A stretch of 64,000 nt of DNA from Xylanibacter ruminicola (GTDB lineage: Bacteria; Bacteroidota; Bacteroidia; Bacteroidales; Bacteroidaceae), in assembly GCF_900142525.1 (NCBI RefSeq), contig NZ_FRBD01000013.1:62001-126000 (forward strand), written 5' to 3'. The notes under the pieces were generated by a model. It was not told the DNA's origin. It did no database searches and worked only from the letters and a program-made list of their open reading frames with translations. Both the position numbers and the translations under genes were made by a program. Of the stretch, positions 1-64,000 are shown in pieces; position 1 is the first letter of the stretch, and each line of letters begins with the position of its first letter.

Positions 1-117
1 TCCAATAATCGGCTCGTTATCCTCAAAACTAACCACCGTACCAGTAACCTTTGTTTGAGCCATAGCCATTCCAGCAAGCAGGAACAAGCCGGCCAACATC
101 ATACTGAGTCTTTTCAT
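1..117 (-). CDS. SusC/RagA-family TonB-dependent receptor, N-terminal fragment (runs off the window)
   Basis: Only the first 39 codons are present; the gene continues beyond the left edge. The ATG is at 115-117 on the minus strand. The peptide starts with a Sec signal peptide (MKRLSMMLAG then a hydrophobic core ending in AMAQ) followed by TKVTGTVVS, the start of the carboxypeptidase-regulatory-like (CarbopepD_reg_2) domain typical of SusC proteins. It is very similar to the first 39 residues of the complete SusC at 1878-5066, so the two are tandem paralogues. It has its own promoter at 223-230 and follows the terminator of the upstream SusC/SusD pair, so it is a separate transcription unit. 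As a family member it would import glycans or peptides across the outer membrane with TonB energy. The substrate cannot be read from this fragment. Confidence 0.85.
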   Translation of the reverse strand, partial: MKRLSMMLAGLFLLAGMAMAQTKVTGTVVSFEDNEPIIG

Positions 118-222
118 TTAATAATAAAAATTTTATAATATACTAGTAATTACTTAAATACTTAAACGAACTAAATTAGTCTTTCCCAAACTAAATATTG
201 GCATTTCTCACGAAATGGGCTG

Positions 223-254
223 CAAAGGTACAAAGTTTTTTAATATAAAACAAG
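223..254 (-). promoter_or_regulatory. Bacteroidetes-type promoter for the partial SusC gene
   Basis: On the minus strand a -7 box TACCTTTG (230-223) has CTTG 20 bp upstream (254-251), fitting the TTTG / TAnnTTTG pattern. The expected start is near 219, which gives a leader of about 100 nt before the ATG at 117. The rest of 118-374 holds only this promoter, AT-rich sequence and the terminator at 323-353. Confidence 0.6.
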
Positions 255-322
255 TAAAAAAGCAAAAAACTTGCAAAAATATTCCGCAAATTTGCGTTTT
301 CCAACTTGCGGTTAACAAAAAA

Positions 323-353
323 ATGGAGCCAGAGAGTTATTCTCCAGCTCCAT
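323..353 (-). terminator. Rho-independent terminator of the SusC-SusD operon
   Basis: ATGGAGC (323-329) pairs with GCTCCAT (347-353), with an inner GAGA/TCTC stem (332-335 / 341-344). On the minus strand the hairpin is followed by a T run (317-323). It lies just downstream of the SusD stop codon. Confidence 0.75.
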
Positions 354-374
354 AAGTATTTTTAGAACGACTGA

Positions 375-1871
375 TTAATAGTTCTTGGTGCAGAGCTTAT
401 TAAAGTCGGTCTCGTTCTTAGGAATTTCCCATACCCAACCATCAGCATCGGCATCCTTCTCAAGGAATGTACAGAATGTCTGGACGAAGTTACGACCACG
501 CTTGATAGGCTGGTGCAGACGCTTCAGGTCGTAGAAACGGAATCCCTCGCCCCAAAGTTCTATACGACGGCTATTCATAATCTCTTCAGCCAGAGCATCG
601 CCTGTATTACCCTTTGATACGTAAGACGGATCGCGGGTTACCTGGAACTTGGTGAATACCTCCTGAGCCTCAGCATTCTTACCTGCACGAGCCAAAGCCT
701 CGGCCTCAGTCAGATACATCTCGGCCAGACGCATGAAGGCTACATCGCCAACTGCATTAGCATCAGAACGAGCAGTGAACTTACGGTTCTGATAAGGCTG
801 CTTAACGAAGGTACTCTTGGGAACACTCATATTACCTGTTGGATCCCACCATGCACGGCGCAAGTCGGTTTCCGACATGGTATCGTAGGTATCAGCATTG
901 ATACACTTCACACCCTGACGAATAGCAGTGGCGTTGAAGTTCCACGACATGTAGGCATAGAATGAATAGAAGTAAACGGTCTTATCGTCAGGAGTACGTG
1001 CAGCATACATAGCCTCCTTGGTATCAGTACAGATATCAGCAAAGCCTGACATCAGCTGGCCACCTTCCATCAGAGCGCCACCGTTAGCCTCAGCCAGTGA
1101 GATAGCCTTAGCAGCATAAGTTGCAGCATTATTATAGTTCTGCATAGCAAGAGCCACACGAGCCTTCAAGCCCCAAGCCACCATCTCGCTATAGTGGTGA
1201 TAGCCAGGATTAATTCCAACCAGAGCCTTGCATGCCTCGTCGAGGTCGTCATTTATCAGCTTATAAACCTCTTCAACAGAGTTACGAGCCTGTTCCTCAG
1301 TAGCAGCTGTCAGGCGATAAGGGATGCCGTCCTGAGTGTTGTTACCACCAGCCTCATAACGCTTAGCGTAAAGCTGTACAAGATTGAAGTGAGCCCATGC
1401 ACGAATACACAGAGCCTCACCCTTTACCTGATTATAAAGAGACTCATCAGTCTTAGGAGCTTCCTCAACACCTGCGATAATCTTATTAGCATTCAGAATC
1501 CATTGATAATAGATACGCCAATAGCTTGAGTTGTAACCAGAAGTCTCATTAGTATTGCATGACCATCCCAAGTAGGCGGCCTTACACCATGTGTTTGTAA
1601 TCCAGGTAATATCATCTGCCTCAATATCGCGACAGAACATAAAACCAGGCTCACCACCCAGACACTGATAACCCGTTTCCTGAGATACCATCTCCTTATG
1701 TATACCGTTCAGTGCTATATATAGGTTGTCGAGCGAACTATTGATTGAAGTTTCAGAAACAGCGTTCGAAGGAACTGTATCCAGATAATCCTTTCCGCAA
1801 CTGCTTAGGCCAACAGCCAACAAAGCAGCCATTCCGAAATTCAGTATTTTATTGTATTTCATAATCTGCAT
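375..1871 (-). CDS. SusD/RagB-family outer-membrane nutrient-binding lipoprotein
   Basis: A 498-residue protein with a lipoprotein signal peptide: basic start, hydrophobic core and lipobox LSSC followed by GKDYLDTVPS, a typical SusD N-terminus. The remainder is TPR-rich SusD fold, with conserved pieces such as ALCIRAWAHFNLVQLYA, an AEMYLTEAEALAR helix and the C-terminal RRIELWGEGFRFYDLKRL signature. SusD proteins sit on the cell surface as the lid of the SusC channel and capture glycans. The gene follows SusC by 6 bp, so they are co-transcribed. An alternative ATG at 1862 (MKYNKIL) would give a more ordinary signal peptide start. The substrate is unknown; the GH94 gene divergent from the SusC partner suggests a beta-glucan or oligosaccharide, which is inference only. 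Confidence 0.92.
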   Translation of the reverse strand: MQIMKYNKILNFGMAALLAVGLSSCGKDYLDTVPSNAVSETSINSSLDNLYIALNGIHKEMVSQETGYQCLGGEPGFMFCRDIEADDITWITNTWCKAAYLGWSCNTNETSGYNSSYWRIYYQWILNANKIIAGVEEAPKTDESLYNQVKGEALCIRAWAHFNLVQLYAKRYEAGGNNTQDGIPYRLTAATEEQARNSVEEVYKLINDDLDEACKALVGINPGYHHYSEMVAWGLKARVALAMQNYNNAATYAAKAISLAEANGGALMEGGQLMSGFADICTDTKEAMYAARTPDDKTVYFYSFYAYMSWNFNATAIRQGVKCINADTYDTMSETDLRRAWWDPTGNMSVPKSTFVKQPYQNRKFTARSDANAVGDVAFMRLAEMYLTEAEALARAGKNAEAQEVFTKFQVTRDPSYVSKGNTGDALAEEIMNSRRIELWGEGFRFYDLKRLHQPIKRGRNFVQTFCTFLEKDADADGWVWEIPKNETDFNKLCTKNY

Positions 1872-1877
1872 TTATTA

Positions 1878-4800
1878 TTAGAATGATACATTAAGTGCGA
1901 ATGTAAAGTTGCGAGAAGGCATGTACTCGTTATAAACAAGACCGCTGTAGTTAGCCATTGGGTTCAAGCCCTGACGAGCCTTCAGCATGAACAGATTCTC
2001 GACAGCAAACGAAAGACGAGCTGACTTCAGACTAGCATACTTCAGGAGTTGCTTTGGAACCTGATAACCAATAGTTACAGAACGCAGGTTCAGATAATCT
2101 GAGCTTGTAAGCCAGCGTGTAGAGTAGCCTGTAGAGATGTTTGTGTTATGAGCAGCAGTAGCATCAATACGAGGTACATCTGTTACATCACCAGCCTTCT
2201 GCCAAGCATTCAGTAGATCGGGACTCATAGCCTGTCCATAGCTACCTGTGCTCATCATATCCTGATAACCATAATCGAGCAGCTTACCACCCAACTGATA
2301 TGAGAATACTGCAGCAAAGTCAAAGCCCTTATAGTAAGCATTCAGGTTGAAACCACCAAACAGATTGGGGTTAGAATGTCCACTGAACTCAAATTTAGCA
2401 TTGCTATAGCTGTTTGTAAGCTGTACGCCATCGATGGTGAGATATGTATCGCCACCCTCCTGATACTTGTCGGGATCAGCAATCCAAAGACCATCACCAG
2501 TTGCAGGATCAACACCATACCACTGACGGAGCCAGAACTCATACATGCTCTTTCCTTCAACCCACTTCTTAGAACCTGATACATAACCATCCTTCATGGT
2601 ATCAGGCAATTTAGTTAGCTCGTTCTTTACGAATGTAGCATTAGCACCAACGCTGAATCCATAGTCCTTTTCCTTAATCACCTTATAATCAAGGTTGATT
2701 TCAAGACCAGAGTTAGTAACCTTACCTACATTCTGGATAACAGAACCCACACCAGTTGAAAGAGGCTGAGATACGTCGAAGAGCAAGTCCTTAGAAGCCT
2801 TACGGAAGTACTCGATAGATCCAGTGAGGCGATCGAACAAACCAAACTCAACAGCAAAGTCAGTAGAAACCTGAGTCTCCCACTTCAAACCTGAATTAGC
2901 AATAGTGGTAAAGTAAGCACCAGCCTCGTTATAGTTCTTATAACCCATTCCGTAAAGAGTCTGATATGGATAGTAATCAGAATCGCCATCGCTATCAAGA
3001 ATAGCGTCGTTACCGGTTTCACCGTATGATGCACGAATCTTCAGATTATCAATCCACTTAAACTCCTTCATAAAGTCCTCTTCGCTCAAACGCCAGCTGG
3101 CACCAAACGACCAGAAATCACCCCAACGGCAATCCTTAGAGAAACGAGAAGAACCATCGTGACGATAAGACATGGTGAGATAGTACTTGTTAGCATAATC
3201 GTAGTTGATACGACCAAAGTAACCCTCCTTCTTATAGTTGTCAGTATATGAGCTCAGGCTACTGATGTTTACAAAGTTACCAAACTCGAAAAGATTCTTC
3301 AGAGTCTCCTCGGTCTTCATGCCGTACACATATTCATATTTATAAGAATAGTTCTCATGACCAACCATAGCCTCAATATGATGATCGTTGAAAGCCTTGG
3401 TGTAGTTAATCAGCTCGTTCAGAGTCTGAGTAGTAGAACGGGTTGAAGTAATGTTCAGACGTCCAGGTCCTGCTGTACCATCACCTACGTATGGGTTCTC
3501 GTATACCTTACGACGATAGTCAGAACTATTAATAGAGTAGTTAACGGTGATATCAAGACCCGCAATAGGAGATACAGTAGCATAGGTACGACCTGTGTAT
3601 GCATTTCTCACATACTCACGAGTGTTAAGCTCGGTCTCGGCAATAGCATCACGACCAGGAGCTGAGAGACGGTCTCCATCGTAGTCGTAAACATACTCAG
3701 CAGGGTTAGTTGTTACGTTACCCTCAGAATCCAGATAAGCGCCAGTAGCAAGGTCGTGCTTGTGGATTGAGTAGATAGGCGCCATACCGCGAATGTAGCG
3801 GGTAAGGTTTGAGTATGAACTAGAGTTGCTTGATGTAGAGGTTGAATAGTTTGAAATAGTACGGTTAATACCCAGATTCAAACCTGTCTTAAACCACTTA
3901 ACAGGATTAACATTATAGTTAAGACGACCGCTATAACGCTCAAAGTCGGTCTTAATCATATAACCATTATCCTTAACATATCCGATTGAAGCGTATGTAT
4001 CGCTCTTCTCGGTCTTAGTGCTGTAGCTCAGGTTGTACTCCTGACGATAACCAGTCTTGAAAGCAGCATCTTCCCAATCCAGATCATCACCCCACTTCAA
4101 CTCATTTGCAGCAGGATTCAGCAAACCATCAGTACCAACAATAGCATCATCGGCTACACCCTTGAAGATGTTGTAACCACGCAGTGTTGATCCCAAATTG
4201 CTAGTAGCCAGCTGACAAGCATCGGCCTCTGACTTACCTGTAGAAACATAAGAGTTCTTCAACATCTGCCACTGAAGTGGATAATAATCGCGAACGCCAA
4301 CCTTTGCATAGTCCTTATATGCACGGTTTGACCATCCCTGACGGATGTCGAGTGTTACACCGGTACCATCGTTACCTTTACCCTTCTTGGTAGTAATCAG
4401 GATAACACCGTTACCTGCGCTCGATCCATAAAGAGATGTAGAAGCAGCGTCCTTCAGAACAGTCATCGACTCAATATCCTGTGGGTTAAGGTCAGAAATG
4501 CTTCCATTGTAGATAGCACCATCTACAACATAGAGAGGTGCATTCGAAGCATTAACCGAACCGAATCCACGAACACGGATGCTTGGAGCCTCACCAGGCT
4601 GACCAGTAGAAGCTGTTACCTGAATACCCGAAGCATTACCTTCGAGTGCAGAAGCTACGTTAGTAATTGGTCGATTTTCAATACTCTGGCTACCAACCGT
4701 AGAAGCCGATCCGGTGAACGATGATTTCTTAGCGGTACCATATGCTACCACGATTACCTCATCCAATACTTTGTCGTCGTTGCGAAGCTGGATACGCAGA

Positions 4801-5066
4801 GGCCTATTACTTACTGCCACCTCTAATGGCTCCATACCTACATAAGAAATACGCAACGTTTTCTTACCCTCTGGTACAGTAAGGGCAAATTTTCCGTCAA
4901 TGTCTGTGATGGTACCAATGCTTGTTGCACCTACAACCTGAACACTTGCGCCAATTACGGGCTCACCGTCCTCATAGGTTACAACGGTACCAGTCACCTT
5001 TGTTTGTGCCAGTGCCAATCCAATAAAAAGGAATAGGCTGGCTAAGGTCAAACTGATTCTTTTCAT
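1878..5066 (-). CDS. SusC/RagA-family TonB-linked outer-membrane transporter
   Basis: A 1062-residue protein: signal peptide (cleavage near ALAQ, residue 21), CarbopepD_reg-like domain (about 23-105, with TDIDGKFALTVPEGKKTL), the linker VLDEVIVVAYGTAKKSSFTG characteristic of SusC proteins, a plug domain (about 115-230, with APLYVVDGAIYNG and ASTSLYGSSAGNGVILITTKKGK) and a long beta-barrel ending in an aromatic C-terminus (FTFALNVSF). It forms the TonB-dependent channel capped by the downstream SusD lipoprotein. It is the first gene of the minus-strand pair, with a good promoter at 5144-5175. The tandem partial paralogue at 1-117 shares its signal peptide and N-terminal domain. Family function is certain; the transported substrate is not readable. 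Confidence 0.93.
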   Translation of the reverse strand: MKRISLTLASLFLFIGLALAQTKVTGTVVTYEDGEPVIGASVQVVGATSIGTITDIDGKFALTVPEGKKTLRISYVGMEPLEVAVSNRPLRIQLRNDDKVLDEVIVVAYGTAKKSSFTGSASTVGSQSIENRPITNVASALEGNASGIQVTASTGQPGEAPSIRVRGFGSVNASNAPLYVVDGAIYNGSISDLNPQDIESMTVLKDAASTSLYGSSAGNGVILITTKKGKGNDGTGVTLDIRQGWSNRAYKDYAKVGVRDYYPLQWQMLKNSYVSTGKSEADACQLATSNLGSTLRGYNIFKGVADDAIVGTDGLLNPAANELKWGDDLDWEDAAFKTGYRQEYNLSYSTKTEKSDTYASIGYVKDNGYMIKTDFERYSGRLNYNVNPVKWFKTGLNLGINRTISNYSTSTSSNSSSYSNLTRYIRGMAPIYSIHKHDLATGAYLDSEGNVTTNPAEYVYDYDGDRLSAPGRDAIAETELNTREYVRNAYTGRTYATVSPIAGLDITVNYSINSSDYRRKVYENPYVGDGTAGPGRLNITSTRSTTQTLNELINYTKAFNDHHIEAMVGHENYSYKYEYVYGMKTEETLKNLFEFGNFVNISSLSSYTDNYKKEGYFGRINYDYANKYYLTMSYRHDGSSRFSKDCRWGDFWSFGASWRLSEEDFMKEFKWIDNLKIRASYGETGNDAILDSDGDSDYYPYQTLYGMGYKNYNEAGAYFTTIANSGLKWETQVSTDFAVEFGLFDRLTGSIEYFRKASKDLLFDVSQPLSTGVGSVIQNVGKVTNSGLEINLDYKVIKEKDYGFSVGANATFVKNELTKLPDTMKDGYVSGSKKWVEGKSMYEFWLRQWYGVDPATGDGLWIADPDKYQEGGDTYLTIDGVQLTNSYSNAKFEFSGHSNPNLFGGFNLNAYYKGFDFAAVFSYQLGGKLLDYGYQDMMSTGSYGQAMSPDLLNAWQKAGDVTDVPRIDATAAHNTNISTGYSTRWLTSSDYLNLRSVTIGYQVPKQLLKYASLKSARLSFAVENLFMLKARQGLNPMANYSGLVYNEYMPSRNFTFALNVSF

Positions 5067-5143
5067 GTAATAACAAATTTAATAAAATTATAAAAATAAC
5101 AACGTTTAATTATATCATATCAACTTTTCCCCCTAAGCGGTGG

Positions 5144-5175
5144 CAAAAATAATAAATAATTTTGTTTAAAACAAA
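5144..5175 (-). promoter_or_regulatory. Promoter of the SusC-SusD operon
   Basis: Minus-strand -7 box TATTTTTG (5151-5144) and -33 TTTG (5175-5172) with 20-bp spacing, a full match to the Bacteroidetes housekeeping promoter pattern. It gives a leader of about 75 nt before the ATG at 5066. Confidence 0.65.
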
Positions 5176-5233
5176 CAATTTAATTAAAAAATGGTATTAT
5201 AATGCTCATTTATTACGCTTTATTGACCTAAGT

Positions 5234-5264
5234 CTTGTACATATCAGTAATTTTTGTAACTTTG
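5234..5264 (+). promoter_or_regulatory. Promoter of the GH94 gene, flanked by an inverted repeat
   Basis: The -7 box TAACTTTG (5257-5264) has CTTG (5234-5237) 19 bp upstream. A perfect 10-bp inverted repeat, ATATCAGTAA (5241-5250) and TTACTGATAT (5278-5287), brackets the -7 box and the expected start site near 5268. That placement suits an operator. Confidence 0.6.
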
Positions 5265-5313
5265 CAACCTCTATTCGTTACTGATATCACATTTTTATAA
5301 AAATATAATTAAC

Positions 5314-7755
5314 ATGGAAAAGCAGAAACGTTACGGTCATTTCGACGACCAGCACCGTGAGTATGTCATTACAGACCCACAGACGCCGTGGCCTTGGATT
5401 AACTATCTGGGCAACGAGGATTTCTTCTCTCTTATTTCTAATACCGCAGGTGGATACTCGTTCTACAAGGATGCAAAATTCCGCCGTATTACCCGCTATC
5501 GTTACAATAATGTACCAATGGACAATGGCGGCCGATACTTTTATATCAAAGATGGTGACACTGTATGGAACCCAGGATGGAAACCTTGCAAGACTCCACT
5601 CGACTTCTACGAGTGCCGTCACGGCATGAGCTACACCCGCATCACGGGAAAGAAGAATGGCATTGAAGCCAGCGTTCTATTCTTTGTACCACTCAAAAAG
5701 TGGGCTGAAGTTCAGAAGCTTACACTCAAGAACGAAACAAGTGAAACCAAGACTCTGAAGTTGTTCAGCTTCGAGGAGTGGTGTCTTTGGAATGCTGCTA
5801 CCGATATGGAAAATTTCCAGCGAAACTTCTCAACAGGTGAGGTAGAGATAGAGGGTAGTACCATTTATCACAAGACAGAATATCGCGAGCGTCGTAACCA
5901 CTATGCTTTCTATCATGTAAACGCCGATATTCAGGGCTTTGATACCGATCGCGAGACCTTCGTTGGATTGTACAACGAGTTCGCTGACCCTCAGGCAGTT
6001 ATGGAGGGGAAGCCTCGCAACAGTCATGCTCATGGTTGGAGCCCTATCGCTTCGCATTATATAGAGGTAACACTGAAGCCAGGCGAGAGCAAAGACTTTG
6101 TATTCCTGCTGGGTTACATCGAGAACGAGCAGGACGAGAAGTTTGAGGCTCCTCAGGTCATCAACAAGAAGAAGGCTCACGCCCTGATTGCCGAGCTCGA
6201 CACCACTGAGAAGGTTGACAAGGCATTTGCCGAGCTTAACGCCTACTGGGATGCCCTGCTTAATATATATAATGTACACACGGGCAACGACAAGCTCGAC
6301 CGTATGGTTAACATCTGGAACCAATACCAGTGTATGGTTACCTTCAACTTCTCGCGTAGCGCAAGCTTCTTCGAGAGTGGTGTAGGCCGTGGTATGGGCT
6401 TCCGCGATAGCAACCAGGACCTTGTGGGCTTTGTTCACCAGATTCCACCTCGCGCTCGTCAGCGCATCATCGATATCGCATCAACCCAGTTCCCCGATGG
6501 TGGATGCTATCATCAGTATCAGCCACTCACCAAGCGCGGAAACAACGACATTGGTGGCGGATTCAACGATGACCCATGCTGGCTCATCTTCGGTACCGTG
6601 GCTTATATCAAAGAGACAGGCGATTTCTCTATTCTCGACGAGATGGTGCCATTCGACAACCAGCCAGGCTCTGAGGTAACACTCTTCGAGCATCTCAAGA
6701 TTTCTATGGACCACGTCATCAAGAACCTTGGCCCTCACATGTTGCCACTTATCGGCCGTGCCGACTGGAACGACTGCCTGAACCTGAACTGCTTCTCGTG
6801 GGATCCTAACGAGAGTTTCCAGACTACCGAGAACGTCAGCGAAGGCACCAAGGCCGAGAGCTTGATGATTGCAGGATTGTTCGTAGTAACAGGTAAGGAT
6901 TATGTAGCTCTCTGCAAGAAGATTGGCAAGAACGACGAAGCCGATCGTATGCAGAAGGCTGTAGACGCGATGATTGAGGCTGTTAAGAAGCACGGTTGGG
7001 ATGGCGAGTGGTATCTGCGCGCCTACGACTTCTATGGTCGCAAGATTGGTAGTAACGAGTGCGACGAGGCTAAGATCTTCATCGAGAGCCAGGGCTGGTG
7101 TACCATGGCCGAGATTGGTGCCGAGGATGGCATGGTGGCCAAGAGTCTCGACTCATGTAAGAAGTACCTGGAGTGCGAGCATGGAATGGTGCTCAACAAC
7201 CCTGCCTTCACCAAGTATATCTACGAGTATGGCGAGATTTCTTCATATCCCGAAGGCTACAAGGAGAATGCAGGTATCTTCTGCCACAACAATCCCTGGG
7301 TCATCATCGGTGAGTGCATCGCAGGTCGCGGTAACGATGCCTGGAGCCACTACGCTAAGATTCTGCCTTCGTATGTAGAAGAGAAGTATCAGACCCTGCA
7401 CAAGGTAGAGCCTTACGTAAACTGCCAGATGGTAGCCGGTAAAGATGCCTACAAGCCTGGCGAGGGTAAGAACTCATGGCTTACTGGTACCGCTGCATGG
7501 ATGTGGTACACCGTCAGCGAGTTTATCCTGGGTATCAAGCCCGACTACGATGGCATCCGCATCGACCCATGTCTGCCCGAGACGGCAACCGATTACACCG
7601 TCACCCGTAAGTTCCGCGATGCCGAGTACGAGATCACCATCCATCCAAATGGAGCCCAGAAGGGTATTAAGAGCATCACCCTCGATGGCGCCAAGGTTGA
7701 TGGCACCGTAATTCCCTACTCTGCCGGCAAACACACCGTAGAGGTTACGATGTAA
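5314..7755 (+). CDS. GH94 disaccharide phosphorylase, probably cellobiose phosphorylase
   Basis: An 813-residue cytoplasmic protein with no signal peptide, the length usual for cellobiose phosphorylases. The N-terminal beta-sandwich (about 1-290) starts with [25 protein letters not shown] and a TAGGYSFY motif; the (alpha/alpha)6 barrel holds the [10 protein letters not shown] motif in which Asp484/Asp487 includes the family general acid, and ends with [13 protein letters not shown]. The enzyme class splits a beta-linked glucosyl disaccharide with inorganic phosphate to a sugar 1-phosphate and free sugar, saving ATP. Related GH94 activities (laminaribiose, chitobiose, cellobionate) cannot be fully excluded by eye. 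It is transcribed alone, divergent from a SusC/SusD pair, which suggests use of imported oligosaccharides. The start is set by the promoter at 5257-5264. Confidence 0.88.
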
Positions 7756-7768
7756 TATAAACAACAGC

Positions 7769-7796
7769 AATCCCCGCTACTCACCTAGCGGGGATT
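7769..7796 (+). terminator. Rho-independent terminator after the GH94 gene
   Basis: A perfect 11-bp stem, AATCCCCGCTA (7769-7779) with TAGCGGGGATT (7786-7796), loop of 6 nt, starting 13 nt after the stop codon and followed by a short T-rich tail. Confidence 0.75.
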
Positions 7797-7827
7797 ATTG
7801 TATATAACAGCTAACACCATACAAAAA

Positions 7828-7853
7828 AGCCACCCGATGAAAATCGAGTGGCT
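7828..7853 (-). terminator. Rho-independent terminator of gapA
   Basis: On the minus strand AGCCACTCGAT (7853-7843) pairs with ATCGGGTGGCT (7838-7828) around a TTTC tetraloop, with one G-U pair, followed by a run of six Ts (7828-7823). It is just downstream of the gapA stop codon. Confidence 0.8.
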
Positions 7854-7875
7854 CATTTTATATATCTGAGTGGTA

Positions 7876-8901
7876 TTACTTCAGCTCAGCGAGGTACTTG
7901 ATAGTACGAACCATCTGAGAAGTGTAAGAGTTCTCATTGTCGTACCAAGAAACAACCTGTACGAGTGAGTTACCGTCCTCCATCTTGCTTACCATTGTCT
8001 GGTTAGCGTCGAAGAGTGAACCGAACTTCATACCGATGATGTCGCTAGAAACGAGCTTCTCCTCAGTGTAACCGAATGACTCGTTCTGAGCAGCCTTCAT
8101 AGCAGCGTTGATGCTCTCAACAGTTACATCACCCTTAACAACAGCGTGCAGGATAGTTGTAGAACCAGTTGGAGTTGGAACGCGCTGAGCAGCACCGATG
8201 AGCTTACCGTTCAGCTCAGGAATTACGAGACCGATAGCCTTAGCAGCACCAGTTGAGTTAGGAACGATGTTCTGAGCACCAGCACGAGCGCGCTGAACAT
8301 CACCCTTGCGCTGAGGACCATCGAGGATCATCTGGTCACCTGTGTAAGCGTGAACAGTTGTCATGATACCGCTCTGGATTGGAGCGAGGTCGTTCAGAGC
8401 CTTTGTCATTGGAGCAAGGCAGTTTGTTGTGCAAGAAGCAGCTGAGATAACAGTGTCAGCAGGAGTCAGAGTCTTGTGGTTTACATTGTAAACGATAGTA
8501 GGCAGATCGTTACCAGCAGGAGCAGAGATAACAACCTTCTTAGCACCAGCAGTGAGGTGAGCAGAAGCCTTCTCCTTAGATGTGTAGAAACCTGTGCACT
8601 CGAGTACTACGTCAACGTCGAGCTTACCCCAAGGCAGCTCAGCAGCGTTAGGAATAGCGTAGATAGTGATCTTCTTGCCATCAACTACGATGAAGTCCTC
8701 ACCAGCCTCTACAGTGTGCTTGTTCTCACCGAACTTGCCACAGAAACCACCCTGAGCGGTGTCATACTTCAACAGGTGAGCAAGCATCTTTGGGCTTGTC
8801 AAGTCGTTGATAGCTACTACTTCATAACCTTCAGCCTCGAACATCTGACGGAATGCGAGACGACCAATACGGCCAAAACCGTTAATTGCTACTTTTGTCA
8901 T
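7876..8901 (-). CDS. gapA: Glyceraldehyde-3-phosphate dehydrogenase, type I
   Basis: A 341-residue enzyme converting glyceraldehyde 3-phosphate, NAD+ and phosphate to 1,3-bisphosphoglycerate in glycolysis. The N-terminal Rossmann fold begins [12 protein letters not shown]; Asp33 in AINDLT is the residue that selects NAD+. The catalytic motif [12 protein letters not shown] places the nucleophile at Cys157. Conserved [12 protein letters not shown] and a C-terminal [14 protein letters not shown] are present. The length is normal and there are no disruptions. It is monocistronic: promoter at 8984-8991, terminator at 7828-7853. The ATG is preceded by an AT-rich leader of about 80 nt. Confidence 0.97.
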
Positions 8902-8983
8902 TTTACTTAATTATTTAAATGGGTTATACCTATAATTACTAACTTTTTTCTATCGAAAACCAAAATTTTTCTGATTTCGGATG

Positions 8984-8991
8984 CAAAGTTA
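8984..8991 (-). promoter_or_regulatory. gapA promoter (-7 box)
   Basis: Minus-strand TAACTTTG (8991-8984), directly overlapping the divergent mscL promoter region at 9004-9011. I do not see a clean -33 TTTG. Confidence 0.5.
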
Positions 8992-9003
8992 CAAAATTAT
9001 TCC

Positions 9004-9011
9004 TATATTTG
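9004..9011 (+). promoter_or_regulatory. Candidate mscL promoter (-7 box)
   Basis: TATATTTG at 9004-9011 on the plus strand. The implied leader to mscL is about 185 nt and contains four GTGAAAA heptamers and a GC-richer repeat (9143-9160). Confidence 0.4.
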
Positions 9012-9035
9012 CACCATAAATCACTGAAAAAAGAA

Positions 9036-9063
9036 GTGAAAAGTGAAAAGTGAAAAGTGAAAA
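9036..9063 (+). repeat. Tandem heptamer repeat, GTGAAAA x4
   Basis: Four perfect consecutive copies of GTGAAAA, followed by GTGT, in the mscL leader. Similar 7-nt tandem arrays with other sequences occur in this window, one of them inside menC (18244-18271). Confidence 0.85.
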
Positions 9064-9201
9064 GTGTAAAAATCAGCGGTCAAAAACCAATGATTGCAAA
9101 ATACACATTACAATTCAAACATTTACTTTCTTGGACAAGCCAAGCGGCAAAGCCGAGCGAAATATTAAAAATTAAATATTTAACATTAAACTTTAAGGAT
9201 T

Positions 9202-9633
9202 ATGGGATTTATTAAAGAATTCAAGGAGTTTGCCATGAAGGGCAACGTGATGGACATGGCAGTCGGTGTTATCATCGGCGGTGCTTTTGGTAAGATTGTT
9301 ACATCGCTGGTTGGCGATGTGCTGATGCCTGTAATCAGTCTGGCTACGGGCGGTATTGACTTTACAAACCTGTTTATAAACCTGAGCGACGACGTAAAGT
9401 ATAAGACTCTGGCCGAGGCTCAGGAAGCTGGTGCTTCGGTATTTGCCTACGGACAGTTTTTGCAGAACATACTTGATTTTGTAATCATCGCATTCTGTAT
9501 TTTCATGATGCTGAAAGGTATCAACAAGCTGAACCGCAAGAAGGAAGAGCCTGCACCCGAACCAGAGGCTCCAAAGGCCCCCACACAGGAGGAGTTGCTA
9601 GCTGAGATCCGTGACTTGCTGAAGAATAAATAA
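9202..9633 (+). CDS. mscL: Large-conductance mechanosensitive channel
   Basis: A 143-residue inner-membrane protein that opens under membrane tension to release solutes during hypo-osmotic shock. The N-terminal amphipathic helix ([15 protein letters not shown]) is followed by TM1 with the [17 protein letters not shown] signature, a periplasmic loop (about 48-74), TM2 (about 78-100, [16 protein letters not shown]) and a charged C-terminal bundle with a proline-rich linker ([13 protein letters not shown]). Length and topology are normal. An AAGGA stretch lies about 5 nt upstream of the ATG, a rare Shine-Dalgarno-like site in this window. It is convergent with guaA. Confidence 0.96.
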
Positions 9634-9642
9634 AGTTTTAAA

Positions 9643-9757
9643 CCTACGGATTATACGGATTTTACGGATTAATTCTTAAGGCACCAAAAAAGACCTACGA
9701 GTTTTACGGGAATGGATAATAATAAATCCGTATAATCCGTAAAATCCGTAGGTCTTT
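9643..9757. terminator. Repeat-built hairpin region between mscL and guaA
   Basis: A 28-nt arm (9643-9670, starting CCTACGGATTATACGG) and its near-perfect inverted copy (9725-9752, ending AAAATCCGTAGG, two mismatches) flank the gap. A second stem, AAAGACCTACG (9689-9699) with CGTAGGTCTTT (9747-9757), overlaps it. Placed between convergent stop codons with A/T runs on both sides, it probably terminates both genes. The repeat unit recurs at 27442-27473. Confidence 0.6.
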
Positions 9758-9770
9758 AATTATTATAAAA

Positions 9771-11381
9771 TTACTCCCACTCGATGGTTGCGGGTGGTTT
9801 TGAGGAAATATCATAGCATACACGATTAACACCGCGTACCTTATTAATAATCTCATTACTAACCTTAGCCATGAACTCATAAGGCAGATGAGCCCAGTCG
9901 GCAGTCATAGCATCGGTACTGGTAACAGCACGAAGTGCTACAGGATGCTCGTAGGTACGCTCGTCGCCCATCACACCTACTGAACGAACAGTAGAGAGCA
10001 GGATAGCTCCAGCTTGCCAGATCTGGTCGTAAAGCGAAACCTCGATCTCGCCATCCTGCATCTGAGCAGGAACACCTGCGGCCAGAACTTTACGAGCTTC
10101 CTCGCCAGAGAGCTTAACCTTATAATCGCGCAATCCGCGGATATAGATGTCGTCGGCATTCTGCAGAATCTCAACCTTCTCACGGGTGATATCACCAAGA
10201 ATACGTACAGCGAGACCAGGGCCAGGGAAGGGGTGACGAGTGATCAAGTGTTCGGGCATGCCCATCTGACGGCCTACGCGACGAACCTCATCTTTGAACA
10301 ACCACTTGAGAGGCTCACAGAGCTGCAGATGCATCTCTTTAGGCAGACCACCCACATTATGATGGCTCTTGATGACCTTACCTGTGATATTGAGACTCTC
10401 AATACGATCGGGATAGATTGTGCCCTGAGCCAACCACTTGGCATCGGTAATCTTCTTAGCCTCGGCATTGAACACCTCAACAAAGTCGCGACCGATGATT
10501 TTACGCTTCTGCTCAGGATCTGTAACACCAGCCAAATCACCAAAGAATTTCTCACTAGCATCAACACCTATCACATTGAGCCCCAACACCTTATAATCCT
10601 CCATCACCTGAGTAAACTCGTTTTTACGGAGCATACCATGATCGACGAAGATACAGGTAAGATTCTTGCCAATGGCCTTGTTAAGCAATACTGCAGCAAC
10701 AGAAGAATCGACACCACCAGAGAGGCCGAGGATAACGCGGTCGTTACCCAGCTGAGCCTTGAGTTCGGCTACAGTAGAATCGACAAATGATGCAGCACTC
10801 CACTCCTGACGAGAGCCACAGATATCAACTACGAAGTTCTTGAGGAGCTGCGTACCCTGAAGGGTGTGGAACACCTCGGGGTGGAACTGAACGGCCCAAA
10901 CAGGCTGCTTAGTTGATGCAAAAGCAGCATTCTTAACATCCTTGGTAGAACCAATCACCTCAAAGTCGCTTGGGATGGCGGTGATGGTATCACCATGACT
11001 CATCCATACCTGAGAGCCCTTTTCGAAACCTTTGAAGAGTGGGTTGTCGAGATTAATTGTCTCGAGGTTGGCACGTCCATACTCGCGAGAGTCGGCTTTT
11101 TCTACCTTACCACCCAATGTGTTGGAAATAAACTGCGCACCATAGCAAATGCCCAATACTGGTAGACGACCAACAAACTGGCTCAGATCGACCTTGAACG
11201 CCTCAGGATCGTGAACTGAGTAGGGTGAACCACTCAGGATGACGCCGATAACCGAAGGATCGTCCTTTGGGAACTTGTTGTAGGGCAGAATCTCGCAGAA
11301 GGTGTCCAGCTCACGTACACGACGGCCGATAAGCTGCGTGGTTTGCGAACCGAAATCCAAAATAATAATCTTCTGTGTCAT
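9771..11381 (-). CDS. guaA: GMP synthase (glutamine-hydrolysing)
   Basis: A 536-residue enzyme that aminates XMP to GMP using glutamine and ATP. The class I glutamine amidotransferase domain (about 1-195) contains FGSQTTQLI, the nucleophile motif GICYGAQ and the FHPEV histidine/glutamate motif. The ATP pyrophosphatase domain has the PP-loop [11 protein letters not shown], followed by the GMP-synthase dimerisation domain ending in KPPATIEWE. It is slightly longer than the E. coli enzyme but has no visible disruption. It lies 43 bp downstream of the MurU-like gene on the same strand and probably shares its transcript. Confidence 0.97.
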
Positions 11382-11403
11382 ACTATATTTTAATTATTGA
11401 ATA

Positions 11404-11427
11404 TTTAACATTGACCATTGACCATTA
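11404..11427. repeat. Dispersed ATTGACC-type repeat overlapping a stop codon
   Basis: TTTAACATTGACCATTGACC followed by ATTA, whose last three bases are the TAA stop of the MurU-like gene read on the minus strand. Related copies lie inside that same gene (11641-11677) and at 30847-30879. Confidence 0.65.
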
Positions 11428-12156
11428 GAGGGCGTCGACGAAGGCGTTGGCCTTATCAAGGGTGTCGAGCTTGCCTACGTCGAGAAGACGGAGATTGTGG
11501 GCTTCGTAACCTCGGATGAGATGATCGCCACAGGCCTTGAGATAGAAGTCCATGATAGGGAATCGCTCTGGCCAATCATCCAATAATGGTGCTAACGATG
11601 GATGAAACATGTGGATGCCTGAGAAAGCGAGCTTTCTCAATTGAACATTGACCATTGCCCATTGGCCACTGGCCACGGGGCCTTTCAACTCGCCCGTTTC
11701 GATGTTGGTCCAACCTTGCAGGCGTAGGTCATCATCGAAAAGCAAATAACGCTTGGTTTGGCGTTGGCTTACCACAAGGAGTGGCGCATCAGTAGGTAGC
11801 GCATTGAGGTCGAGATTACTCAGAATATCAACATTATGAATCAGGATAGGCTCAGAGGGGTCGAATAGCGGGAGTGCCTTCTTGATGCCTCCACCCGTTT
11901 CGAGCAGAAGGCAGCTCTCGTCGCTGATGCGTATATCCAGGCCGAAGTTATCATTGACTTTTAGATAGTCAACAATCTGCTCGGCAAAGTGGTGAACATT
12001 AACCACAATGCGCTCATATCCAGCAAGTTTAAGTTTCTGTATCACGTGCCAAAGCAGCGGTTGCCCCCCTACCCTCACCAGAGCCTTCGGCATGGTGTCG
12101 GTTAGTGGCTTGAGACGAGTGCCAAGCCCTGCTGCAAATATCATCGCTTGCTTCAT
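11425..12156 (-). CDS. Sugar-phosphate nucleotidyltransferase, MurU-like
   Basis: A 243-residue NTP_transferase fold protein. The nucleotide-binding signature AAGLGTRLKPLTDTMPKALV (residues about 8-27) and the metal-binding HNVDIL segment are intact, as is the C-terminal LLDVGKLDTLDKA. By size and sequence it resembles MurU/HddC-type enzymes that make UDP-MurNAc or another NDP-sugar from a sugar 1-phosphate; the exact substrate is uncertain. Residues about 161-173 (VASGQWAMVNVQL) are encoded by a copy of an ATTGACC-type dispersed repeat and sit between conserved LKGP and LAFSGIHMF blocks, so they look like a captured insertion. The gene heads a two-gene transcript with guaA. Confidence 0.85.
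   Translation of the reverse strand: MKQAMIFAAGLGTRLKPLTDTMPKALVRVGGQPLLWHVIQKLKLAGYERIVVNVHHFAEQIVDYLKVNDNFGLDIRISDESCLLLETGGGIKKALPLFDPSEPILIHNVDILSNLDLNALPTDAPLLVVSQRQTKRYLLFDDDLRLQGWTNIETGELKGPVASGQWAMVNVQLRKLAFSGIHMFHPSLAPLLDDWPERFPIMDFYLKACGDHLIRGYEAHNLRLLDVGKLDTLDKANAFVDAL
11641..11677. repeat. ATTGACC-type repeat captured in frame inside the MurU-like gene
   Basis: The plus-strand sequence starts TTGAACATTGACCATTGCCC and continues with degenerate ATTGGCCACTGGCC units. It matches the intergenic repeats at 11404-11427 and 30847-30879. It keeps the reading frame and encodes residues about 161-172. Confidence 0.7.
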
Positions 12157-12183
12157 TTATGCGCACATGACCTATTTGGGCTG

Positions 12184-12191
12184 CAAAGTTA
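12184..12191 (-). promoter_or_regulatory. Promoter (-7 box) of the MurU-like gene and guaA
   Basis: Minus-strand TAACTTTG (12191-12184), about 28 nt upstream of the ATG at 12156. No clear -33 TTTG. Confidence 0.5.
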
Positions 12192-12235
12192 CACAAAATT
12201 TCTGAGATAAAAGAAATTATGCCAGAAAAAAAATT

Positions 12236-12255
12236 CCCCTCCTGAGTAGGAGGGG
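12236..12255 (-). terminator. Rho-independent terminator of the outer-membrane barrel gene
   Basis: CCCCTCCT (12236-12243) and AGGAGGGG (12248-12255) form a perfect 8-bp GC-rich stem with a 4-nt loop. On the minus strand it is followed by AATTTTTTTTC. The same CCTCCT/AGGAGG motif is embedded in rsgA. Confidence 0.85.
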
Positions 12256-12274
12256 ATAGGGGTGGTCTGAAAAA

Positions 12275-15226
12275 TCAGAATCTACGTGGGCCACCGAAGC
12301 CTCCGCCACGGGGACCTCCGCCCATTGGGCCACCAAAGCCGCCACGGCCTCCACGTCCACCACGTCCACCAGGGCCTCCAGGACCACCAAAGCCCTGACG
12401 ACCAGCCTTGCCTCCAAAGAGGTTCAGACGATAGATGACGTGAACCATACCATAGCTGGTGATAGAGTTATACTCGGTATCGCTACGCATAGAAGCATTG
12501 ATTACACGCGACAGATTTGACTGCTGATGAAGAATATCGTACAACTGGAGCGAAACAGTAAGCGCATTACCCTTGAGGAAACTCTGTGAGAGTTGAGCAT
12601 TCCAAATGAGCTCGTTGGTATTCATCGAGGCATCGTTATATCCACGACGGCTCTGCATATTCATATTAGTGGTGAGTGCAGTTCCCCAAGGAGCCGTGAC
12701 GCCAATCATACCTCCATAGGTAAACATCCATGTATCGAGGTTGTTGCTTTCCTGCAACTCGCTACGGCTGTGGTTGTAGTTAACCATTCCATTAAGTTCA
12801 ATCTCCAACCAGTCATTACGATAGCTGGTGGCCAAACGCTCCATGATACCTGTGGTCTTGGTAACCGACTTAACAGCATCAGAAACCTGGTCTGGGCTAA
12901 CATAACCTACATTGTGGGTATAGCTGAGGTTGGTGAATGTATTAACATTGAAGAATCCAGCTGAGTCGATAGCGGTATTGAACATGAAACCAACATTGCC
13001 ATTCCAGTTACCATTGATATTCTCAGGACGAGTGATACGTCCCTTGGTTTCTGGATTATAGGTTGTCTTGTTGGCAATTGAGTTGGCCGTGGTCGAGAAG
13101 CTTACAAACGTCATGATAGCACGCTGATACTTCTGGATATAGTCGTTATAGTTAAGACGGAAATTCTGTGTGAACGAAGGTTTCAAACCTGGGTTACCCT
13201 TTTGGATGTTCAGGGGGTCGCTATCGTCGGTGATGTCAAGCAGATCGCTCATAGAGGGCTGATTGGTGTTAGCACGATACATGAATCGCAGCTGACTCTG
13301 CTGATTACGCTTCCAGCGGAAGTCCATGGTAGGAGCAAAGTTGGTAACAGTGCGAACGGTGTCTGCATGAACGCCCTTATAATCCTGAATGAAGTGCGAC
13401 TTCTGAGGAACCATCTGTACACCAACATTGAAGGTATAAGCGCTACGAACTATGCGCAGCATAACTTCGGCGGTATGGATATAGTTCTGATACTCAGAGA
13501 ATCGACTCTGGCTTTCGTCGCGATAAGGCTCAATATTCTTCACGCCAAACTGATTGAGGTAGCTATCCCATGAACGGAAGCCTCCAGACCAAGGTGCGAT
13601 AACAGACAAATCGCTGAAATCGTAGGTACCACGATCACTCTTCTGATAACGATACTGATACTGGTAGCTGAACTGCAAATAGGTGCGTGGGAGAATTGGC
13701 TCGCTGTAAGTGAGGCGGGCACTATAGTTCCAGTTCTTACTAGGTGTGATAGTATAGCGGTTGATTGTATCACCACCATTAATAACACCAGTTTCATAAT
13801 AATTAATAAGGCTGTTAGATATTGACTGATTGTTGGTGTCGCTCCATCCTGCATTCAACTGCAAGGTGATATTACGTCCATTGTTGCTAAGACGACGGTT
13901 AAACTGCAACATGCCATTAACATTCTTGTTATCGCCATAAGTTACGCTTGTCTGGGTACGAGTATTGTCAACAAGGCCCAATTCATTAAGTTTTGCAAGC
14001 TCAGCAAGTGGAGACTTGACATACTTATATGGATCATCGCTGAATGATGCCTCGTTGCTCACCTGATCGCCATCGTTAGAATTAAGTCTGAATGAGGGAC
14101 GGAACATGATGTTGGTCATCGAATCGGGAGTCCACTCCAAACGCATCTGGAAATTCCATGCATTAGAACGAGTATAGTTCTGAGTGATGCTATTACCAAA
14201 CTGTGACATGTTCTGACTATAGAATGTTTCCTTTGAAACCTTAGATAAAGCATCGCCATTGCTGTGATTCCAACGGATGCTACCATCAAGTTTGAGCTTG
14301 GCACCCTCATAGTTCAGGTTCAAACCTGTCATTTTGTTGGCGGTGAGGCCTTGGCGACCACCTCCCCATCGGCCTCCTCCACCGCCACCTGGGAATCCCA
14401 TATCATTGGTATTATTTGCATTGGTCATCAGGAAAATCTTGGTAGAGCTCTGCATAATACCGCCAAAGATACGACCAGAGTAACGGTCCTGAGTACCCAT
14501 AGCGATATCAGCATTAGCCATAATACCTTTATTCATACCCTGCTTGATACCAAAGTCGAGTACTGTCTCTTCCTCACCATCTTCAATACCAGAAACACGA
14601 GCCAGATCGCTCTGTTTGTCGTAGGCCTTAATGCGGTCGATGATGTTAGTAGGCAGGTTCTTGATGGCAGTCTTTGTATCGCCAGTCATGAACTCCTTAC
14701 CGTCTACAAGTATCTTCTTCACCTCCTTACCATTAATCTTGATGGTACCATCGTCGCTAACCTCAGCTCCAGGCAGGCGTTTTACCAACTCTTCGACTAC
14801 CGAGCCTTCAGGTGTACGGAATGCTGCAGCATTATATACAAAGGTGTCGGCCTTCAGTGTTACCTTAGATGCACGAGCAGTAACAGTAGCACCTTTCAGC
14901 ATGATGGCATCGGGCGACATAGATATGGTACCGGCATTAAAATCCTTACCATCCTTGATGGTTATCTTCTTGGTATAGGTCTTAAAGCCCACATAAGTAA
15001 TCTTAAGCGTGTATTGGCCATCGCTTGGGGCTTTAACACGGAATGCACCGTCGGTATTTGTTACACCATTAGACACCACCTTGTCACCAGAAAGAATTGA
15101 GGCGGTAGCTTGTATAACAGCATCCTGTGTATCCTGCTCAATCACTTTACCTGAAACCATGCGTTGCGCATGCACTGAAAGAACCGCTAACGATACGGTC
15201 ATCATCAAAACTAATAATCTTCTCAT
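12275..15226 (-). CDS. TonB-receptor-like outer-membrane beta-barrel protein with Gly/Arg-rich tail
   Basis: A 983-residue secreted protein: signal peptide (cleavage near VHAQ, residue 21), a carboxypeptidase-regulatory-like domain (about 23-110, YTLKITYVGFKTYTKKI), a plug-like region (about 115-230, with VVEELVKRLPGAEVSDDGTI and KKILVDGKEF) and a long barrel of the outer-membrane beta-barrel 3 type. Two glycine-rich stretches stand out: a loop near 285-300 (GFPGGGGGGRWGGGRQG) and a C-terminal tail of about 45 residues of GGPGG, RGG and GFGG repeats, ending in RRF. Barrel proteins usually end at the last strand, so the tail is unusual. Substrate and function are unknown; these proteins are often grouped with TonB-dependent receptors. 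It is transcribed alone, divergent from aroB. Confidence 0.85.
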   Translation of the reverse strand: MRRLLVLMMTVSLAVLSVHAQRMVSGKVIEQDTQDAVIQATASILSGDKVVSNGVTNTDGAFRVKAPSDGQYTLKITYVGFKTYTKKITIKDGKDFNAGTISMSPDAIMLKGATVTARASKVTLKADTFVYNAAAFRTPEGSVVEELVKRLPGAEVSDDGTIKINGKEVKKILVDGKEFMTGDTKTAIKNLPTNIIDRIKAYDKQSDLARVSGIEDGEEETVLDFGIKQGMNKGIMANADIAMGTQDRYSGRIFGGIMQSSTKIFLMTNANNTNDMGFPGGGGGGRWGGGRQGLTANKMTGLNLNYEGAKLKLDGSIRWNHSNGDALSKVSKETFYSQNMSQFGNSITQNYTRSNAWNFQMRLEWTPDSMTNIMFRPSFRLNSNDGDQVSNEASFSDDPYKYVKSPLAELAKLNELGLVDNTRTQTSVTYGDNKNVNGMLQFNRRLSNNGRNITLQLNAGWSDTNNQSISNSLINYYETGVINGGDTINRYTITPSKNWNYSARLTYSEPILPRTYLQFSYQYQYRYQKSDRGTYDFSDLSVIAPWSGGFRSWDSYLNQFGVKNIEPYRDESQSRFSEYQNYIHTAEVMLRIVRSAYTFNVGVQMVPQKSHFIQDYKGVHADTVRTVTNFAPTMDFRWKRNQQSQLRFMYRANTNQPSMSDLLDITDDSDPLNIQKGNPGLKPSFTQNFRLNYNDYIQKYQRAIMTFVSFSTTANSIANKTTYNPETKGRITRPENINGNWNGNVGFMFNTAIDSAGFFNVNTFTNLSYTHNVGYVSPDQVSDAVKSVTKTTGIMERLATSYRNDWLEIELNGMVNYNHSRSELQESNNLDTWMFTYGGMIGVTAPWGTALTTNMNMQSRRGYNDASMNTNELIWNAQLSQSFLKGNALTVSLQLYDILHQQSNLSRVINASMRSDTEYNSITSYGMVHVIYRLNLFGGKAGRQGFGGPGGPGGRGGRGGRGGFGGPMGGGPRGGGFGGPRRF

Positions 15227-15335
15227 TTGATACTTTTTTCTACTATATTTTGAATTTTTGACGCTTCCAGAAAAAAAAAGTTTAATGTAAACACTATTTT
15301 TTAGTCGAAATTGTTACGTTTTAAAAAAATTATAT

Positions 15336-15343
15336 TATCTTTG
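15336..15343 (+). promoter_or_regulatory. aroB promoter (-7 box)
   Basis: TATCTTTG at 15336-15343 with an ATTG 22 bp upstream (15310-15313). It lies downstream of the in-frame TTG at 15311, so translation must start at the ATG at 15383. Confidence 0.55.
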
Positions 15344-15382
15344 CACGCAGAAAGAAAAATCAAATTAGGCAACCAAAAGATA

Positions 15383-16432
15383 ATGAGCCCACAAAAAGTT
15401 ATCATATCCGACAAGCTGGATAGAACACTCGAAGAGGCAATCTCTGAGTGCGAGCACGACATGATATTCGTGCTGGCCGATGAAACTACTGCAGATTGTT
15501 GTCTGCCAGTAGTAGAGGATTTTGGTTGCTTGAAGGATGCTAAGCGCATTGTTATTGAGGCCACAGATGCTCATAAGGACTTTGCTTCGCTGATGACTGT
15601 TTGGAAGCATCTGAGCGAAGGAGGAGCCACACGCCACACCTTATTAATAAATATAGGTGGTGGAATGGTTACAGACCTTGGCGGATTTGCAGCATCAACT
15701 TTCAAACGCGGCATCAACTACATCAACATACCCACCACCCTGCTTTCGATGGTAGATGCATCGGTAGGTGGAAAAACAGGAATCAACTTCCTTGGATTGA
15801 AAAACGAGATTGGCGTGTTTAACAATGCCAAGAGCGTAATTCTGGATACAGAATTCCTGAAGACTCTCGATGTAGAGAACATGCTATCAGGTTATGCAGA
15901 AATGCTGAAGCATGGTTTGATTAACAACGAGAAGATGCTTGGTGAGCTGCTATCGTTCGACATAGAGAAGCCAAATCTGGAGGAGTTAAAGCGTATGGTG
16001 GCTGAATCGGTAGCTGTAAAGCAGCGTATTGTGACTGAAGATCCTACTGAAAAAAGCATTCGCAAGGCACTGAACTTAGGACATACAGCAGGACACGCCT
16101 TCGAATCGCTGGCTCTGAAGCGCAAACCCGTGCTGCATGGCTATGCAGTGGCATGGGGACTGATAGTTGAGTTGTATCTGAGTGCCATCAAGACAGGATT
16201 CCCAAGCGAGAAGATGCATCAGACAGCAAGATTCATACTCGACCACTATGGCAAGATGAATATCACATGTGATGATTACCCAACGCTACTTGAGCTGATG
16301 ACTCACGACAAAAAGAATGTAGCTGGCATCATTAACTTTACGCTTCTGGGAGGTGTAGGCGATATACTGATTAACCAGACTGCAACAAAAGAAGAAATTT
16401 ACGAGGCACTGGATTTCTACAGAGAAAGCTAG
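15383..16432 (+). CDS. aroB: 3-dehydroquinate synthase
   Basis: A 349-residue NAD+- and metal-dependent enzyme that cyclises DAHP to 3-dehydroquinate, the second step of the shikimate pathway that supplies chorismate to aromatic amino acids and to menaquinone. Conserved signatures are the NAD-binding GGGMVTDLGGFAAS, the FKRGINYINIPTTLLSMVDASVGGKTGIN block, an SGYAEMLKHGLI segment and the metal-ligand LGHTAGHAFE. I start at 15383 (MSPQKVI) because the promoter box lies at 15336-15343. It faces menE across a shared terminator, although the two genes meet only through chorismate. Confidence 0.95.
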   Translation: MSPQKVIISDKLDRTLEEAISECEHDMIFVLADETTADCCLPVVEDFGCLKDAKRIVIEATDAHKDFASLMTVWKHLSEGGATRHTLLINIGGGMVTDLGGFAASTFKRGINYINIPTTLLSMVDASVGGKTGINFLGLKNEIGVFNNAKSVILDTEFLKTLDVENMLSGYAEMLKHGLINNEKMLGELLSFDIEKPNLEELKRMVAESVAVKQRIVTEDPTEKSIRKALNLGHTAGHAFESLALKRKPVLHGYAVAWGLIVELYLSAIKTGFPSEKMHQTARFILDHYGKMNITCDDYPTLLELMTHDKKNVAGIINFTLLGGVGDILINQTATKEEIYEALDFYRES

Positions 16433-16498
16433 TTTGCCAACGAAATACGATTAACCAATCAACTTAGTAGACCTAATCATATTACTAACTAATCGAGG

Positions 16499-16524
16499 TA
16501 GGACTGCTCGCGAGAGTAGTCCTA
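16499..16524. terminator. Hairpin between convergent aroB and menE
   Basis: TAGGACT (16499-16505) pairs with AGTCCTA (16518-16524) around a GC-rich CTCGCGAG core. It ends 2 bp from the menE stop codon and is followed on the plus strand by TTTCACTTTATT. Confidence 0.6.
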
Positions 16525-16526
16525 TT

Positions 16527-17534
16527 TCACTTTATTGAGCAAGCTATGGTTTCTGCTTTCTTCCTAGCAGGTTTTCCTGTTTCAGTCAGAGGGATTTTGT
16601 CTACATGTATGTAGGCTTTGGGGATATGATATTTGGGCAGATACTTTTCGCAGATAGCTTTTGCCTCATCAGCAGAACCTTCAGTCAGTAGCACCGCCAC
16701 CTCACCAAACTTCTCGTCCTTACGTTTAGTTATTATATAAGGTACGCGCACGTAAGGTTTCAATTCACGTTCTATTTCCTCAATCTGCAGTTTGATGCCA
16801 CCTGAACAGATGACGTTATCCTTGCGACCAAGTATGCGGAAGCAATTGTTCGCGATCTCTACTATATCGTTGGTGACGAGTGTTTGGGCACAAACCTCAG
16901 GAGCATTGATTACCAAGCAACCATCATCGTTTTGGGAGATACTGACAGAAGAAAACGGAGTGTACCAATCAGATGCATCAGGACCACTGATACGACGAAG
17001 TGCTATATGCGAGAGTGTCTCAGTCATGCCGTATGTGCTCCACACGGCATTTGGAAAACATCTTAGTTCGCGTTCCATCGCCTCATCAATTGCCCCACCA
17101 CCAATAATCAAGTGCTTTATCTGCATCAGTCTTTCCCTTTCTTCAGGAACCTGCAACGAGTTATACACCTGCATAGGCACCATCGCAGCAAAAGTACACA
17201 GAAAGCGCTCGGCTCTGCCGCTTTGCAAAGCAAAGAATCCTCCATTTTGTGTACTTTTCAACGGATGACCACTCGGCTCAAAACTAAACAGCTTGAGTCC
17301 ACGCTCTATAGACCTTACTACCATCATCTTACCAGCGATGTAATCGGTAGACATACAGAGTAAGGCCGTATCGCCAGATTTCAGATCGAGAAAATCACAA
17401 GTGATACGCGCAGAATTCAGCATTCTGCGTTTCTCAACCATCATACGTTTAGGTTCACCAGTGCTTCCACTGGTCTTTACCTCGACATACGGACTATCGT
17501 TATTCCACTCAGCAAGAAATTCCTCGACACTCAC
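16527..17534 (-). CDS. menE: o-Succinylbenzoate-CoA ligase
   Basis: A 335-residue acyl-adenylate enzyme that activates o-succinylbenzoate with ATP and CoA in menaquinone synthesis. The P-loop-like motif KTSGSTGEPK, the WSTYGMTETLSH core and the C-terminal GRKDNVICSGGIKLQ and LTETGKPARKKAE motifs are intact. It is shorter than E. coli MenE, as is common in compact versions. Residues about 93-115, between SGHPL and AAMVPMQVYN, are encoded by a 69-bp palindromic element (17190-17258) and look like an in-frame insertion. It is the last gene of the operon; its ATG overlaps the menC stop by 4 nt. Confidence 0.93.
   Translation of the reverse strand: MSVEEFLAEWNNDSPYVEVKTSGSTGEPKRMMVEKRRMLNSARITCDFLDLKSGDTALLCMSTDYIAGKMMVVRSIERGLKLFSFEPSGHPLKSTQNGGFFALQSGRAERFLCTFAAMVPMQVYNSLQVPEERERLMQIKHLIIGGGAIDEAMERELRCFPNAVWSTYGMTETLSHIALRRISGPDASDWYTPFSSVSISQNDDGCLVINAPEVCAQTLVTNDIVEIANNCFRILGRKDNVICSGGIKLQIEEIERELKPYVRVPYIITKRKDEKFGEVAVLLTEGSADEAKAICEKYLPKYHIPKAYIHVDKIPLTETGKPARKKAETIACSIK
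17190..17258. repeat. 69-bp palindrome-bounded element captured in frame inside menE
   Basis: AAAAGTACACA (17190-17200) and its perfect inverse TGTGTACTTTT (17248-17258) bound a core that contains CGCTCGGCTCTGCCGCTT, near-identical (inverted) to 9143-9160 in the mscL leader. The same GTACACAAAA arms form the intergenic hairpins at 28873-28896 and 33074-33112. Exactly 23 codons long. Confidence 0.85.
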
Positions 17535-18568
17535 TTTTCAGTTCTCCAAAGTTTATCGCCACGAATTTCAAGCGGCATGGGGATATTATCAGTAAACAAC
17601 TGACCAGTACCTAAGCCTTGAGGCATGGTAATATCATCGCCATAAACGCTCGAAGCGAACTGAGCGATGGCATTCAAACCAATATTACTTTCGAGAGCAG
17701 ACGTTATCCATGAGCCAATACCCATTTCACGAGCGATACTGATCCACTCTTTACACCCCATCATGCCACCATGAAGCGATGGCTTGAGGATGATGTATCG
17801 TGGTTTGATAATGTTCAGCATATGGCATTTGGTATCAGGATCGTTAACACCTATCAATTCTTCATCCAGCGCAATAGGCAATGGCGACTCTCTACAGAGT
17901 TCCGCCATATAGGCCCACTGACCTTGCTTGATAGGTTGCTCGATAGAATGAATGGCGTATTGCGAGAGTAACTCTAGTTTATAGAGTGCCTCATCATACT
18001 TAAATCCACCATTAGCATCAACTCTCAGCTCAACCTCATGAAATGAGAAACGCTCTCTGATCTTCTTTACCAAATCCAGCTCTTTATCAAAGTCGATGGC
18101 GCCAATCTTGAGTTTTACACATCGGAAACCTTTATCAAGTTTCTCCTCCAATCGCGCAAGCATCTCCTCATAATTACCCATCCACACAAGTCCGTTGATA
18201 GGAATACCTACTTCGCCCCTGCTAAAGGCGGTGTCGAAGAGATGGTGATGGGTGATGGGTGATGGGTGATGCAGCGAAAGTACCGCTGTTTCCAGACCGA
18301 AGAGCATAGAGGGATAATCGCGAAGGAAGTTGTAATCTATCTCGCCCGTCTTGCAATAATCCTCACACACCTTATTTAATATAGAAGCATACGCCTCATC
18401 GCCCATAGCATCGCAACTCAAATCGGGTAATGGCGCACACTCTCCTACTCCCTGATGTTCGCCATCAACGAGTTTTATCAACCAGATCTTTCTGGTAGTA
18501 TACACCCCACGCGAAGTACCTGCAGGTTGCTTGAAATGCAGAAGCCGTTCTTCTATTTCAAACCTCAT
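17531..18568 (-). CDS. menC: o-Succinylbenzoate synthase
   Basis: A 345-residue enolase-superfamily enzyme that dehydrates SHCHC to o-succinylbenzoate. The barrel carries KLKIGAIDF (general acid/base lysine), RVDANGGF (first Mg2+ ligand), SIEQPI (second), ALDEELIG (third) and LKPSLHGGM with the opposite lysine, in the expected order. Residues 100-109 ([10 protein letters not shown]) are encoded by four tandem GGTGATG heptamers (18244-18271) and appear inserted in the capping-domain/barrel junction. The ATG overlaps the menB stop (18565-18568), indicating translational coupling. Confidence 0.94.
18244..18271. repeat. GGTGATG x4 tandem repeat inside menC
   Basis: Four perfect consecutive heptamers on the plus strand (18244-18250, 18251-18257, 18258-18264, 18265-18271). 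Heptamers cycle through three frames, giving the His/Pro/Ser/Thr-rich stretch at residues 100-109 of MenC. A change in copy number that is not a multiple of three would shift the frame. Confidence 0.9.
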
Positions 18569-19416
18569 GGCAACTTGGGATACTTTTTGAAATCGGGTTT
18601 ACGTTTCTCAAGGAAAGCCTTGCCACCCTCTTGAGCCTCATCGAGGAAGTAATACAGCATAGTGCAATCGCCAGCCAGCTCCTGGATACCTGCCTGACCA
18701 TCCAATTCTGCATTCAATCCAGCCTTGATCATACGGAGTGCCAATGGCGAACGTTCCATCATAATCTCAGCCCACTCCACACATTCGTCCTCAAGTCGAT
18801 CGATAGGCACAACTTTATTTACCATCCCCATCTCCTCGGCCTCTTTGGCAGAATACTGACGACAGAGGAACCAAATCTCACGTGCCTTTTTCTGACCAAC
18901 GATTCTGGCCAGATACGATGATCCAAATCCAGCATCGAAACTTCCAACCTTAGGACCAGTCTGACCAAAGATGGCATTCTCTGATGCAATGGTAAGGTCG
19001 CATACCAAGTGGAGCACATGACCGCCACCAATAGCGTAACCATTCACCATAGCGATAACGGGCTTGGGCAGACGACGAATCTGCATCTGCACATCAAGCA
19101 CACTCAGACGGGGTACACCCTCTTCATCCACATATCCACCACGGCCCTTTACATGCATATCGCCACCTGAGCAGAAGGCATGCTTCACATCAGCCAGCGT
19201 CTTACCCTCAGGCACCTCACTCATAGCACCAGTAAGCAGTACCACACTGATTTCCTGCATCTCACGACACATGGAGAAAGCCTGACTCAACTCCCAAGTA
19301 GTCTTGGGTGTAAAAGCATTACGATATTGCGGACGATTGATAGTAATCTTAGCTATACCATTATATTCTTCAAAAAGTATCTCCTTAAATTCTTTTATCT
19401 GTTTCCAATTTCTCAT
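18565..19416 (-). CDS. menB: 1,4-Dihydroxy-2-naphthoyl-CoA synthase
   Basis: A 283-residue crotonase-family enzyme that closes the second ring of the naphthoquinone from o-succinylbenzoyl-CoA. Signatures: [17 protein letters not shown], the oxyanion-hole segment [27 protein letters not shown], and [20 protein letters not shown], which holds the residues that mark MenB within the family. Normal length. The stop codon overlaps the menC start; the start codon overlaps the menD stop (19413-19416). Confidence 0.96.
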
Positions 19417-21074
19417 ACTTTCAATTTCTGATAATAATCATTAATGATTCGCACATCCTCATCAGCATCGGTAAGTACCTCCAACAATACAGGGCGGTCA
19501 CTCTCTATGTTAATCAGTGTGTCGAGACTTTGTGCCAGTTCCTCCATATTTGTGGCCTTCAGGTACTGAACATTATTCTGCATGCAGATACCCTCAGCAG
19601 AGGCAGTATGCGAACCTGATACAAATCTTTCGCGAGAGTCACTCTGCTCCAAGCCCTTCAGCATACTGAAGATGGTGCCACGATGATTGTTCAACAACAA
19701 AATACGCAGATTACCCTTCAGATTCTGATTCCATAGTGCATTCTGATCGTAGAAGAAGCTAAGGTCGCCCAAAGCGCAGAACACCTTCTGATCTGCTACC
19801 ACCGATGCTCCAGCAGCTGTAGACAAGGTACCTTCAATACCATTTACACCACGATTGCAATACACAAAATGGCGGGCATAGAAGCTTGCCAAGCGTATAG
19901 AACTACTATTGCCATAGTGCACGAAGTAGTTAACAGCTGTGCCTATTTTTTCTTCGAACATCTTTACAGCAGCCATCTGCGAATATTCTGGCTTGTAGGT
20001 CATAGCCATATAAGCCGTCTTGCGGAGAGCCATATCCCAACGGGCCTTATAGCGCGATGTAGAGCTGATAGATTTAGTCTTGATCGACTCCACCAGATCT
20101 TCGATCACATCAGCTGGACGACCTTCTATCACGCCATACAGATTCATGGTGGTGTCTTGTATCCTACCATCCTCAGTAACGGCCCATATCTTGGTATTCT
20201 TCAGCGTACGCATCCAGCACTTCAAGCGTTTACTAACCATGGTGTCGCCTACGTATAGCAGGAAGTCAGGTTCGAAATCAGGATCGCCCGAAACGGCATA
20301 GAGCACCTCATTGAAGTGGCTTCCACCCTTACCCAGACTTAATGCCTCATTAAGCACCACAGCACACTGCGAAATCATATAGATCTCAGATGGCAACAGC
20401 TGTTCCATCGACATCTGTCCGATAACCAGCATAGGCTTCTGGGCGGCCACAAACTGATCGGAGCATGCTATCGAAAGCATATATCTGTCGCAACGACTAT
20501 TTATCAGATGTATACGGCGTTCATCTGGCAACTCTGCTACATTGAATTCGAACAATGGCTCACTGATGGGTACATTGATATGTACAGGTCCGTAACCATG
20601 ATGATTGGTCTCGTTAAGCGCTTCATTTACTAAGCGATTGCAATACCATCTTGTCTCGTCATCGTGTGGTTCTGGCAGCGATACTGCTTTCTTCACAAAG
20701 CGTCCCAAGGCATCAGGTTGTGGCATGGTTTGTCCATCAAGCTGGTCAATCCATTGCTGTGGTCTATCTGCTGACACCACGATAAGGGGCACATGCTGAT
20801 AGTAAGCCTCTGCCACGGCTGGGGCAACGTTAAGCAATGCTGTTCCGCTGGTAACACAGATAACCACTGGCTTACATAGTGTCAATGCCATGCCAAGAGC
20901 ATAGAATCCAGCACTACGTTCATCTGTAACAGGGAAGCACTCGATATCAGGACACTCGCAAAGGTTGTGCGATATGGGTGAATTACGGCTACCTGGACAA
21001 ATAACTGCGTGCCTTACACCATGCTTTACCAACAAAGCTGTCAGTATGTTTACGTTCTCTTTACTGCTATACAT
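19413..21074 (-). CDS. menD: SEPHCHC synthase (2-oxoglutarate decarboxylase / menaquinone-specific)
   Basis: A 553-residue thiamine-diphosphate enzyme that adds the succinyl semialdehyde unit of 2-oxoglutarate to isochorismate. The N-terminal half has [13 protein letters not shown] and [13 protein letters not shown] with the conserved Glu that activates ThDP; the C-terminal half has the ThDP/Mg2+ motif [14 protein letters not shown] followed by [14 protein letters not shown]. Length is normal for the family. It overlaps the menF 3' end by 8 nt, consistent with coupled translation in the men operon. Confidence 0.95.
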
Positions 21075-22155
21075 ATAATAATCTCCTCATTGTTTCCATT
21101 TTTGCTTCAGTTTCAAGCCACTCCTGCTCTTCTGTGCTGTCTTTCAGCAATCCACCACCTGCATACAGATGGCAAGTGTCGCCATCTATGTTCATGCATC
21201 GCAGCGATACATACAGATGAGTCTCAGTGGCACTCAGAGTACCCATAAAGCCGCTATAATAACGGCGTGGGGTATGTTCGTTCTTTACGATAAACTGAAA
21301 CGCCTCACGCTTAGGTAGTCCGCACACAGCAGGTGTGGGGTGTAGGGTGTTCAGTATGTCGCCAATATGATTGTTATCATTGAGTTTAAATGTAAAATCG
21401 CTCCTCAGGTGCACCAGATTTGCAGCTCTTACTGTCTTAGGCCCTTCCTCACGGAAGTCGCCAGTAAACTGCTCCAGGCACTCTGTGATGTATGTAGCCA
21501 CTATGCGTTGTTCCTGGATATTCTTGGTGCTCCACGTCAAGGTCTCACCCTCGCCATTCAGTTGGTCGCCCTCCAGTTTCATGGTTCCTGCCAGGGCGAT
21601 GGTACGCCAATCATTACCTTTGCCATCAAGCAGGATCTCAGGTGTGGCTGTTAGCCAGCAACCACTTTTTTCTGTCTCAACCAGAGCGATAAACAGTCGT
21701 GGATACATGGCGCAAGCACGATAGAACAACTCCATAGGTTCGACACCTCCATTAAGTTTCTCATCAGCACAACGGGCTAGCACGATTTTTCGGAAGGTAT
21801 CGTTCTCTAATTGCGAGTGATAGTTGGCAAAATCAACTTTATAATACGAGGAAGGAGGAACGAGAAAAGAGGAACGAGAATACTTCTGCTGGAGGCTCTC
21901 CTTATATTGATGGTTCACACCAATCATATCTCGATCCTCATTCCTCATTCCTCCTTCCTCGAGTAAAACAATCTCTGCCTCTCCTTGTATCAGCAGCACG
22001 GGCTGATTAGCCTTTAGTTCGAATGGTGCTACTACAAATCCCTGCTTACCATTCAGCTCTGTAAGCGAATGGAGTTCCATGGGTTCACCTTCTGTCTGAC
22101 GAATCAGTGTGGCGTGGTCTTCATGGGGTAGTCGGTATATTGCGTATGCACTCAT
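21067..22155 (-). CDS. menF: Isochorismate synthase
   Basis: A 362-residue chorismate-binding enzyme converting chorismate to isochorismate at the entry of the menaquinone route. The C-terminal catalytic domain shows FRKIVLARC with the general-base lysine, ALVETEKSGCWLTATPEILL, a segment HPTPAVCGLPKREAFQFI and the Mg2+-binding acidic end YAGGGLLKDSTEEQEWLETEAKM. Residues about 65-106 are encoded by an imperfect inverted repeat (21846-21963) and look like an in-frame insertion between the N-terminal region and the catalytic domain. The start codon overlaps the preceding stop in TAATG. Confidence 0.92.
   Translation of the reverse strand: MSAYAIYRLPHEDHATLIRQTEGEPMELHSLTELNGKQGFVVAPFELKANQPVLLIQGEAEIVLLEEGGMRNEDRDMIGVNHQYKESLQQKYSRSSFLVPPSSYYKVDFANYHSQLENDTFRKIVLARCADEKLNGGVEPMELFYRACAMYPRLFIALVETEKSGCWLTATPEILLDGKGNDWRTIALAGTMKLEGDQLNGEGETLTWSTKNIQEQRIVATYITECLEQFTGDFREEGPKTVRAANLVHLRSDFTFKLNDNNHIGDILNTLHPTPAVCGLPKREAFQFIVKNEHTPRRYYSGFMGTLSATETHLYVSLRCMNIDGDTCHLYAGGGLLKDSTEEQEWLETEAKMETMRRLLYV
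21846..21963. repeat. 118-bp inverted-repeat element captured in frame inside menF
   Basis: Left arm 21846-21880 starts CGAGGAAGGAGGAACGAGAA; right arm 21929-21963 is its imperfect inverse (read on the minus strand CTCGAGGAAGGAGGAATGAG, then GAATGAGGATCGAGA). Forty-eight bases separate the arms. Together they encode about 41 residues of MenF, from EEGGMRNEDRDM to RSSFLVPPSSYY. Confidence 0.8.
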
Positions 22156-22568
22156 TATTTCTTCTGTTTGATAATGTAGTTAGTAACTCGCACATTCGAT
22201 ATCAGTTCATCTGCCGTGTCCTTGATATCTACGTTCCACACATGCAGGGTAGAACCTTTGTGCAACATTCGGGCGTAGGCTGTAACTGTATCTCCTTCAG
22301 CCACCGCCTTTACATGACTTCCGCTTACCTCAATGCCTACACAAGCACATCCAGGGCATAATGCTGACGATGCCACACCCGCCAGATTCTCAGCCAGAGC
22401 AAGCGATGCCCCTCCACTCAGAAATCCGAAAGGCTGGCGATTTCGCTCGTCAACTTTCATTTTCGCCATACAAGTATCGTCCTCGGGAGTAGAAATAAAT
22501 TCCATCCCGAGGGCTGTACTTAAATTGGGTTTTTCGTATATAATCTTATTAATCTTCTCTATGTTCAT
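22155..22568 (-). CDS. PaaI-type hotdog thioesterase, probable DHNA-CoA thioesterase
   Basis: A 137-residue single hotdog-fold protein. Motifs: NRQPFGFLSGGASLALAENLAGVAS (the HGG-like helix with conserved catalytic acid), GIEVSGSHVKAVAEGDTV and a closing strand with RVTNYII. Proteins of this type release the acid from aryl- or acyl-CoA. Its place directly before menF in the men operon suggests it hydrolyses 1,4-dihydroxy-2-naphthoyl-CoA, the step after MenB. I start at 22568 (MNIEKIN), 1 nt after the ROK stop codon; the in-frame upstream extension would run back into the ROK gene. Confidence 0.85.
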   Translation of the reverse strand: MNIEKINKIIYEKPNLSTALGMEFISTPEDDTCMAKMKVDERNRQPFGFLSGGASLALAENLAGVASSALCPGCACVGIEVSGSHVKAVAEGDTVTAYARMLHKGSTLHVWNVDIKDTADELISNVRVTNYIIKQKK

Positions 22569-22569
22569 C

Positions 22570-23550
22570 TTACTTGAATAATGAGTACTCTGGCACACTC
22601 CAAGCCAAGGCGCTGGCACCAAGCACATCACGTTCGCGGTCGTTAAGTTTCGACACCAGAATCTTCACCTTGCCACGCAAGTTACCAAACACATGCTTCT
22701 CGAACGACTCATAGGTTGGCTCGAGCAGCCACTTGCCAGCATGCGATATACCACCCGTGAGGATGATAGCCTCAGGGTCTACAATCGATGCATAGTTAGC
22801 CATGGCCAATCCTAAGATTTCTCCTGTTCTCTTAAATGTCTCGATGGCCAACTCGTCGCCCTTATCGCAACACATCTTGATGGTACGTGGCGTAATCTTG
22901 TCGAGATCTCTCAACAGTGTAGGTTTGTCGCTCTCAGCCATCAGCTCCTCAGCAGTATGTATGATACCAGCTGCACCAGCATAAGCCTCCAGACAACCCT
23001 CATGACCACATCCGCACTTACGTCCATGGTCCACCACACAGGTATGTCCAAACTCACCTGCATAGCCATTGTGACCTTGGTGGTCGCCACCAGACGAGAA
23101 GAAGCAACTGCCCAATCCTACGCCCATGCTCAGTATGATAAAGTTCTTCATACCATGTGCACATCCGAAGGTATACTCGCCCAATGCCGATATATGCGCA
23201 TCGTTCGATAGGCCTACTGCCAATCCGATTCTATCTCTCAGCATGGCGGCCAGTGGCACAATACCCTTCCATGGCAAGTTGGCGGCATTCTCGATACATC
23301 CAGAAACCGAACTTGCACTTGGCGAACTAACACCAATAGACCGTATGGTTTCATAACCACCATTGGCCTCAACCAACGTAACAATCTTGTCGCTCAGCTC
23401 TTTCACAAAATTGTTCACATCGGGATAGTCGCTGGTTGCAAAATGCTCCTCGGCAATAATGTTTCCACGAATGTCCACAATGGCGTAGGTCGTACGTTCA
23501 TTACTGATGTCGACGCCTACCACTTTTGTTTTAATCTGATATTCCTCCAT
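22570..23550 (-). CDS. ROK-family sugar kinase or regulator, copy 1
   Basis: A 326-residue ROK protein without a DNA-binding N-terminus. It shows the phosphate-1 motif VVGVDISNERTTYAIVD, SPSASSVSGCIENAANLPWKG, the catalytic SNDAH motif with its Asp, the glycine loop SMGVGLGS, the AGEFGH sugar-binding motif and the ROK zinc site CGCGHEGCLE. All expected active-site residues are visible, so kinase activity on a hexose such as glucose is plausible. It is the third ROK gene in a tandem triplet whose members share the C-terminal EYSLFK. It is 11 bp after ROK copy 2 and 1 bp before the thioesterase, so it is in the men operon. Confidence 0.9.
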   Translation of the reverse strand: MEEYQIKTKVVGVDISNERTTYAIVDIRGNIIAEEHFATSDYPDVNNFVKELSDKIVTLVEANGGYETIRSIGVSSPSASSVSGCIENAANLPWKGIVPLAAMLRDRIGLAVGLSNDAHISALGEYTFGCAHGMKNFIILSMGVGLGSCFFSSGGDHQGHNGYAGEFGHTCVVDHGRKCGCGHEGCLEAYAGAAGIIHTAEELMAESDKPTLLRDLDKITPRTIKMCCDKGDELAIETFKRTGEILGLAMANYASIVDPEAIILTGGISHAGKWLLEPTYESFEKHVFGNLRGKVKILVSKLNDRERDVLGASALAWSVPEYSLFK

Positions 23551-23561
23551 GTCTAGTTATA

Positions 23562-24569
23562 TTATTTAAATAGCGAATATTCTTTCACGTCCCATGCCAG
23601 AGCACCAGCTCCCAGCACATCTCTCTCTCCTTCCTTCAGGATGGATACCAGGATACGGGTCTTGTTCTTGATGTTATGGAACACATGTTCCTCGAACGAT
23701 GCCCTCATAGGCTTTAGCAGCCATTTTCCAGCCTGAGTCATATCGCCAGTCAGGATGATGGCTTCAGGATTAAGCACCGATGCATAATTGGCCAATCCAA
23801 GTCCGAGCAGTTCACCCGTACAACGGAATACCTCAATGGCCACCTTGTCGCCTCTATAACAGCAATCTGCAATCGACTTGATGGTCAGTTCCTTCAAATC
23901 GCTCAACAGCGTGGGTTCCTTGCTGGCATCTATCAGCTCACGAGCCGTTCTCACCAATCCCTTCTCCGAGCAGTAAGCCTCAAGGCATCCCATGTTTCCG
24001 CATCCGCATTGACGTCCGTTTACTTCCACACAGGTGTGGCCCACCTCGCCAGCAAAGCCATTGTATCCCAAGTGTGGCTGGCCGTTCGAGAAGAAGCAGC
24101 TACCCAGTCCGCCATGGCTTATCGATATCACCACAAAGTCCTTCATACCATGGGCGCTACCATACGATTTCTCGCTAAGGGCAGAGATATGTGCATCGTT
24201 GGCCACAGCCACAGCAAGCCCCAATCGGTCTCTCAGTAGGGCACTCAAGGGGATGACGCCCTTCCAAGGCAGGTTAGCAGCATTCTCGATGCAACCAGTA
24301 ACTGAACTGGCAGATGGGGCACTAACACCCACCGATCGAATGGTCTCATATCCACCATTTTCCTCAGCCAGAGCAATCACCTTCTCGCTCAGAGCACCAA
24401 TATATTCGTTTACCTCGCTATAGTCGGTGGTCAGGAAATAATCTTGAGCCACGATTTCGCCTCTGATGTCCACCACTGCATAAGTGGTGCGATCAACACG
24501 TATGTCGATACCTATAACTCTGGTTTTAATTTTATCTACGCTCTCTATTGAATTATCGTTAGTTGCCAT
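23562..24569 (-). CDS. ROK-family protein, copy 2 with altered glycine loop
   Basis: A 335-residue ROK protein with VIGIDIRVDRTTYAVVD, the catalytic ANDAH motif, AGEVGH and the zinc site CGCGNMGCLE. The phosphate-binding glycine loop reads ISISHGGLGS, one residue longer than and different from the SMGVGLGS and TMGSGIGS of its neighbours; this could alter ATP binding. Like its paralogues it has no helix-turn-helix, so it is more likely enzyme than repressor. It is 9 bp downstream of copy 3 and 11 bp upstream of copy 1. Confidence 0.88.
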   Translation of the reverse strand: MATNDNSIESVDKIKTRVIGIDIRVDRTTYAVVDIRGEIVAQDYFLTTDYSEVNEYIGALSEKVIALAEENGGYETIRSVGVSAPSASSVTGCIENAANLPWKGVIPLSALLRDRLGLAVAVANDAHISALSEKSYGSAHGMKDFVVISISHGGLGSCFFSNGQPHLGYNGFAGEVGHTCVEVNGRQCGCGNMGCLEAYCSEKGLVRTARELIDASKEPTLLSDLKELTIKSIADCCYRGDKVAIEVFRCTGELLGLGLANYASVLNPEAIILTGDMTQAGKWLLKPMRASFEEHVFHNIKNKTRILVSILKEGERDVLGAGALAWDVKEYSLFK

Positions 24570-24578
24570 AATCTATTC

Positions 24579-25559
24579 TTATTTGAATAATGAATACTCT
24601 CTTACCTCCCATGCCAGTACGCTTGCTCCAAGCACATCGTTTACAGCACGATCGTCTTCCGACACCAGGAACTTGGTTTTACCACATGTATTGTGGAACA
24701 CGTATCTGTCGAACATCTCCTTAGCTGGGTCGAACAGCCATTTTCCAGCTCTCGATATGCCTCCTGTAAAGATAAACGCCTCAGGGTCTACCATCGATGC
24801 ATAGTTGGCCAGTCCTAAGCCAAACAGCTCACCAGTTTTGCGATATACCTCGATCGACAGCTCGTCGCCCTGTTCACAGAATTCCGTTATCATCTTGGGG
24901 GTAAGTTTTTCCACTCCTCGCATCAGCGATGGCTTGTCTGTTTGTTCCATCAGCTCTTTAGCTGTAGTTACAATGCCTTTAGCAGCAACATACGCCTCAA
25001 GGCATCCCTTATTACCACAGCCGCATTGGCGTCCGTTGTTCACTACGCACGTATGGCCTATCTCACCTGCGAATCCATCAGTACCTTTATGTATCATGCC
25101 ATTAGAAAACAGGCAGCTGCCTATTCCGCTACCCATGGTTATCACCACAAAGTCGCGCATGCCCCTGGCCATGCCATATGCATGTTCGCCAAGTGCTCTT
25201 ACATCAGCATTGTTAGCCACGGCCACAGCATAACCAGTACGGTCTCTAAGCAGTAATCCCAGGGGTATCACGCCTTTCCAAGGAAAGTTGGGCGAATTGA
25301 CTATGCTGCCACTCATAAAGTTAGCACTTGGAGCACTGATACCCACAGACCTGATGCTTTCATAGCCACCGTTTTGCTCGATCATATTCATCATATGGTC
25401 GCTCAAGGCCGAAATGAATTGGTTAATATCCGGATAGTCGAGTGTTGGGAAACTATCAATCGCTATCACCTCACCCTTCACGTCGACAATGGCGTAAGTG
25501 ATGGCATCCAGACTGATGTCAATTCCTACAACTCTTTTCTTTATTGTCTCTTGTCCCAT
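24579..25559 (-). CDS. ROK-family protein, copy 3, lacking the catalytic Asp
   Basis: A 326-residue ROK protein, first gene of the nine-gene ROK-men operon. The fold signatures are kept: VVGIDISLDAITYAIVD, the glycine loop TMGSGIGS, AGEIGH and zinc site CGCGNKGCLE. The motif that supplies the catalytic base in ROK kinases (NDA in copies 1 and 2) reads ANNADVRALGE, so the Asp is Asn117. The neighbouring insertion IVNSPNFPWKG also departs from the IENAANLPWKG of the other copies. Family knowledge says loss of this Asp abolishes sugar phosphorylation, so this copy may bind sugar without turning it over. I prefer the ATG at 25559 because the upstream GTG at 25625 sits at the promoter. Confidence 0.88.
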   Translation of the reverse strand: MGQETIKKRVVGIDISLDAITYAIVDVKGEVIAIDSFPTLDYPDINQFISALSDHMMNMIEQNGGYESIRSVGISAPSANFMSGSIVNSPNFPWKGVIPLGLLLRDRTGYAVAVANNADVRALGEHAYGMARGMRDFVVITMGSGIGSCLFSNGMIHKGTDGFAGEIGHTCVVNNGRQCGCGNKGCLEAYVAAKGIVTTAKELMEQTDKPSLMRGVEKLTPKMITEFCEQGDELSIEVYRKTGELFGLGLANYASMVDPEAFIFTGGISRAGKWLFDPAKEMFDRYVFHNTCGKTKFLVSEDDRAVNDVLGASVLAWEVREYSLFK

Positions 25560-25650
25560 TAGTTGTTCTAAGTTATCGTGCAGCAAATATATACTTTTTT
25601 TATGTACTAAACAAATCTTTCGCACTTTTTTTGCAAATATTTACTCTAAT

Positions 25651-25682
25651 CTTGCGTTTTTCGCGAGATTTTTGTAACTTTG
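25651..25682 (+). promoter_or_regulatory. lysS promoter
   Basis: The -7 box TAACTTTG (25675-25682) has CTTG (25651-25654) 20 bp upstream. A divergent, weaker minus-strand AATATTTG at 25641-25634 could serve the ROK-men operon. Confidence 0.6.
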
Positions 25683-25715
25683 CAGCCATAAAATTGAAAT
25701 ATTCGAATATTTAAG

Positions 25716-27443
25716 ATGAACATTTTAGAATTAAGCGAACAGGAAATCGGAAGGCGTCAGAGCCTTCAGGAACTGCGCTCGATGGGCATCGACCCCTATC
25801 CTGCAGCAGAGTTCCCAACTAATGCTTTCAGCACAGAGATTAAGGAAAACTTCAAGGACGATGAAGAGCGCCTGGTAGTGATTGCCGGACGTATGATGAG
25901 TCGTCGCGTCATGGGTAAAGCATCGTTTGCTGAGCTCCAGGACTCAAAAGGTCGAATTCAGGTTTATATCACTCGCGACGACATTTGTCCAGGCGAGAAT
26001 AAGGACTTATATAATAATGTATTTAAGCGCCTGCTGGATATCGGCGACTTTATTGGCGTAAAGGGTAAGGTGTTCCGCACCCAGACGGGCGAGATCTCAG
26101 TTCACGCTTCTGAGCTCACTCTGCTCTCTAAGAGCCTTAAGCCACTGCCTATCGTGAAGTATAAGGACGGTGTGGCCTACGATAAGTTCGACGATCCAGA
26201 GCTCCGTTATCGCCAGCGCTATGTCGACCTGGTAGTTAACGAGGGTGTAAAAGATACTTTCCTGAAGCGTGCCACCATCATCCGCACACTTCGTAGCATT
26301 CTTGATAATGCTGGATATACTGAAGTTGACACACCTATCCTGCAGAACATTGCAGGTGGTGCTTCAGCACGCCCATTCATCACCCACTTCAATGCGCTCA
26401 ACCAGGATATGTACATGCGTATCGCCACTGAGCTCTACCTGAAGCGCCTCATCGTAGGTGGTTTCGAGGGTGTTTACGAGATGGGTAAGAACTTCCGCAA
26501 CGAGGGCATGGACAAGACCCACAACCCAGAGTTTACCTGCATGGAGCTCTACGTGAGCTACAAGGACCTGCTGTGGGGTATGACCTTCACCGAGAATATG
26601 CTGGAGCAGATTTGCACAGCTGTCAACGGCAAGCCCGAGGTTGAGATCGATGGCAACATCATCTCGTTCAAGGCCCCATTCCGCCGTCTGCCTATCCTCG
26701 ACGCCATCAAGGAGAAAACAGGTTTCGACTGCGATGGCAAGACTGAGGATGAGATTCGAGCATTCTGCCTCTCAAAGGGCATGGATGTAGACGAGACCAT
26801 GGGTAAGGGTAAGCTCATCGACGAGCTGTTTGGTGAGTTCTGCGAGGGCTCATTCATCCAGCCTACTTTCATTACCGACTATCCTGTAGAGATGTCACCT
26901 CTCACCAAGATGCATCGCTCTAAGCCAGGACTCACTGAGCGTTTCGAGCTGATGGTTAATGGTAAGGAGCTGGCTAACGCCTACTCTGAGCTTAACGACC
27001 CAATAGACCAGGAAGAGCGTTTCATCGAGCAGATGAAGCTTGCTGACAAGGGCGACGACGAGGCTATGATCATCGACCAGGATTTCCTGCGCGCTCTGCA
27101 GTATGGTATGCCTCCAACGTTTGGTATCGGTATCGGTATCGACCGCTTGGTGATGCTGCTCACAGGTAAGTTCACTATTGGCGAGGTGATGCTGTTTCCA
27201 CAGATGAAGCCTGAGAAGAAGATTCCTCAGAGCACACCTGCAGAGTGGGCCGAGATTGGCGTCAGCGAGGAGTGGGTTCCCGTTCTGCGCAAGGCTGGTT
27301 TCAACTTGATTACAAACATCAAGGACGAGAAGCCTCAGGGCCTGCAGCAGAAGATTGGCGACATCGTTAAGAAGTACAAGCTCGAGATGCAGAAGCCATC
27401 AGTAGATGAGGTTGCTGCATGGATCGAGGCCGCCAATAAATAA
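25716..27443 (+). CDS. lysS: Lysyl-tRNA synthetase, class II
   Basis: A 575-residue class II aminoacyl-tRNA synthetase that charges tRNA-Lys. The N-terminal OB-fold anticodon domain contains VIAGRMMSRRVMGKASFAEL; class II motif 1 is around RATIIRTLRSILDNAGYTEVDTPIL, motif 2 is FRNEGMDKTHNPEFTCMELY, and motif 3 is FGIGIGIDRLVMLLTGK. After motif 3 the protein has about 70 additional residues (ending VDEVAAWIEAANK) that E. coli LysS lacks; such a tail is common in Bacteroidetes. It is followed 32 bp later by gpsA, with a dispersed repeat between them. Confidence 0.97.
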   Translation: MNILELSEQEIGRRQSLQELRSMGIDPYPAAEFPTNAFSTEIKENFKDDEERLVVIAGRMMSRRVMGKASFAELQDSKGRIQVYITRDDICPGENKDLYNNVFKRLLDIGDFIGVKGKVFRTQTGEISVHASELTLLSKSLKPLPIVKYKDGVAYDKFDDPELRYRQRYVDLVVNEGVKDTFLKRATIIRTLRSILDNAGYTEVDTPILQNIAGGASARPFITHFNALNQDMYMRIATELYLKRLIVGGFEGVYEMGKNFRNEGMDKTHNPEFTCMELYVSYKDLLWGMTFTENMLEQICTAVNGKPEVEIDGNIISFKAPFRRLPILDAIKEKTGFDCDGKTEDEIRAFCLSKGMDVDETMGKGKLIDELFGEFCEGSFIQPTFITDYPVEMSPLTKMHRSKPGLTERFELMVNGKELANAYSELNDPIDQEERFIEQMKLADKGDDEAMIIDQDFLRALQYGMPPTFGIGIGIDRLVMLLTGKFTIGEVMLFPQMKPEKKIPQSTPAEWAEIGVSEEWVPVLRKAGFNLITNIKDEKPQGLQQKIGDIVKKYKLEMQKPSVDEVAAWIEAANK

Positions 27444-27473
27444 TCTGTATAATCTGTAAAATCCGTAGGCTCT
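27442..27473 (+). repeat. AATCYGTA-type dispersed repeat between lysS and gpsA
   Basis: Three linked AATCTGTA/AATCCGTA units ending in GTAGGCTCT, near-identical to 9725-9756 beside guaA. It begins at the lysS stop codon and ends 2 bp before the gpsA ATG, so it makes up the entire intergenic gap. Confidence 0.75.
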
Positions 27474-27475
27474 AG

Positions 27476-28471
27476 ATGTTTGACGTAGGAAAAATCGCAA
27501 TTATTGGAGGCGGTAGCTGGGCCACAGCCATAGCCAAGATTGTGGTGAGTCACACCCACCACATAGGTTGGTACATGCGTCGTGACGACCGTATCGAAGA
27601 TTTCCGTCGCATGGGTCACAACCCTGCCTACCTCACCAGTGTCCACTTCAATATCGACGAAATTTACTTCGATAGCGACCTGAACCGTATTGCCCAGCAG
27701 TACGACACACTGGTATTTGTCACCCCATCGCCTTACCTCAAGAGTCACCTCAAGAAACTGAAGACGCGTATACGCGACAAGTTTATACTAACTGCTATTA
27801 AGGGTATCGTACCTGATGAAAATCTCGTTTGTAGCGAGTATTTTCATCAGGTGTACGATGTGCCTTACGAGAACCTGGCTTGCATTGGAGGCCCCTCTCA
27901 TGCCGAGGAGGTTGCCCTAGAGCGCCTCAGCTACCTCACCGTGGGGTGTGCTGATCGCGAAAAGGCCCAGGCCTTCTGCGATGTTCTCAGCAGCGAATAC
28001 ATCAAGACCAAGACTTCTACCGATGTGGTGGGCATCGAGTATTCTTCCGTTTTGAAGAATGTCTATGCCATCGCAGCTGGTATCTGTAGCGGATTGAAGT
28101 ATGGCGACAACTTCCAGTCCGTACTTATGGCCAATGCCGTTCAGGAGATGAACCGCTTCCTTACAGCCGTCTATCCCCTTGAGCGCAATGCCTACGACAG
28201 CGTTTACCTGGGCGACTTGCTAGTTACTGGTTATAGCAACTTCTCACGCAACCGCACCTTTGGCACCATGATTGGCAAGGGCTACAGCGTTAAGAGCGCC
28301 CAGATCGAGATGGAGATGATAGCCGAGGGCTATTTTGGCACCAAGTGCATGAAGGAGATCAACCGTCATTGCCACGTCAACATGCCTATCCTCGATGCCG
28401 TCTACAACATCCTTTACGAGCGCATCGCCCCCCAAATCGAAATCAAACTGCTTACCGATTCGTTTAGGTAA
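27476..28471 (+). CDS. gpsA: Glycerol-3-phosphate dehydrogenase [NAD(P)+]
   Basis: A 331-residue cytoplasmic enzyme making sn-glycerol 3-phosphate from dihydroxyacetone phosphate for phospholipid synthesis. The nucleotide-binding motif IAIIGGGSWATAIAK is N-terminal; FVTPSPYLKSHL, LTAIKGIVPDE with the conserved lysine, ACIGGPSHAEEV, and the substrate-binding VLKNVYAIAAGICSGLKYGDN segment follow. Length is normal. It is likely co-transcribed with lysS across a 32-bp repeat-derived gap. Confidence 0.95.
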   Translation: MFDVGKIAIIGGGSWATAIAKIVVSHTHHIGWYMRRDDRIEDFRRMGHNPAYLTSVHFNIDEIYFDSDLNRIAQQYDTLVFVTPSPYLKSHLKKLKTRIRDKFILTAIKGIVPDENLVCSEYFHQVYDVPYENLACIGGPSHAEEVALERLSYLTVGCADREKAQAFCDVLSSEYIKTKTSTDVVGIEYSSVLKNVYAIAAGICSGLKYGDNFQSVLMANAVQEMNRFLTAVYPLERNAYDSVYLGDLLVTGYSNFSRNRTFGTMIGKGYSVKSAQIEMEMIAEGYFGTKCMKEINRHCHVNMPILDAVYNILYERIAPQIEIKLLTDSFR

Positions 28472-28474
28472 AAT

Positions 28475-28507
28475 ATGCGGCAGAGCGGCACTGCGGCAGA
28501 GCGGCAT
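28475..28507. repeat. GCGGCA-type repeat, left arm
   Basis: Units of GCGGCAGA and GCGGCACT. An inverted relative lies at 28629-28664 (CCGCACTG units), so the pair could form a long stem around an AT-rich centre. Confidence 0.7.
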
Positions 28508-28628
28508 CAGCACTTTCATCATCCGCGGCAACCTATTCTATTATATTATATATAATTATTATATATTATAATATATAATAATTTAAAATAGATATATATG
28601 CCTCACTACTATACTATGCAAACACCTA

Positions 28629-28664
28629 ATGCCGCGCTGCCGCACTGCCGCACTGCCGCGCATT
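28629..28664. repeat. GCGGCA-type repeat, right (inverted) arm
   Basis: AATGCCGCGCTGCCGCACTG followed by CCGCACTGCCGCGCATT. Itself an imperfect palindrome (AATG.CGC / GCGCATT), and inverted relative to 28475-28507. Confidence 0.7.
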
Positions 28665-28678
28665 GGAATTTGAAAAGT

Positions 28679-28710
28679 ATTGTTTTGCATTTGAAATTTA
28701 TGTACCTTTG
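28679..28710 (+). promoter_or_regulatory. Orphan Bacteroidetes-type promoter
   Basis: The -7 box TACCTTTG (28703-28710) has ATTG (28679-28682) 20 bp upstream. No annotated gene follows on this strand before the convergent hydrolase gene ends; only an 8-codon ORF (28721-28747) is present. Confidence 0.45.
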
Positions 28711-28720
28711 CATCGTCAAT

Positions 28721-28747
28721 ATGAGAGAGCGCAAGCGGCGGCACTAA
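28721..28747 (+). other. Eight-codon ORF after the orphan promoter
   Basis: ATG to TAA encoding MRERKRRH, starting about 10 nt after the expected transcription start. Its brevity means it may be chance; it could be a leader peptide of a small RNA. Confidence 0.2.
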
Positions 28748-28872
28748 ATAAAAAAATTGCGAGATTTAAATCTAGAAATTGCGCGCATTAATTCTAGCAA
28801 TAAATTCCCTTAATGCCATCGCCAACGCTTATTCTATAGAGGCCAAGAGATCTTTGACATAATGTTTACAAC

Positions 28873-28896
28873 ACACAAAAAGGACGGTTTTTGTGT
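28873..28896. terminator. Hairpin with GGACGG loop downstream of the S33-type hydrolase
   Basis: ACACAAAAA (28873-28881) pairs with TTTTTGTGT (28888-28896). It is a member of the GTACACAAAA family that also occurs at 33074-33112 and as the ends of the menE element. It is downstream of the minus-strand hydrolase stop (28923). Confidence 0.55.
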
Positions 28897-28922
28897 ACTT
28901 TGGACCAATGGGGATATGATTT

Positions 28923-30128
28923 TTACAATCGCTTGATCCAAGCTATGATGTCGTTGATGACTTCTTCTGAGAAGGTTTCTTCGATGGTGGCATATTCTGT
29001 GGGCATGCCTGTTTTGCAATGCTGGAATAGATGGTTGAGGCCTTCGTACTCCTTGATGATGTTGCGTTTGTTTTTGGGGAGGGTGCGACGCAAGGCAGGT
29101 AAGTTCTGGCTAGCGATAACCTGAAGGTCCTTGCTACCATTAAGGGCCATTACAGGGCACTTGATTTTTGCGATGTCGTTTTGTGGATCGTAGTCGATAA
29201 ACCACTTAACCCAAGGATTCTGCATCTCTGGCATCTGGCGCAACTGCTCTATGGTCAAGTCTTTGACTTGTGGACCTGCCATGGCCTTAGTCTGAGCCAG
29301 CAACACACTATCGCCCTTAACACTTGTACCTGCAAGAGACACGATGAAATTCAATTTCTTCTGAGCAGCTAACATAAAGGCGATGGTTCCACCCTCGCTA
29401 TGACCAATGAGGCCAACCTTCTTGAATTGCTTCTGCGAGCGAAGCCACTGGATGCCAGCTTCTGCATCTGCAGCGAAATCGAGTGTGGTTACGTTAGGAT
29501 CCATGCCACCCACGGATTTACCAGTAGCTCTATCGTCGTATCGCAAAGTGGCGATACCAGCGCGAGCCAACCTATCTGCAATTACAGCAAAAGGCTTGTG
29601 TCCAAACACCTCTTCATCGCGATTCTGGGCACCACTACCTGTCACCATCAGTAGCACATACTTTGAACCACCAGCGGGTATGGTTAGTGTGCCAGCAAGT
29701 GTGGCTCCTGCCTTAGTATTTTGGAACGTCACCTCCTCAGTCTCGTACGGATATGGTGGTTGTGGATTCTGTGGGCGTCTTAACTCTGCCTTCTCACTTG
29801 GCTTAAGGCTCAATGGCAACTTAAAACCGTTCTGAGTAAAAGTACCCTTCAACTCGCCATTCTGCAATCGCGCTGAGTAAGATGCATTAAGCGAAGCAAT
29901 GCTTACGTTGATAGAATCTGCAGAAACAAAGTTGGTAGTGGCTGCTATGCCATAAGCGCCTTGGTCTGGACTATCGAGCGTGCACTTGCCATCGTCGCTC
30001 AAATTCAGCACAACCTTAATCTTCTGAAAACCAGCATTCAGTTCTCCACTCCAAGTGCCATTAATATTCTGGGCAGAGACTGATGCACCTATGCTGGCTA
30101 AAGCAATAGTGAATAATAACTTCTTCAT
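28923..30128 (-). CDS. Secreted alpha/beta hydrolase (serine aminopeptidase S33-like)
   Basis: A 401-residue exported protein: signal peptide MKKLLFTIALASIGASVSAQ, an N-terminal beta-rich domain (about 22-125, NINGTWSGELNAGFQKIKVVL) of lipocalin-like appearance, and an alpha/beta hydrolase domain with VTGSGAQNRDEE, LRYDDRATGKS, the nucleophile elbow GLIGHSEGG, the acid region MALNGSKDLQV and the histidine region EGLNHLF. Substrate unknown; esterase or peptidase activity in the periplasm is likely. I start at 30128, where GAGAGG lies 4 nt upstream; an ATG at 30239 in the same frame overlaps the previous stop (ATGA) and would add a hydrophobic segment before the signal peptide. It is the last gene of the SPFH cluster. 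Confidence 0.82.
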   Translation of the reverse strand: MKKLLFTIALASIGASVSAQNINGTWSGELNAGFQKIKVVLNLSDDGKCTLDSPDQGAYGIAATTNFVSADSINVSIASLNASYSARLQNGELKGTFTQNGFKLPLSLKPSEKAELRRPQNPQPPYPYETEEVTFQNTKAGATLAGTLTIPAGGSKYVLLMVTGSGAQNRDEEVFGHKPFAVIADRLARAGIATLRYDDRATGKSVGGMDPNVTTLDFAADAEAGIQWLRSQKQFKKVGLIGHSEGGTIAFMLAAQKKLNFIVSLAGTSVKGDSVLLAQTKAMAGPQVKDLTIEQLRQMPEMQNPWVKWFIDYDPQNDIAKIKCPVMALNGSKDLQVIASQNLPALRRTLPKNKRNIIKEYEGLNHLFQHCKTGMPTEYATIEETFSEEVINDIIAWIKRL

Positions 30129-30235
30129 ACGCCTCTCACAATATAATGGAAAGTGTATTAGCATCTTGCCAACAATGCCTATGCCTAATATTACACAGCC
30201 TACGTAATACAGATATGCAACAAACTTTCTAAGTA

Positions 30236-30655
30236 TCATCTTGCTCTTTGAATAAGGTAAATAAATACAAAGCCAATGAGACCGACAAGAATAAAGATAC
30301 CAAGGGTAAGCGTTTTAGAAAGAGGTGAATCTGGACCGACAATAGAAAGCACCAGAGCCATTAAAGCTAATCCTATAGCAATGATACGAACCATACGAAT
30401 AGAAAGTTCTACTTGTCGGATATTATGTAATGGTATGCTAAATACATTAATATGACTTGGCGAATAGGCACATAATAGAGCTACCAAAACAGCTACGGTA
30501 AAACCTCCGTATCCTATCCAATCAGGGGTTGAATTATGTCTGGTAACTATTACTACCACCCACGCACATAACATGATAACAGCAGCAGCTATCTCGAAGA
30601 TAGTTCCCTCGAGTGTGCGATGCACTTTTACTGACTTTAAATCAAAATCACTCAT
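30236..30655 (-). CDS. Small multi-pass membrane protein, function unknown
   Basis: A 139-residue protein that I do not recognise. Four hydrophobic segments are visible: about 18-38 (FEIAAAVIMLCAWVVVIV), 46-64 (GYGGFTVAVLVALLCAY), 86-106 (RIIAIGLALMALVLSIVG) and 114-135 (LTLGIFILVGLIGFVFIYLI). A short charged N-terminus (MSDFDLKSVKVHRTLE) precedes them. The start codon overlaps the stop of the ribbon-helix-helix gene as TAATG and its own stop overlaps an ATG as ATGA, so translation is tightly coupled within the cluster. Confidence 0.75.
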   Translation of the reverse strand: MSDFDLKSVKVHRTLEGTIFEIAAAVIMLCAWVVVIVTRHNSTPDWIGYGGFTVAVLVALLCAYSPSHINVFSIPLHNIRQVELSIRMVRIIAIGLALMALVLSIVGPDSPLSKTLTLGIFILVGLIGFVFIYLIQRAR

Positions 30656-30843
30656 TATTCTTCTTCAGTTTTTGGGATTCGTTTCTTGGGCAGGCGCTTG
30701 GCTTTGCGAAGGGCCTCAGTGATGATCCACTGCAGCTGGCCATTGGTGCTGCGGAACTCGTCCGCAGCCCAGGCTTCTATCGCGTCCATCGTGTCAGAGT
30801 CAACACGCAGGATGAAACTCTTAGTGGATTTCTTTTCAGCCAT
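30655..30843 (-). CDS. Small ribbon-helix-helix (Arc-like) protein
   Basis: A 62-residue basic protein. KSFILRVDSDTMDAIEAWAADEF fits the beta strand and first helix of a MetJ/Arc ribbon-helix-helix fold, and NGQLQWIITEALRKAKR fits the second helix, where NGQ..W.I.EAL matches the Arc-like signature. Such proteins normally bind DNA as dimers. It sits between an SPFH-domain gene (27 bp upstream) and a membrane protein (overlapping), so it may control this cluster; that is inference. Confidence 0.75.
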   Translation of the reverse strand: MAEKKSTKSFILRVDSDTMDAIEAWAADEFRSTNGQLQWIITEALRKAKRLPKKRIPKTEEE

Positions 30844-30846
30844 AAA

Positions 30847-30879
30847 TGTTCAATGGTCAATGTTCAATGATCAATGATT
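30847..30879. repeat. TCAATG-type dispersed repeat overlapping the SPFH stop codon
   Basis: TGTTCAATGGTCAATGTTCA followed by ATGATCAATGATT. The SPFH gene's final codons and TGA stop (30871-30873) lie inside it. Related to 11404-11427 and 11641-11677. Confidence 0.7.
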
Positions 30880-31836
30880 TAAAGTACCAGTATTTACTAC
30901 TGGCTGAGCATTATCGTCGCCACAGAGCACTACCAGCAGATTAGAGACCATGGCAGCTTTCTTGTCGTCGTCGAGCTCTACAACCTCCTCACTCGAGAGT
31001 TTATCAAGCGCCATCTTTACCATCGATACAGCACCCTCTACTATCTTCTCGCGAGCCGTAATGATGGCACTTGCCTGTTGGCGACGCAGCATCACGGCAG
31101 CAATCTCAGGAGCATAGGCCAGATAGTTGATACGAGCCTCAACCACCTCGATACCAGCCAGAGCCAGGCGCTCGTCGAGTTTCTGCTCCAACTGCTCGTT
31201 GATTTCATCGGCACTTGAGCGCAAAGTAGGTTCACCAGTCTTAGAATCCTCATCATCATAAGCATACTGACCAGCCACCTGGCGCAAGGCTGCATCGCTC
31301 TGAACGCGAACAAAACTCTCCAGGGCCTTCATCAGTCCCTTGGTGTCGCTGCCAACAGTATTGGGAGCAGCAGCCATGGTCTGTGTATCAACCTCGAACA
31401 GAGCCTTATAGGTATCCTTCAGTTTCCAAACCAGTACCAATCCAATCATCACTGGGTTACCTGTCTTATCATTTACCTTGATGGGCTCAGCATCCAGGTT
31501 GCGAGCGCGAAGCGAAACCTTCTTGGTGCCATAGAAAGGGTTGATCCAGTAGAAACCCGTCTGGGCAAATGTGCCAGCATACTTGCCAAACCATGTGGTT
31601 ACTCGCGCCTCATTTGGCTCAAGCTGCATCATGCCACACCACATAATTATATTAATAACAATCAGCAGTACGCTTGCTCCAAGCTCCCAGCCACCCATAG
31701 CGCCATTGCTAGCATCGAGCTGGATAATGCTATATACTATACCAACGATTGCCAGAATGATAACTGCAATGTTTACAAACAGCATCAGGAATCCATTCAT
31801 AACCGATCCTTTGAACTCAAACTCTTTTGTCTCCAT
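30871..31836 (-). CDS. SPFH/Band 7 (prohibitin-like) membrane protein
   Basis: A 321-residue protein with two N-terminal membrane segments (about 15-40 and 48-68), then an SPFH domain starting at [19 protein letters not shown], with the typical [33 protein letters not shown] and [25 protein letters not shown] segments and an alpha-helical end. SPFH proteins form oligomeric membrane microdomain scaffolds, often working with proteases or membrane partners. It leads a cluster with a ribbon-helix-helix protein, a small membrane protein and an exported hydrolase. The last residues (LNH) are encoded by a dispersed repeat. Confidence 0.88.
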
Positions 31837-31884
31837 AACTTTATAGTTTTATATGATTAATAATTTGATATCATTTTGATATCG

Positions 31885-31892
31885 CAAAGATA
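31885..31892 (-). promoter_or_regulatory. Promoter (-7 box) of the SPFH cluster
   Basis: Minus-strand TATCTTTG (31892-31885) with ATTG (31915-31912) 19 bp upstream. Confidence 0.55.
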
Positions 31893-31980
31893 TGTAGTAT
31901 TTTTGAACTGACAATGGAAATACACAAATAATTAAGCATAATTAACTATAAACTATTCACTATTAACTATTAACTTTTTG

Positions 31981-31988
31981 TACCTTTG
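31981..31988 (+). promoter_or_regulatory. mnmA promoter (-7 box), nearly abutting the ATG
   Basis: TACCTTTG at 31981-31988 with the ATG at 31994. The start site should fall within 1-3 nt of the start codon. Upstream 31931-31978 is a TTAACTATTAAC-type low-complexity repeat, and no clear -33 TTTG is seen. Confidence 0.5.
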
Positions 31989-31993
31989 CACCC

Positions 31994-33073
31994 ATGAATA
32001 TCAAGGATATAGAGAATAAGCGCATTGCAGTGCTGCTTTCAGGCGGTGTAGACAGCTCCGTAGTCGTATACGAGTTTGCTCGTATGGGATTGCATCCAGA
32101 TTGCTTCTACATCAAGATTGGCCCTGAGGAGCAAGAGGAGTGGGACTGCTCGAGCGAGGAAGACCTCGAGATGGCTACAGCCGTATCGCATAAGTATGGT
32201 TGCAAGCTGGAGGTGATTGATTGCCACAAGGAGTATTGGGACCAGGTTACGAAGTACACCATGGACAAGGTTCGTGCTGGATTAACCCCCAACCCAGATG
32301 TGATGTGTAACAGACTGATTAAGTTTGGCGCCTTCGACGAGAAGCGTGGCCACGACTACGACCTGATAGCTACTGGACACTATGCCATGACTGAGGTTGA
32401 TGCTGATGGTTACAAATGGCTGTGCACAAGCCCTGACCCTGTGAAGGATCAGACGGATTTCTTGGCGCAGATTGCTGATTGGCAATTGAAGAAGGCGTTG
32501 TTCCCAATAGGACATTACGTAAAGGATGAGGTGCGTGTGATAGCAGAGCGCGAACATCTGGTAAACGCCAAGCGTAAGGATTCGCAGGGCATCTGTTTCC
32601 TTGGTAAAATCAACTACAATGACTATATCCGTCGTTATCTGGGCGAGCAACCAGGCGATGTGATCGAACTCGAAACGGGCAAGTGCATTGGCGAACACAA
32701 GGGATTGTGGTTCCACACCATAGGTCAGCGTAAAGGTATGGGCTTTGGTGGTGGTCCATGGTTTGTGGTTAAGAAAGATGTAGCCAATAATATATTATAT
32801 GTATCGCATGGCTACGACCCAGAAACAGCCTATAAGGCCGACTTCCCTGTGAAGGACTTCCACTTCCTGACCAAGGAGATGCAGCCCACAGAGGTCACAT
32901 TCAAGATTCGCCACACACCAGAGTATCATCCAGCCACATTAGAATGGACAAGCCCAAATGAGTGCATCGTCCACTCCAAGGATAAGATACATGGTGTGGC
33001 CCCAGGTCAGTTCTGCGTGGTCTACGACGAGAACCATCACCACTGCATAGGTTCAGGCGAGATCACCATCTAA
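31994..33073 (+). CDS. mnmA: tRNA-uridine 2-sulfurtransferase
   Basis: A 359-residue PP-loop enzyme that thiolates U34 of tRNA-Lys, -Glu and -Gln. The ATP-binding motif [12 protein letters not shown] is near the N-terminus; the first catalytic cysteine is in NPDVMCNRLIKFGAF and the second in SQGICFLGKINY, with the tRNA-binding RKDSQG between. The C-terminal beta-barrel ends GSGEITI. Normal length. The -7 promoter box is only 5 nt from the ATG, so the mRNA is probably leaderless or nearly so. It is convergent with the S9 peptidase across a strong hairpin. Confidence 0.95.
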   Translation: MNIKDIENKRIAVLLSGGVDSSVVVYEFARMGLHPDCFYIKIGPEEQEEWDCSSEEDLEMATAVSHKYGCKLEVIDCHKEYWDQVTKYTMDKVRAGLTPNPDVMCNRLIKFGAFDEKRGHDYDLIATGHYAMTEVDADGYKWLCTSPDPVKDQTDFLAQIADWQLKKALFPIGHYVKDEVRVIAEREHLVNAKRKDSQGICFLGKINYNDYIRRYLGEQPGDVIELETGKCIGEHKGLWFHTIGQRKGMGFGGGPWFVVKKDVANNILYVSHGYDPETAYKADFPVKDFHFLTKEMQPTEVTFKIRHTPEYHPATLEWTSPNECIVHSKDKIHGVAPGQFCVVYDENHHHCIGSGEITI

Positions 33074-33112
33074 AAAAGTACACAAAAGGGACGGTTCCTT
33101 TTGTGTACTTTT
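33074..33112. terminator. Strong bidirectional hairpin between mnmA and the S9 peptidase gene
   Basis: AAAAGTACACAAAAGG (33074-33089) pairs perfectly with CCTTTTGTGTACTTTT (33097-33112) around a 7-nt loop containing GACGG. It starts at the mnmA stop codon and ends 7 bp from the S9 peptidase stop. It is a full copy of the repeat whose arms bound the element in menE. Confidence 0.85.
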
Positions 33113-33118
33113 AATCGT

Positions 33119-35554
33119 TTAGAGATGTTTCTTTGGATAGAGGGCGTCCCACCATGAGGGGTCGTCCTTGAGCCACTTCTGGAACCAAGCCATCTGGGTG
33201 GCAAGCCACTTCTCCTTTTTCGAGTAATCGAGAATGTGGTGGTTCTCACCTTCAACCTCTACCAGCGATACCTCGCAACCAAGAAGCTTGAGGGCAGTGA
33301 ACATCTGCAAGCTCTCAATCAGCGGCACATTGGTATCAGCATTACCATGAAGCAGAAGCAGTGGGGTATGAATCTTATCAGCATTGAAAAGCGGACTCTG
33401 ATCTACATAGAGTTGGCGATGGCTCCAAGGATAGCTGTTGGCCATAGAAACCTCGCTATAGTTGTAGCCCCAATAGCCCTCGCCCCAATAGCTGGTGTGG
33501 TTGGCGATACCTGCATGGCTGACAGCTGCAGCAAAGATGTCTGTCTGAGTCTGCAGATACTGGGTCATGAATCCACCATAGCTGGCACCCATACAACCTA
33601 TCTTATTAGCATTGATAAACGGATGAGCCTCACAAATCTTCTTGGTTCCCTCGATGATATCCTCAGCAGGACCACGACCAGCCGTGTTTACATGGCGCGA
33701 TGCCCATTCCTGACCAAAACCTGTGGCACCACTGGGCTGAAGGATATAAGCCACATAACCAAGAGAGTTCCAATACTGAGGAGCATAAGGCGACTCGAAA
33801 TATCGTGACACAGGAGAACAGCCACCATAGTAGTAAACAATCATAGGATACTTCTTGGTAGCATCGAAATCCTTTGGCAAGTAGAGGCGACCATAAACGG
33901 TATCGCCCTTAGAATTGGTAAAGTTCCAATCCTGACAAGTACCAATCTCAGCATCGCCCAGAGCCTTAACACCATCAAAGAGAGTATGGTTCTTCTTAGA
34001 CTTCAGATCGTAGACATAGGCAGATGCTGGCTCCATCGTCTTATACGAGAGATAACCAATCACAGGCGCATGGGCAGCCATGTTATAGCGATATGCATAA
34101 TCGCCAGAGACAGGAAGTTTACTTATTTTCCCGTTCTTTGGATTTAGCACAAACATATTTACATAATCGCGATCCTCAGCAGAGAAATAAATCTGGCCAT
34201 CGGCCCAATTCCAATCAACACTCTCGATGCTAGGATCGAAATCCTTGGTGAGTGGTGTAACCTTCTTGGTAGCGATATCGAAGAGGAACAACTCGTTCTC
34301 AGTCATACTTGGTGTTACGCTGGCAGGCAACTGACAACCAATGCGATTGAAGGCCTCAGGATTGCCAGTGAACAGAACCTGCGAACCATCGGGCGAGAAG
34401 CAACAATTGCCCAGGAACTCTGCACCACAAAGCAAAGTGTCGACCTTCAATGTCTTAGCATCGATAGTAAAGATATCGCTCACCGTTGTGGGACGCTTTA
34501 CCAGACGAGATCGATTGCTTACAACAAGCAGTTTATTACCATCCTGCGAGATGTCGCCAAGATATTCGCCCTTGGTGCCAAAGGTGATGCGCTGGGTGAT
34601 ACCTGTCTTGATATCGTACTTGGCCAGGTAGTTACGCTTGCGCCAACCAGGCTGACGATCGTCCATCTCGAGAACTTCGAACACCTCCTTATCCTCCTTG
34701 GGGCCCTCTTCTTCCATATAAAAAATCAGATAATCCTCATTAGGCGCCAGAACGTAAGAACCCTCAGGAATATCATAAGCAAACAAGGTGCGGACACCCG
34801 TCTTAGGATCTACTTTATAGAGTGAGCGCTTATCGCCCTCTTTCTCATCAACCAAGCAAGCGATTGACTTAGGCATCCAACGGGGATTGCTGGCCAGAGT
34901 AGTTATCAGTCGCTGGGTCTTAGCATCACGCAGCTCATAGCTCCAAGTGCTATTACCACCACGGGCAGTAGTCTGATAAGACAGAGCCACCAACTGGCCA
35001 TCGGCTGAAAGACTGATGCCACGTACACGCTTTCCATCAGTCAGATCGTGTACCATATAGGGGTGACGTGTGTCGAGGGTATAAGGAATAGCCTTAGGAG
35101 CATCGAAGCAAACCTTGATAGAATCAGTATCATTAGGCTCAGCCAGATACTGGACAGTAAAGGTATGATGCTCTGGAGCCAGTTTGATGTCGCCACCAGC
35201 CTCAACACCATCAATAAACAGCTTTGAATGCTTGGGACCTTTCACTTCAACCTTTCCCTTTATGTAATCGGCATTGTTCACATAGAACGTAAGCAGGCCC
35301 ACGCTCTTGCTATCCTTCAAAGAAGGAAGTACGCAACCATCAAACTTGCCATCAGACTTAGAGGTCAAGGCGATAGATCCCATCATTGAGGTAGGATCGA
35401 ACTTCTTACCATTCACATCGACGGTATCGATAGCAAATGGAGCTGAAACGGCATAAGGGCCGGAGAGATTAAACTCCTTGACTGGAGTCTTAACCTGTGC
35501 TGTGGCCATCATGCTGACAGCCAACAAGCATTGAATAGAAATAAGTTTCTTCAT
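33119..35554 (-). CDS. Secreted S9 prolyl-oligopeptidase-family peptidase (DPP IV-like)
   Basis: An 811-residue exported protein with signal peptide (cleavage near ATAQ, residue 20). An N-terminal region carries a carbohydrate-binding-like segment, then a beta-propeller with repeated WD/TolB-like strands (FSPDGSQVLFTGNPE), then a C-terminal alpha/beta hydrolase domain. The nucleophile elbow GCMGASYGGFMTQ puts Ser658 as catalytic; the acid lies in HGNADTNVPLIES and the histidine in GENHHIL. These enzymes cleave dipeptides from peptide N-termini or oligopeptides in the periplasm, a role suited to amino-acid or peptide feeding. It is 9 bp downstream of rsgA and probably in the frr-rsgA transcript. 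Confidence 0.9.
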   Translation of the reverse strand: MKKLISIQCLLAVSMMATAQVKTPVKEFNLSGPYAVSAPFAIDTVDVNGKKFDPTSMMGSIALTSKSDGKFDGCVLPSLKDSKSVGLLTFYVNNADYIKGKVEVKGPKHSKLFIDGVEAGGDIKLAPEHHTFTVQYLAEPNDTDSIKVCFDAPKAIPYTLDTRHPYMVHDLTDGKRVRGISLSADGQLVALSYQTTARGGNSTWSYELRDAKTQRLITTLASNPRWMPKSIACLVDEKEGDKRSLYKVDPKTGVRTLFAYDIPEGSYVLAPNEDYLIFYMEEEGPKEDKEVFEVLEMDDRQPGWRKRNYLAKYDIKTGITQRITFGTKGEYLGDISQDGNKLLVVSNRSRLVKRPTTVSDIFTIDAKTLKVDTLLCGAEFLGNCCFSPDGSQVLFTGNPEAFNRIGCQLPASVTPSMTENELFLFDIATKKVTPLTKDFDPSIESVDWNWADGQIYFSAEDRDYVNMFVLNPKNGKISKLPVSGDYAYRYNMAAHAPVIGYLSYKTMEPASAYVYDLKSKKNHTLFDGVKALGDAEIGTCQDWNFTNSKGDTVYGRLYLPKDFDATKKYPMIVYYYGGCSPVSRYFESPYAPQYWNSLGYVAYILQPSGATGFGQEWASRHVNTAGRGPAEDIIEGTKKICEAHPFINANKIGCMGASYGGFMTQYLQTQTDIFAAAVSHAGIANHTSYWGEGYWGYNYSEVSMANSYPWSHRQLYVDQSPLFNADKIHTPLLLLHGNADTNVPLIESLQMFTALKLLGCEVSLVEVEGENHHILDYSKKEKWLATQMAWFQKWLKDDPSWWDALYPKKHL

Positions 35555-35563
35555 TATGTTAGT

Positions 35564-36535
35564 TTAATAAGCTGCTCTGTATTTGCCTTCATCCTTATCT
35601 TCGAGCATAGACAGATAGGACTGATAGCGGCTTTCGGCTATGTAATGGTCTTCGAGTGCTTTAAGTACTGCACAACCAGGTTCGTGGGTATGGGTACAAT
35701 TAGAGAATCGACACTCTTGCGAGAAATGGAATATCTCCTTGAAATAGCTGGTCAACTCCTCAGGCTCCATATCGAAAGTACCAAAGCCCTTGATGCCTGG
35801 AGTGTCGATGAGCCATGATTTCGCCTCCACCCCTTGCCCCTCCTCTCCAGAGGAGGAGGAGAATACTAATGGTATCATCTCACTAAACGTGGTAGTGTGC
35901 TGACCTGTGTTATGCGCATCACTAATTTCGGCAGTACGCTGACTGGCACCTGGCACCAAGCGATTGATAAGTGTAGACTTGCCCACACCACTATTGCCAC
36001 TCAGCAAGGTAATCTTATCCTTCAACAACGGATGCAGCGCCTCTACCCCATCGCCCGTATTGGCCGAAATCTGATGGCACTCATAGCCAATGGTCTGATA
36101 CAGATTAACCATTGCCTCCTGATAGCGACGCATATCCTCATCGAGCAGATCAGTCTTATTGAACACCAGAATGACTGGCACTCGATAAGCCTCGGCTGAT
36201 GCCAGGAAACGATCGATGAAGGTGGTGGATGTCTGAGGATTAACCACTGTTACCACCAAGATAGCCTGGTCTACATTAGCCGCAATGATATGACTCTGCT
36301 TAGAGAGGTTGATACTCTTGCGGATGATGTAGTTACGACGATCCTCAATCTCAGTGATAAAAGCCGTACCCTCATTGTTGGGTACTATCTGCACTCTGTC
36401 GCCCACAGCCACAGGATTGGTACTACGGATGCCCTTCAACCTGAAGTTACCCTTTATCTTACAATCAATCAGCTGGCCATCGTCTGTTAAGACGGTGTAC
36501 CAGCTGCCTGTATTCTTAATAACGAGTCCGCGCAT
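35564..36535 (-). CDS. rsgA: Ribosome small-subunit-dependent GTPase A
   Basis: A 323-residue circularly permuted GTPase that helps mature the 30S subunit. An N-terminal OB fold is followed by the permuted motifs: NKTDLLD (G4), [15 protein letters not shown] (G1), [10 protein letters not shown] (G2) and DTPGIKGFG (G3), then the zinc site [14 protein letters not shown]. Residues about 225-240 ([16 protein letters not shown]), between IPLV and WLIDTPG, are encoded by a CCTCCTCT/AGAGGAGG palindromic repeat and appear to be a captured insertion right before the G3 motif. Start overlaps the frr stop as TAATG. Confidence 0.94.
35831..35860. repeat. CCTCCTCT/AGAGGAGG palindromic repeat inside rsgA
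   Basis: CTCCTCT (35840-35846) and AGAGGAG (35849-35855) are inverted around CC, preceded by CCCTTGCCC. The same GC-rich palindrome class forms the terminator at 12236-12255. Here it is read through in frame. Confidence 0.75.
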
Positions 36536-37095
36536 TATACGGTCATGATCTCTTTGTTCTTGGCTGTAATCAGTTCGTCGATCTTCTTGATGTACTTATC
36601 ATGCAACTTCTGGAGCTCAGCCTCAGCATCCTTCTCCAAGTCCTCAGAAAGACCATCCTTGATTGCCTTCTTCAGCTTATCCTTTACATCGCCACGAACG
36701 TTACGAACCTCAACCTTTGCCTTCTCAGCAATCTTGTTACACTGCTTGGTAAGGTCACGACGACGCTCCTCAGTAGGAACAGGGATATTCAGGCGGATAA
36801 TCTCGCCATTGTTCTCAGGAGTGATACCTACATCGCTATCCATGATAGCCTTTTCGATGTTACGGATCTCCTTGCGGTCCCAAGGCTTGATGGCGATGGT
36901 ACGAGGATCAGGAACGCTCACGTTAGCAACCTGATTCAGAGGCACCTTGCTACCATACACTTCTACACGAACACCATCGAGAATGGCCACATTGGCACGA
37001 CCTGCACGAATGCGATTCAGCTCGTCCTCAAGGTACATAGCTGCCATCTCCATGCGCTCTTCGCTTTTCTTTAAAATTTCTTTTACGTCAACCAT
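36535..37095 (-). CDS. frr: Ribosome recycling factor
   Basis: A 186-residue protein that splits post-termination ribosomes with EF-G. Signatures: [48 protein letters not shown] is continuous at the expected place (quoted here only in part: RAGRAN, VYG, PLNQVA, DPRTI, KPWD), then an [15 protein letters not shown] segment and helical tail. Normal length, no disruption. First gene of frr-rsgA-S9 peptidase; the stop overlaps the rsgA start. Promoter at 37126-37157. Confidence 0.96.
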
Positions 37096-37125
37096 TTTTG
37101 TATACTTTTAATCATTTTCTGATGA

Positions 37126-37157
37126 CAAAAGTAAGGTTTTTCTGCGAAACTTCCAAA
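37126..37157 (-). promoter_or_regulatory. frr-rsgA promoter
   Basis: Minus-strand -7 box TACTTTTG (37133-37126) and -33 TTTG (37157-37154), 20-bp spacing. Divergent from the kinase operon promoter. Confidence 0.6.
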
Positions 37158-37183
37158 TAATTGTGTTTTTTTCATTCAAAAAT

Positions 37184-37214
37184 TTTGTTATTTGCGCAAA
37201 ATAAGCTATCTTTG
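37184..37214 (+). promoter_or_regulatory. Promoter of the four-kinase operon
   Basis: -33 TTTG (37184-37187) and -7 TATCTTTG (37207-37214) with 19-bp spacing. Expected start near 37218, a leader of about 37 nt. I see no internal promoter or terminator between the four genes. Confidence 0.65.
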
Positions 37215-37254
37215 CGGGTGTTTACTACCATACTTATAGACAATACAACAATTA

Positions 37255-39282
37255 ATGCTTATAGATATTAGCCACACCTACATCTATTTGATAGCGGCAT
37301 TTATTATTTCCGCTATCGCAATGGTAGTATACAACCGATTGACTTACTACAAAGAAAAACGAGTGACGCGTGAGGTACAAAGACTGAATGCACAGCTAAC
37401 CCTCATTATGGATGCCAACAAAACTGATGCCTGGACTTATAATACCAAGAAGAACGTATTCAAAGTTATATCAAAAAAGGATCTTACGAAAACATTCTAC
37501 ACCCCATTCGAGTTCTCGCAGCTGTACGACAGAGAAGACTTCAAGCAGATAGTAAAAGCGATAGAAAGCATACAGAACAGAGAACAGATTACTGACACGC
37601 TGACAGTAAAAGGTTCTCCATCGCAGGATGGCGACGTAAAGACATACGAGATGAGCCTTTCGGTATTACGCAGGAACAAGCAGGATCTACCTATAGAAAT
37701 CCTAGGCACACAAAGAGACGTGACCCAGGAAAAGAATCAGGCCGAAGCGGCCAAGAACCTGATGCTGAAATACCACACAGTGTTCAACTCGTCGCTAGTA
37801 GACATGATATACTACGATGCTGATGGCTATCTGGCAGAACTCAACGAAAAGGCTTGCGAAACATTTGGAGTTAAGAATCCGCAGGAACTTCTGAGACGAG
37901 GAATGAAGATGACAGACATTCCATCGTACAGGGATATCGACATCAAGACCTTAGAGCATACCCAACTATCATCCATCACAGACATCACTCAGGTAAAAGC
38001 CACTGACGAGCGTGTGCCAGAGGTAACTCGAACAGGGAAGATATACTACGAGGTAATGCTAGAGCCTATTCACGACATTGACAACCAGTCGCAAGGTGTG
38101 ATAGCTGCAGGGCGCGACATTACAGAGATGGTAGAGTCGCACCACAGACAGCAAGAGTCAGCCAGGCTGATGGAGGAGCGAACCAAGGCACTGAAACAAT
38201 ATATTGACGACCTGAACTACACACTGAAGATAAGCGATGCACGACTGACGAGCTACTACCCAGAAAGCCACACGCTTGAGATACTGAGCGACTTGAGCGG
38301 AGCAGGCACACGTCTCAGTCAGCTAAAAGCCATAGCTATGGTGCATTCTGACGACAGGAAGCGCGCCAAGCGACTGATAACCAGAATGGACAGGCTGTAC
38401 AAGAGCACCATATCAGAAACTGTACGCACCAAACTTAGAGATCACAAGGGGCGCGACATCTATCTGAACTTCAGTATGATGCCCATAACAGACAAGGAGG
38501 GAAAGGTGACCCACTACTTTGGTATGTGCAGAAATGAGACAGAGATGGCTCACATTGAGAAGCACCTGCAAGAAGAGACGGCCAAGGCGCAAGAGGAGGA
38601 ACAGCTGAAGAACGCCTTCCTGCTGAACATGAGCTACGAGCTACGCGTTCCCCTGCATGCCGTAATAGGATTTGCAGAGTTGTTCAAATCTGAACATAAT
38701 CGAGAAGATGAGCCTGTATTTGCTAACGAGATCAAAAAAAATACTGATGTTCTGTTGGGGTTGATCAATGACATCTTGTTTATTTCACGTCTTGATGCCC
38801 ACATGATAGAGTATCATTATGAGGTGTGCGACTTTGCTGCACAATTTGAGAAATGGTGCCAGAAGGGTTGGGCTGATGCAAGCAAGAATGTAAAGCAAGT
38901 CATAGAAAACTCATACAACTCGCTACTGATTAAGATTGACCCACAGAATCTGGGCACAGCCATCCAGAAACTATGCGGATATTCTGCCCTCACCACTAAA
39001 GCAGGATCGCTGAAGTCGAGATACGAATACCTGCACGACGAGTTGATTATCATAGTAGAAGATACTGGCCAGGGCATGGAGTTTGATGAAGTGCCAAAGG
39101 CTTTCAACCGCTTTATGGGCGATGCCAAGAACAAGCGCATAGGCACAGGCCTAGACCTGCCAATAGTAAAAGAACTGGTTGAACAGATGGGAGGAACCAT
39201 CGATGTACTCTCAGCACCAGGCAAGGGGAACACATTCTTTATGAGCATCCCATGCGAGATGAATAGTTTTGAAAAGAAATGA
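37255..39282 (+). CDS. PAS-containing histidine-kinase-like protein lacking the phosphoacceptor His (pseudokinase)
   Basis: A 675-residue protein: one N-terminal membrane helix (about 7-28), then three PAS-like regions (about 45-160, 170-290, 310-435; for example VFNSSLVDMIYYDADGYL), a dimerisation helix and a HATPase_c domain (about 555-670). The H-box reads LNMSYELRVPLHAVIGF, with Tyr461 where its paralogues have His. The N-box aligned with NAIQHT of kinase 3 reads YSALTT, so Asn is Tyr576. The G1 (VEDTGQGM) and G2 (GTGLDLP) motifs remain. By family rules it cannot autophosphorylate, but it may still dimerise. First gene of the operon, 6 bp before kinase 2. Closest relative here is kinase 3. 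Confidence 0.85.
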   Translation: MLIDISHTYIYLIAAFIISAIAMVVYNRLTYYKEKRVTREVQRLNAQLTLIMDANKTDAWTYNTKKNVFKVISKKDLTKTFYTPFEFSQLYDREDFKQIVKAIESIQNREQITDTLTVKGSPSQDGDVKTYEMSLSVLRRNKQDLPIEILGTQRDVTQEKNQAEAAKNLMLKYHTVFNSSLVDMIYYDADGYLAELNEKACETFGVKNPQELLRRGMKMTDIPSYRDIDIKTLEHTQLSSITDITQVKATDERVPEVTRTGKIYYEVMLEPIHDIDNQSQGVIAAGRDITEMVESHHRQQESARLMEERTKALKQYIDDLNYTLKISDARLTSYYPESHTLEILSDLSGAGTRLSQLKAIAMVHSDDRKRAKRLITRMDRLYKSTISETVRTKLRDHKGRDIYLNFSMMPITDKEGKVTHYFGMCRNETEMAHIEKHLQEETAKAQEEEQLKNAFLLNMSYELRVPLHAVIGFAELFKSEHNREDEPVFANEIKKNTDVLLGLINDILFISRLDAHMIEYHYEVCDFAAQFEKWCQKGWADASKNVKQVIENSYNSLLIKIDPQNLGTAIQKLCGYSALTTKAGSLKSRYEYLHDELIIIVEDTGQGMEFDEVPKAFNRFMGDAKNKRIGTGLDLPIVKELVEQMGGTIDVLSAPGKGNTFFMSIPCEMNSFEKK

Positions 39283-39288
39283 TGTAGC

Positions 39289-41274
39289 ATGCAGATATTG
39301 ATAGTTATATTAACCCTGATGGTCATTATCATAGGAGTGATACTGAACCGCATAACCCTCTACAGTATACGAAGGAATACTGAGAGAGCTAAGGATATGG
39401 CTACCATTATGCAACACACACTTGACGAAAACAACTACGTGATACGACTGAACCTACAGAACCGTCTGGCTGATAACCTGTATGGTAACTTCCTGCCTCA
39501 CGAGGGTATGAGCTACGAGGAGAGTCTGAACTATATACATCCTGACGATAAGCACATCTACATGGCATTTATGAACAGATTGGTTAAGGGTGCCAAATCA
39601 TCAGAGTGTATGTTCAGATGGGACAGAAGTACCAAGGAGCACAAGCACGACTGGCGATACCTGCGTGATGTGGGAATAGTAGAGTATGACGAGCAAGACA
39701 AGAAGAAACCAGTGAACTTCTACTGCACACTTTATGACCAGACAGAACAGATGTTGCTGGAGAAGGAAGATATAGAGTTGACTGATCGCTATCGCAAATT
39801 GTTTGAACAGAGCATCGTAGGTCAGGCCTTTTATGACAAAGACGGCCATCTGCTAACTGCCAACAAGAAATTGCGCGAGATCCTGAAATTCAAAGGCGAC
39901 AATGATCCCTTCTACTACCGTTTCCCATTGTTCGAAATTCCTAACTTCCGCTTTATTATTTATAAGAAAGAAAAGGAAGATCTGTACTTCTGCACCAGAA
40001 CCATCATCACAGAGCGAGAGGTTGACTGCTATGTAGAGATACGTATTCACCCCATCTTCAATAACGACAAGGAGTTGGAGATGTTCACCCTATACATCAG
40101 AGATATCAGTCAGGAGCGAGAGCTATACCATCAGCAAAAGAAGAACGAAGCTCAGATACAGCGTACCAACAAGAAAATTGCTGAGTATGAGAACGAACTG
40201 AAATACCTGATGGATAATATCGAAATGCGATTCTTCCGTGCATCGTTCATCAAGCGCGAGATATCATTCTACAAAGATATGAGTGCACCTGAAATAACGA
40301 TGGATTTCGATAAGCTATTGTCATACTTCAACGGCACACCGTTTATAGAGGAAATGAAAAAGAATCCATACGACTTTTTCAAAGAGCCAAAGAGATTACT
40401 ATCACACTCTCGTTCATTCTTCCAAAATAACGACAAGTTGGAATGGCACTTCATCGACTTTGTACCATTCCACGACGAAGAAGGTAAGCTAACTGGTACC
40501 TATGGTGTATTCAGAAACGTAACCAATCTGATAAACAAACAAGAGCTACTGAAGGAGGAGACTGAACGTGCCAACCAGTCAGGATTGCGCAAGAGTGCCT
40601 TCCTGGCCAATATGAGTCATGAGATACGCACCCCATTGAATGCCATCGTAGGATTCTCAGAGGTACTGCCAATGCTGACCACAGATGCTGAACGAGCACA
40701 GATTATCAAGGTAATCAACAACAACTGCGACATGTTGCTACGTCTGGTTAACGATATTCTGGCACTATCATCGTTTGAAAGCGGAGACATCAAGATTGAA
40801 CCTACCAAGACTGATTTCGCACAATGCTTTAACAACTTGTCGATATCGTTGGCCAAGAGAGTACAGAATCCAAATGTAGAATTCAAAACAGAGAGTCCCT
40901 ATCCCACATTTATCACCACGATAGATGGCGGACGCATACAGCAGGTAATAACCAACTTTGTTACCAATGCTGTTAAATACACCAAAACAGGACACATCAA
41001 GATAGGTTACAAGAAACAGGTTCGCCACGACTTAGAAGGACTGTACATATATTGCGAAGATACTGGTGCAGGCATACCAAAGGAACATCAGAAGAAAGTG
41101 TTCGACCGTTTCGTTAAACTGAATGATTTCGTACAAGGCACAGGTCTTGGGTTAAGCATCTGTAAAGCTATCGCAGATAATTGTGGTGGCGAGATTGGCG
41201 TAACATCCGAGGGCAGGGATTGTGGTTCAACATTCTGGCTCTGGATTCCATGTAAAGAAGAAACAACCATATGA
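39289..41274 (+). CDS. PAS-containing sensor histidine kinase, membrane-anchored, no periplasmic domain
   Basis: A 661-residue kinase with one N-terminal membrane helix (about 3-22) and no signal peptide or extracytoplasmic domain. PAS-like regions occupy about 30-150, 165-280 and 300-410 (LFEQSIVGQAFYDKDGHLL). The H-box LANMSHEIRTPLNAIVGF places the phosphoacceptor at His444; the HATPase_c domain has FVTNAVKYTKTG (N-box), EDTGAGIP (G1), FDRFVKLNDF and GTGLGLSICKAIA (G2). All catalytic elements are intact. The C-terminal half closely resembles kinase 4. No receiver domain is fused. Its stop overlaps the kinase 3 start in ATGA. Confidence 0.9.
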   Translation: MQILIVILTLMVIIIGVILNRITLYSIRRNTERAKDMATIMQHTLDENNYVIRLNLQNRLADNLYGNFLPHEGMSYEESLNYIHPDDKHIYMAFMNRLVKGAKSSECMFRWDRSTKEHKHDWRYLRDVGIVEYDEQDKKKPVNFYCTLYDQTEQMLLEKEDIELTDRYRKLFEQSIVGQAFYDKDGHLLTANKKLREILKFKGDNDPFYYRFPLFEIPNFRFIIYKKEKEDLYFCTRTIITEREVDCYVEIRIHPIFNNDKELEMFTLYIRDISQERELYHQQKKNEAQIQRTNKKIAEYENELKYLMDNIEMRFFRASFIKREISFYKDMSAPEITMDFDKLLSYFNGTPFIEEMKKNPYDFFKEPKRLLSHSRSFFQNNDKLEWHFIDFVPFHDEEGKLTGTYGVFRNVTNLINKQELLKEETERANQSGLRKSAFLANMSHEIRTPLNAIVGFSEVLPMLTTDAERAQIIKVINNNCDMLLRLVNDILALSSFESGDIKIEPTKTDFAQCFNNLSISLAKRVQNPNVEFKTESPYPTFITTIDGGRIQQVITNFVTNAVKYTKTGHIKIGYKKQVRHDLEGLYIYCEDTGAGIPKEHQKKVFDRFVKLNDFVQGTGLGLSICKAIADNCGGEIGVTSEGRDCGSTFWLWIPCKEETTI

Positions 41275-44057
41275 TTATGAATAGATATAGAATAATAGCA
41301 TTTCTAGTGGCATGCCATTTATCTGTAGGCATGACTTACGCTCAACAAAACGAAGACAGCGTCATCGTATACAACGATAAGCGTCCACTTATTTATGAAG
41401 ACGCGTGGGACCTATGGCCATACGTATTCCTAAATGAGAACGGAGAGCCAGATGGTTACAACATAGACCTGCTGAAATTGATATTCAAGGAACTGAATAT
41501 TCCTTACGAAATACGCCTAAGGCCTACACTTGAGGCCCAGAAAGACCTGAAGGAACACAAGTCGGACCTGATGTTGAGAATGGATGCCGACTTTGCCCGC
41601 CACAACTCTTCGTATGGAAGAACCATTGTACAGTTATTCACCCATAGTCTGGTTAAACCTAAGGGACAAACGCTAAACGTAAACAACGTAAAAGATCTGG
41701 CCCAGTATCCAATCATAGTTCACGAAGGAAGCTTTAGTCATCATAAGTTGGTAGATAACGATTGGGCAAAGGAAATCATTCCTTACGATGACATGAAAGA
41801 GGCTATTCAGAACGTAAGTACTGAAAACAAAGGTATCATTTTGTGGAATTCGATGTCGCTGAAATGGTTGATGACAAAATACCAAACAGAGAACCTCGAG
41901 ATAATTCCTATCGATTTTCCCTATGGCGAGTATAAGTTCTTTGCCAACGACCATCGTCTGCTGGAAAAACTAGACAGCGTATATTCAAATCTGCGTGCCA
42001 ACGAACGCCTTACAGCCATACAAAACAAGTGGTTCTATCCTGAACGCCACGAAACAGGTATTCCATCGTGGATATGGGATTTGATCAATTTTGTTGCCAT
42101 ACTTGCTGTGGGCATATTGGTTTACTACACCTTCTTCAAGGTACGCGAACGCAAGATGACCAAAAAGATTAATAAGGAGAACGAGCGTCTGCTGCTACTC
42201 ATGAAGACCAGTAACGTTATGTTCAGTACCTACAATGTCACCTCACAGTATTTCACGGTGATGGACTCATCTGGTCATGCAGAACGCACGTATTCGCTAC
42301 TGGAGTACTCACACAGATTCGATCCTAACGACTTTACAGTACTTACTGACGGACTACGTAGCATTATCGATGAAAAAAAATCGACTATCACTTTGCAGCT
42401 AAAAGAGTACGACAACGACTTGATTAACAGCAATAACTATACGGCTACGCTATCAGTACTCAGAAGAGACAAACGTAAAAGGCCATCAATCATCATTATC
42501 TCAAAGACCGACACCAGCCAAGACAGAATGCGTCAAGCCCTGATTAAGGAGTCGATGCTGCGTTATCAGTCGATATTCAACTCAGCTATGGTCGACATGG
42601 TATACTATGATGCTGATGGATATATTGTCGACATGAACCTCAAGTCGATATCAGTAATTGGTTGTGATATTGACGAAATCAAGAGACGTAGAATCTCGCT
42701 TCGTGATGTCATTGGCATTGACAATCTCGATATCGACAAGTTTGAATACTTCTATGCCACACAGTTATTCAATTCGCCTAGCGATAACAGAGTTTTGAAC
42801 AAGATTTTGGGCAGAGATACACTCTATTACGAGTTGCAAGTACTACCTATACGCGATAAGTATGGCAATCGCATAGGATTCTTTGGAACAGGACGTAATG
42901 TCACAGAATCGGCTAATTCATACAGAAAGCTGAAAGAAAATTCCAGCGAGTTACAGGCCATCAAGGACGAGGTAACCACCTATGTTCACAACATCGACTA
43001 TGTGCTGTCTGTAGGTGGTATCAGCCTGGTAAAATATCACCTCGATACACATACACTTACCATTTACAGCGAAATTGGCCACGAGAAATATTCATTGACA
43101 CAAACCAGAGCTCTGGCATTTGTTGACAGCTCATCTGAGAAACAGGCTCTGCGCATACTCAACAAGATGGACAATCATCAGGTAGGCAATCTAAGTGTTG
43201 AGGTAAAAACAAACATCCGACGACGCAAAGACCGCATACCACTTTACCTGCAGCTTAACTTTGTGCCCACTTATAAAGACGGTGCTATACAGGAGTACTT
43301 CGGACTGATACGTGATATTAGCGATATAAAGGCAGTAGAAGAGAAACTGGCCATGGAGTCAATACGAGCTCAGGAGGTTGAGACTGTTAAAAACGCATTC
43401 CTGCACAACATGAGCCACGAAATCCGTACGCCATTGAATACTGTAGTAGGATTCTCAGAGCTCTTTGAAATAGAGCATTCTGCTGAAGACGAGGCTGTGT
43501 TCATCAGCGAAATCAAGAACAACTCTGCATCGCTGCTAAAGCTGATTAACGACATTCTGTTCCTATCGCGACTCGATGCGGGCATGATTACAGTATCTCC
43601 ACAACCTGTCGACTTTGCAAGCATCTTTGCAGGTCGCTGCACATCGATATGGGATAACCACAAACTACCTGGCGTGGAATACAAAATCCAGAGTCCATAC
43701 AAACGACTTGTCATCGAGATTGATGAACCCAACGTATCATTAATCATCAATAAGATTATTACCAATGCCATACAACACACCAAATCAGGTTGCGTATTGG
43801 CACGATATGAGTATATTGCTGACAGACTGCTGGTATCTGTAGAAGATACAGGAAGCGGTATCAAGAAGGAAAATCTGGAGAACATCTTCGGACGATTCGT
43901 AACTGGCGCCAATAATGGTGCTGGCCTTGGCCTTAGCATCTGTCATGAACTGATACAGTACATGGGTGGTAAGATAGAACTGACATCTACTGAGGGCAAG
44001 GGTACCACAGTTTGGTTCTCATTGCCATGCAAGATGTTAGAAATGGAAAGAAACTAA
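41271..44057 (+). CDS. Sensor histidine kinase with periplasmic solute-binding (SBP_bac_3) domain
   Basis: A 928-residue protein: signal peptide (about 1-24, ending TYAQ), a periplasmic SBP_bac_3-type domain (about 30-255; PLIYEDAWDLWPYVFLNENGEPDGYNIDLLKLIFKELNIP-like start, quoted as EPDGYNIDLLK), a membrane helix (about 268-290), PAS-like regions (about 310-690), H-box LHNMSHEIRTPLNTVVGF with His716, then HATPase_c with IITNAIQHTKSG, EDTGSGIK and GAGLGLSICHEL. The sensor fold normally binds amino acids or related small molecules, so this kinase probably reads a periplasmic ligand. It parallels pseudokinase 1 in its cytoplasmic part. It overlaps kinase 2 by 4 nt and precedes kinase 4 by 17 bp. 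Confidence 0.9.
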   Translation: MIMNRYRIIAFLVACHLSVGMTYAQQNEDSVIVYNDKRPLIYEDAWDLWPYVFLNENGEPDGYNIDLLKLIFKELNIPYEIRLRPTLEAQKDLKEHKSDLMLRMDADFARHNSSYGRTIVQLFTHSLVKPKGQTLNVNNVKDLAQYPIIVHEGSFSHHKLVDNDWAKEIIPYDDMKEAIQNVSTENKGIILWNSMSLKWLMTKYQTENLEIIPIDFPYGEYKFFANDHRLLEKLDSVYSNLRANERLTAIQNKWFYPERHETGIPSWIWDLINFVAILAVGILVYYTFFKVRERKMTKKINKENERLLLLMKTSNVMFSTYNVTSQYFTVMDSSGHAERTYSLLEYSHRFDPNDFTVLTDGLRSIIDEKKSTITLQLKEYDNDLINSNNYTATLSVLRRDKRKRPSIIIISKTDTSQDRMRQALIKESMLRYQSIFNSAMVDMVYYDADGYIVDMNLKSISVIGCDIDEIKRRRISLRDVIGIDNLDIDKFEYFYATQLFNSPSDNRVLNKILGRDTLYYELQVLPIRDKYGNRIGFFGTGRNVTESANSYRKLKENSSELQAIKDEVTTYVHNIDYVLSVGGISLVKYHLDTHTLTIYSEIGHEKYSLTQTRALAFVDSSSEKQALRILNKMDNHQVGNLSVEVKTNIRRRKDRIPLYLQLNFVPTYKDGAIQEYFGLIRDISDIKAVEEKLAMESIRAQEVETVKNAFLHNMSHEIRTPLNTVVGFSELFEIEHSAEDEAVFISEIKNNSASLLKLINDILFLSRLDAGMITVSPQPVDFASIFAGRCTSIWDNHKLPGVEYKIQSPYKRLVIEIDEPNVSLIINKIITNAIQHTKSGCVLARYEYIADRLLVSVEDTGSGIKKENLENIFGRFVTGANNGAGLGLSICHELIQYMGGKIELTSTEGKGTTVWFSLPCKMLEMERN

Positions 44058-44074
44058 AAACGTAACATAGAGAT

Positions 44075-46828
44075 ATGATGACAAAGAAGATAATAATATT
44101 AGCCATTACCAGTTTGCTTGCCTTGTGCCCCACACAGCGTGCTGAGGCTGGCTACATACGCGAATATACTAATGAAAAGCCACTTGTAATCGTTAGCGAC
44201 TGGGAGTTTCCGCCTTATGAGTTCAGAAACGACCATGGCGCCCCCGATGGATATAATGTAGAGGTACTGAACCTGATTCTAGACAAGCTTGGTATTCCCC
44301 ACAAGTTCGTCATGCTAGAGTGGTATAAATGTACTGAGGCTTTCGACAATCATGAGGCCGACCTGATACATGCCCTCAAGTTCAAATACGAAGGACCAGA
44401 ATTTGAGTACACCCACAACATGATTACCTATTATAATGTAAGAGCCATCAGACTTAGGTCAACACGTCCGCTTAGACGAATGAGTCAGCTCACCAACAAC
44501 GACACTCTTACACTTAAGAGGAACGACTATGTAGACCTGAAGGTAAATGCACTCGCCCAAAAGGATTTCACAGTTGAATATCATGCACCACGCGAAGCAT
44601 TGATGGGAATCAGAAACGGAAAGTACAAGTACTACATGTGGGGCGAACAGCCACTAAAGATGAAGGTTAAAGAGCTAAGTCTTGAAGGCATAGAATTCGA
44701 TGAGACAGATATTCCTTCAGGTGAGTTGCGTATTATAGGCTACGACAAGGAACTGATACACGCCATCGACGATCTTTTTGCACGTTTGGAGCAATCAGGC
44801 GACATTCAGAAGATACACGAAAAGTGGTTCCATCCAGAGCACGTTCATAACGACGCCTCGCCTATGGCACTTTTCCTGCTGGTAGCCATTATCATTACAG
44901 CTATTGTTGTCCTGCTTTTTAGCCGCATGATGCGTATCAGAGTGAAGAAGGCTGTTGAGAAATCGTTAGACATGAACCAGCTGATGACTGAGGCACTTAG
45001 ATCTGGCAACTACTACGTGATAGAATACGACATACAAACGCAGCGCATGAGAAATGATTATGGCGATATGCTACCCAAGGAGGGTCTGAGCCGCGAGGAG
45101 TTTATGAAGCGTCTGCCTGATAACGAGAAAGGCAAGTTTAGCGAAGCCATGCGACTGATGAGTCAGGGCCAGAAAGACCTGGGCTACCTGAAACGCAGAT
45201 ATAATAAGGGAACAGAACAGAACCCTGATTGGCGCTGGATTGAAGGTCATGCTGTAGTGGAGCACGTAGATGGCAAGCCACGCTACGTCATCACATCTTT
45301 CAGAGACTTTACACATGAGATTCTGGAAGAGCGTATCAATGAAGAGATAGCCAGTAAGTACCAGAACATGTTCAGCAACGGACTTATCGCCATGTCGTTC
45401 TACGCAAAAGACGGAACGCTGATTGATGTTAACAAACGCATGAGCGAACTATGCGAATTCGACAAAGAAGGTGAAGAGTTCTTCCGCAAGATGAATCTGT
45501 TTGAAGTACCTTTGGTAAAAGGACAGTATCAAAAGGGCGACAAGGAGAGTTTCCATGTATGCCAGCGTATGTTCTATCCTGAAATCGGCATCTATAAGTA
45601 TATTGAGATAAAGGTTCATCCCACATTCGACGATGAAGACGAATTGCAGTTCTACATTGTTACAGCTCGTGACATGACAGCCGAACGCCACATGTATCTG
45701 GAGCAGTCAAAACACGACAAGGAGATACAAAAAGCAACTGCAGACATCCAGTTCTACGAAAAGCAACTTGGCTATCTGCTTGAGAACTGTAAAATGTTCC
45801 TATGGACATACGACCTGAAAGAAGGCCTCATCCACTTCAGTTATAGTGGACATAAGTCCGACTATACCAAGACGCTAGATGTGTTCTTTGGTGGTGCCAC
45901 AGATGAGTATCGCGAAGATGCTTTCAGAGAGGCCAGAGAAGCTATCTCTCAGGCTAAGCCCTACAACAAGACCATCCACTTCAAGTACACCATGATTGAG
46001 CCAAATCCTGTATGGTACGCCATCAGCGGTATACCTAAGTTTGATGAAGAGGGTAATCTTACCAAGTACTTTGGTGTGGCGCGTAACATCGACAAGCTGA
46101 TGGAGGCTCAGCAGAAGCTGAAAGACGAAACCAAACGTGCTGAAGAGTCAGGAAAGATGAAGGCAGCCTTCCTTGCCAACATGACTCACGAGATACGCAC
46201 GCCACTGAATGCTATCGTAGGCTTTAGCGACCTTCTGCCAGTTGTAGAGGGCCATGACGACCGTATGGAGTTCATCCGCATTATCCGCAACAACTGCGAT
46301 ATGCTGATGCGACTCATCAACGATATCCTCGAAGCATCGAATGTGGGGCAGGCGCTGGCTATTCAGCCTGAAGAGGTAGACTTTGCCAAGGTATTCGATG
46401 ATATCTGTCAGACGCTGGCCCAGCGTGTAGACGAGGCTGGAGTACAGTTTATCAAAGACAATCCATACGACTCGTTTGTTGCTACACTCGACAAGGGACG
46501 CATACAGCAGGTATTGACCAACTTCACCACCAACGCCATCAAGTACACCCACGAGGGCCACATCAAGGTGGGCTATCGCGAACAGGATGGTGGCATCTAC
46601 TTCTATTGCGAAGACACAGGTGCAGGTATCCCTAAGGACAAGCAGAATGCTGTATTCGAGCGATTCGTAAAACTTAACGACTTTGTACAAGGCACAGGTC
46701 TTGGTCTTAGCATCTGTAAGGCCATAGCTGAGCGCTGTAATGGTAAGATAGGCGTAACGTCAGAAGGCGAAGGACACGGTTCAACCTTCTGGATGTGGAC
46801 ACCAAGAAACATTAGCGAGAAATCGTAA
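44075..46828 (+). CDS. Sensor histidine kinase with periplasmic solute-binding (SBP_bac_3) domain
   Basis: A 917-residue protein: signal peptide (about 1-26, ending AEAG), SBP_bac_3-type periplasmic domain (about 33-250; DWEFPPYEFRNDHGAPDGYN, VEVLNLILDKLGIP), membrane helix (about 265-288), PAS-like regions (about 300-690), H-box LANMTHEIRTPLNAIVGF with His705, HATPase_c with FTTNAIKYTHEG, EDTGAGIPK and GTGLGLSICKAIAE. Intact kinase. The cytoplasmic half is closely similar to kinase 2, down to FVKLNDFVQGTGLGLSI. It ends the operon; a set of three small palindromes follows at 46847-46907. No response regulator follows. Confidence 0.9.
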   Translation: MMTKKIIILAITSLLALCPTQRAEAGYIREYTNEKPLVIVSDWEFPPYEFRNDHGAPDGYNVEVLNLILDKLGIPHKFVMLEWYKCTEAFDNHEADLIHALKFKYEGPEFEYTHNMITYYNVRAIRLRSTRPLRRMSQLTNNDTLTLKRNDYVDLKVNALAQKDFTVEYHAPREALMGIRNGKYKYYMWGEQPLKMKVKELSLEGIEFDETDIPSGELRIIGYDKELIHAIDDLFARLEQSGDIQKIHEKWFHPEHVHNDASPMALFLLVAIIITAIVVLLFSRMMRIRVKKAVEKSLDMNQLMTEALRSGNYYVIEYDIQTQRMRNDYGDMLPKEGLSREEFMKRLPDNEKGKFSEAMRLMSQGQKDLGYLKRRYNKGTEQNPDWRWIEGHAVVEHVDGKPRYVITSFRDFTHEILEERINEEIASKYQNMFSNGLIAMSFYAKDGTLIDVNKRMSELCEFDKEGEEFFRKMNLFEVPLVKGQYQKGDKESFHVCQRMFYPEIGIYKYIEIKVHPTFDDEDELQFYIVTARDMTAERHMYLEQSKHDKEIQKATADIQFYEKQLGYLLENCKMFLWTYDLKEGLIHFSYSGHKSDYTKTLDVFFGGATDEYREDAFREAREAISQAKPYNKTIHFKYTMIEPNPVWYAISGIPKFDEEGNLTKYFGVARNIDKLMEAQQKLKDETKRAEESGKMKAAFLANMTHEIRTPLNAIVGFSDLLPVVEGHDDRMEFIRIIRNNCDMLMRLINDILEASNVGQALAIQPEEVDFAKVFDDICQTLAQRVDEAGVQFIKDNPYDSFVATLDKGRIQQVLTNFTTNAIKYTHEGHIKVGYREQDGGIYFYCEDTGAGIPKDKQNAVFERFVKLNDFVQGTGLGLSICKAIAERCNGKIGVTSEGEGHGSTFWMWTPRNISEKS

Positions 46829-46846
46829 GGCGCAAGAATAAAAAAT

Positions 46847-46907
46847 GTTCCCAGCCTGGGAACAAATTATTCCCAACGTGGGAACATCATGTTCCCAGGC
46901 TGGGAAT
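46847..46907. terminator. Three tandem TTCCCA/TGGGAA palindromes between kinase 4 and nhaD
   Basis: GTTCCCAGCCTGGGAAC (46847-46863), TTCCCAACGTGGGAA (46870-46884) and GTTCCCAGGCTGGGAAT (46891-46907). The third is followed by ATATTTTTTG on the plus strand, and the first by AT-rich sequence on the minus strand, so the set can terminate both convergent transcripts. Units 1 and 3 are also inverted copies of each other. Confidence 0.75.
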
Positions 46908-46932
46908 ATTTTTTGTATTTAGTTCTTATTAA

Positions 46933-48264
46933 TTAGAAGAATAGTGCACGCTCAATCCAGTAAACCAGAATACCTGCGATGTAGCCTGCAAATGCTATCC
47001 AGGTAATCTTCTTCATGTACCAGCCAAAGGTAATCTTCTCAAGGCCCATAACCACTACACCAGCAGCAGAACCAATGATAAGCATAGAACCGCCCACACC
47101 AGCACAGTAAGCCAGCAACTGCCAGAAGATACCATCGATAGCCATATCGCCAGCAGCAGCTACAGGATACATACCCATACAACCAGCTACCAGAGGCACA
47201 TTATCTACGATAGATGACAGCACACCAATAATACCAGTTACGAGGAAGTGATTACCCTCGAAGGTCTTGTCGAGCACGCCACCAAGCATGGTGAGTACAC
47301 CAACCTCCTGAAGTACAGCCACAGCCATCAGGATGCCTAGGAAGAACATGATGGTAGAGAGGTCGATCTTCGACAACAAATCGCTTACACGCTTGGCCAT
47401 CGTGTCATCGTCAGAGGTGTTGTAGTGGAAAATCTCAGTAACTGTCCACAGCAATCCCAGAACCAGCAGGATGCCCATGAATGGGGGCAGATGGGTAATG
47501 GTCTTGAAGATGGGCACAAAGCAGAGACCACCTACACCAAGCCAGAAGATGATGTCGCGCTGCGACTTGGTGAACTGGCTTACATCAGCCTTTGGCAGAT
47601 TCTGCTCCTTGTCGAACTTGCCCTGAAGCTGATACTGCAGAATAAATGCAGGCACAAGCATTGAAACAAGCGAAGGAACAAAGATTTCTGTGAGCACCCC
47701 CTGAGTGGTGATAACACCCTTGATCCAGAGCATAATGGTGGTAACGTCGCCAATAGGCGAGAATGCACCTCCAGAGTTGGCTGAGATAACCACAAGTGCT
47801 GCATAAATCAGGCGATCGTTACGATTCTGAACCAACTTACGGAGCACCATAATCATGACGATAGAGGTGGTGAGGTTGTCGAGAATAGCTGAAAGGAAGA
47901 AGGTCATAAAGGCCATTCGCCACATCAGCTTACGCTTAGAACGCGTCTTCAGCGTGTCACGAACAAAGTTAAATCCACCATTCGAGTCCACAATCTCTAC
48001 AATGGTCATGGCTCCCATCAGGAAGAAAAGTGTGCCAGCAGCATCGCCCAGATGGTGTTCGATAACCTCCGAGATATGGTGGATGACATCACCACCAAGA
48101 ATCGATGAATAATACGATGCAGGATCGAGCATGAGCAGTGTCCAACACAGCACACACATCAGCAGCGCAATGGCCGCTTTATTAACTTTTGTCAGGCTCT
48201 CAAGAGCTATGCACATATAGCCTATGCAGAACACTGTGACAATAAGAATTGTTAATGTTGACAT
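46933..48264 (-). CDS. nhaD: NhaD-type sodium/proton antiporter
   Basis: A 443-residue polytopic inner-membrane protein of the ion-transporter superfamily, with about 11-12 hydrophobic segments. Family-like blocks: ESLTKVNKAAIALLM, LFFLMGAMTIVEIVDSNGGF, FLSAILDNLTTSIVM with the conserved DN pair, ANSGGAFSPIGDVTTIMLW with the SPIGD signature, and SSIVDNVPLVAG. These proteins extrude Na+ (or Li+) in exchange for H+. Monocistronic; promoter at 48308-48339, terminator shared with the kinase operon. Confidence 0.92.
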   Translation of the reverse strand: MSTLTILIVTVFCIGYMCIALESLTKVNKAAIALLMCVLCWTLLMLDPASYYSSILGGDVIHHISEVIEHHLGDAAGTLFFLMGAMTIVEIVDSNGGFNFVRDTLKTRSKRKLMWRMAFMTFFLSAILDNLTTSIVMIMVLRKLVQNRNDRLIYAALVVISANSGGAFSPIGDVTTIMLWIKGVITTQGVLTEIFVPSLVSMLVPAFILQYQLQGKFDKEQNLPKADVSQFTKSQRDIIFWLGVGGLCFVPIFKTITHLPPFMGILLVLGLLWTVTEIFHYNTSDDDTMAKRVSDLLSKIDLSTIMFFLGILMAVAVLQEVGVLTMLGGVLDKTFEGNHFLVTGIIGVLSSIVDNVPLVAGCMGMYPVAAAGDMAIDGIFWQLLAYCAGVGGSMLIIGSAAGVVVMGLEKITFGWYMKKITWIAFAGYIAGILVYWIERALFF

Positions 48265-48307
48265 TTGTTTTGAATACTTTTTTAATATTACGTTTTAAAT
48301 TTGGGTG

Positions 48308-48339
48308 CAAAGGTACGAATAAGTAAGTAGAAAACCAAA
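48308..48339 (-). promoter_or_regulatory. nhaD promoter
   Basis: Minus-strand -7 TACCTTTG (48315-48308) and -33 TTTG (48339-48336), 20-bp spacing. Confidence 0.6.
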
Positions 48340-48366
48340 TAATTATACTAAATAAAAGTCGAAAAG

Positions 48367-48398
48367 TTTGCTGCTTAGCGAAAAAGTTCGTATATTTG
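48367..48398 (+). promoter_or_regulatory. Promoter of the conserved gene at 48407, very close to the ATG
   Basis: -33 TTTG (48367-48370) and -7 TATATTTG (48391-48398) with exactly 20-bp spacing. The ATG at 48407 follows by 8 nt, so the expected leader is about 5 nt. Confidence 0.65.
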
Positions 48399-48406
48399 CA
48401 CTCCGT

Positions 48407-49012
48407 ATGAACAACGACTTAAATAGAGAAGTAAAGTGGAGTGAAAACGTGGTGCTGGTAGATGCAGACTACGTTGACTCTGTGGCGTTTAATCTGATCG
48501 TAAACTTCGAGAGGATGATAGGACGTCGCATACCCCAGGCCGACATTGCCAAATGGCTGGATTGCATCGCCCTTGATGGAGGTATCAGAGATGGCGAGAA
48601 CGAGATACAGGTGATACTGATTCACCAGAAGAACAAGCAGCAGATGGATAACTTTGTGCCAGGCAACTATGCCAGCGACCTGAGCGAGAAGGCATTCAAA
48701 GACCATCTGGGCGAGTTTACCATTAATGCCTATCAGGCAGAAGACTTTGCCAAGGTTGGCGATTTCTTCAACGAGGTACTCGAACTGGTATTGACACAGA
48801 AGAACATCAAGCGACTGATGGTGATACCTAATGCTGAAGATGCTTCTATATATAATAAGGTACGCGAGGCTTTGCGTCGTGCTGATGATGACGAAAAACG
48901 TATCACAGTATTCACCATGCAGCCAACTGCAGGAGGCAACTATCGCCAGGAAATACTGGGCTATTCGCTAATGGCAGCCCTTGGCATCAAGGCAGATGAG
49001 ATTAAGGATTAA
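48407..49012 (+). CDS. Conserved Bacteroidales protein of unknown function (DUF6621-like)
   Basis: A 201-residue soluble protein. The N-terminus MNNDLNREVKWSENVVLVDADYVD and the segments NFERMIGRRIP, LDCIALDGGIRDGENEIQVI and LMVIPNAEDASIY recall a family I know only as a domain of unknown function in Bacteroidales (DUF6621, from memory, not verified). No catalytic motif is recognisable; the pattern of alternating strands and helices suggests an alpha/beta fold. I start at 48407 because the promoter box ends at 48398, which rules out the in-frame TTG at 48368. The gene lies 18 bp upstream of the carboxynorspermidine synthase gene and probably shares its transcript, which may link it to polyamine metabolism. 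Confidence 0.8.
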   Translation: MNNDLNREVKWSENVVLVDADYVDSVAFNLIVNFERMIGRRIPQADIAKWLDCIALDGGIRDGENEIQVILIHQKNKQQMDNFVPGNYASDLSEKAFKDHLGEFTINAYQAEDFAKVGDFFNEVLELVLTQKNIKRLMVIPNAEDASIYNKVREALRRADDDEKRITVFTMQPTAGGNYRQEILGYSLMAALGIKADEIKD

Positions 49013-49030
49013 AATTAAACATTAAAAGAT

Positions 49031-50269
49031 ATGGCAAAAGTATTAATGATTGGAGCAGGTGGCGTAGCTACCGTTGCAGCATTTAAGATTGCTCAGAATG
49101 CTGACGTGTTTACAGAGTTTATGATTGCTAGTCGCCGTAAGGCAAAATGCGATAAGATTGTGGAGGATATCCACAAGGCTGGATATAATATGGACATCAA
49201 GACCGCTCAGGTTGATGCTGACGATGTGGAGCAGCTTAAGGTTTTATTCAACGACTTCAAGCCCGAGTTGGTCATCAATCTGGCTCTGCCCTATCAGGAT
49301 CTGACTATTATGGATGCCTGCTTGGCTTGCGGATGCAACTATCTGGATACAGCCAACTACGAGCCAAAGGATGAGGCTCACTTTGAGTACTCTTGGCAGT
49401 GGGCTTATCGCGACCGCTTCGAGAAGGCTGGTCTCACAGCTATCCTTGGTTGTGGTTTCGACCCAGGCGTAACCAGCATCTATACAGCTTATGCTGCCAA
49501 GCACCACTTCAAGGAGATTCAGTATCTGGATATCGTTGACTGTAATGCAGGTGATCACCACAAGGCATTCGCCACCAACTTCAACCCAGAGATTAACATC
49601 CGCGAGATTACCCAGAAGGGACTCTATTGGGAAGATGGCAAGTGGGTTGAGACAGAGCCACTTGAGATTCATAAGGATCTGAACTACCCAAACATCGGCC
49701 CTCGCGACAGCTATCTGTTGCACCACGAGGAAATCGAGAGTTTGGTCATCAACTACCCTACCATCAAGCGTGCACGTTTCTGGATGACCTTTGGTCAGCA
49801 GTACCTGAAGCACCTCGAGGTGATTCAGAACATCGGTATGAGTCGCATCGACGAGGTGGAGTACGAAGCACCTTTGGCAGATGGATCAGGTACAGCAAAA
49901 GTAAAGATTGTACCTCTGCAGTTCCTGAAGGCTGTATTGCCTAACCCACAGGATCTGGGTGAGAACTACGAGGGCGAGACCTCTATCGGATGCCGTATTC
50001 GTGGTATTGGCAACGATGGCAAGGAGCATACCTACTATGTTTACAACAACTGCTCACACCGTGCTGCCTACGAGGAGACTGGCATGCAGGGCGTAAGCTA
50101 CACCACAGGTGTACCTGCCATGATTGGCGCCATGATGTTCTGCAAGGGACTCTGGAAGAAGCCTGGTGTACACAACGTAGAGGAGTTTGATCCAGATCCA
50201 TTCATGGAGCAGCTCAACAAGCAGGGCCTGCCTTGGCATGAGATTCACGATGGTGACTTGGAACTTTAA
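49031..50269 (+). CDS. Saccharopine dehydrogenase family, probable carboxynorspermidine synthase
   Basis: A 412-residue NAD(P)H-dependent enzyme. The Rossmann motif VLMIGAGGVATVAAFKIAQ starts the protein; INLALPYQDLTIMDACLACGCNYLDTANYE, LGCGFDPGVTSIYTAYA and NCSHRAAYEETGMQGVSYTTGVPAMIGA follow. These blocks are characteristic of the carboxynorspermidine/carboxyspermidine dehydrogenase branch, which reductively condenses aspartate semialdehyde with a diamine in the alternative spermidine route used by Bacteroidetes. The partner decarboxylase is not in this window. It is 28 bp before recA. Confidence 0.88.
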   Translation: MAKVLMIGAGGVATVAAFKIAQNADVFTEFMIASRRKAKCDKIVEDIHKAGYNMDIKTAQVDADDVEQLKVLFNDFKPELVINLALPYQDLTIMDACLACGCNYLDTANYEPKDEAHFEYSWQWAYRDRFEKAGLTAILGCGFDPGVTSIYTAYAAKHHFKEIQYLDIVDCNAGDHHKAFATNFNPEINIREITQKGLYWEDGKWVETEPLEIHKDLNYPNIGPRDSYLLHHEEIESLVINYPTIKRARFWMTFGQQYLKHLEVIQNIGMSRIDEVEYEAPLADGSGTAKVKIVPLQFLKAVLPNPQDLGENYEGETSIGCRIRGIGNDGKEHTYYVYNNCSHRAAYEETGMQGVSYTTGVPAMIGAMMFCKGLWKKPGVHNVEEFDPDPFMEQLNKQGLPWHEIHDGDLEL

Positions 50270-50297
50270 AAATAACAATTTATAAATAAACTAGAAA

Positions 50298-51326
50298 ATG
50301 GCAAAGAAAGAAAAAGAAGAAGAGGTATTGACGCCTCAGCAGGAGAAGATGAAAGCCCTGATGGCCGCTATGTCGAAGATTGAGAAGGACTATGGCAAGG
50401 GCTCGATTATGCGCATGGGCGACGAACACATAGAGAATGTAGAAGTGATTCCTACTGGCTCGATAGGCCTGAATGCAGCTCTGGGCGTAGGCGGTTACCC
50501 CAAGGGACGTATCATCGAAATCTATGGTCCTGAGTCATCAGGTAAGACCACATTGGCTATCCACGCCATTGCTGAGGCACAGAAAGCTGGCGGTATCGCA
50601 GCATTCATCGATGCAGAGCATGCATTCGACCGTTTCTATGCAGCCCATCTGGGTGTCGACGTTGATAACCTCTATATCTCTCAGCCAGATAATGGTGAGC
50701 AGGCACTCGAGATTGCTGATCAGTTGATTCGCTCTAGCGCTATCGACATCATCGTTATCGACTCTGTAGCAGCACTCACCCCAAAGAAGGAAATCGAGGG
50801 CGATATGGGCGACTCAGCAGTAGGACTCCAGGCTCGACTGATGAGCCAGGCTCTGCGCAAGCTCACATCAACCATCTCGAAGACCAACACCACCTGTATC
50901 TTCATCAACCAGCTTCGCGAGAAGATTGGCGTGATGTTTGGCAACCCAGAGACAACCACAGGTGGTAACGCCTTGAAGTTCTATGCTTCAGTACGTCTCG
51001 ACATCCGCAAGGTAACCACCCTGAAGGATGGCGATCAGCCTATTGGCAACCAGGTTCGCGTAAAGATTGTGAAGAACAAAGTGGCTCCCCCATTCCGCAA
51101 GGCAGAATTCGAGATTACCTTTGGCGAGGGAATATCAAAGATTGGCGAAATTGCAGACCTTGGTGTTGAGTATGGCATCATCAAGAAGAGTGGCTCATGG
51201 TTCAGCTATGGCGACTCTAAACTTGGTCAGGGTCGCGATGCAGTTAAAGAGCTGCTCAAGGACAATCCTGAACTCTGCGATGAGCTCGAAGCAAAAATCA
51301 TGGAAGCAATTGCTAAGGGTAAATAA
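50298..51326 (+). CDS. recA: Recombinase A
   Basis: A 342-residue recombinase that forms filaments on single-stranded DNA and promotes strand exchange and LexA-type cleavage. Walker [10 protein letters not shown], Walker [11 protein letters not shown], loop L1 with EGDMGDS, loop L2 with [26 protein letters not shown] (partly quoted), and a short acidic C-terminal region. The extreme N-terminus ([17 protein letters not shown]) is rich in charged residues, which is usual in this group. Follows the carboxynorspermidine synthase gene by 28 bp and ends at a clear terminator. No LexA-box-like palindrome was noticed upstream. Confidence 0.97.
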
Positions 51327-51338
51327 AATAGCAAAACA

Positions 51339-51362
51339 AATCCCAGCCACTTGGCTGGGATT
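51339..51362. terminator. Bidirectional terminator between recA and the secreted 478-residue protein
   Basis: AATCCCAGCC (51339-51348) and GGCTGGGATT (51353-51362) form a perfect 10-bp stem with a 4-nt loop, followed by CTTATTTTTAC on the plus strand. Confidence 0.85.
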
Positions 51363-51369
51363 CTTATTT

Positions 51370-52806
51370 TTACATATCTATGGGAGTTGCTTCTCCATTC
51401 AACCATCCTTCTCTTTCTTTTGATGGCTTCTCGGGTTTGGTAACTTTCTTGGCCTTAGCCTTACCATTACTTTTCTTTGCAGCACCCCCGTTAGCATCCT
51501 TCACGCTGGTTTTCTTTACCACTCCAGAGCCGTCGAACTCTACATACAGCAGCTTATCGTTCGAGCGTTTGAAAATCCAGAAGTAATGACCTCCCTGACC
51601 TGGTTCCACCTTATCGGCCTCGCCAGCAGCCATCTCAACCTCACCTTCCGACATGCCAATACCAACGTGTCCAGCACGAATCATCGCACGCGAAGCCTCA
51701 CTGGTAACAACCTTCTTACCAGGTCCAGGTGCAAAGATGGCACCAAAGAACTGCTCTGGTTCATTCACACACTTATACTGATCCAGATAGCACTCTGCAT
51801 AGAAGTAGTTACCCAATGTGGTATTCTTAAGCTTAACAGTAGCCATATCGTCGTTCTTATGTGGAGTGATTGACTCAATACTATACTCAGCTAAGCGTGG
51901 TATTGCCTGCTGTTTGCTTGTAACCTCGTTCAGCATCTTGGTGGGGAACTTGGTATGTACAACCTTGCCAATAAACTGCTTGTAATTTTTGCTGCTAATA
52001 GACATGATATCATCCTGAAGCTCAAATGAGTTGTAGAACAGATAACGAGCCTCATCAGCCACAAACTCATCGTCGCGCATACCACAGTTGGTCTTCGACA
52101 TCGTAACATTCTGGAAGAACTGGTTGCCATTCTTATCCTCAACGATAATCTTGACAGGATACTTGCGCGAACCTACGCCAACGGCTACCACCTTGACCTC
52201 CATATCCTTATCAACCTCAACATCCTGATAGCCTTCGCCATCAAACTCCGTGTCTATGCGATAATATTTAGTTTTGGTGTAAAGCGTCTTGTCCATCAGT
52301 TTCTCCTTGGCTATGTCAACATCGCCAAGATATGCCAAAGTGGGCACACCTGTCTTTTGGAAACAGTAGTCATCAAATGTGCCATAACCTATCTCATAAT
52401 AATAGGGTTTACCATTATCCTGACAGATAAAGTTTATACGTGCATGACCATCTTTACTCTCGTCGTGGCCTTGATATACCATTATCTTGTACTTCAGCGT
52501 CATGCTGCTAACCTCTTTTTCTGTGCTAGCATCAGTAAAGGTCTTAACCACCAGGTCGTATTTTTCAGGCATCACCATAAACTTCATGCCTTTCTCCCAG
52601 TCGCAAAGACTATGGAACTTAAAGTTCTGGCTAATAAAATCCTGCGATGCCTCCTCTTCTTCTTGTTGTGCTTCGGCCAGTTCCTCTTGCATATGAGTTT
52701 GAGCACTCTTCTTGACGCCCTTAGTCTTCACGATATAAGGGTTACTCTGAGCCGATGCTGTCAAAAAGGCAATCGCCATACAGGCCGTAAAAATCATTCT
52801 TTTCAT
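51370..52806 (-). CDS. Secreted protein of unknown function with a BamE/SmpA-like C-terminal segment
   Basis: A 478-residue exported protein that I do not recognise as a whole. Signal peptide about 1-20 (ending ASAQ). A Glu/Gln-rich helix (about 38-58, EELAEAQQEEEEA) is followed by a large beta-rich region. The segment about 385-440, with GIGMSEGEVEMAAGEADKVE, then W.FKRSNDKLLYVEFDGSGVVKK, resembles the BamE/SmpA-type fold (G-M-S-E-x-E-V ... L-Y-V-x-F-x-G-V-V), which is inference from pattern. A Lys/Pro-rich tail (KSNGKAKAKKVTKPEKPSKE) ends the protein. Monocistronic, with a consensus promoter at 52841-52872. Confidence 0.8.
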   Translation of the reverse strand: MKRMIFTACMAIAFLTASAQSNPYIVKTKGVKKSAQTHMQEELAEAQQEEEEASQDFISQNFKFHSLCDWEKGMKFMVMPEKYDLVVKTFTDASTEKEVSSMTLKYKIMVYQGHDESKDGHARINFICQDNGKPYYYEIGYGTFDDYCFQKTGVPTLAYLGDVDIAKEKLMDKTLYTKTKYYRIDTEFDGEGYQDVEVDKDMEVKVVAVGVGSRKYPVKIIVEDKNGNQFFQNVTMSKTNCGMRDDEFVADEARYLFYNSFELQDDIMSISSKNYKQFIGKVVHTKFPTKMLNEVTSKQQAIPRLAEYSIESITPHKNDDMATVKLKNTTLGNYFYAECYLDQYKCVNEPEQFFGAIFAPGPGKKVVTSEASRAMIRAGHVGIGMSEGEVEMAAGEADKVEPGQGGHYFWIFKRSNDKLLYVEFDGSGVVKKTSVKDANGGAAKKSNGKAKAKKVTKPEKPSKEREGWLNGEATPIDM

Positions 52807-52840
52807 GACTACCTATAGTTTTATTCTAATATTCTGTGTG

Positions 52841-52872
52841 CAAAGATAGACTTTTTAAAATGAAAATCCAAA
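52841..52872 (-). promoter_or_regulatory. Promoter of the secreted 478-residue protein
   Basis: Minus-strand -7 TATCTTTG (52848-52841) and -33 TTTG (52872-52869), 20-bp spacing. Confidence 0.6.
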
Positions 52873-52879
52873 TATTTTA

Positions 52880-52931
52880 TGCCAAAATGACGTAATAAAA
52901 TACAATTTTTACCTAAATCGTCATTTTGGCA
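52880..52931. promoter_or_regulatory. 13-bp inverted repeat upstream of dnaK
   Basis: TGCCAAAATGACG (52880-52892) and its perfect inverse CGTCATTTTGGCA (52919-52931), separated by 26 bp. The right arm overlaps the -24 element of the sigma-54-type promoter. A candidate regulator-binding site. Confidence 0.65.
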
Positions 52932-52942
52932 CATGCTTTGCA
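52926..52942 (+). promoter_or_regulatory. Sigma-54-type -24/-12 promoter of dnaK
   Basis: TTGGCACATGCTTTGCA: the invariant GG (52928-52929) and GC (52940-52941) are separated by exactly 10 bp, matching the RpoN consensus TGGCAC-N5-TTGC. The expected start near 52953 gives a 37-nt leader. I see no good TAnnTTTG box in the region. Confidence 0.65.
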
Positions 52943-52989
52943 ATCCGATTTGTGACAAATTGAGTATAAATTAAAAAAAATATAGAATT

Positions 52990-54906
52990 ATGGGAAAGAT
53001 TATTGGAATCGATTTAGGAACTACAAACAGCTGTGTTGCCGTATTCGAAGGTAACGAGCCAGTAGTAATTGCCAACAGCGAGGGTAAGCGTACAACTCCT
53101 TCAGTAGTTGGTTTTGTTGAGAATGGTGAGCGCAAGATTGGTGATCCTGCCAAGCGTCAGGCTATCACTAACCCAAAGAACACCGTTTACTCTATCAAGC
53201 GTTTCATGGGTGAGAACTGGCAGCAGACTGAGAAGGAGATTTCTCGCGTACCATATAACGTAGTTAACGAGGGTGGCTACCCACGTGTTGACATCGATGG
53301 TCGTAAGTACACTCCACAGGAGATTTCTGCCATGGTTCTTCAGAAGATGAAGAAGACTGCTGAGGATTATCTCGGACAGGAGGTTACAGAGGCAGTTATT
53401 ACCGTACCTGCATACTTCTCTGACTCTCAGCGTCAGGCTACTAAGGAGGCCGGTCAGATTGCAGGTCTCGAGGTTAAGCGTATTGTTAACGAGCCTACAG
53501 CAGCAGCTCTGGCTTATGGTGTAGATAAGGCTAACAAGGATATGAAGATCGCTGTATTCGACCTTGGTGGTGGTACATTCGATATCTCAATCCTGGAGTT
53601 TGGTGGTGGCGTATTCGAGGTTCTGTCAACCAACGGTGATACTCACCTGGGTGGTGACGACTTCGACCAGGTTATCATCGACTGGCTGGTACAGGAGTTC
53701 AAGAACGACGAGGGTGCCGACCTGAAGAGCGATCCTATGGCTATGCAGCGCCTGAAGGAGGCTGCTGAGAAGGCAAAGATCGAGCTGTCATCAAGCACAT
53801 CAACTGAGATTAACCTGCCTTACATCATGCCTGTAGGCGGTGTACCTAAGCACTTGGTTAAGACTCTGACTCGTGCTAAGTTCGAGCAGCTGGCTCACGA
53901 GCTGATCCAGGCTTGTCTGGCTCCATGTCAGAAGGCTATGGCCGATGCTAAGCTGAACACTTCAGATATCGATGAGGTTATCCTCGTAGGTGGTTCAAGC
54001 CGTATCCCAGCCGTTCAGACTCTGGTTAAGAACTACTTTGGCAAGGAGCCTTCAAAGGGTGTAAATCCTGACGAGGTTGTAGCCGTAGGTGCTTCTATTC
54101 AGGGTGCTATCCTGAACAAGGAAGGTGGCGTAGGCGACATCGTACTGCTCGACGTTACTCCTCTTACACTGGGTATCGAGACCATGGGTGGTGTTATGAC
54201 CAAGCTGATTGAGGCTAACACTACAATCCCTTGCAAGAAGAGCGAGACATTCTCTACTGCTGCTGACAATCAGACAGAGGTAACCATCCACGTTCTGCAG
54301 GGTGAGCGCCCAATGGCTTCACAGAACAAGTCAATCGGTCAGTTCAACCTCACAGGTATTGCTCCAGCACGCCGTGGTATTCCTCAGATCGAGGTAACAT
54401 TCGATATCGACGCTAACGGTATCCTCAAGGTTTCTGCTAAGGATAAGGCTACAGGTAAGGAGCAGGCTATCCGCATCGAGGCATCTAGCGGTCTGTCACA
54501 GGACGAGATCAACCGCATGAAGGCTGAGGCTGAGCAGAATGCTGAGAACGATAAGAAGGAGCGCGAGCGTATTGACAAGCTGAATCAGGCTGACTCTATG
54601 ATCTTCCAGACTGAGAACCAGCTGAAGGAGATTGGCGATAAGATTCCTGCTCAGCACAAGCCAGCTATCGAGCAGGCTCTGCAGCAGCTGAAGGATGCTC
54701 ACAAGGCAGGCGACGTAGCTGCTATCGACACAGCAATCGCAGCCCTGAACAACGCTTGGCAGACAGCTTCACAGCAGATGTACCAGCAGAGTGGCGCAGC
54801 AGGCCAGCCTGGTGGCGACCAGTTCAACGGTGGTCAGCAGCAGGCCCAGCAGGAAGGCCCAAAGGCTGAGGACATCCAGGACGCTGACTTCGAGGAGGTC
54901 AAATGA
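52990..54906 (+). CDS. dnaK: Chaperone DnaK (Hsp70)
   Basis: A 638-residue Hsp70. The ATPase domain shows [52 protein letters not shown] and [12 protein letters not shown]; the substrate domain starts after [14 protein letters not shown]; the C-terminus is Gly/Gln-rich ([14 protein letters not shown]) and ends in DADFEEVK, the usual DnaK tail that contacts co-chaperones. The last 14 bases before the stop (54889-54902) are repeated at 57148-57161, and the stop here is AAA TGA versus AAG TAA at the distant copy. This indicates an insertion at the end of the gene that recreated the tail. A sigma-54-like promoter precedes it. Confidence 0.97.
54889..54902 (+). repeat. Left 14-bp direct repeat (attachment-site-like) at the end of dnaK
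   Basis: TTCGAGGAGGTCAA, encoding the FEEV tail of DnaK, identical to 57148-57161. The two copies bound a 2.2-kb segment with the AbiE genes. Confidence 0.8.
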
Positions 54907-54939
54907 GACGCATAAGTAAAGACATAACAAAACACAACA

Positions 54940-54974
54940 AAATAGCGTGTAGCTCAATGAGTTACACGCTATTT
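54940..54974 (+). terminator. Terminator immediately after dnaK, inside the island
   Basis: AAATAGCGTGTA (54940-54951) and TACACGCTATTT (54963-54974) pair perfectly; an inner CTC/GAG extends the stem. Followed by GTTTTTTATG. It lies between the left direct repeat and the WYL remnant, so it probably came with the inserted segment. Confidence 0.8.
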
Positions 54975-54999
54975 GTTTTTTATGCCCTCATGTTTGCTA

Positions 55000-55218
55000 T
55001 CAAGGATATGCTTTAATCGGTGCATTATATGTAACTCGGTCTCGCATATATTTTATGTCATCTCGAATCTGCCTTATGCTAACTTCTGTACCATTCAGGT
55101 CATAAAGCACATCATTGACTTTATCTATCAAATCGTCAATAGAATATTTATGGGTGAAATCGCTAAAGCATCGATCTAGCACCTGATAGCGTAATTGAGC
55201 ATTCTTGTTTGTTGGCAT
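55000..55218 (-). pseudogene. Truncated WYL-type transcriptional regulator (N-terminal remnant)
   Basis: A 72-residue ORF starting at ATG 55218 (MPTNKNAQLRYQVLDRCFSD). This opening, followed by YSIDDLIDKVNDVLYDLNG and RQIRDDIKYMRD, is the usual N-terminal winged-helix segment of Bacteroidetes WYL-domain regulators, which run to several hundred residues. Here the protein stops (APIKAYP then TGA) where the WYL domain should begin, about 25 bp before the terminator stem. A fragment left by the insertion or by deletion is the simplest reading; a functional small DNA-binding protein is possible. It is 17 bp downstream of the AbiEii gene. Confidence 0.65.
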
Positions 55219-55235
55219 ATCCTTATCTCTTTGTT

Positions 55236-56249
55236 TCAAAACTTTATATCTCTGAATCGCTGCTGTAGTTGCTTAATGCGATCTATCAAAGCGTCGTAGG
55301 GTAGTGAGTCGCCATATATGAAGTTCTGTTGCATACTGGTATAATCACGTCGAAGACTATCTTCAACCTCGGATGGAGGAACAAATGAAATCGTTGAGGG
55401 TTGATGACTTTTATAATCAAGTCCACTCCAAGCTGTAAATTTACTGCGATGCTCCACGATGTCATTATAGAGTTGGCTATCGTTCATCGCCTCTTTTGCA
55501 AATGATTTGTCCATCATCTTCTCAATATCATAAAGATGCCTGGTCAGACGTTCTAAGTGCGTGCAACCATTGGGGCGATTGAACTCCTCGTGCAAAAGAA
55601 ACACCTTTTCTAAGAAGGTTCTGCCAGGCAATACTGTTGGAACAAGGAATGGGGCTTCTGCGAAAGACTCGTCTGCATATTCCTCTGCAATCATTGAACG
55701 CATGGGAATCTCCTTGAATGGCTCTCGCATGGAACGACAACTTATCTCCAACTTCACCCGTTTATTGATATATGGATTGATGGAGGGAAGCACGGATTTG
55801 TATTCTATAAAGAGTTCCATAGGGTCTTTATCTGACTCCTTGACAAGCGGAACAAGGACGTTTATTTGGTCTGCAAGTCCTAATTCACCAAGTTGATTTG
55901 CGAGAGTTGGAGCAAGTGTTTCCTCGATATACTTCTTCGAGGTCTTGCGCAATTTGTCGCGTTGGTTCTTGCCTAATTCTTTAGCAAAGCCGAAAAACTC
56001 GCGATCGATAGCCAAATCAATATCTTCACTGAATCTGTCAATGAGGTTCCAACCTTTACTCAAACTAGTTCCTCCTTTAAATACAATGCTTTTTCCTACG
56101 GGCAATGAGAATAGAGCTTTTAGGACCATGCTGACCCAAAAGTCCTTTTCTATAGCGATAACGTCAAGTTTCCGTTTCTCCCTGACTTTTTCAAGTATCA
56201 CCTGACGTTCACTAATGTCAAGGTCTGTCCATAACTGCTGTCGATTCAT
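55236..56249 (-). CDS. AbiEii-family nucleotidyltransferase toxin
   Basis: A 337-residue protein of the nucleotidyltransferase AbiEii toxin family, the toxin half of type IV AbiE systems active in phage abortive infection. The N-terminus has ERQVILEKVREKRKLDVIAIEKDFWVSMVLKALF (partly quoted) and the key motif VFKGGTSLSKGWNLIDRFSEDIDL, in which GGTSL and SEDID match the DNA polymerase beta-like GS...DxD site. FRGRTFLEKVFLLHEEF-like text (seen as LPGRTFLEKVFLLHEEF) is another family block. Intact. It follows the antitoxin gene by 19 bp. Codon and base use look AT-richer than dnaK or gltS, as expected for acquired DNA. Confidence 0.88.
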   Translation of the reverse strand: MNRQQLWTDLDISERQVILEKVREKRKLDVIAIEKDFWVSMVLKALFSLPVGKSIVFKGGTSLSKGWNLIDRFSEDIDLAIDREFFGFAKELGKNQRDKLRKTSKKYIEETLAPTLANQLGELGLADQINVLVPLVKESDKDPMELFIEYKSVLPSINPYINKRVKLEISCRSMREPFKEIPMRSMIAEEYADESFAEAPFLVPTVLPGRTFLEKVFLLHEEFNRPNGCTHLERLTRHLYDIEKMMDKSFAKEAMNDSQLYNDIVEHRSKFTAWSGLDYKSHQPSTISFVPPSEVEDSLRRDYTSMQQNFIYGDSLPYDALIDRIKQLQQRFRDIKF

Positions 56250-56268
56250 CCCTTATACCTTATTATAA

Positions 56269-56865
56269 TTATGAATACAGAGGAGCCAGTCTCTTCCTAA
56301 TCCATGCTGGTGCTTTAAGGAAGTCGGCTTTGATTGCCTCTTTGTCATCTTTTGATAATATCTCTATAATCCGAGTTGCCATAGTATCATCTACATTCGC
56401 AGCTCCAAGATCCCTCATGGCTGTAATGGCTAAAGGAAACAAGGTACTTTGGAATGAGAACATCTTTGGTACGGCCCGCTTCAGAGTGATGGTTTGATTT
56501 CCAACCTTAATTGTACGCGGTGTACCATTAGTAATAAAAACAGCATTGGTTGGAATCTGGGTAGACAAGCCCAATTCGTTCAGTGCCATTGCGCCAGAAG
56601 GAATCACCTTTGCATGATCTTTACCTGCTACAGCTTGCGCTATCTCATAGGGAGTCGGTTTGACAATGCCAAAACGAGTCTGCTTGGGGTAGAGGTAAAG
56701 CCCTTGAGTTAATCGTACTAGCATACCTTCCTCTTCCAACCTTGATAACACTCTCGTAACCAACGAGTCATTGTTCAAGTCGGCAAAATCGCTAATGGTG
56801 TACATCTTATTTTCACCACCTGAAACGATGCGATTCCGTATCTCCTTTGATAGTATCTGGGGCAT
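56269..56865 (-). CDS. AbiEi-family antitoxin (DUF6088-like)
   Basis: A 198-residue protein. An N-terminal winged helix (about 1-60: SKEIRNRIVSGGENKMYTISDFADLNNDSLVTRVLSRLEEEG, quoted in part) is followed by TQGLYLYPKQTRFG and a domain with IPSGAMALNELGLSTQIPTNAVFITNG, the arrangement of AbiEi antitoxins of the DUF6088 type. Family members neutralise AbiEii without direct binding and repress their own promoter through the winged helix. Two 15-bp direct repeats and a palindrome lie just upstream (56892-56967) and are good candidates for its operator. First gene of the antitoxin-toxin pair. Confidence 0.85.
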   Translation of the reverse strand: MPQILSKEIRNRIVSGGENKMYTISDFADLNNDSLVTRVLSRLEEEGMLVRLTQGLYLYPKQTRFGIVKPTPYEIAQAVAGKDHAKVIPSGAMALNELGLSTQIPTNAVFITNGTPRTIKVGNQTITLKRAVPKMFSFQSTLFPLAITAMRDLGAANVDDTMATRIIEILSKDDKEAIKADFLKAPAWIRKRLAPLYS

Positions 56866-57147
56866 ACAATTATAATTAATCCTTAAATTTCTGTCCGAAA
56901 TTAGATATTTTTTTCGGAATAAACAAGAAAAAGCCTGGAAATTTTGCTTTTTTGTCCGAAATTAGATGTTTTTTTAAGACTTTTAAACTTCTCCTATGCT
57001 TTTTATTAGTTTTCTTATGGCTGTTTCGATAGAAAATCGTACCTTTGCTGCTGGTTATTAGATGTTTGCTACACGGATGCTTATCAGCATTTTGCAACAT
57101 TTTGATACCAAGCTCACGCAAGTAGTTGTAAATCAATGAATGTCTCA
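56866..57147. other. Non-coding right part of the AbiE island
   Basis: Apart from the repeats at 56892-56967, I see no supportable gene. A 90-codon minus-strand ORF (56876-57148) is lysine-rich, ends inside the operator repeats and starts at the right direct repeat; I do not regard it as coding. A plus-strand TACCTTTG box (57040-57047) has no gene downstream, only the dnaK-tail remnant. Confidence 0.55.
56892..56967. promoter_or_regulatory. Candidate AbiEi operator: two 15-bp direct repeats plus a palindrome
   Basis: TGTCCGAAATTAGAT occurs at 56892-56906 and again at 56953-56967, perfect, 61 bp apart. The first copy overlaps an inverted repeat TCCGAAA (56894-56900) / TTTCGGA (56912-56918). 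Located 27-100 bp upstream of the antitoxin ATG. Confidence 0.55.
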
Positions 57148-57161
57148 TTCGAGGAGGTCAA
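57148..57161 (+). repeat. Right 14-bp direct repeat, displaced dnaK tail
   Basis: TTCGAGGAGGTCAA followed by GTAA, i.e. FEEVK and a TAA stop. This looks like the original end of dnaK, separated from the gene by the island. Confidence 0.8.
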
Positions 57162-57187
57162 GTAAGATTTATACAACTCTATAATAT

Positions 57188-57217
57188 AATCCGTGTAGTC
57201 GAAAGATTACACGGATT
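57188..57217 (+). terminator. Probable native dnaK terminator, now downstream of the island
   Basis: AATCCGTGTAGTC (57188-57200) pairs with GATTACACGGATT (57205-57217), one G-U pair, around a GAAA tetraloop, followed by TATTCTTTTTAC on the plus strand. It lies 25 bp after the displaced dnaK stop, and no plus-strand gene now ends here. Confidence 0.7.
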
Positions 57218-57247
57218 TATTCTTTTTACTTAAACATTCATAAGCCA

Positions 57248-58516
57248 TCATACTAAATTAAGAAAGAGAGTGATCATTCCTGTGTTGATCATATCAGCGA
57301 ACATAGCACCAATGATTGGAACTATGAGGAAGGGCTTGACTGTATAGCGATATTTATAACATACAGCACTCATATTGGCCATCGCATTGGGGGTTGCACC
57401 AAGGCCGAAACCGCACATACCAGCACACAGTACAGCAGCATCATAATCGCGACCTAACAAAGGGAAAGCCACAATGTAAGCAAATAGCGCCATCATAAGT
57501 ACCTGAGAGACCAAGATGACTATCAATGGAAGGGCTAAGCTTTGGAGTTCCCATAGCTTAAGAGATATCATGGCCATACCAAGGAACATAGACAGGCAGA
57601 TGTTTCCTACACTGATAATTCGTTCCATATCAAGTAACTTCTCTGCTTTCTCCCATTTACCCTCATCCTTGTAACTCACGAATCCTATGGTATTACGAAC
57701 GATGGCTGCCAGAATCAACGCTCCGAAATAGGTTGGGAACGTGATACCAGTTTTTGCCAGCAACCAACTCAATACTGTACCACCTCCCATCACCAGAAGA
57801 ATACAATAAGCTGCCTTAGCATACTGCTGGAATTCTTGCTCGTTTGTGCTGACACGCTTTGTTCTACCTGTTGGAGAGGCCTCATCGCTCTCGATACCTG
57901 CCATTGCGGGGTCTATCTCTTCATCTTGTGGCTGCATCTGTTCATGTGTAAGTTTGGTACGAATAATCCTCTCTGCCAACGGACCTCCAATCATAGAACC
58001 TGCTATCAGACCAAAGGTTGCAGCAGCCATACCTATTGTTCCTGCACCATGAAGCCCCATCCCCTCAAGAACGCTTGCAAATCCACCAGCCGTACCGTGT
58101 CCGCCAGTCATTGAGATGCTACCCGCAGCCATTCCTATCAAAGGATCAACACCCATGAGCCGGGTAATACCCATTGGCATGAGGTTCTGCAAAGCAATAA
58201 TGACTACCAATAAGGCAAGCATAATCACCAAGAGCCGACCACCTTTCTTAATAACTTTCAGGTCACTCTGGAAACCTACACTGGTAAAGAATGCCAGCAT
58301 GAAAACATTCTTCAACGTACCATCGAACGAGACCTCGATACTGCAAAAACCATATAGTGCCAAGGTTAACAACGAAAAGATGATTCCACCACTTACTGGC
58401 GACGGCACACAGAATTTCTGAAGAAAAGCAACCTTTCTCGTTAAAACCATACCGACTAGGAGGGCTAACGCACCTATGCCGGCAGTTTGTATCATATCCA
58501 GTTCAATACTTGTCAT
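57248..58516 (-). CDS. gltS: Sodium/glutamate symporter
   Basis: A 422-residue polytopic inner-membrane protein with ten or more hydrophobic segments. GltS-type signatures: LQKFCVPSPVSGGIIFSLLT, MLAFFTSVGFQSDLKVIKKGG, SMTGGHGTAGGFASVLE and GLIAGSMIGGPLAERII in the first half, and the inverted-repeat counterpart CAGMCGFGLGATPNAMANMSAV in the second. It imports glutamate with Na+. A hydrophilic loop around 205-235 carries ESDEASPTGRTKRVSTNEQEF. I start at ATG 58516 rather than the GTG at 58522. It is 19 bp downstream of the outer-membrane protein gene and likely shares its transcript. Confidence 0.93.
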   Translation of the reverse strand: MTSIELDMIQTAGIGALALLVGMVLTRKVAFLQKFCVPSPVSGGIIFSLLTLALYGFCSIEVSFDGTLKNVFMLAFFTSVGFQSDLKVIKKGGRLLVIMLALLVVIIALQNLMPMGITRLMGVDPLIGMAAGSISMTGGHGTAGGFASVLEGMGLHGAGTIGMAAATFGLIAGSMIGGPLAERIIRTKLTHEQMQPQDEEIDPAMAGIESDEASPTGRTKRVSTNEQEFQQYAKAAYCILLVMGGGTVLSWLLAKTGITFPTYFGALILAAIVRNTIGFVSYKDEGKWEKAEKLLDMERIISVGNICLSMFLGMAMISLKLWELQSLALPLIVILVSQVLMMALFAYIVAFPLLGRDYDAAVLCAGMCGFGLGATPNAMANMSAVCYKYRYTVKPFLIVPIIGAMFADMINTGMITLFLNLV

Positions 58517-58535
58517 ACACACTATCTTGTTTTAG

Positions 58536-60125
58536 TTAGAATCTATATTGCAACTTCATATTGGCAGCATGCCTGTTAAACTTTGCATCACTACAGAATG
58601 CATCAAACATATCATGCCAATCAACTCCCAAATTCCATCTCGCGCCAAATTGCTTGTTTACAGACAGACAGCCATACACAGGAACACCAGTTTGCTCACG
58701 TTTGGGTGAGTTACTGGTGTAATATACCATCTGCAGCCCTATCTGCCAATCATTATTAAGATAAACTGTGGGAACAAACCTGAATGAAGCATAGGTTCCA
58801 CTCTTTGCGGTATATAGATTCGACCCACCTGCCAGAGTCAACCCATTCATTTTCCAATAAATAGACGCCCCCAATTCAGTAAAATTCTCGCCATCTTCAA
58901 TGGCATAATAACTTGCCTCCGTCTGTACAGTCAGTTTCTGCTTACTATAGGCATACGCCAACTTCATCTGGTTGATGGTCCGCTCCACCAGTTTTCCCTT
59001 CGTTATCGCCCATTCCTCATCAGAAAGCGTATTGGCATTCATAAAGAGAGATTGATAGGCAGGATTATAGTATTTGCGATAATAGCCCAACTGGATCTGA
59101 TTCCTACTGTCTGGCACATAGATGACGCATGCATTTGCATTGTCACGGGTATCGGCATGCTTTTGAGTGATTCCTGCATCTTTAAGTTTATAGTTATAGA
59201 ACATCACACGATTACCAAGTGTCAATTTCCACTTAGGCAACGAATACGTGAACTGCAAATAGATATCGTTATTAAACACATTCCAACTTTTGTCAGTATC
59301 GCTTTGCCTGGTCATCAGGAAATCGCCCTCTGCACCAAGCATCATAGACAAACGCTGAGTTAGAAGAGGTGTATTCAGCTCTACGATATACAATGGCAAC
59401 TTGTTGGAGAAGTTCGGATCACTAGCATATTGATAGCCACCCACCATGAGCAGTTCTGTACCCTGATCATTAAAGGTGTGGAAGTATCGCGCCCTGCCCA
59501 TAACCTTACGCGATGTACCAGAAGGCAGGTCAAGATATTGCTGAGTGAAATAGGTCAATAGTTTGTTCTTATCGTCAAAACGGTTCGTCATATGAAGCGT
59601 CAGATATTCCACATTCCCATCCTGATGGCGATAAGACGCATTGGCATACAGATCTGTGTTTTTACTTCCATATAACACATTCGCGGATGCAATACCAGCC
59701 ACATTCTTTCCAAAATCACCTTGCCCCTCTACAAATCCTTTCAACGCATCAGGCATCTTCATGTTAATATCCAGCACCCTCCCCGTTCCTATGGTTCCTT
59801 TTGCCACTCCCGTATTGTCGCATACCTGAATCTTAGCGATATCCTTAGCCTTCATCTGACTAAGAATCAACTTTGTATCACCATTCATCGGACAGTTGTC
59901 TATGCGGAGGTTATAGTTGGAGATGACATCCTCATATCCAGCAATCATCAAATCAGGTACCAATTGTAGAACATCCATCAACGACTCCTCCCCCGTCAAT
60001 TCCATTCGTTGAGGATAAATCATCGTCCTGTCTGCCTTTATCTCTATGATGGGCAGACCACTTTCTGCGAACATTGATACAGATATGAGCAAAAAGTTAA
60101 TAGATATCAGAATTAGTCGATGCAT
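58536..60125 (-). CDS. Outer-membrane TonB-receptor-like barrel protein without regulatory N-terminal domain
   Basis: A 529-residue exported protein. Signal peptide about 1-20 (MHRLILISINFLLISVSMFA). A plug-like domain (about 22-125) reads EESLMDVLQLVPDLMIAGYEDVI, LRIDNCPMNGDTKLILSQMKAKDIAKIQVCDN and IGTGRVLDINMKM (fragments), the order seen in TonB-dependent receptors; the rest is a barrel ending in LQYRF. It is much smaller than SusC-type receptors and lacks the CarbopepD-like domain. Substrate unknown; linkage to gltS suggests an amino acid or peptide, which is inference. I use ATG 60125: the -7 box (60139-60132) leaves a leader of only about 3 nt. Confidence 0.78.
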   Translation of the reverse strand: MHRLILISINFLLISVSMFAESGLPIIEIKADRTMIYPQRMELTGEESLMDVLQLVPDLMIAGYEDVISNYNLRIDNCPMNGDTKLILSQMKAKDIAKIQVCDNTGVAKGTIGTGRVLDINMKMPDALKGFVEGQGDFGKNVAGIASANVLYGSKNTDLYANASYRHQDGNVEYLTLHMTNRFDDKNKLLTYFTQQYLDLPSGTSRKVMGRARYFHTFNDQGTELLMVGGYQYASDPNFSNKLPLYIVELNTPLLTQRLSMMLGAEGDFLMTRQSDTDKSWNVFNNDIYLQFTYSLPKWKLTLGNRVMFYNYKLKDAGITQKHADTRDNANACVIYVPDSRNQIQLGYYRKYYNPAYQSLFMNANTLSDEEWAITKGKLVERTINQMKLAYAYSKQKLTVQTEASYYAIEDGENFTELGASIYWKMNGLTLAGGSNLYTAKSGTYASFRFVPTVYLNNDWQIGLQMVYYTSNSPKREQTGVPVYGCLSVNKQFGARWNLGVDWHDMFDAFCSDAKFNRHAANMKLQYRF

Positions 60126-60131
60126 TTTCTG

Positions 60132-60139
60132 CAAATATA
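60132..60139 (-). promoter_or_regulatory. Promoter (-7 box) of the barrel protein-gltS operon
   Basis: Minus-strand TATATTTG (60139-60132), 6 nt from the ATG at 60125. No clean -33 TTTG. Confidence 0.5.
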
Positions 60140-60166
60140 CGATTATTTCTGGTATCTTGTTTTGAA

Positions 60167-61222
60167 TTAATTCTTTTTAACCATGTCGGCTACACATTCC
60201 TGAATGTTTTGTTGGGCCACGTGCTTTTTCATGGCTTCTTCGAGGGAGATACCAGGAGGATTGATGCATTCTACGCGGGCGAAGCCTGCATTCAGCAGTT
60301 CTTCGCGATCGCTGATTCTGCCTGCTATCAGGAATACTGGAACTTTCGATTGTTCTAAAATGCCCACAGGAAGCTTGCCCATCAGCGTTTGGCGATCAGC
60401 TGAGCCTTCGCCTGTGATGATGAGATCTGCATCTTTCACCATTTCCTTGAATTGGATGGTTTCGAGCAGCAGCTGAATGCCAGACTTGCTTTCTGCATGG
60501 AGGTATTGCAGGAAGGCATAGCCAAGACCGCCTGCAGCGCCAGCACCAGCCGTCAGCGAATGGTCGTAACCAAAATGCTTGGCAGACATCTCTGCAAATT
60601 TCCTAGCCCGCTCGTCTAGACGGAGTACCATTTCTGGCGTAGCACCTTTCTGAGGGGCAAAGACGTGGGCTGCACCTTTTTCACCATATAGAGGGTTCTT
60701 GACATCAGAGGCAATAGTAAACTTGACGTCCTTGAAGGCATCGATATCATCCCATTTGTTGTGTTTGGCAAAAGCATCGATCAGAGCATGAAGCATACCC
60801 ATGCCTGCATCGCTGGTAGCACTACCGCCAAGTCCTATAATGATATGCTTTGCCCCTTTGCGCACAGCATCGGCCACAAGTTGACCTGTGCCATAGCTTG
60901 TGGCCACCATGGGATTGCGCTCTTCTTTTGCTAACAAGGTCAACCCACTGGCTTGGGCAATCTCTATCACCGCCATCTCGCCTTGTAACAGATACTTAGC
61001 TATAATGGGGCGCATCAGTGGATCTCTCACCGTCACCTCCTCGAGCCTGCCTCCAATGGCTGCATGAAAAGCTTCCATATAGCCCTCACCACCATCGCTA
61101 ACGGGCACTTCGATGATTTCTGCATCAGGACAGGCCACCCTGATACCCTCAGATGCCGCCTGATTAGCTTCGTACGAAGTGAGGCATCCCTTGAATGAGT
61201 CTATTGCTATAACCACCTTCAT
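60167..61222 (-). CDS. Glycerate kinase, class II-like GarK/GlxK family
   Basis: A 351-residue enzyme phosphorylating glycerate with ATP. The N-terminus MKVVIAIDSFKGCLTSYEA is the family hallmark; PVSDGGEGYMEAF, GKGAKHIIIGLGGSATSDAG-like text (seen as IIIGLGGSATSDAGMGML), AGAGAAGGLGYAFL and TGEGSADRQTLMGKLPVGI follow in order. The product is 2- or 3-phosphoglycerate, feeding glycolysis. Normal length. The start is fixed by the conserved N-terminus, yet the promoter's -7 box ends only 4 nt upstream, so the mRNA should be leaderless. Confidence 0.93.
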   Translation of the reverse strand: MKVVIAIDSFKGCLTSYEANQAASEGIRVACPDAEIIEVPVSDGGEGYMEAFHAAIGGRLEEVTVRDPLMRPIIAKYLLQGEMAVIEIAQASGLTLLAKEERNPMVATSYGTGQLVADAVRKGAKHIIIGLGGSATSDAGMGMLHALIDAFAKHNKWDDIDAFKDVKFTIASDVKNPLYGEKGAAHVFAPQKGATPEMVLRLDERARKFAEMSAKHFGYDHSLTAGAGAAGGLGYAFLQYLHAESKSGIQLLLETIQFKEMVKDADLIITGEGSADRQTLMGKLPVGILEQSKVPVFLIAGRISDREELLNAGFARVECINPPGISLEEAMKKHVAQQNIQECVADMVKKN

Positions 61223-61226
61223 GCTG

Positions 61227-61257
61227 CAAAGTTACATATTTTCCAGAGAATCACAAA
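61227..61257 (-). promoter_or_regulatory. Glycerate kinase promoter, leaderless arrangement
   Basis: Minus-strand -7 TAACTTTG (61234-61227) and -33 TTTG (61257-61254), 19-bp spacing. The ATG is at 61222-61220, essentially at the expected start site. Confidence 0.65.
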
Positions 61258-61331
61258 GAAATTCGATGGAAATATGAATCATAAAGAAGATTTTAAAAAA
61301 AAACATAGTTCAGATTTTTAAAAACGGCATT

Positions 61332-61418
61332 AAACACTACAAAAAGCCAACTAAAACACTTATTATTAGATATTTGCACATTTTTTAAACACTACCGCAA
61401 ACACTACTAAAACACTAC
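61332..61418. repeat. AAACACTAC direct repeats
   Basis: Perfect AAACACTAC at 61332-61340, 61387-61395, 61399-61407 and 61410-61418; the last three are spaced 11-12 bp, about one helical turn. Confidence 0.75.
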
Positions 61419-61504
61419 TTAAACCCGACAAAAAAGCGGCTGATGCGCTATTTCTCAAACATAATCATGCATGATAGCAAAGTTTACCTCGCATAGCAGT
61501 AAAT

Positions 61505-61522
61505 AAATTCTCTAGAGAATTT
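61505..61522. repeat. CTAG-centred palindrome, copy 1
   Basis: AAATTCTCTAGAGAATTT, a perfect 18-bp palindrome. Confidence 0.85.
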
Positions 61523-61567
61523 TTAGCTAAGACACGTACTAGATATTGCTGAAACGCCTAGTTGCGC

Positions 61568-61589
61568 AAAAATTCTCTAGAGAATTTTT
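61568..61589. repeat. CTAG-centred palindrome, copy 2
   Basis: A perfect 22-bp palindrome: five As, TTCTCTAGAGAA, five Ts. Centre-to-centre distance to copy 1 is 65 bp. Confidence 0.85.
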
Positions 61590-61747
61590 TCACAACTACT
61601 AATACTAAATATTCTAGTACGCCGTATTGTGTATATATCCTTAGGCTATATCCCCTATTTTGTACTAAAATGGTAGAGTTCAGGTAGGGTTTAACATAAA
61701 ATCTCGATGAGTCTCGACACATCTTTAATATGTGTAAAAATACGCTA

Positions 61748-62476
61748 TTATTCGTAATGACGTATTCTTACATCGATGCCCTTTAGTTTCTCTGCTACAC
61801 CGCTTAGGTCAGTCTGTCCGTAGTGGTATGGGAACAGTACCTTGGGCTTGATGATTTTGGCTGCACGGACCAGCTGATCGGGAGTCATCGTATAAGGCTG
61901 GTTGCAAGGCAGAAAAGCAATGTCGATATTCTTGATCTGCGACATCTCAGGGATATCCTCGGTATCGCCAGCAATGTAGATGCGGAGACCATCGATGGTA
62001 AGGATATAGCCGTTGTCGCGACCTTTGGGATGGAACTGGGTGTGGCCCTCGGTAATGTTATAGGCAGAAACGGCCTCAACGCTAACATCGTTTAACTGTA
62101 GCTCGTCGCCATTTACCATCACCTTACCCGCTCCATACATATCAGCACAACGCTTGTTCATCACCAACTGAGTATTATCTGTCGAAAGTTGCTTGATAGC
62201 GTTGGCATCGTAATGGTCGCCATGCTCGTGGGTCACAAAGATGTAGTCGGCCTTGGGCATCGCAGTATAATCAACAGTACGATTGCCCAACTTCTGCACA
62301 GGGTCAATCTGTATCTCCTTACCATCGAACTCGATGCGGATGCAAGCATGCATCAGGGCGTGAAACTTGACGGTCTTACCACTCTTGGTGGTAAACTCAT
62401 CGATCTCGTAACTTTTCTGTCCGCAGGCTGTGGTAAGTCCAAGCACAGCCAATAAACATGTTAACAGCTTTTTCAT
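61748..62476 (-). CDS. Metallo-beta-lactamase-fold lipoprotein (UlaG-like)
   Basis: A 242-residue protein with a lipoprotein signal peptide (lipobox TTAC, residue 18 region, followed by GQKSY). The hydrolase core shows FHALMHACIRIEFDGKEIQIDPV, the metal motif THEHGDHYD, an IAGDTEDIPEM segment with the bridging Asp and FLPCNQPYTMTPDQ, ending LFPYHYGQTDLSG with the last His. This pattern matches UlaG/RNase Z-type metal-dependent hydrolases acting on small molecules. As a lipoprotein it should sit on the periplasmic face or surface. Substrate unknown. Divergent from the PaaK-type gene. Confidence 0.88.
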   Translation of the reverse strand: MKKLLTCLLAVLGLTTACGQKSYEIDEFTTKSGKTVKFHALMHACIRIEFDGKEIQIDPVQKLGNRTVDYTAMPKADYIFVTHEHGDHYDANAIKQLSTDNTQLVMNKRCADMYGAGKVMVNGDELQLNDVSVEAVSAYNITEGHTQFHPKGRDNGYILTIDGLRIYIAGDTEDIPEMSQIKNIDIAFLPCNQPYTMTPDQLVRAAKIIKPKVLFPYHYGQTDLSGVAEKLKGIDVRIRHYE

Positions 62477-62506
62477 ACCTTATTAATATATATAATAGAA
62501 CAGCGG

Positions 62507-62538
62507 CAAAAATACGATAAATATACGAAAGTTCCAAA
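62507..62538 (-). promoter_or_regulatory. Promoter of the metallo-beta-lactamase-fold lipoprotein gene
   Basis: Minus-strand -7 TATTTTTG (62514-62507) and -33 TTTG (62538-62535), 20-bp spacing. Confidence 0.6.
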
Positions 62539-62574
62539 GCATTTAAATAAAAATTCTATTTTTGAGGTTACTTT

Positions 62575-62606
62575 CTTGGTTGATTCAAAAAAATACGCTA
62601 ACTTTG
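62575..62606 (+). promoter_or_regulatory. Promoter of the PaaK-type ligase gene
   Basis: -33 CTTG (62575-62578) and -7 TAACTTTG (62599-62606), 20-bp spacing. Confidence 0.6.
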
Positions 62607-62648
62607 TGCCCGTAAAGTACTTTTAAATTATCAACAGCGAAACAGACA

Positions 62649-63947
62649 ATGATTTGGAATGAGACAATGGAGTGCATGGATCGCGAGCAGCTTCGCGAAA
62701 TCCAGAGCCGCCGTCTGGTAAAGATGGCAGAGTACGTGTATTACAACACCCCCTTCTACCGCAAAAAGTTTCAGGAGATGGGATTGGAGCCAGGTGACAT
62801 CAAGAGCATCGACGACATCACGAAACTCCCCTTTACCAACAAGCTCGACCTCCGCGACAATTATCCCTTTGGACTGGCTGCCGTACCAATGAGTCAGATT
62901 GTAAGAATCCACGCCTCATCGGGTACCACCGGCAAACCAGTCGTAGTACTTTACACCCGCAAGGACCTTGCTATGTGGAGCGAGGCCATCAGTCGTGCAT
63001 TCACCGCCTATGGTGCCACTAAGGACGATATCTTCCAGGTGGCCTATGGCTACGGACTCTTTACAGGAGGACTGGGAGCACACGATGGCGCAACTAACAT
63101 CGGCGCATCGGTTATCCCCATCTCATCTGGTAACACCCAGAAGCAGATGACGCTGATGCACGACTTTGGCACCACCATCCTTTGCTGTACCCCCAGCTAC
63201 GCCATGTTCCTGGGCGAGGCTATGCAGGAGTGCGAGTATCCTCGCGATGAGTTCAAACTGAAGGTAGGCGTGTTTGGTGCCGAACCTTGGACCGAGAAGA
63301 TGCGCAAGAAGCTGGAAGAAACTCTTGGCATTAAGGCTTACGACATCTACGGCCTGAGCGAGATAGCAGGTCCTGGCGTAGGTTACGAGTGCGAGCACCA
63401 GTGCGGTACCCACCTGAACGAAGACTTATTCTATCCAGAGATTCTGGATCCCAATACCGGCGAGCCATTGCCTGAAGGACAATTTGGCGAGCTGACTTTC
63501 ACACACCTCACCAAGGAGGGTATGCCATTGCTGCGCTATCGCACCCACGACCTGACAGCCCTGCACTACGAGAAGTGTAAGTGCGGACGTACCTTGGTAC
63601 GTATGGACCGTATTCTGGGCCGCTGCGACGACATGCTCATCATCCGTGGTGTCAACGTATTCCCATCGCAGATTGAGGATGTCATCCTGAAGCTGCCTGA
63701 GTACGAGCCACACTTCCTGCTGACTGTAGACCGTGTGAACAACACCGACACATCAGAGTTGAAGGTAGAGGTGAAGGAAGAGTACTTTACCGACGATATG
63801 GCAACAATGGTTGGTCTGCAGAAGAAGCTTGAGGCCGAACTGCGTAGCGTTATCGGACTGGGATTCAAGGTTAAGCTCGTTGAGCCTAAGGGCATCGAGC
63901 GCTCTGAGGGTAAGGCTAAGCGCGTCATCGACAATCGAAAAATCTAA
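62649..63947 (+). CDS. Phenylacetate-CoA ligase-type enzyme (PaaK-like)
   Basis: A 432-residue AMP-forming aryl-CoA ligase. Signatures: FYRKKFQEMG, LPFTNKLDLRDNYPFG, the nucleotide motif IHASSGTTGKPVVV, YGLSEIAGPGVGYEC, LRYRTHDLTA, and the C-terminal GRCDDMLIIRGVNVFPSQIED and ERSEGKAKRVID. It activates phenylacetate, indoleacetate or a related aryl acid to the CoA thioester with ATP; in anaerobic gut Bacteroidales it is thought to run with aromatic amino-acid ferredoxin oxidoreductases, none of which is in this window. It is followed 14 bp later by an ACT-domain gene, a common pairing. Confidence 0.92.
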   Translation: MIWNETMECMDREQLREIQSRRLVKMAEYVYYNTPFYRKKFQEMGLEPGDIKSIDDITKLPFTNKLDLRDNYPFGLAAVPMSQIVRIHASSGTTGKPVVVLYTRKDLAMWSEAISRAFTAYGATKDDIFQVAYGYGLFTGGLGAHDGATNIGASVIPISSGNTQKQMTLMHDFGTTILCCTPSYAMFLGEAMQECEYPRDEFKLKVGVFGAEPWTEKMRKKLEETLGIKAYDIYGLSEIAGPGVGYECEHQCGTHLNEDLFYPEILDPNTGEPLPEGQFGELTFTHLTKEGMPLLRYRTHDLTALHYEKCKCGRTLVRMDRILGRCDDMLIIRGVNVFPSQIEDVILKLPEYEPHFLLTVDRVNNTDTSELKVEVKEEYFTDDMATMVGLQKKLEAELRSVIGLGFKVKLVEPKGIERSEGKAKRVIDNRKI

Positions 63948-63961
63948 AAACAATAAAGATT

Positions 63962-64000
63962 ATGAAGACAAAGCAACTTTCAATTTTCCTTGAGAACAAG
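63962..64000 (+). CDS. ACT-domain protein, N-terminal fragment (runs off the window)
   Basis: Only 13 codons are present: MKTKQLSIFLENK. This is the usual beginning of the small tandem-ACT-domain proteins encoded directly after PaaK-type ligases (KQLSIFLENK). Such proteins are assumed to bind amino acids and regulate the neighbouring enzyme. The assignment rests on this short stretch plus its position. Confidence 0.65.
   Translation, partial: MKTKQLSIFLENK

Follow-up and report, generated by a model that had tools for sequence, protein, structure and literature searches.

The run of four large sensor kinase genes in the window (the whole 64,000-nt stretch of Xylanibacter ruminicola DNA analyzed here) is, by sequence similarity, two tandem pairs, A-B (37255-41274) and A'-B' (41271-46828), and not four equal kinases. 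In each pair the second gene encodes a kinase with intact catalytic residues, while the first belongs to a class that has mostly lost its phospho-acceptor histidine, and this pairing recurs across the genus. We think it probable that A regulates and B catalyzes in a heteromeric receptor, in the manner of DivL-CckA or RetS-GacS.

Organization of the four-gene operon

The lengths of the four plus-strand ORFs (Table 1) and their spacing, namely a 6-nt gap between A and B, a 4-nt overlap between B and A', and a 17-nt gap between A' and B', are all as an earlier sequence-only reading of this DNA had described them. Pfam domains PAS, HisKA, and HATPase_c were found in A, B, A', and B', and SBP_bac_3 was found in A' and B' as well, which bears out the description of two of the genes as having periplasmic solute-binding sensors and of the other two as having only an anchor. 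The same Pfam search showed no Response_reg domain in any of the four proteins, again as claimed. The statement that all four are PAS-containing kinases holds for the domains but not for the competence of the first gene product, which has Tyr461, Tyr576, and Asp634 at key catalytic positions.

Table 1. Features of the operon (positions in the window)
Feature	Position	Strand	Description
Gene A	37255..39282	+	675 aa; membrane anchor, PAS repeats, degenerate HisKA/HATPase_c (predicted pseudo-histidine kinase)
Gene B	39289..41274	+	661 aa; membrane anchor, PAS repeats, intact HisKA/HATPase_c (predicted active-type histidine kinase)
Gene A'	41271..44057	+	928 aa; solute-binding domain, TM, PAS repeats, HisKA/HATPase_c, His present
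Gene B'	44075..46828	+	917 aa; solute-binding domain, TM, PAS repeats, intact HisKA/HATPase_c
Venus-flytrap domain of A'	41346..42056	+	periplasmic; model pLDDT 88.9; best PDB match 3h7m
Venus-flytrap domain of B'	44144..44848	+	periplasmic; model pLDDT 92.8; best PDB matches 4ymx, 3h7m
Tyr461 codon TAC	38635..38637	+	A, phospho-acceptor His position; H box reads NMSYELRVP
Tyr576 codon TAT	38980..38982	+	A, N-box Asn position (= Asn560 of B)
Asp634 codon GAC	39154..39156	+	A, a G2-box Gly position (= Gly621 of B)
Phospho-acceptor His444 codon CAT	40618..40620	+	B
His716 codon CAC	43416..43418	+	A'
His705 codon CAC	46187..46189	+	B'

The large ORFs flanking the operon, 36535-37095 and 46933-48264, both lie on the opposite strand; from our own reading of their sequences we take the former to be frr-like and the latter to be transporter-like. 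B' and the transporter-like gene converge on a 104-nt gap, where three near-identical hairpins of the TGTTCCCA..TGGGAACA type (46846-46909) resemble an array of terminators working in both directions. Counts of promoter-like and terminator-like sequences in the region were at chance level.

Pairwise comparison over the whole PAS-kinase part gave 34% identity between A and A' and 39% between B and B', against 27% between A and B. Because A and A', and likewise B and B', are more alike than A and B, the operon reads as a tandem of two pairs. The genome of the window holds two more pairs in the same A-then-B order, one on C18 without flytraps and one on C32 with flytraps. A search for the same four-gene order in related genomes, proposed in the sequence-only reading, found 53 A-B-A'-B' operons, one of which (L110) has a frame-broken A, within 126 loci comprising the window, its own genome, and same-genus relatives (100 of these loci being the best-scoring among the matches listed, with weak members under-represented). 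A chance layout or an oddity of a single genome was ruled out by these 53 operons.

Both flytrap domains were modeled with confidence (mean pLDDT as in Table 1), and their folds resemble those of amino-acid binding proteins and of a kinase sensor of the periplasmic-binding type (3h7m). Genes that we call cysK-like and metY-like from the Pfam families PALP and Cys_Met_Meta_PP occur in 12 of the 126 loci each; a cysK-like gene lies directly before A at 11 loci, and the metY-like gene is sometimes on the other strand. Our guess is that the cue is a sulfur amino acid.

Distribution of the family

Among 398 genomes of the genus, the A model (E <= 1e-140) matched 168, and among the 175 of high quality it matched 57; the B model matched 160 of 396. 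The genomes carrying A and those carrying B were nearly identical in a comparison by eye of these two samples of 398 and 396, with 159 shared, nine A-only, and one B-only. Matches above 500 bits were confined to the genus; in 24 genomes, one from each of 24 further genera of the order, no match exceeded 190 bits, and these matches lay in the generic kinase core. A search of genome contigs, in which 80 loci were kept, added three specific relatives (L021-L023, Prevotella records), the remaining loci being weaker matches, mostly to the kinase core. Against NCBIfam, the four window proteins matched generic kinase models below the cut-offs and only a PAS domain model above. Among the open-licence full texts listed, we found no paper on this kinase-pair family and none on pseudokinases among the histidine kinases of Prevotella.

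Counting fragments (e.g., three pieces of the broken A of L110), we classified 194 ORFs of the 126 loci as A-class and 190 as B-class. The counts for complete proteins given below leave out six of the 194 A-class and 11 of the 190 B-class ORFs as incomplete or broken, one of which, the frame-broken L133, was set aside by hand. ORF calling was mechanical: the B' of L204 is hidden by an ORF on the opposite strand, and B and A' of L138 run on in one frame.

Loss of catalytic residues

When scored by the criteria of the HisKA class, A has its H-box His, N-box Asn, and one G-box Gly all replaced, but still has the Asp of the G1 box and the second scored Gly; on these residues, A is a pseudokinase and catalytically dead. 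The key residues of the H, N, G1, F, and G2 boxes are present in B, A', and B', and A' carries Lys at the first N-box Asn position. Elsewhere in this genome, the A of the C18 pair has Tyr and is without the Asn, the A' of the C32 pair has Gln, and both of their partners have His, as do all four B-class proteins of the genome. Seven other kinases of the genome, read with an H-box pattern in the fetched loci and forming a subset of its 34 HisKA matches, all have His.

The same contrast between the two classes was seen across the family. The His position is occupied in the 194 A-class ORFs by Tyr (117), His (27), Gln (24), Phe (15), Glu (3), or Ser (2), the rest being five single other residues and one gap, and in 186 of the 190 B-class ORFs, fragments included, by His. 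Of the four B-class exceptions, L133 and L138 have a broken frame, the H box being intact in a different one; L112 runs off the end of its contig; and L109 is a decayed fragment of 400 aa that truly reads Gln. When only complete proteins are counted, His is missing from 162 of 188 A-class proteins (Tyr in 116 of 188), while B (58/58) and B' (121/121), 179 of 179 in total, keep each of the ten sites scored, including the His, Asn, and Gly. Complete A proteins without a flytrap keep His in 4/59, the equivalent of Asn560 in 10/59, and that of Gly621 in 0/59; for complete A' proteins the numbers are 22/129, 116/129, and 122/129. These counts indicate two degrees of loss, with A dead at both sites and A' mainly at the His. 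The loss of His is not obligatory, since 26 of the 188 complete A-class proteins, including the A' of the window, retain it; 20 of the 188 have His together with the other four sites counted and could be active. The remainder of the A-class H box is well kept (E445 in 185/194, R447 in 184/194, and P449 in 192/194).

Within the 53 four-gene operons, A has Tyr in 47, His in four, Phe in one, and Leu in one (the broken frame of L110), and A' has Tyr in 24, His in 13, Phe in 12, Gln in two, Ser in one, and Glu in one, with His in 53/53 for both B and B'. There was no evidence in these operons that His in A and His in A' exclude each other: both have it in 0/53, with about one expected. Overall, dead/live pairs make up 156 of the 181 pairs read, and the A partner keeps His in 25 of the 181.

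Pairing of A and B

A B-type sequence, defined as one scored better by the B model than by the A model, follows on the same strand within 2.6 kb of 185/185 complete A-class genes with room downstream (>=2,000 nt). The junctions comprise 61 A-B and 122 A'-B', most of them between -4 and +30 nt. The two members of a pair are also matched in length, which stands in here for the presence of a flytrap: among 181 pairs both are long (>=800 aa) in 122, both are short (below this) in 57, and two are mixed, these two having a short B frame that in one case is cut by a contig end.

Distances among A proteins follow those among B proteins with a Mantel r of 0.917 (200 permutations reach no more than 0.031), a value that also reflects the common descent of neighbors. 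Coupling between the DHp domains was higher for cognate than for crossed pairs by 0.08 (bootstrap 0.05-0.10, ignoring relatedness), a small signal that is suggestive only. The top-scoring column pairs in mutual information reflect subfamily history, and only the contrast of cognate with crossed pairs is informative.

One A'-like protein of 532 aa in the genome of the window (L004:7026-8624, on C39) has the solute-binding domain, lacks the kinase domain, and is followed by a B'-like remnant; this is probably a decaying pair.

Selection and evolutionary history

Median dN/dS among seven close relatives was 0.106 for A, 0.103 for B, 0.091 for A', and 0.072 for B', from 15 to 19 usable comparisons of 21 per gene, some with high dS. 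Purifying selection acts on A, and it is equal to that on B.

The H-box residue was masked in building a tree of 152 A-class representatives, on which His and non-His states interleave; the minimum is 11 changes, or 12 when B serves as a His outgroup, and 35 losses are needed if His is never regained. The A' of the window falls in a six-member His group, beside a Phe group and within mostly Tyr relatives. By parsimony, this nesting among Tyr and Phe relatives means that the His of the window's A' may have been regained.

A proposed two-subunit receptor

The sequence-only reading suggested heteromeric kinase complexes or a shared distant regulator. The former is now the best-supported explanation and is favored because the first gene product is catalytically dead and dead/live pairing recurs across the genus, while no regulator could be assigned for the latter. 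It counts against the heteromeric explanation that genes of a single operon would be inherited together, and have matching domains, in any case, that the coupling signal is small, and that A-class proteins with His, including the window's A', exist.

We infer heterodimerization and allosteric control as follows. The operon would encode the receptors A:B and A':B', each of two subunits, which would have arisen when an ancestral pair was duplicated. B and B' would be the catalytic subunits, which autophosphorylate and donate the phosphate; A and A' would be regulatory subunits that dimerize with B and B' through the DHp and PAS domains and set their kinase/phosphatase balance, A' adding a matching periplasmic solute-binding domain to the A'B' dimer. 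In the window's A:B only B would be able to supply both the His and the ATP site, and in its A':B' the phosphate might reach B' in trans, by way of the ATP site of A'. The phosphate would go to a receiver encoded elsewhere, possibly a soluble hybrid kinase-receiver of the same genome (G000:C32:18621-19868).

Output and alternative explanations

A response regulator encoded in the same run in close relatives, which the sequence-only reading named as the finding that would speak against a pure kinase operon, turned up once, as an OmpR-type regulator at L023, and at none of the other 125 of the 126 loci when all ORFs were searched with a receiver profile, many loci being cut by contig ends. On the loci of the window's own genome, this profile recovered the regulators from which it had been built, along with two others. 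At L023 (L023:2573-12938), metY, cysK, the OmpR regulator, a kinase, A', and B' run in one direction, and the pair is a divergent member of the family, with His in both proteins. A kinase of the L023 type stands before A'-B' at L118, at the contig edge. The second match to the receiver profile, at L104, is on the opposite strand.

A might instead be a reversed sensor, a homodimer whose DHp domain binds a phosphorylated receiver and informs B, as proposed for DivL and DivK~P (PMC4211667). This precedent, the E, R, and P kept in the H box of A, and the purifying selection on A are all compatible with such a role. We nevertheless regard it as unlikely, since it leaves unexplained both the matching of long with long and short with short and the strict A-then-B adjacency, and since a same-direction receiver is missing at 125/126 loci.

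We give the same low credence to the view that these are ordinary orphan kinases sharing a distant response regulator, with A a dispensable paralog that has no role in the activity of B. Kinases of this kind are common in the window's genome, which has 34 HisKA and 24 Response_reg matches and, by eye, many HisKA without a nearby Response_reg, so that a missing adjacent response regulator is not unusual there; the OmpR-type regulator beside the divergent pair of L023 also fits. A dispensable A is difficult to reconcile with purifying selection as strong on A as on B and with a B behind every one of the 185 complete A genes that have room downstream. A candidate for a shared regulator is the soluble hybrid kinase-receiver (416 aa; the same gene as L003:6619-7872), for which a full-length ortholog was found in 37/39 A/B-positive genomes (all but G245 and G363) and in 0/41 A/B-negative genomes, the latter being those not listed among the positives of the A-model surveys. 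It sits in a conserved three-gene run in 20/20 genomes examined, with neighbors that are presumably glycosyltransferase-like and endonuclease/phosphatase-like genes. In a dnaE tree of 41 genomes, however, A/B presence is mostly confined to one clade, inside which G083 and G065 (the latter 61% complete) lack both A/B and the hybrid. Independent contrasts on this tree agreed in three of four cases, with none opposed and one showing no difference, and with only four contrasts significance is out of reach. The search for a co-occurring orphan regulator, which the sequence-only reading had advised, gave this association, but clade history confounds it and no single regulator is assigned by it. The hybrid kinase-receiver is a candidate and not a finding, and its co-occurrence with A/B was dropped as proof of the target, which we infer. 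An orphan regulator of the REC-SpoIIE type (C16) showed a looser association, being full-length in 30/39 A/B-positive and 5/41 A/B-negative genomes. Most of the 39 A/B-positive genomes also have more matches to a SpoIIE-type phosphatase than most of the 41 A/B-negative genomes do.

To widen the two-subunit explanation, these pairs may be genus-wide periplasmic receptors in which one subunit has repeatedly, perhaps reversibly (Tyr/His/Phe/Gln), become a non-phosphorylatable regulator, in two degrees that would leave A', unlike A, able to phosphorylate its partner in trans, with several of them feeding one shared soluble hybrid kinase-receiver in place of dedicated response regulators. We put this forward tentatively, as a possibility on the doubtful side.

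The output might also involve no receiver at all, the pair controlling a neighboring AraC-type regulator or, in the C32 type, a partner switch with a SpoIIE-type phosphatase. The statement that no transcription factor is adjacent holds for the operon in the window but not in relatives, where an AraC-type gene adjoins at 31/126 loci, following the pair on its own strand in all 31. Thirty of these loci are among the 113 clusters with >=1,000 nt downstream, and the other is L208. The AraC-type regulator of L101 (L101:15103-15966), for example, comes directly after B', a placement seen in a quarter of relatives. A SpoIIE-type phosphatase gene adjoins the Gln-type (C32-type) pair in 13 loci. The C32-type pair with Gln in A' at L002:7850-13171 is convergent with a SpoIIE-domain phosphatase gene (L002:5914-7833), and the phosphatase gene is on the same strand as the pair at L152 (+13 nt) and L157 (-4 nt). 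The phosphatase ORF of L114 also matches an RsbW-like protein and adjoins a STAS-like gene. A receiver domain was absent from the AraC-type and SpoIIE-type neighbor proteins tested. Although the same-strand AraC genes, the 13 phosphatase loci, the two short same-strand junctions, and the RsbW-like/STAS case all speak for such an output, the AraC-type gene is absent beside the window's operon, the search of its genome for an ortholog gave at best 55 bits over the DNA-binding part only, and the SpoIIE link is limited to one subfamily, which is not that of the window. We judge this slightly less probable even than the reversed sensor.

Finally, it is very improbable that the A genes are decaying pseudogenes, because, despite the lost catalytic residues, the truncated A'-like gene on C39, the frame-broken A of L110, and the decayed pair of L109, 188 of the 194 A-class ORFs are complete, dN/dS is about 0.11 in the closest relatives, and the replacements are recurrent and specific (Tyr, Phe, Gln) and not those of random decay.

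Comparison with known systems

By analogy, DivL, FasBC, evolved ChrS, and RetS-GacS are functional analogs of the A/B pairs. DivL of Caulobacter has Tyr at the phospho-acceptor position and several PAS domains before the kinase core, and controls the live kinase CckA (PMC4211667). The Tyr is shared by the window's A and by 116/188 complete A-class proteins. In 2014 DivL was said to contain Tyr uniquely, with the other kinase boxes apparently kept (PMC4211667), whereas in the window's A the N-box Asn and a G2 Gly are also replaced. A also differs in sharing an operon with its presumed partner and in being related to B (27%) and A' (34%). Among the PDB sequences that A matches, 29 in all and of similar strength, DivL comes fourth by E-value (68 bits), and the specific relatives of A that were found belong to its own genus.

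FasB and FasC of group A Streptococcus are two kinase-like proteins of one operon for which a heterodimer is proposed with one member as a proposed pseudokinase (PMC12675982). The two kinase-like genes lie together as A and B do. FasC, however, keeps and probably uses its His (H246) and has a dispensable kinase domain, the opposite of A', and the response regulator FasA is encoded in the Fas operon (PMC12675982), whereas a regulator was found at only 1/126 A/B loci. In RetS-GacS of Pseudomonas aeruginosa, one sensor kinase likewise controls another by heterodimerization, but both are described as hybrid kinases, and GacS has receiver and phosphotransfer steps (PMC12189002), none of which are fused in the A/B proteins. 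An inactivated kinase also alters signaling through a paralogous kinase in the case of ChrS of Corynebacterium glutamicum; this is a laboratory-evolved frameshift and not a natural family, and the truncated form showed no significant heterodimerization in a two-hybrid test (PMC9491836).

A' and B' resemble the periplasmic-binding-protein kinases in having an SBP_bac_3 flytrap before the TM segment, with 3h7m as the best or second-best fold match. Flytrap kinases of the BvgS/EvgS type have receiver and HPt domains fused. A, B, A', and B' differ from them in having no receiver, in being encoded by paired genes, and, for A and B, in lacking the flytrap.

Implications

Few pseudo-histidine kinases are known. 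Here, versions with Tyr, Phe, Gln, and His are found side by side. The family would allow testing of what the dead half contributes, of whether phosphorylation occurs in cis or in trans, and of how catalytic loss evolves and perhaps is reversed. The genus, of the Prevotella group, is common in the gut and rumen, and for many of its sensory kinases no regulator is apparent. Our analysis suggests that the matched dead/live kinase pairs of these bacteria are two-part receptors that signal without a neighboring response regulator.
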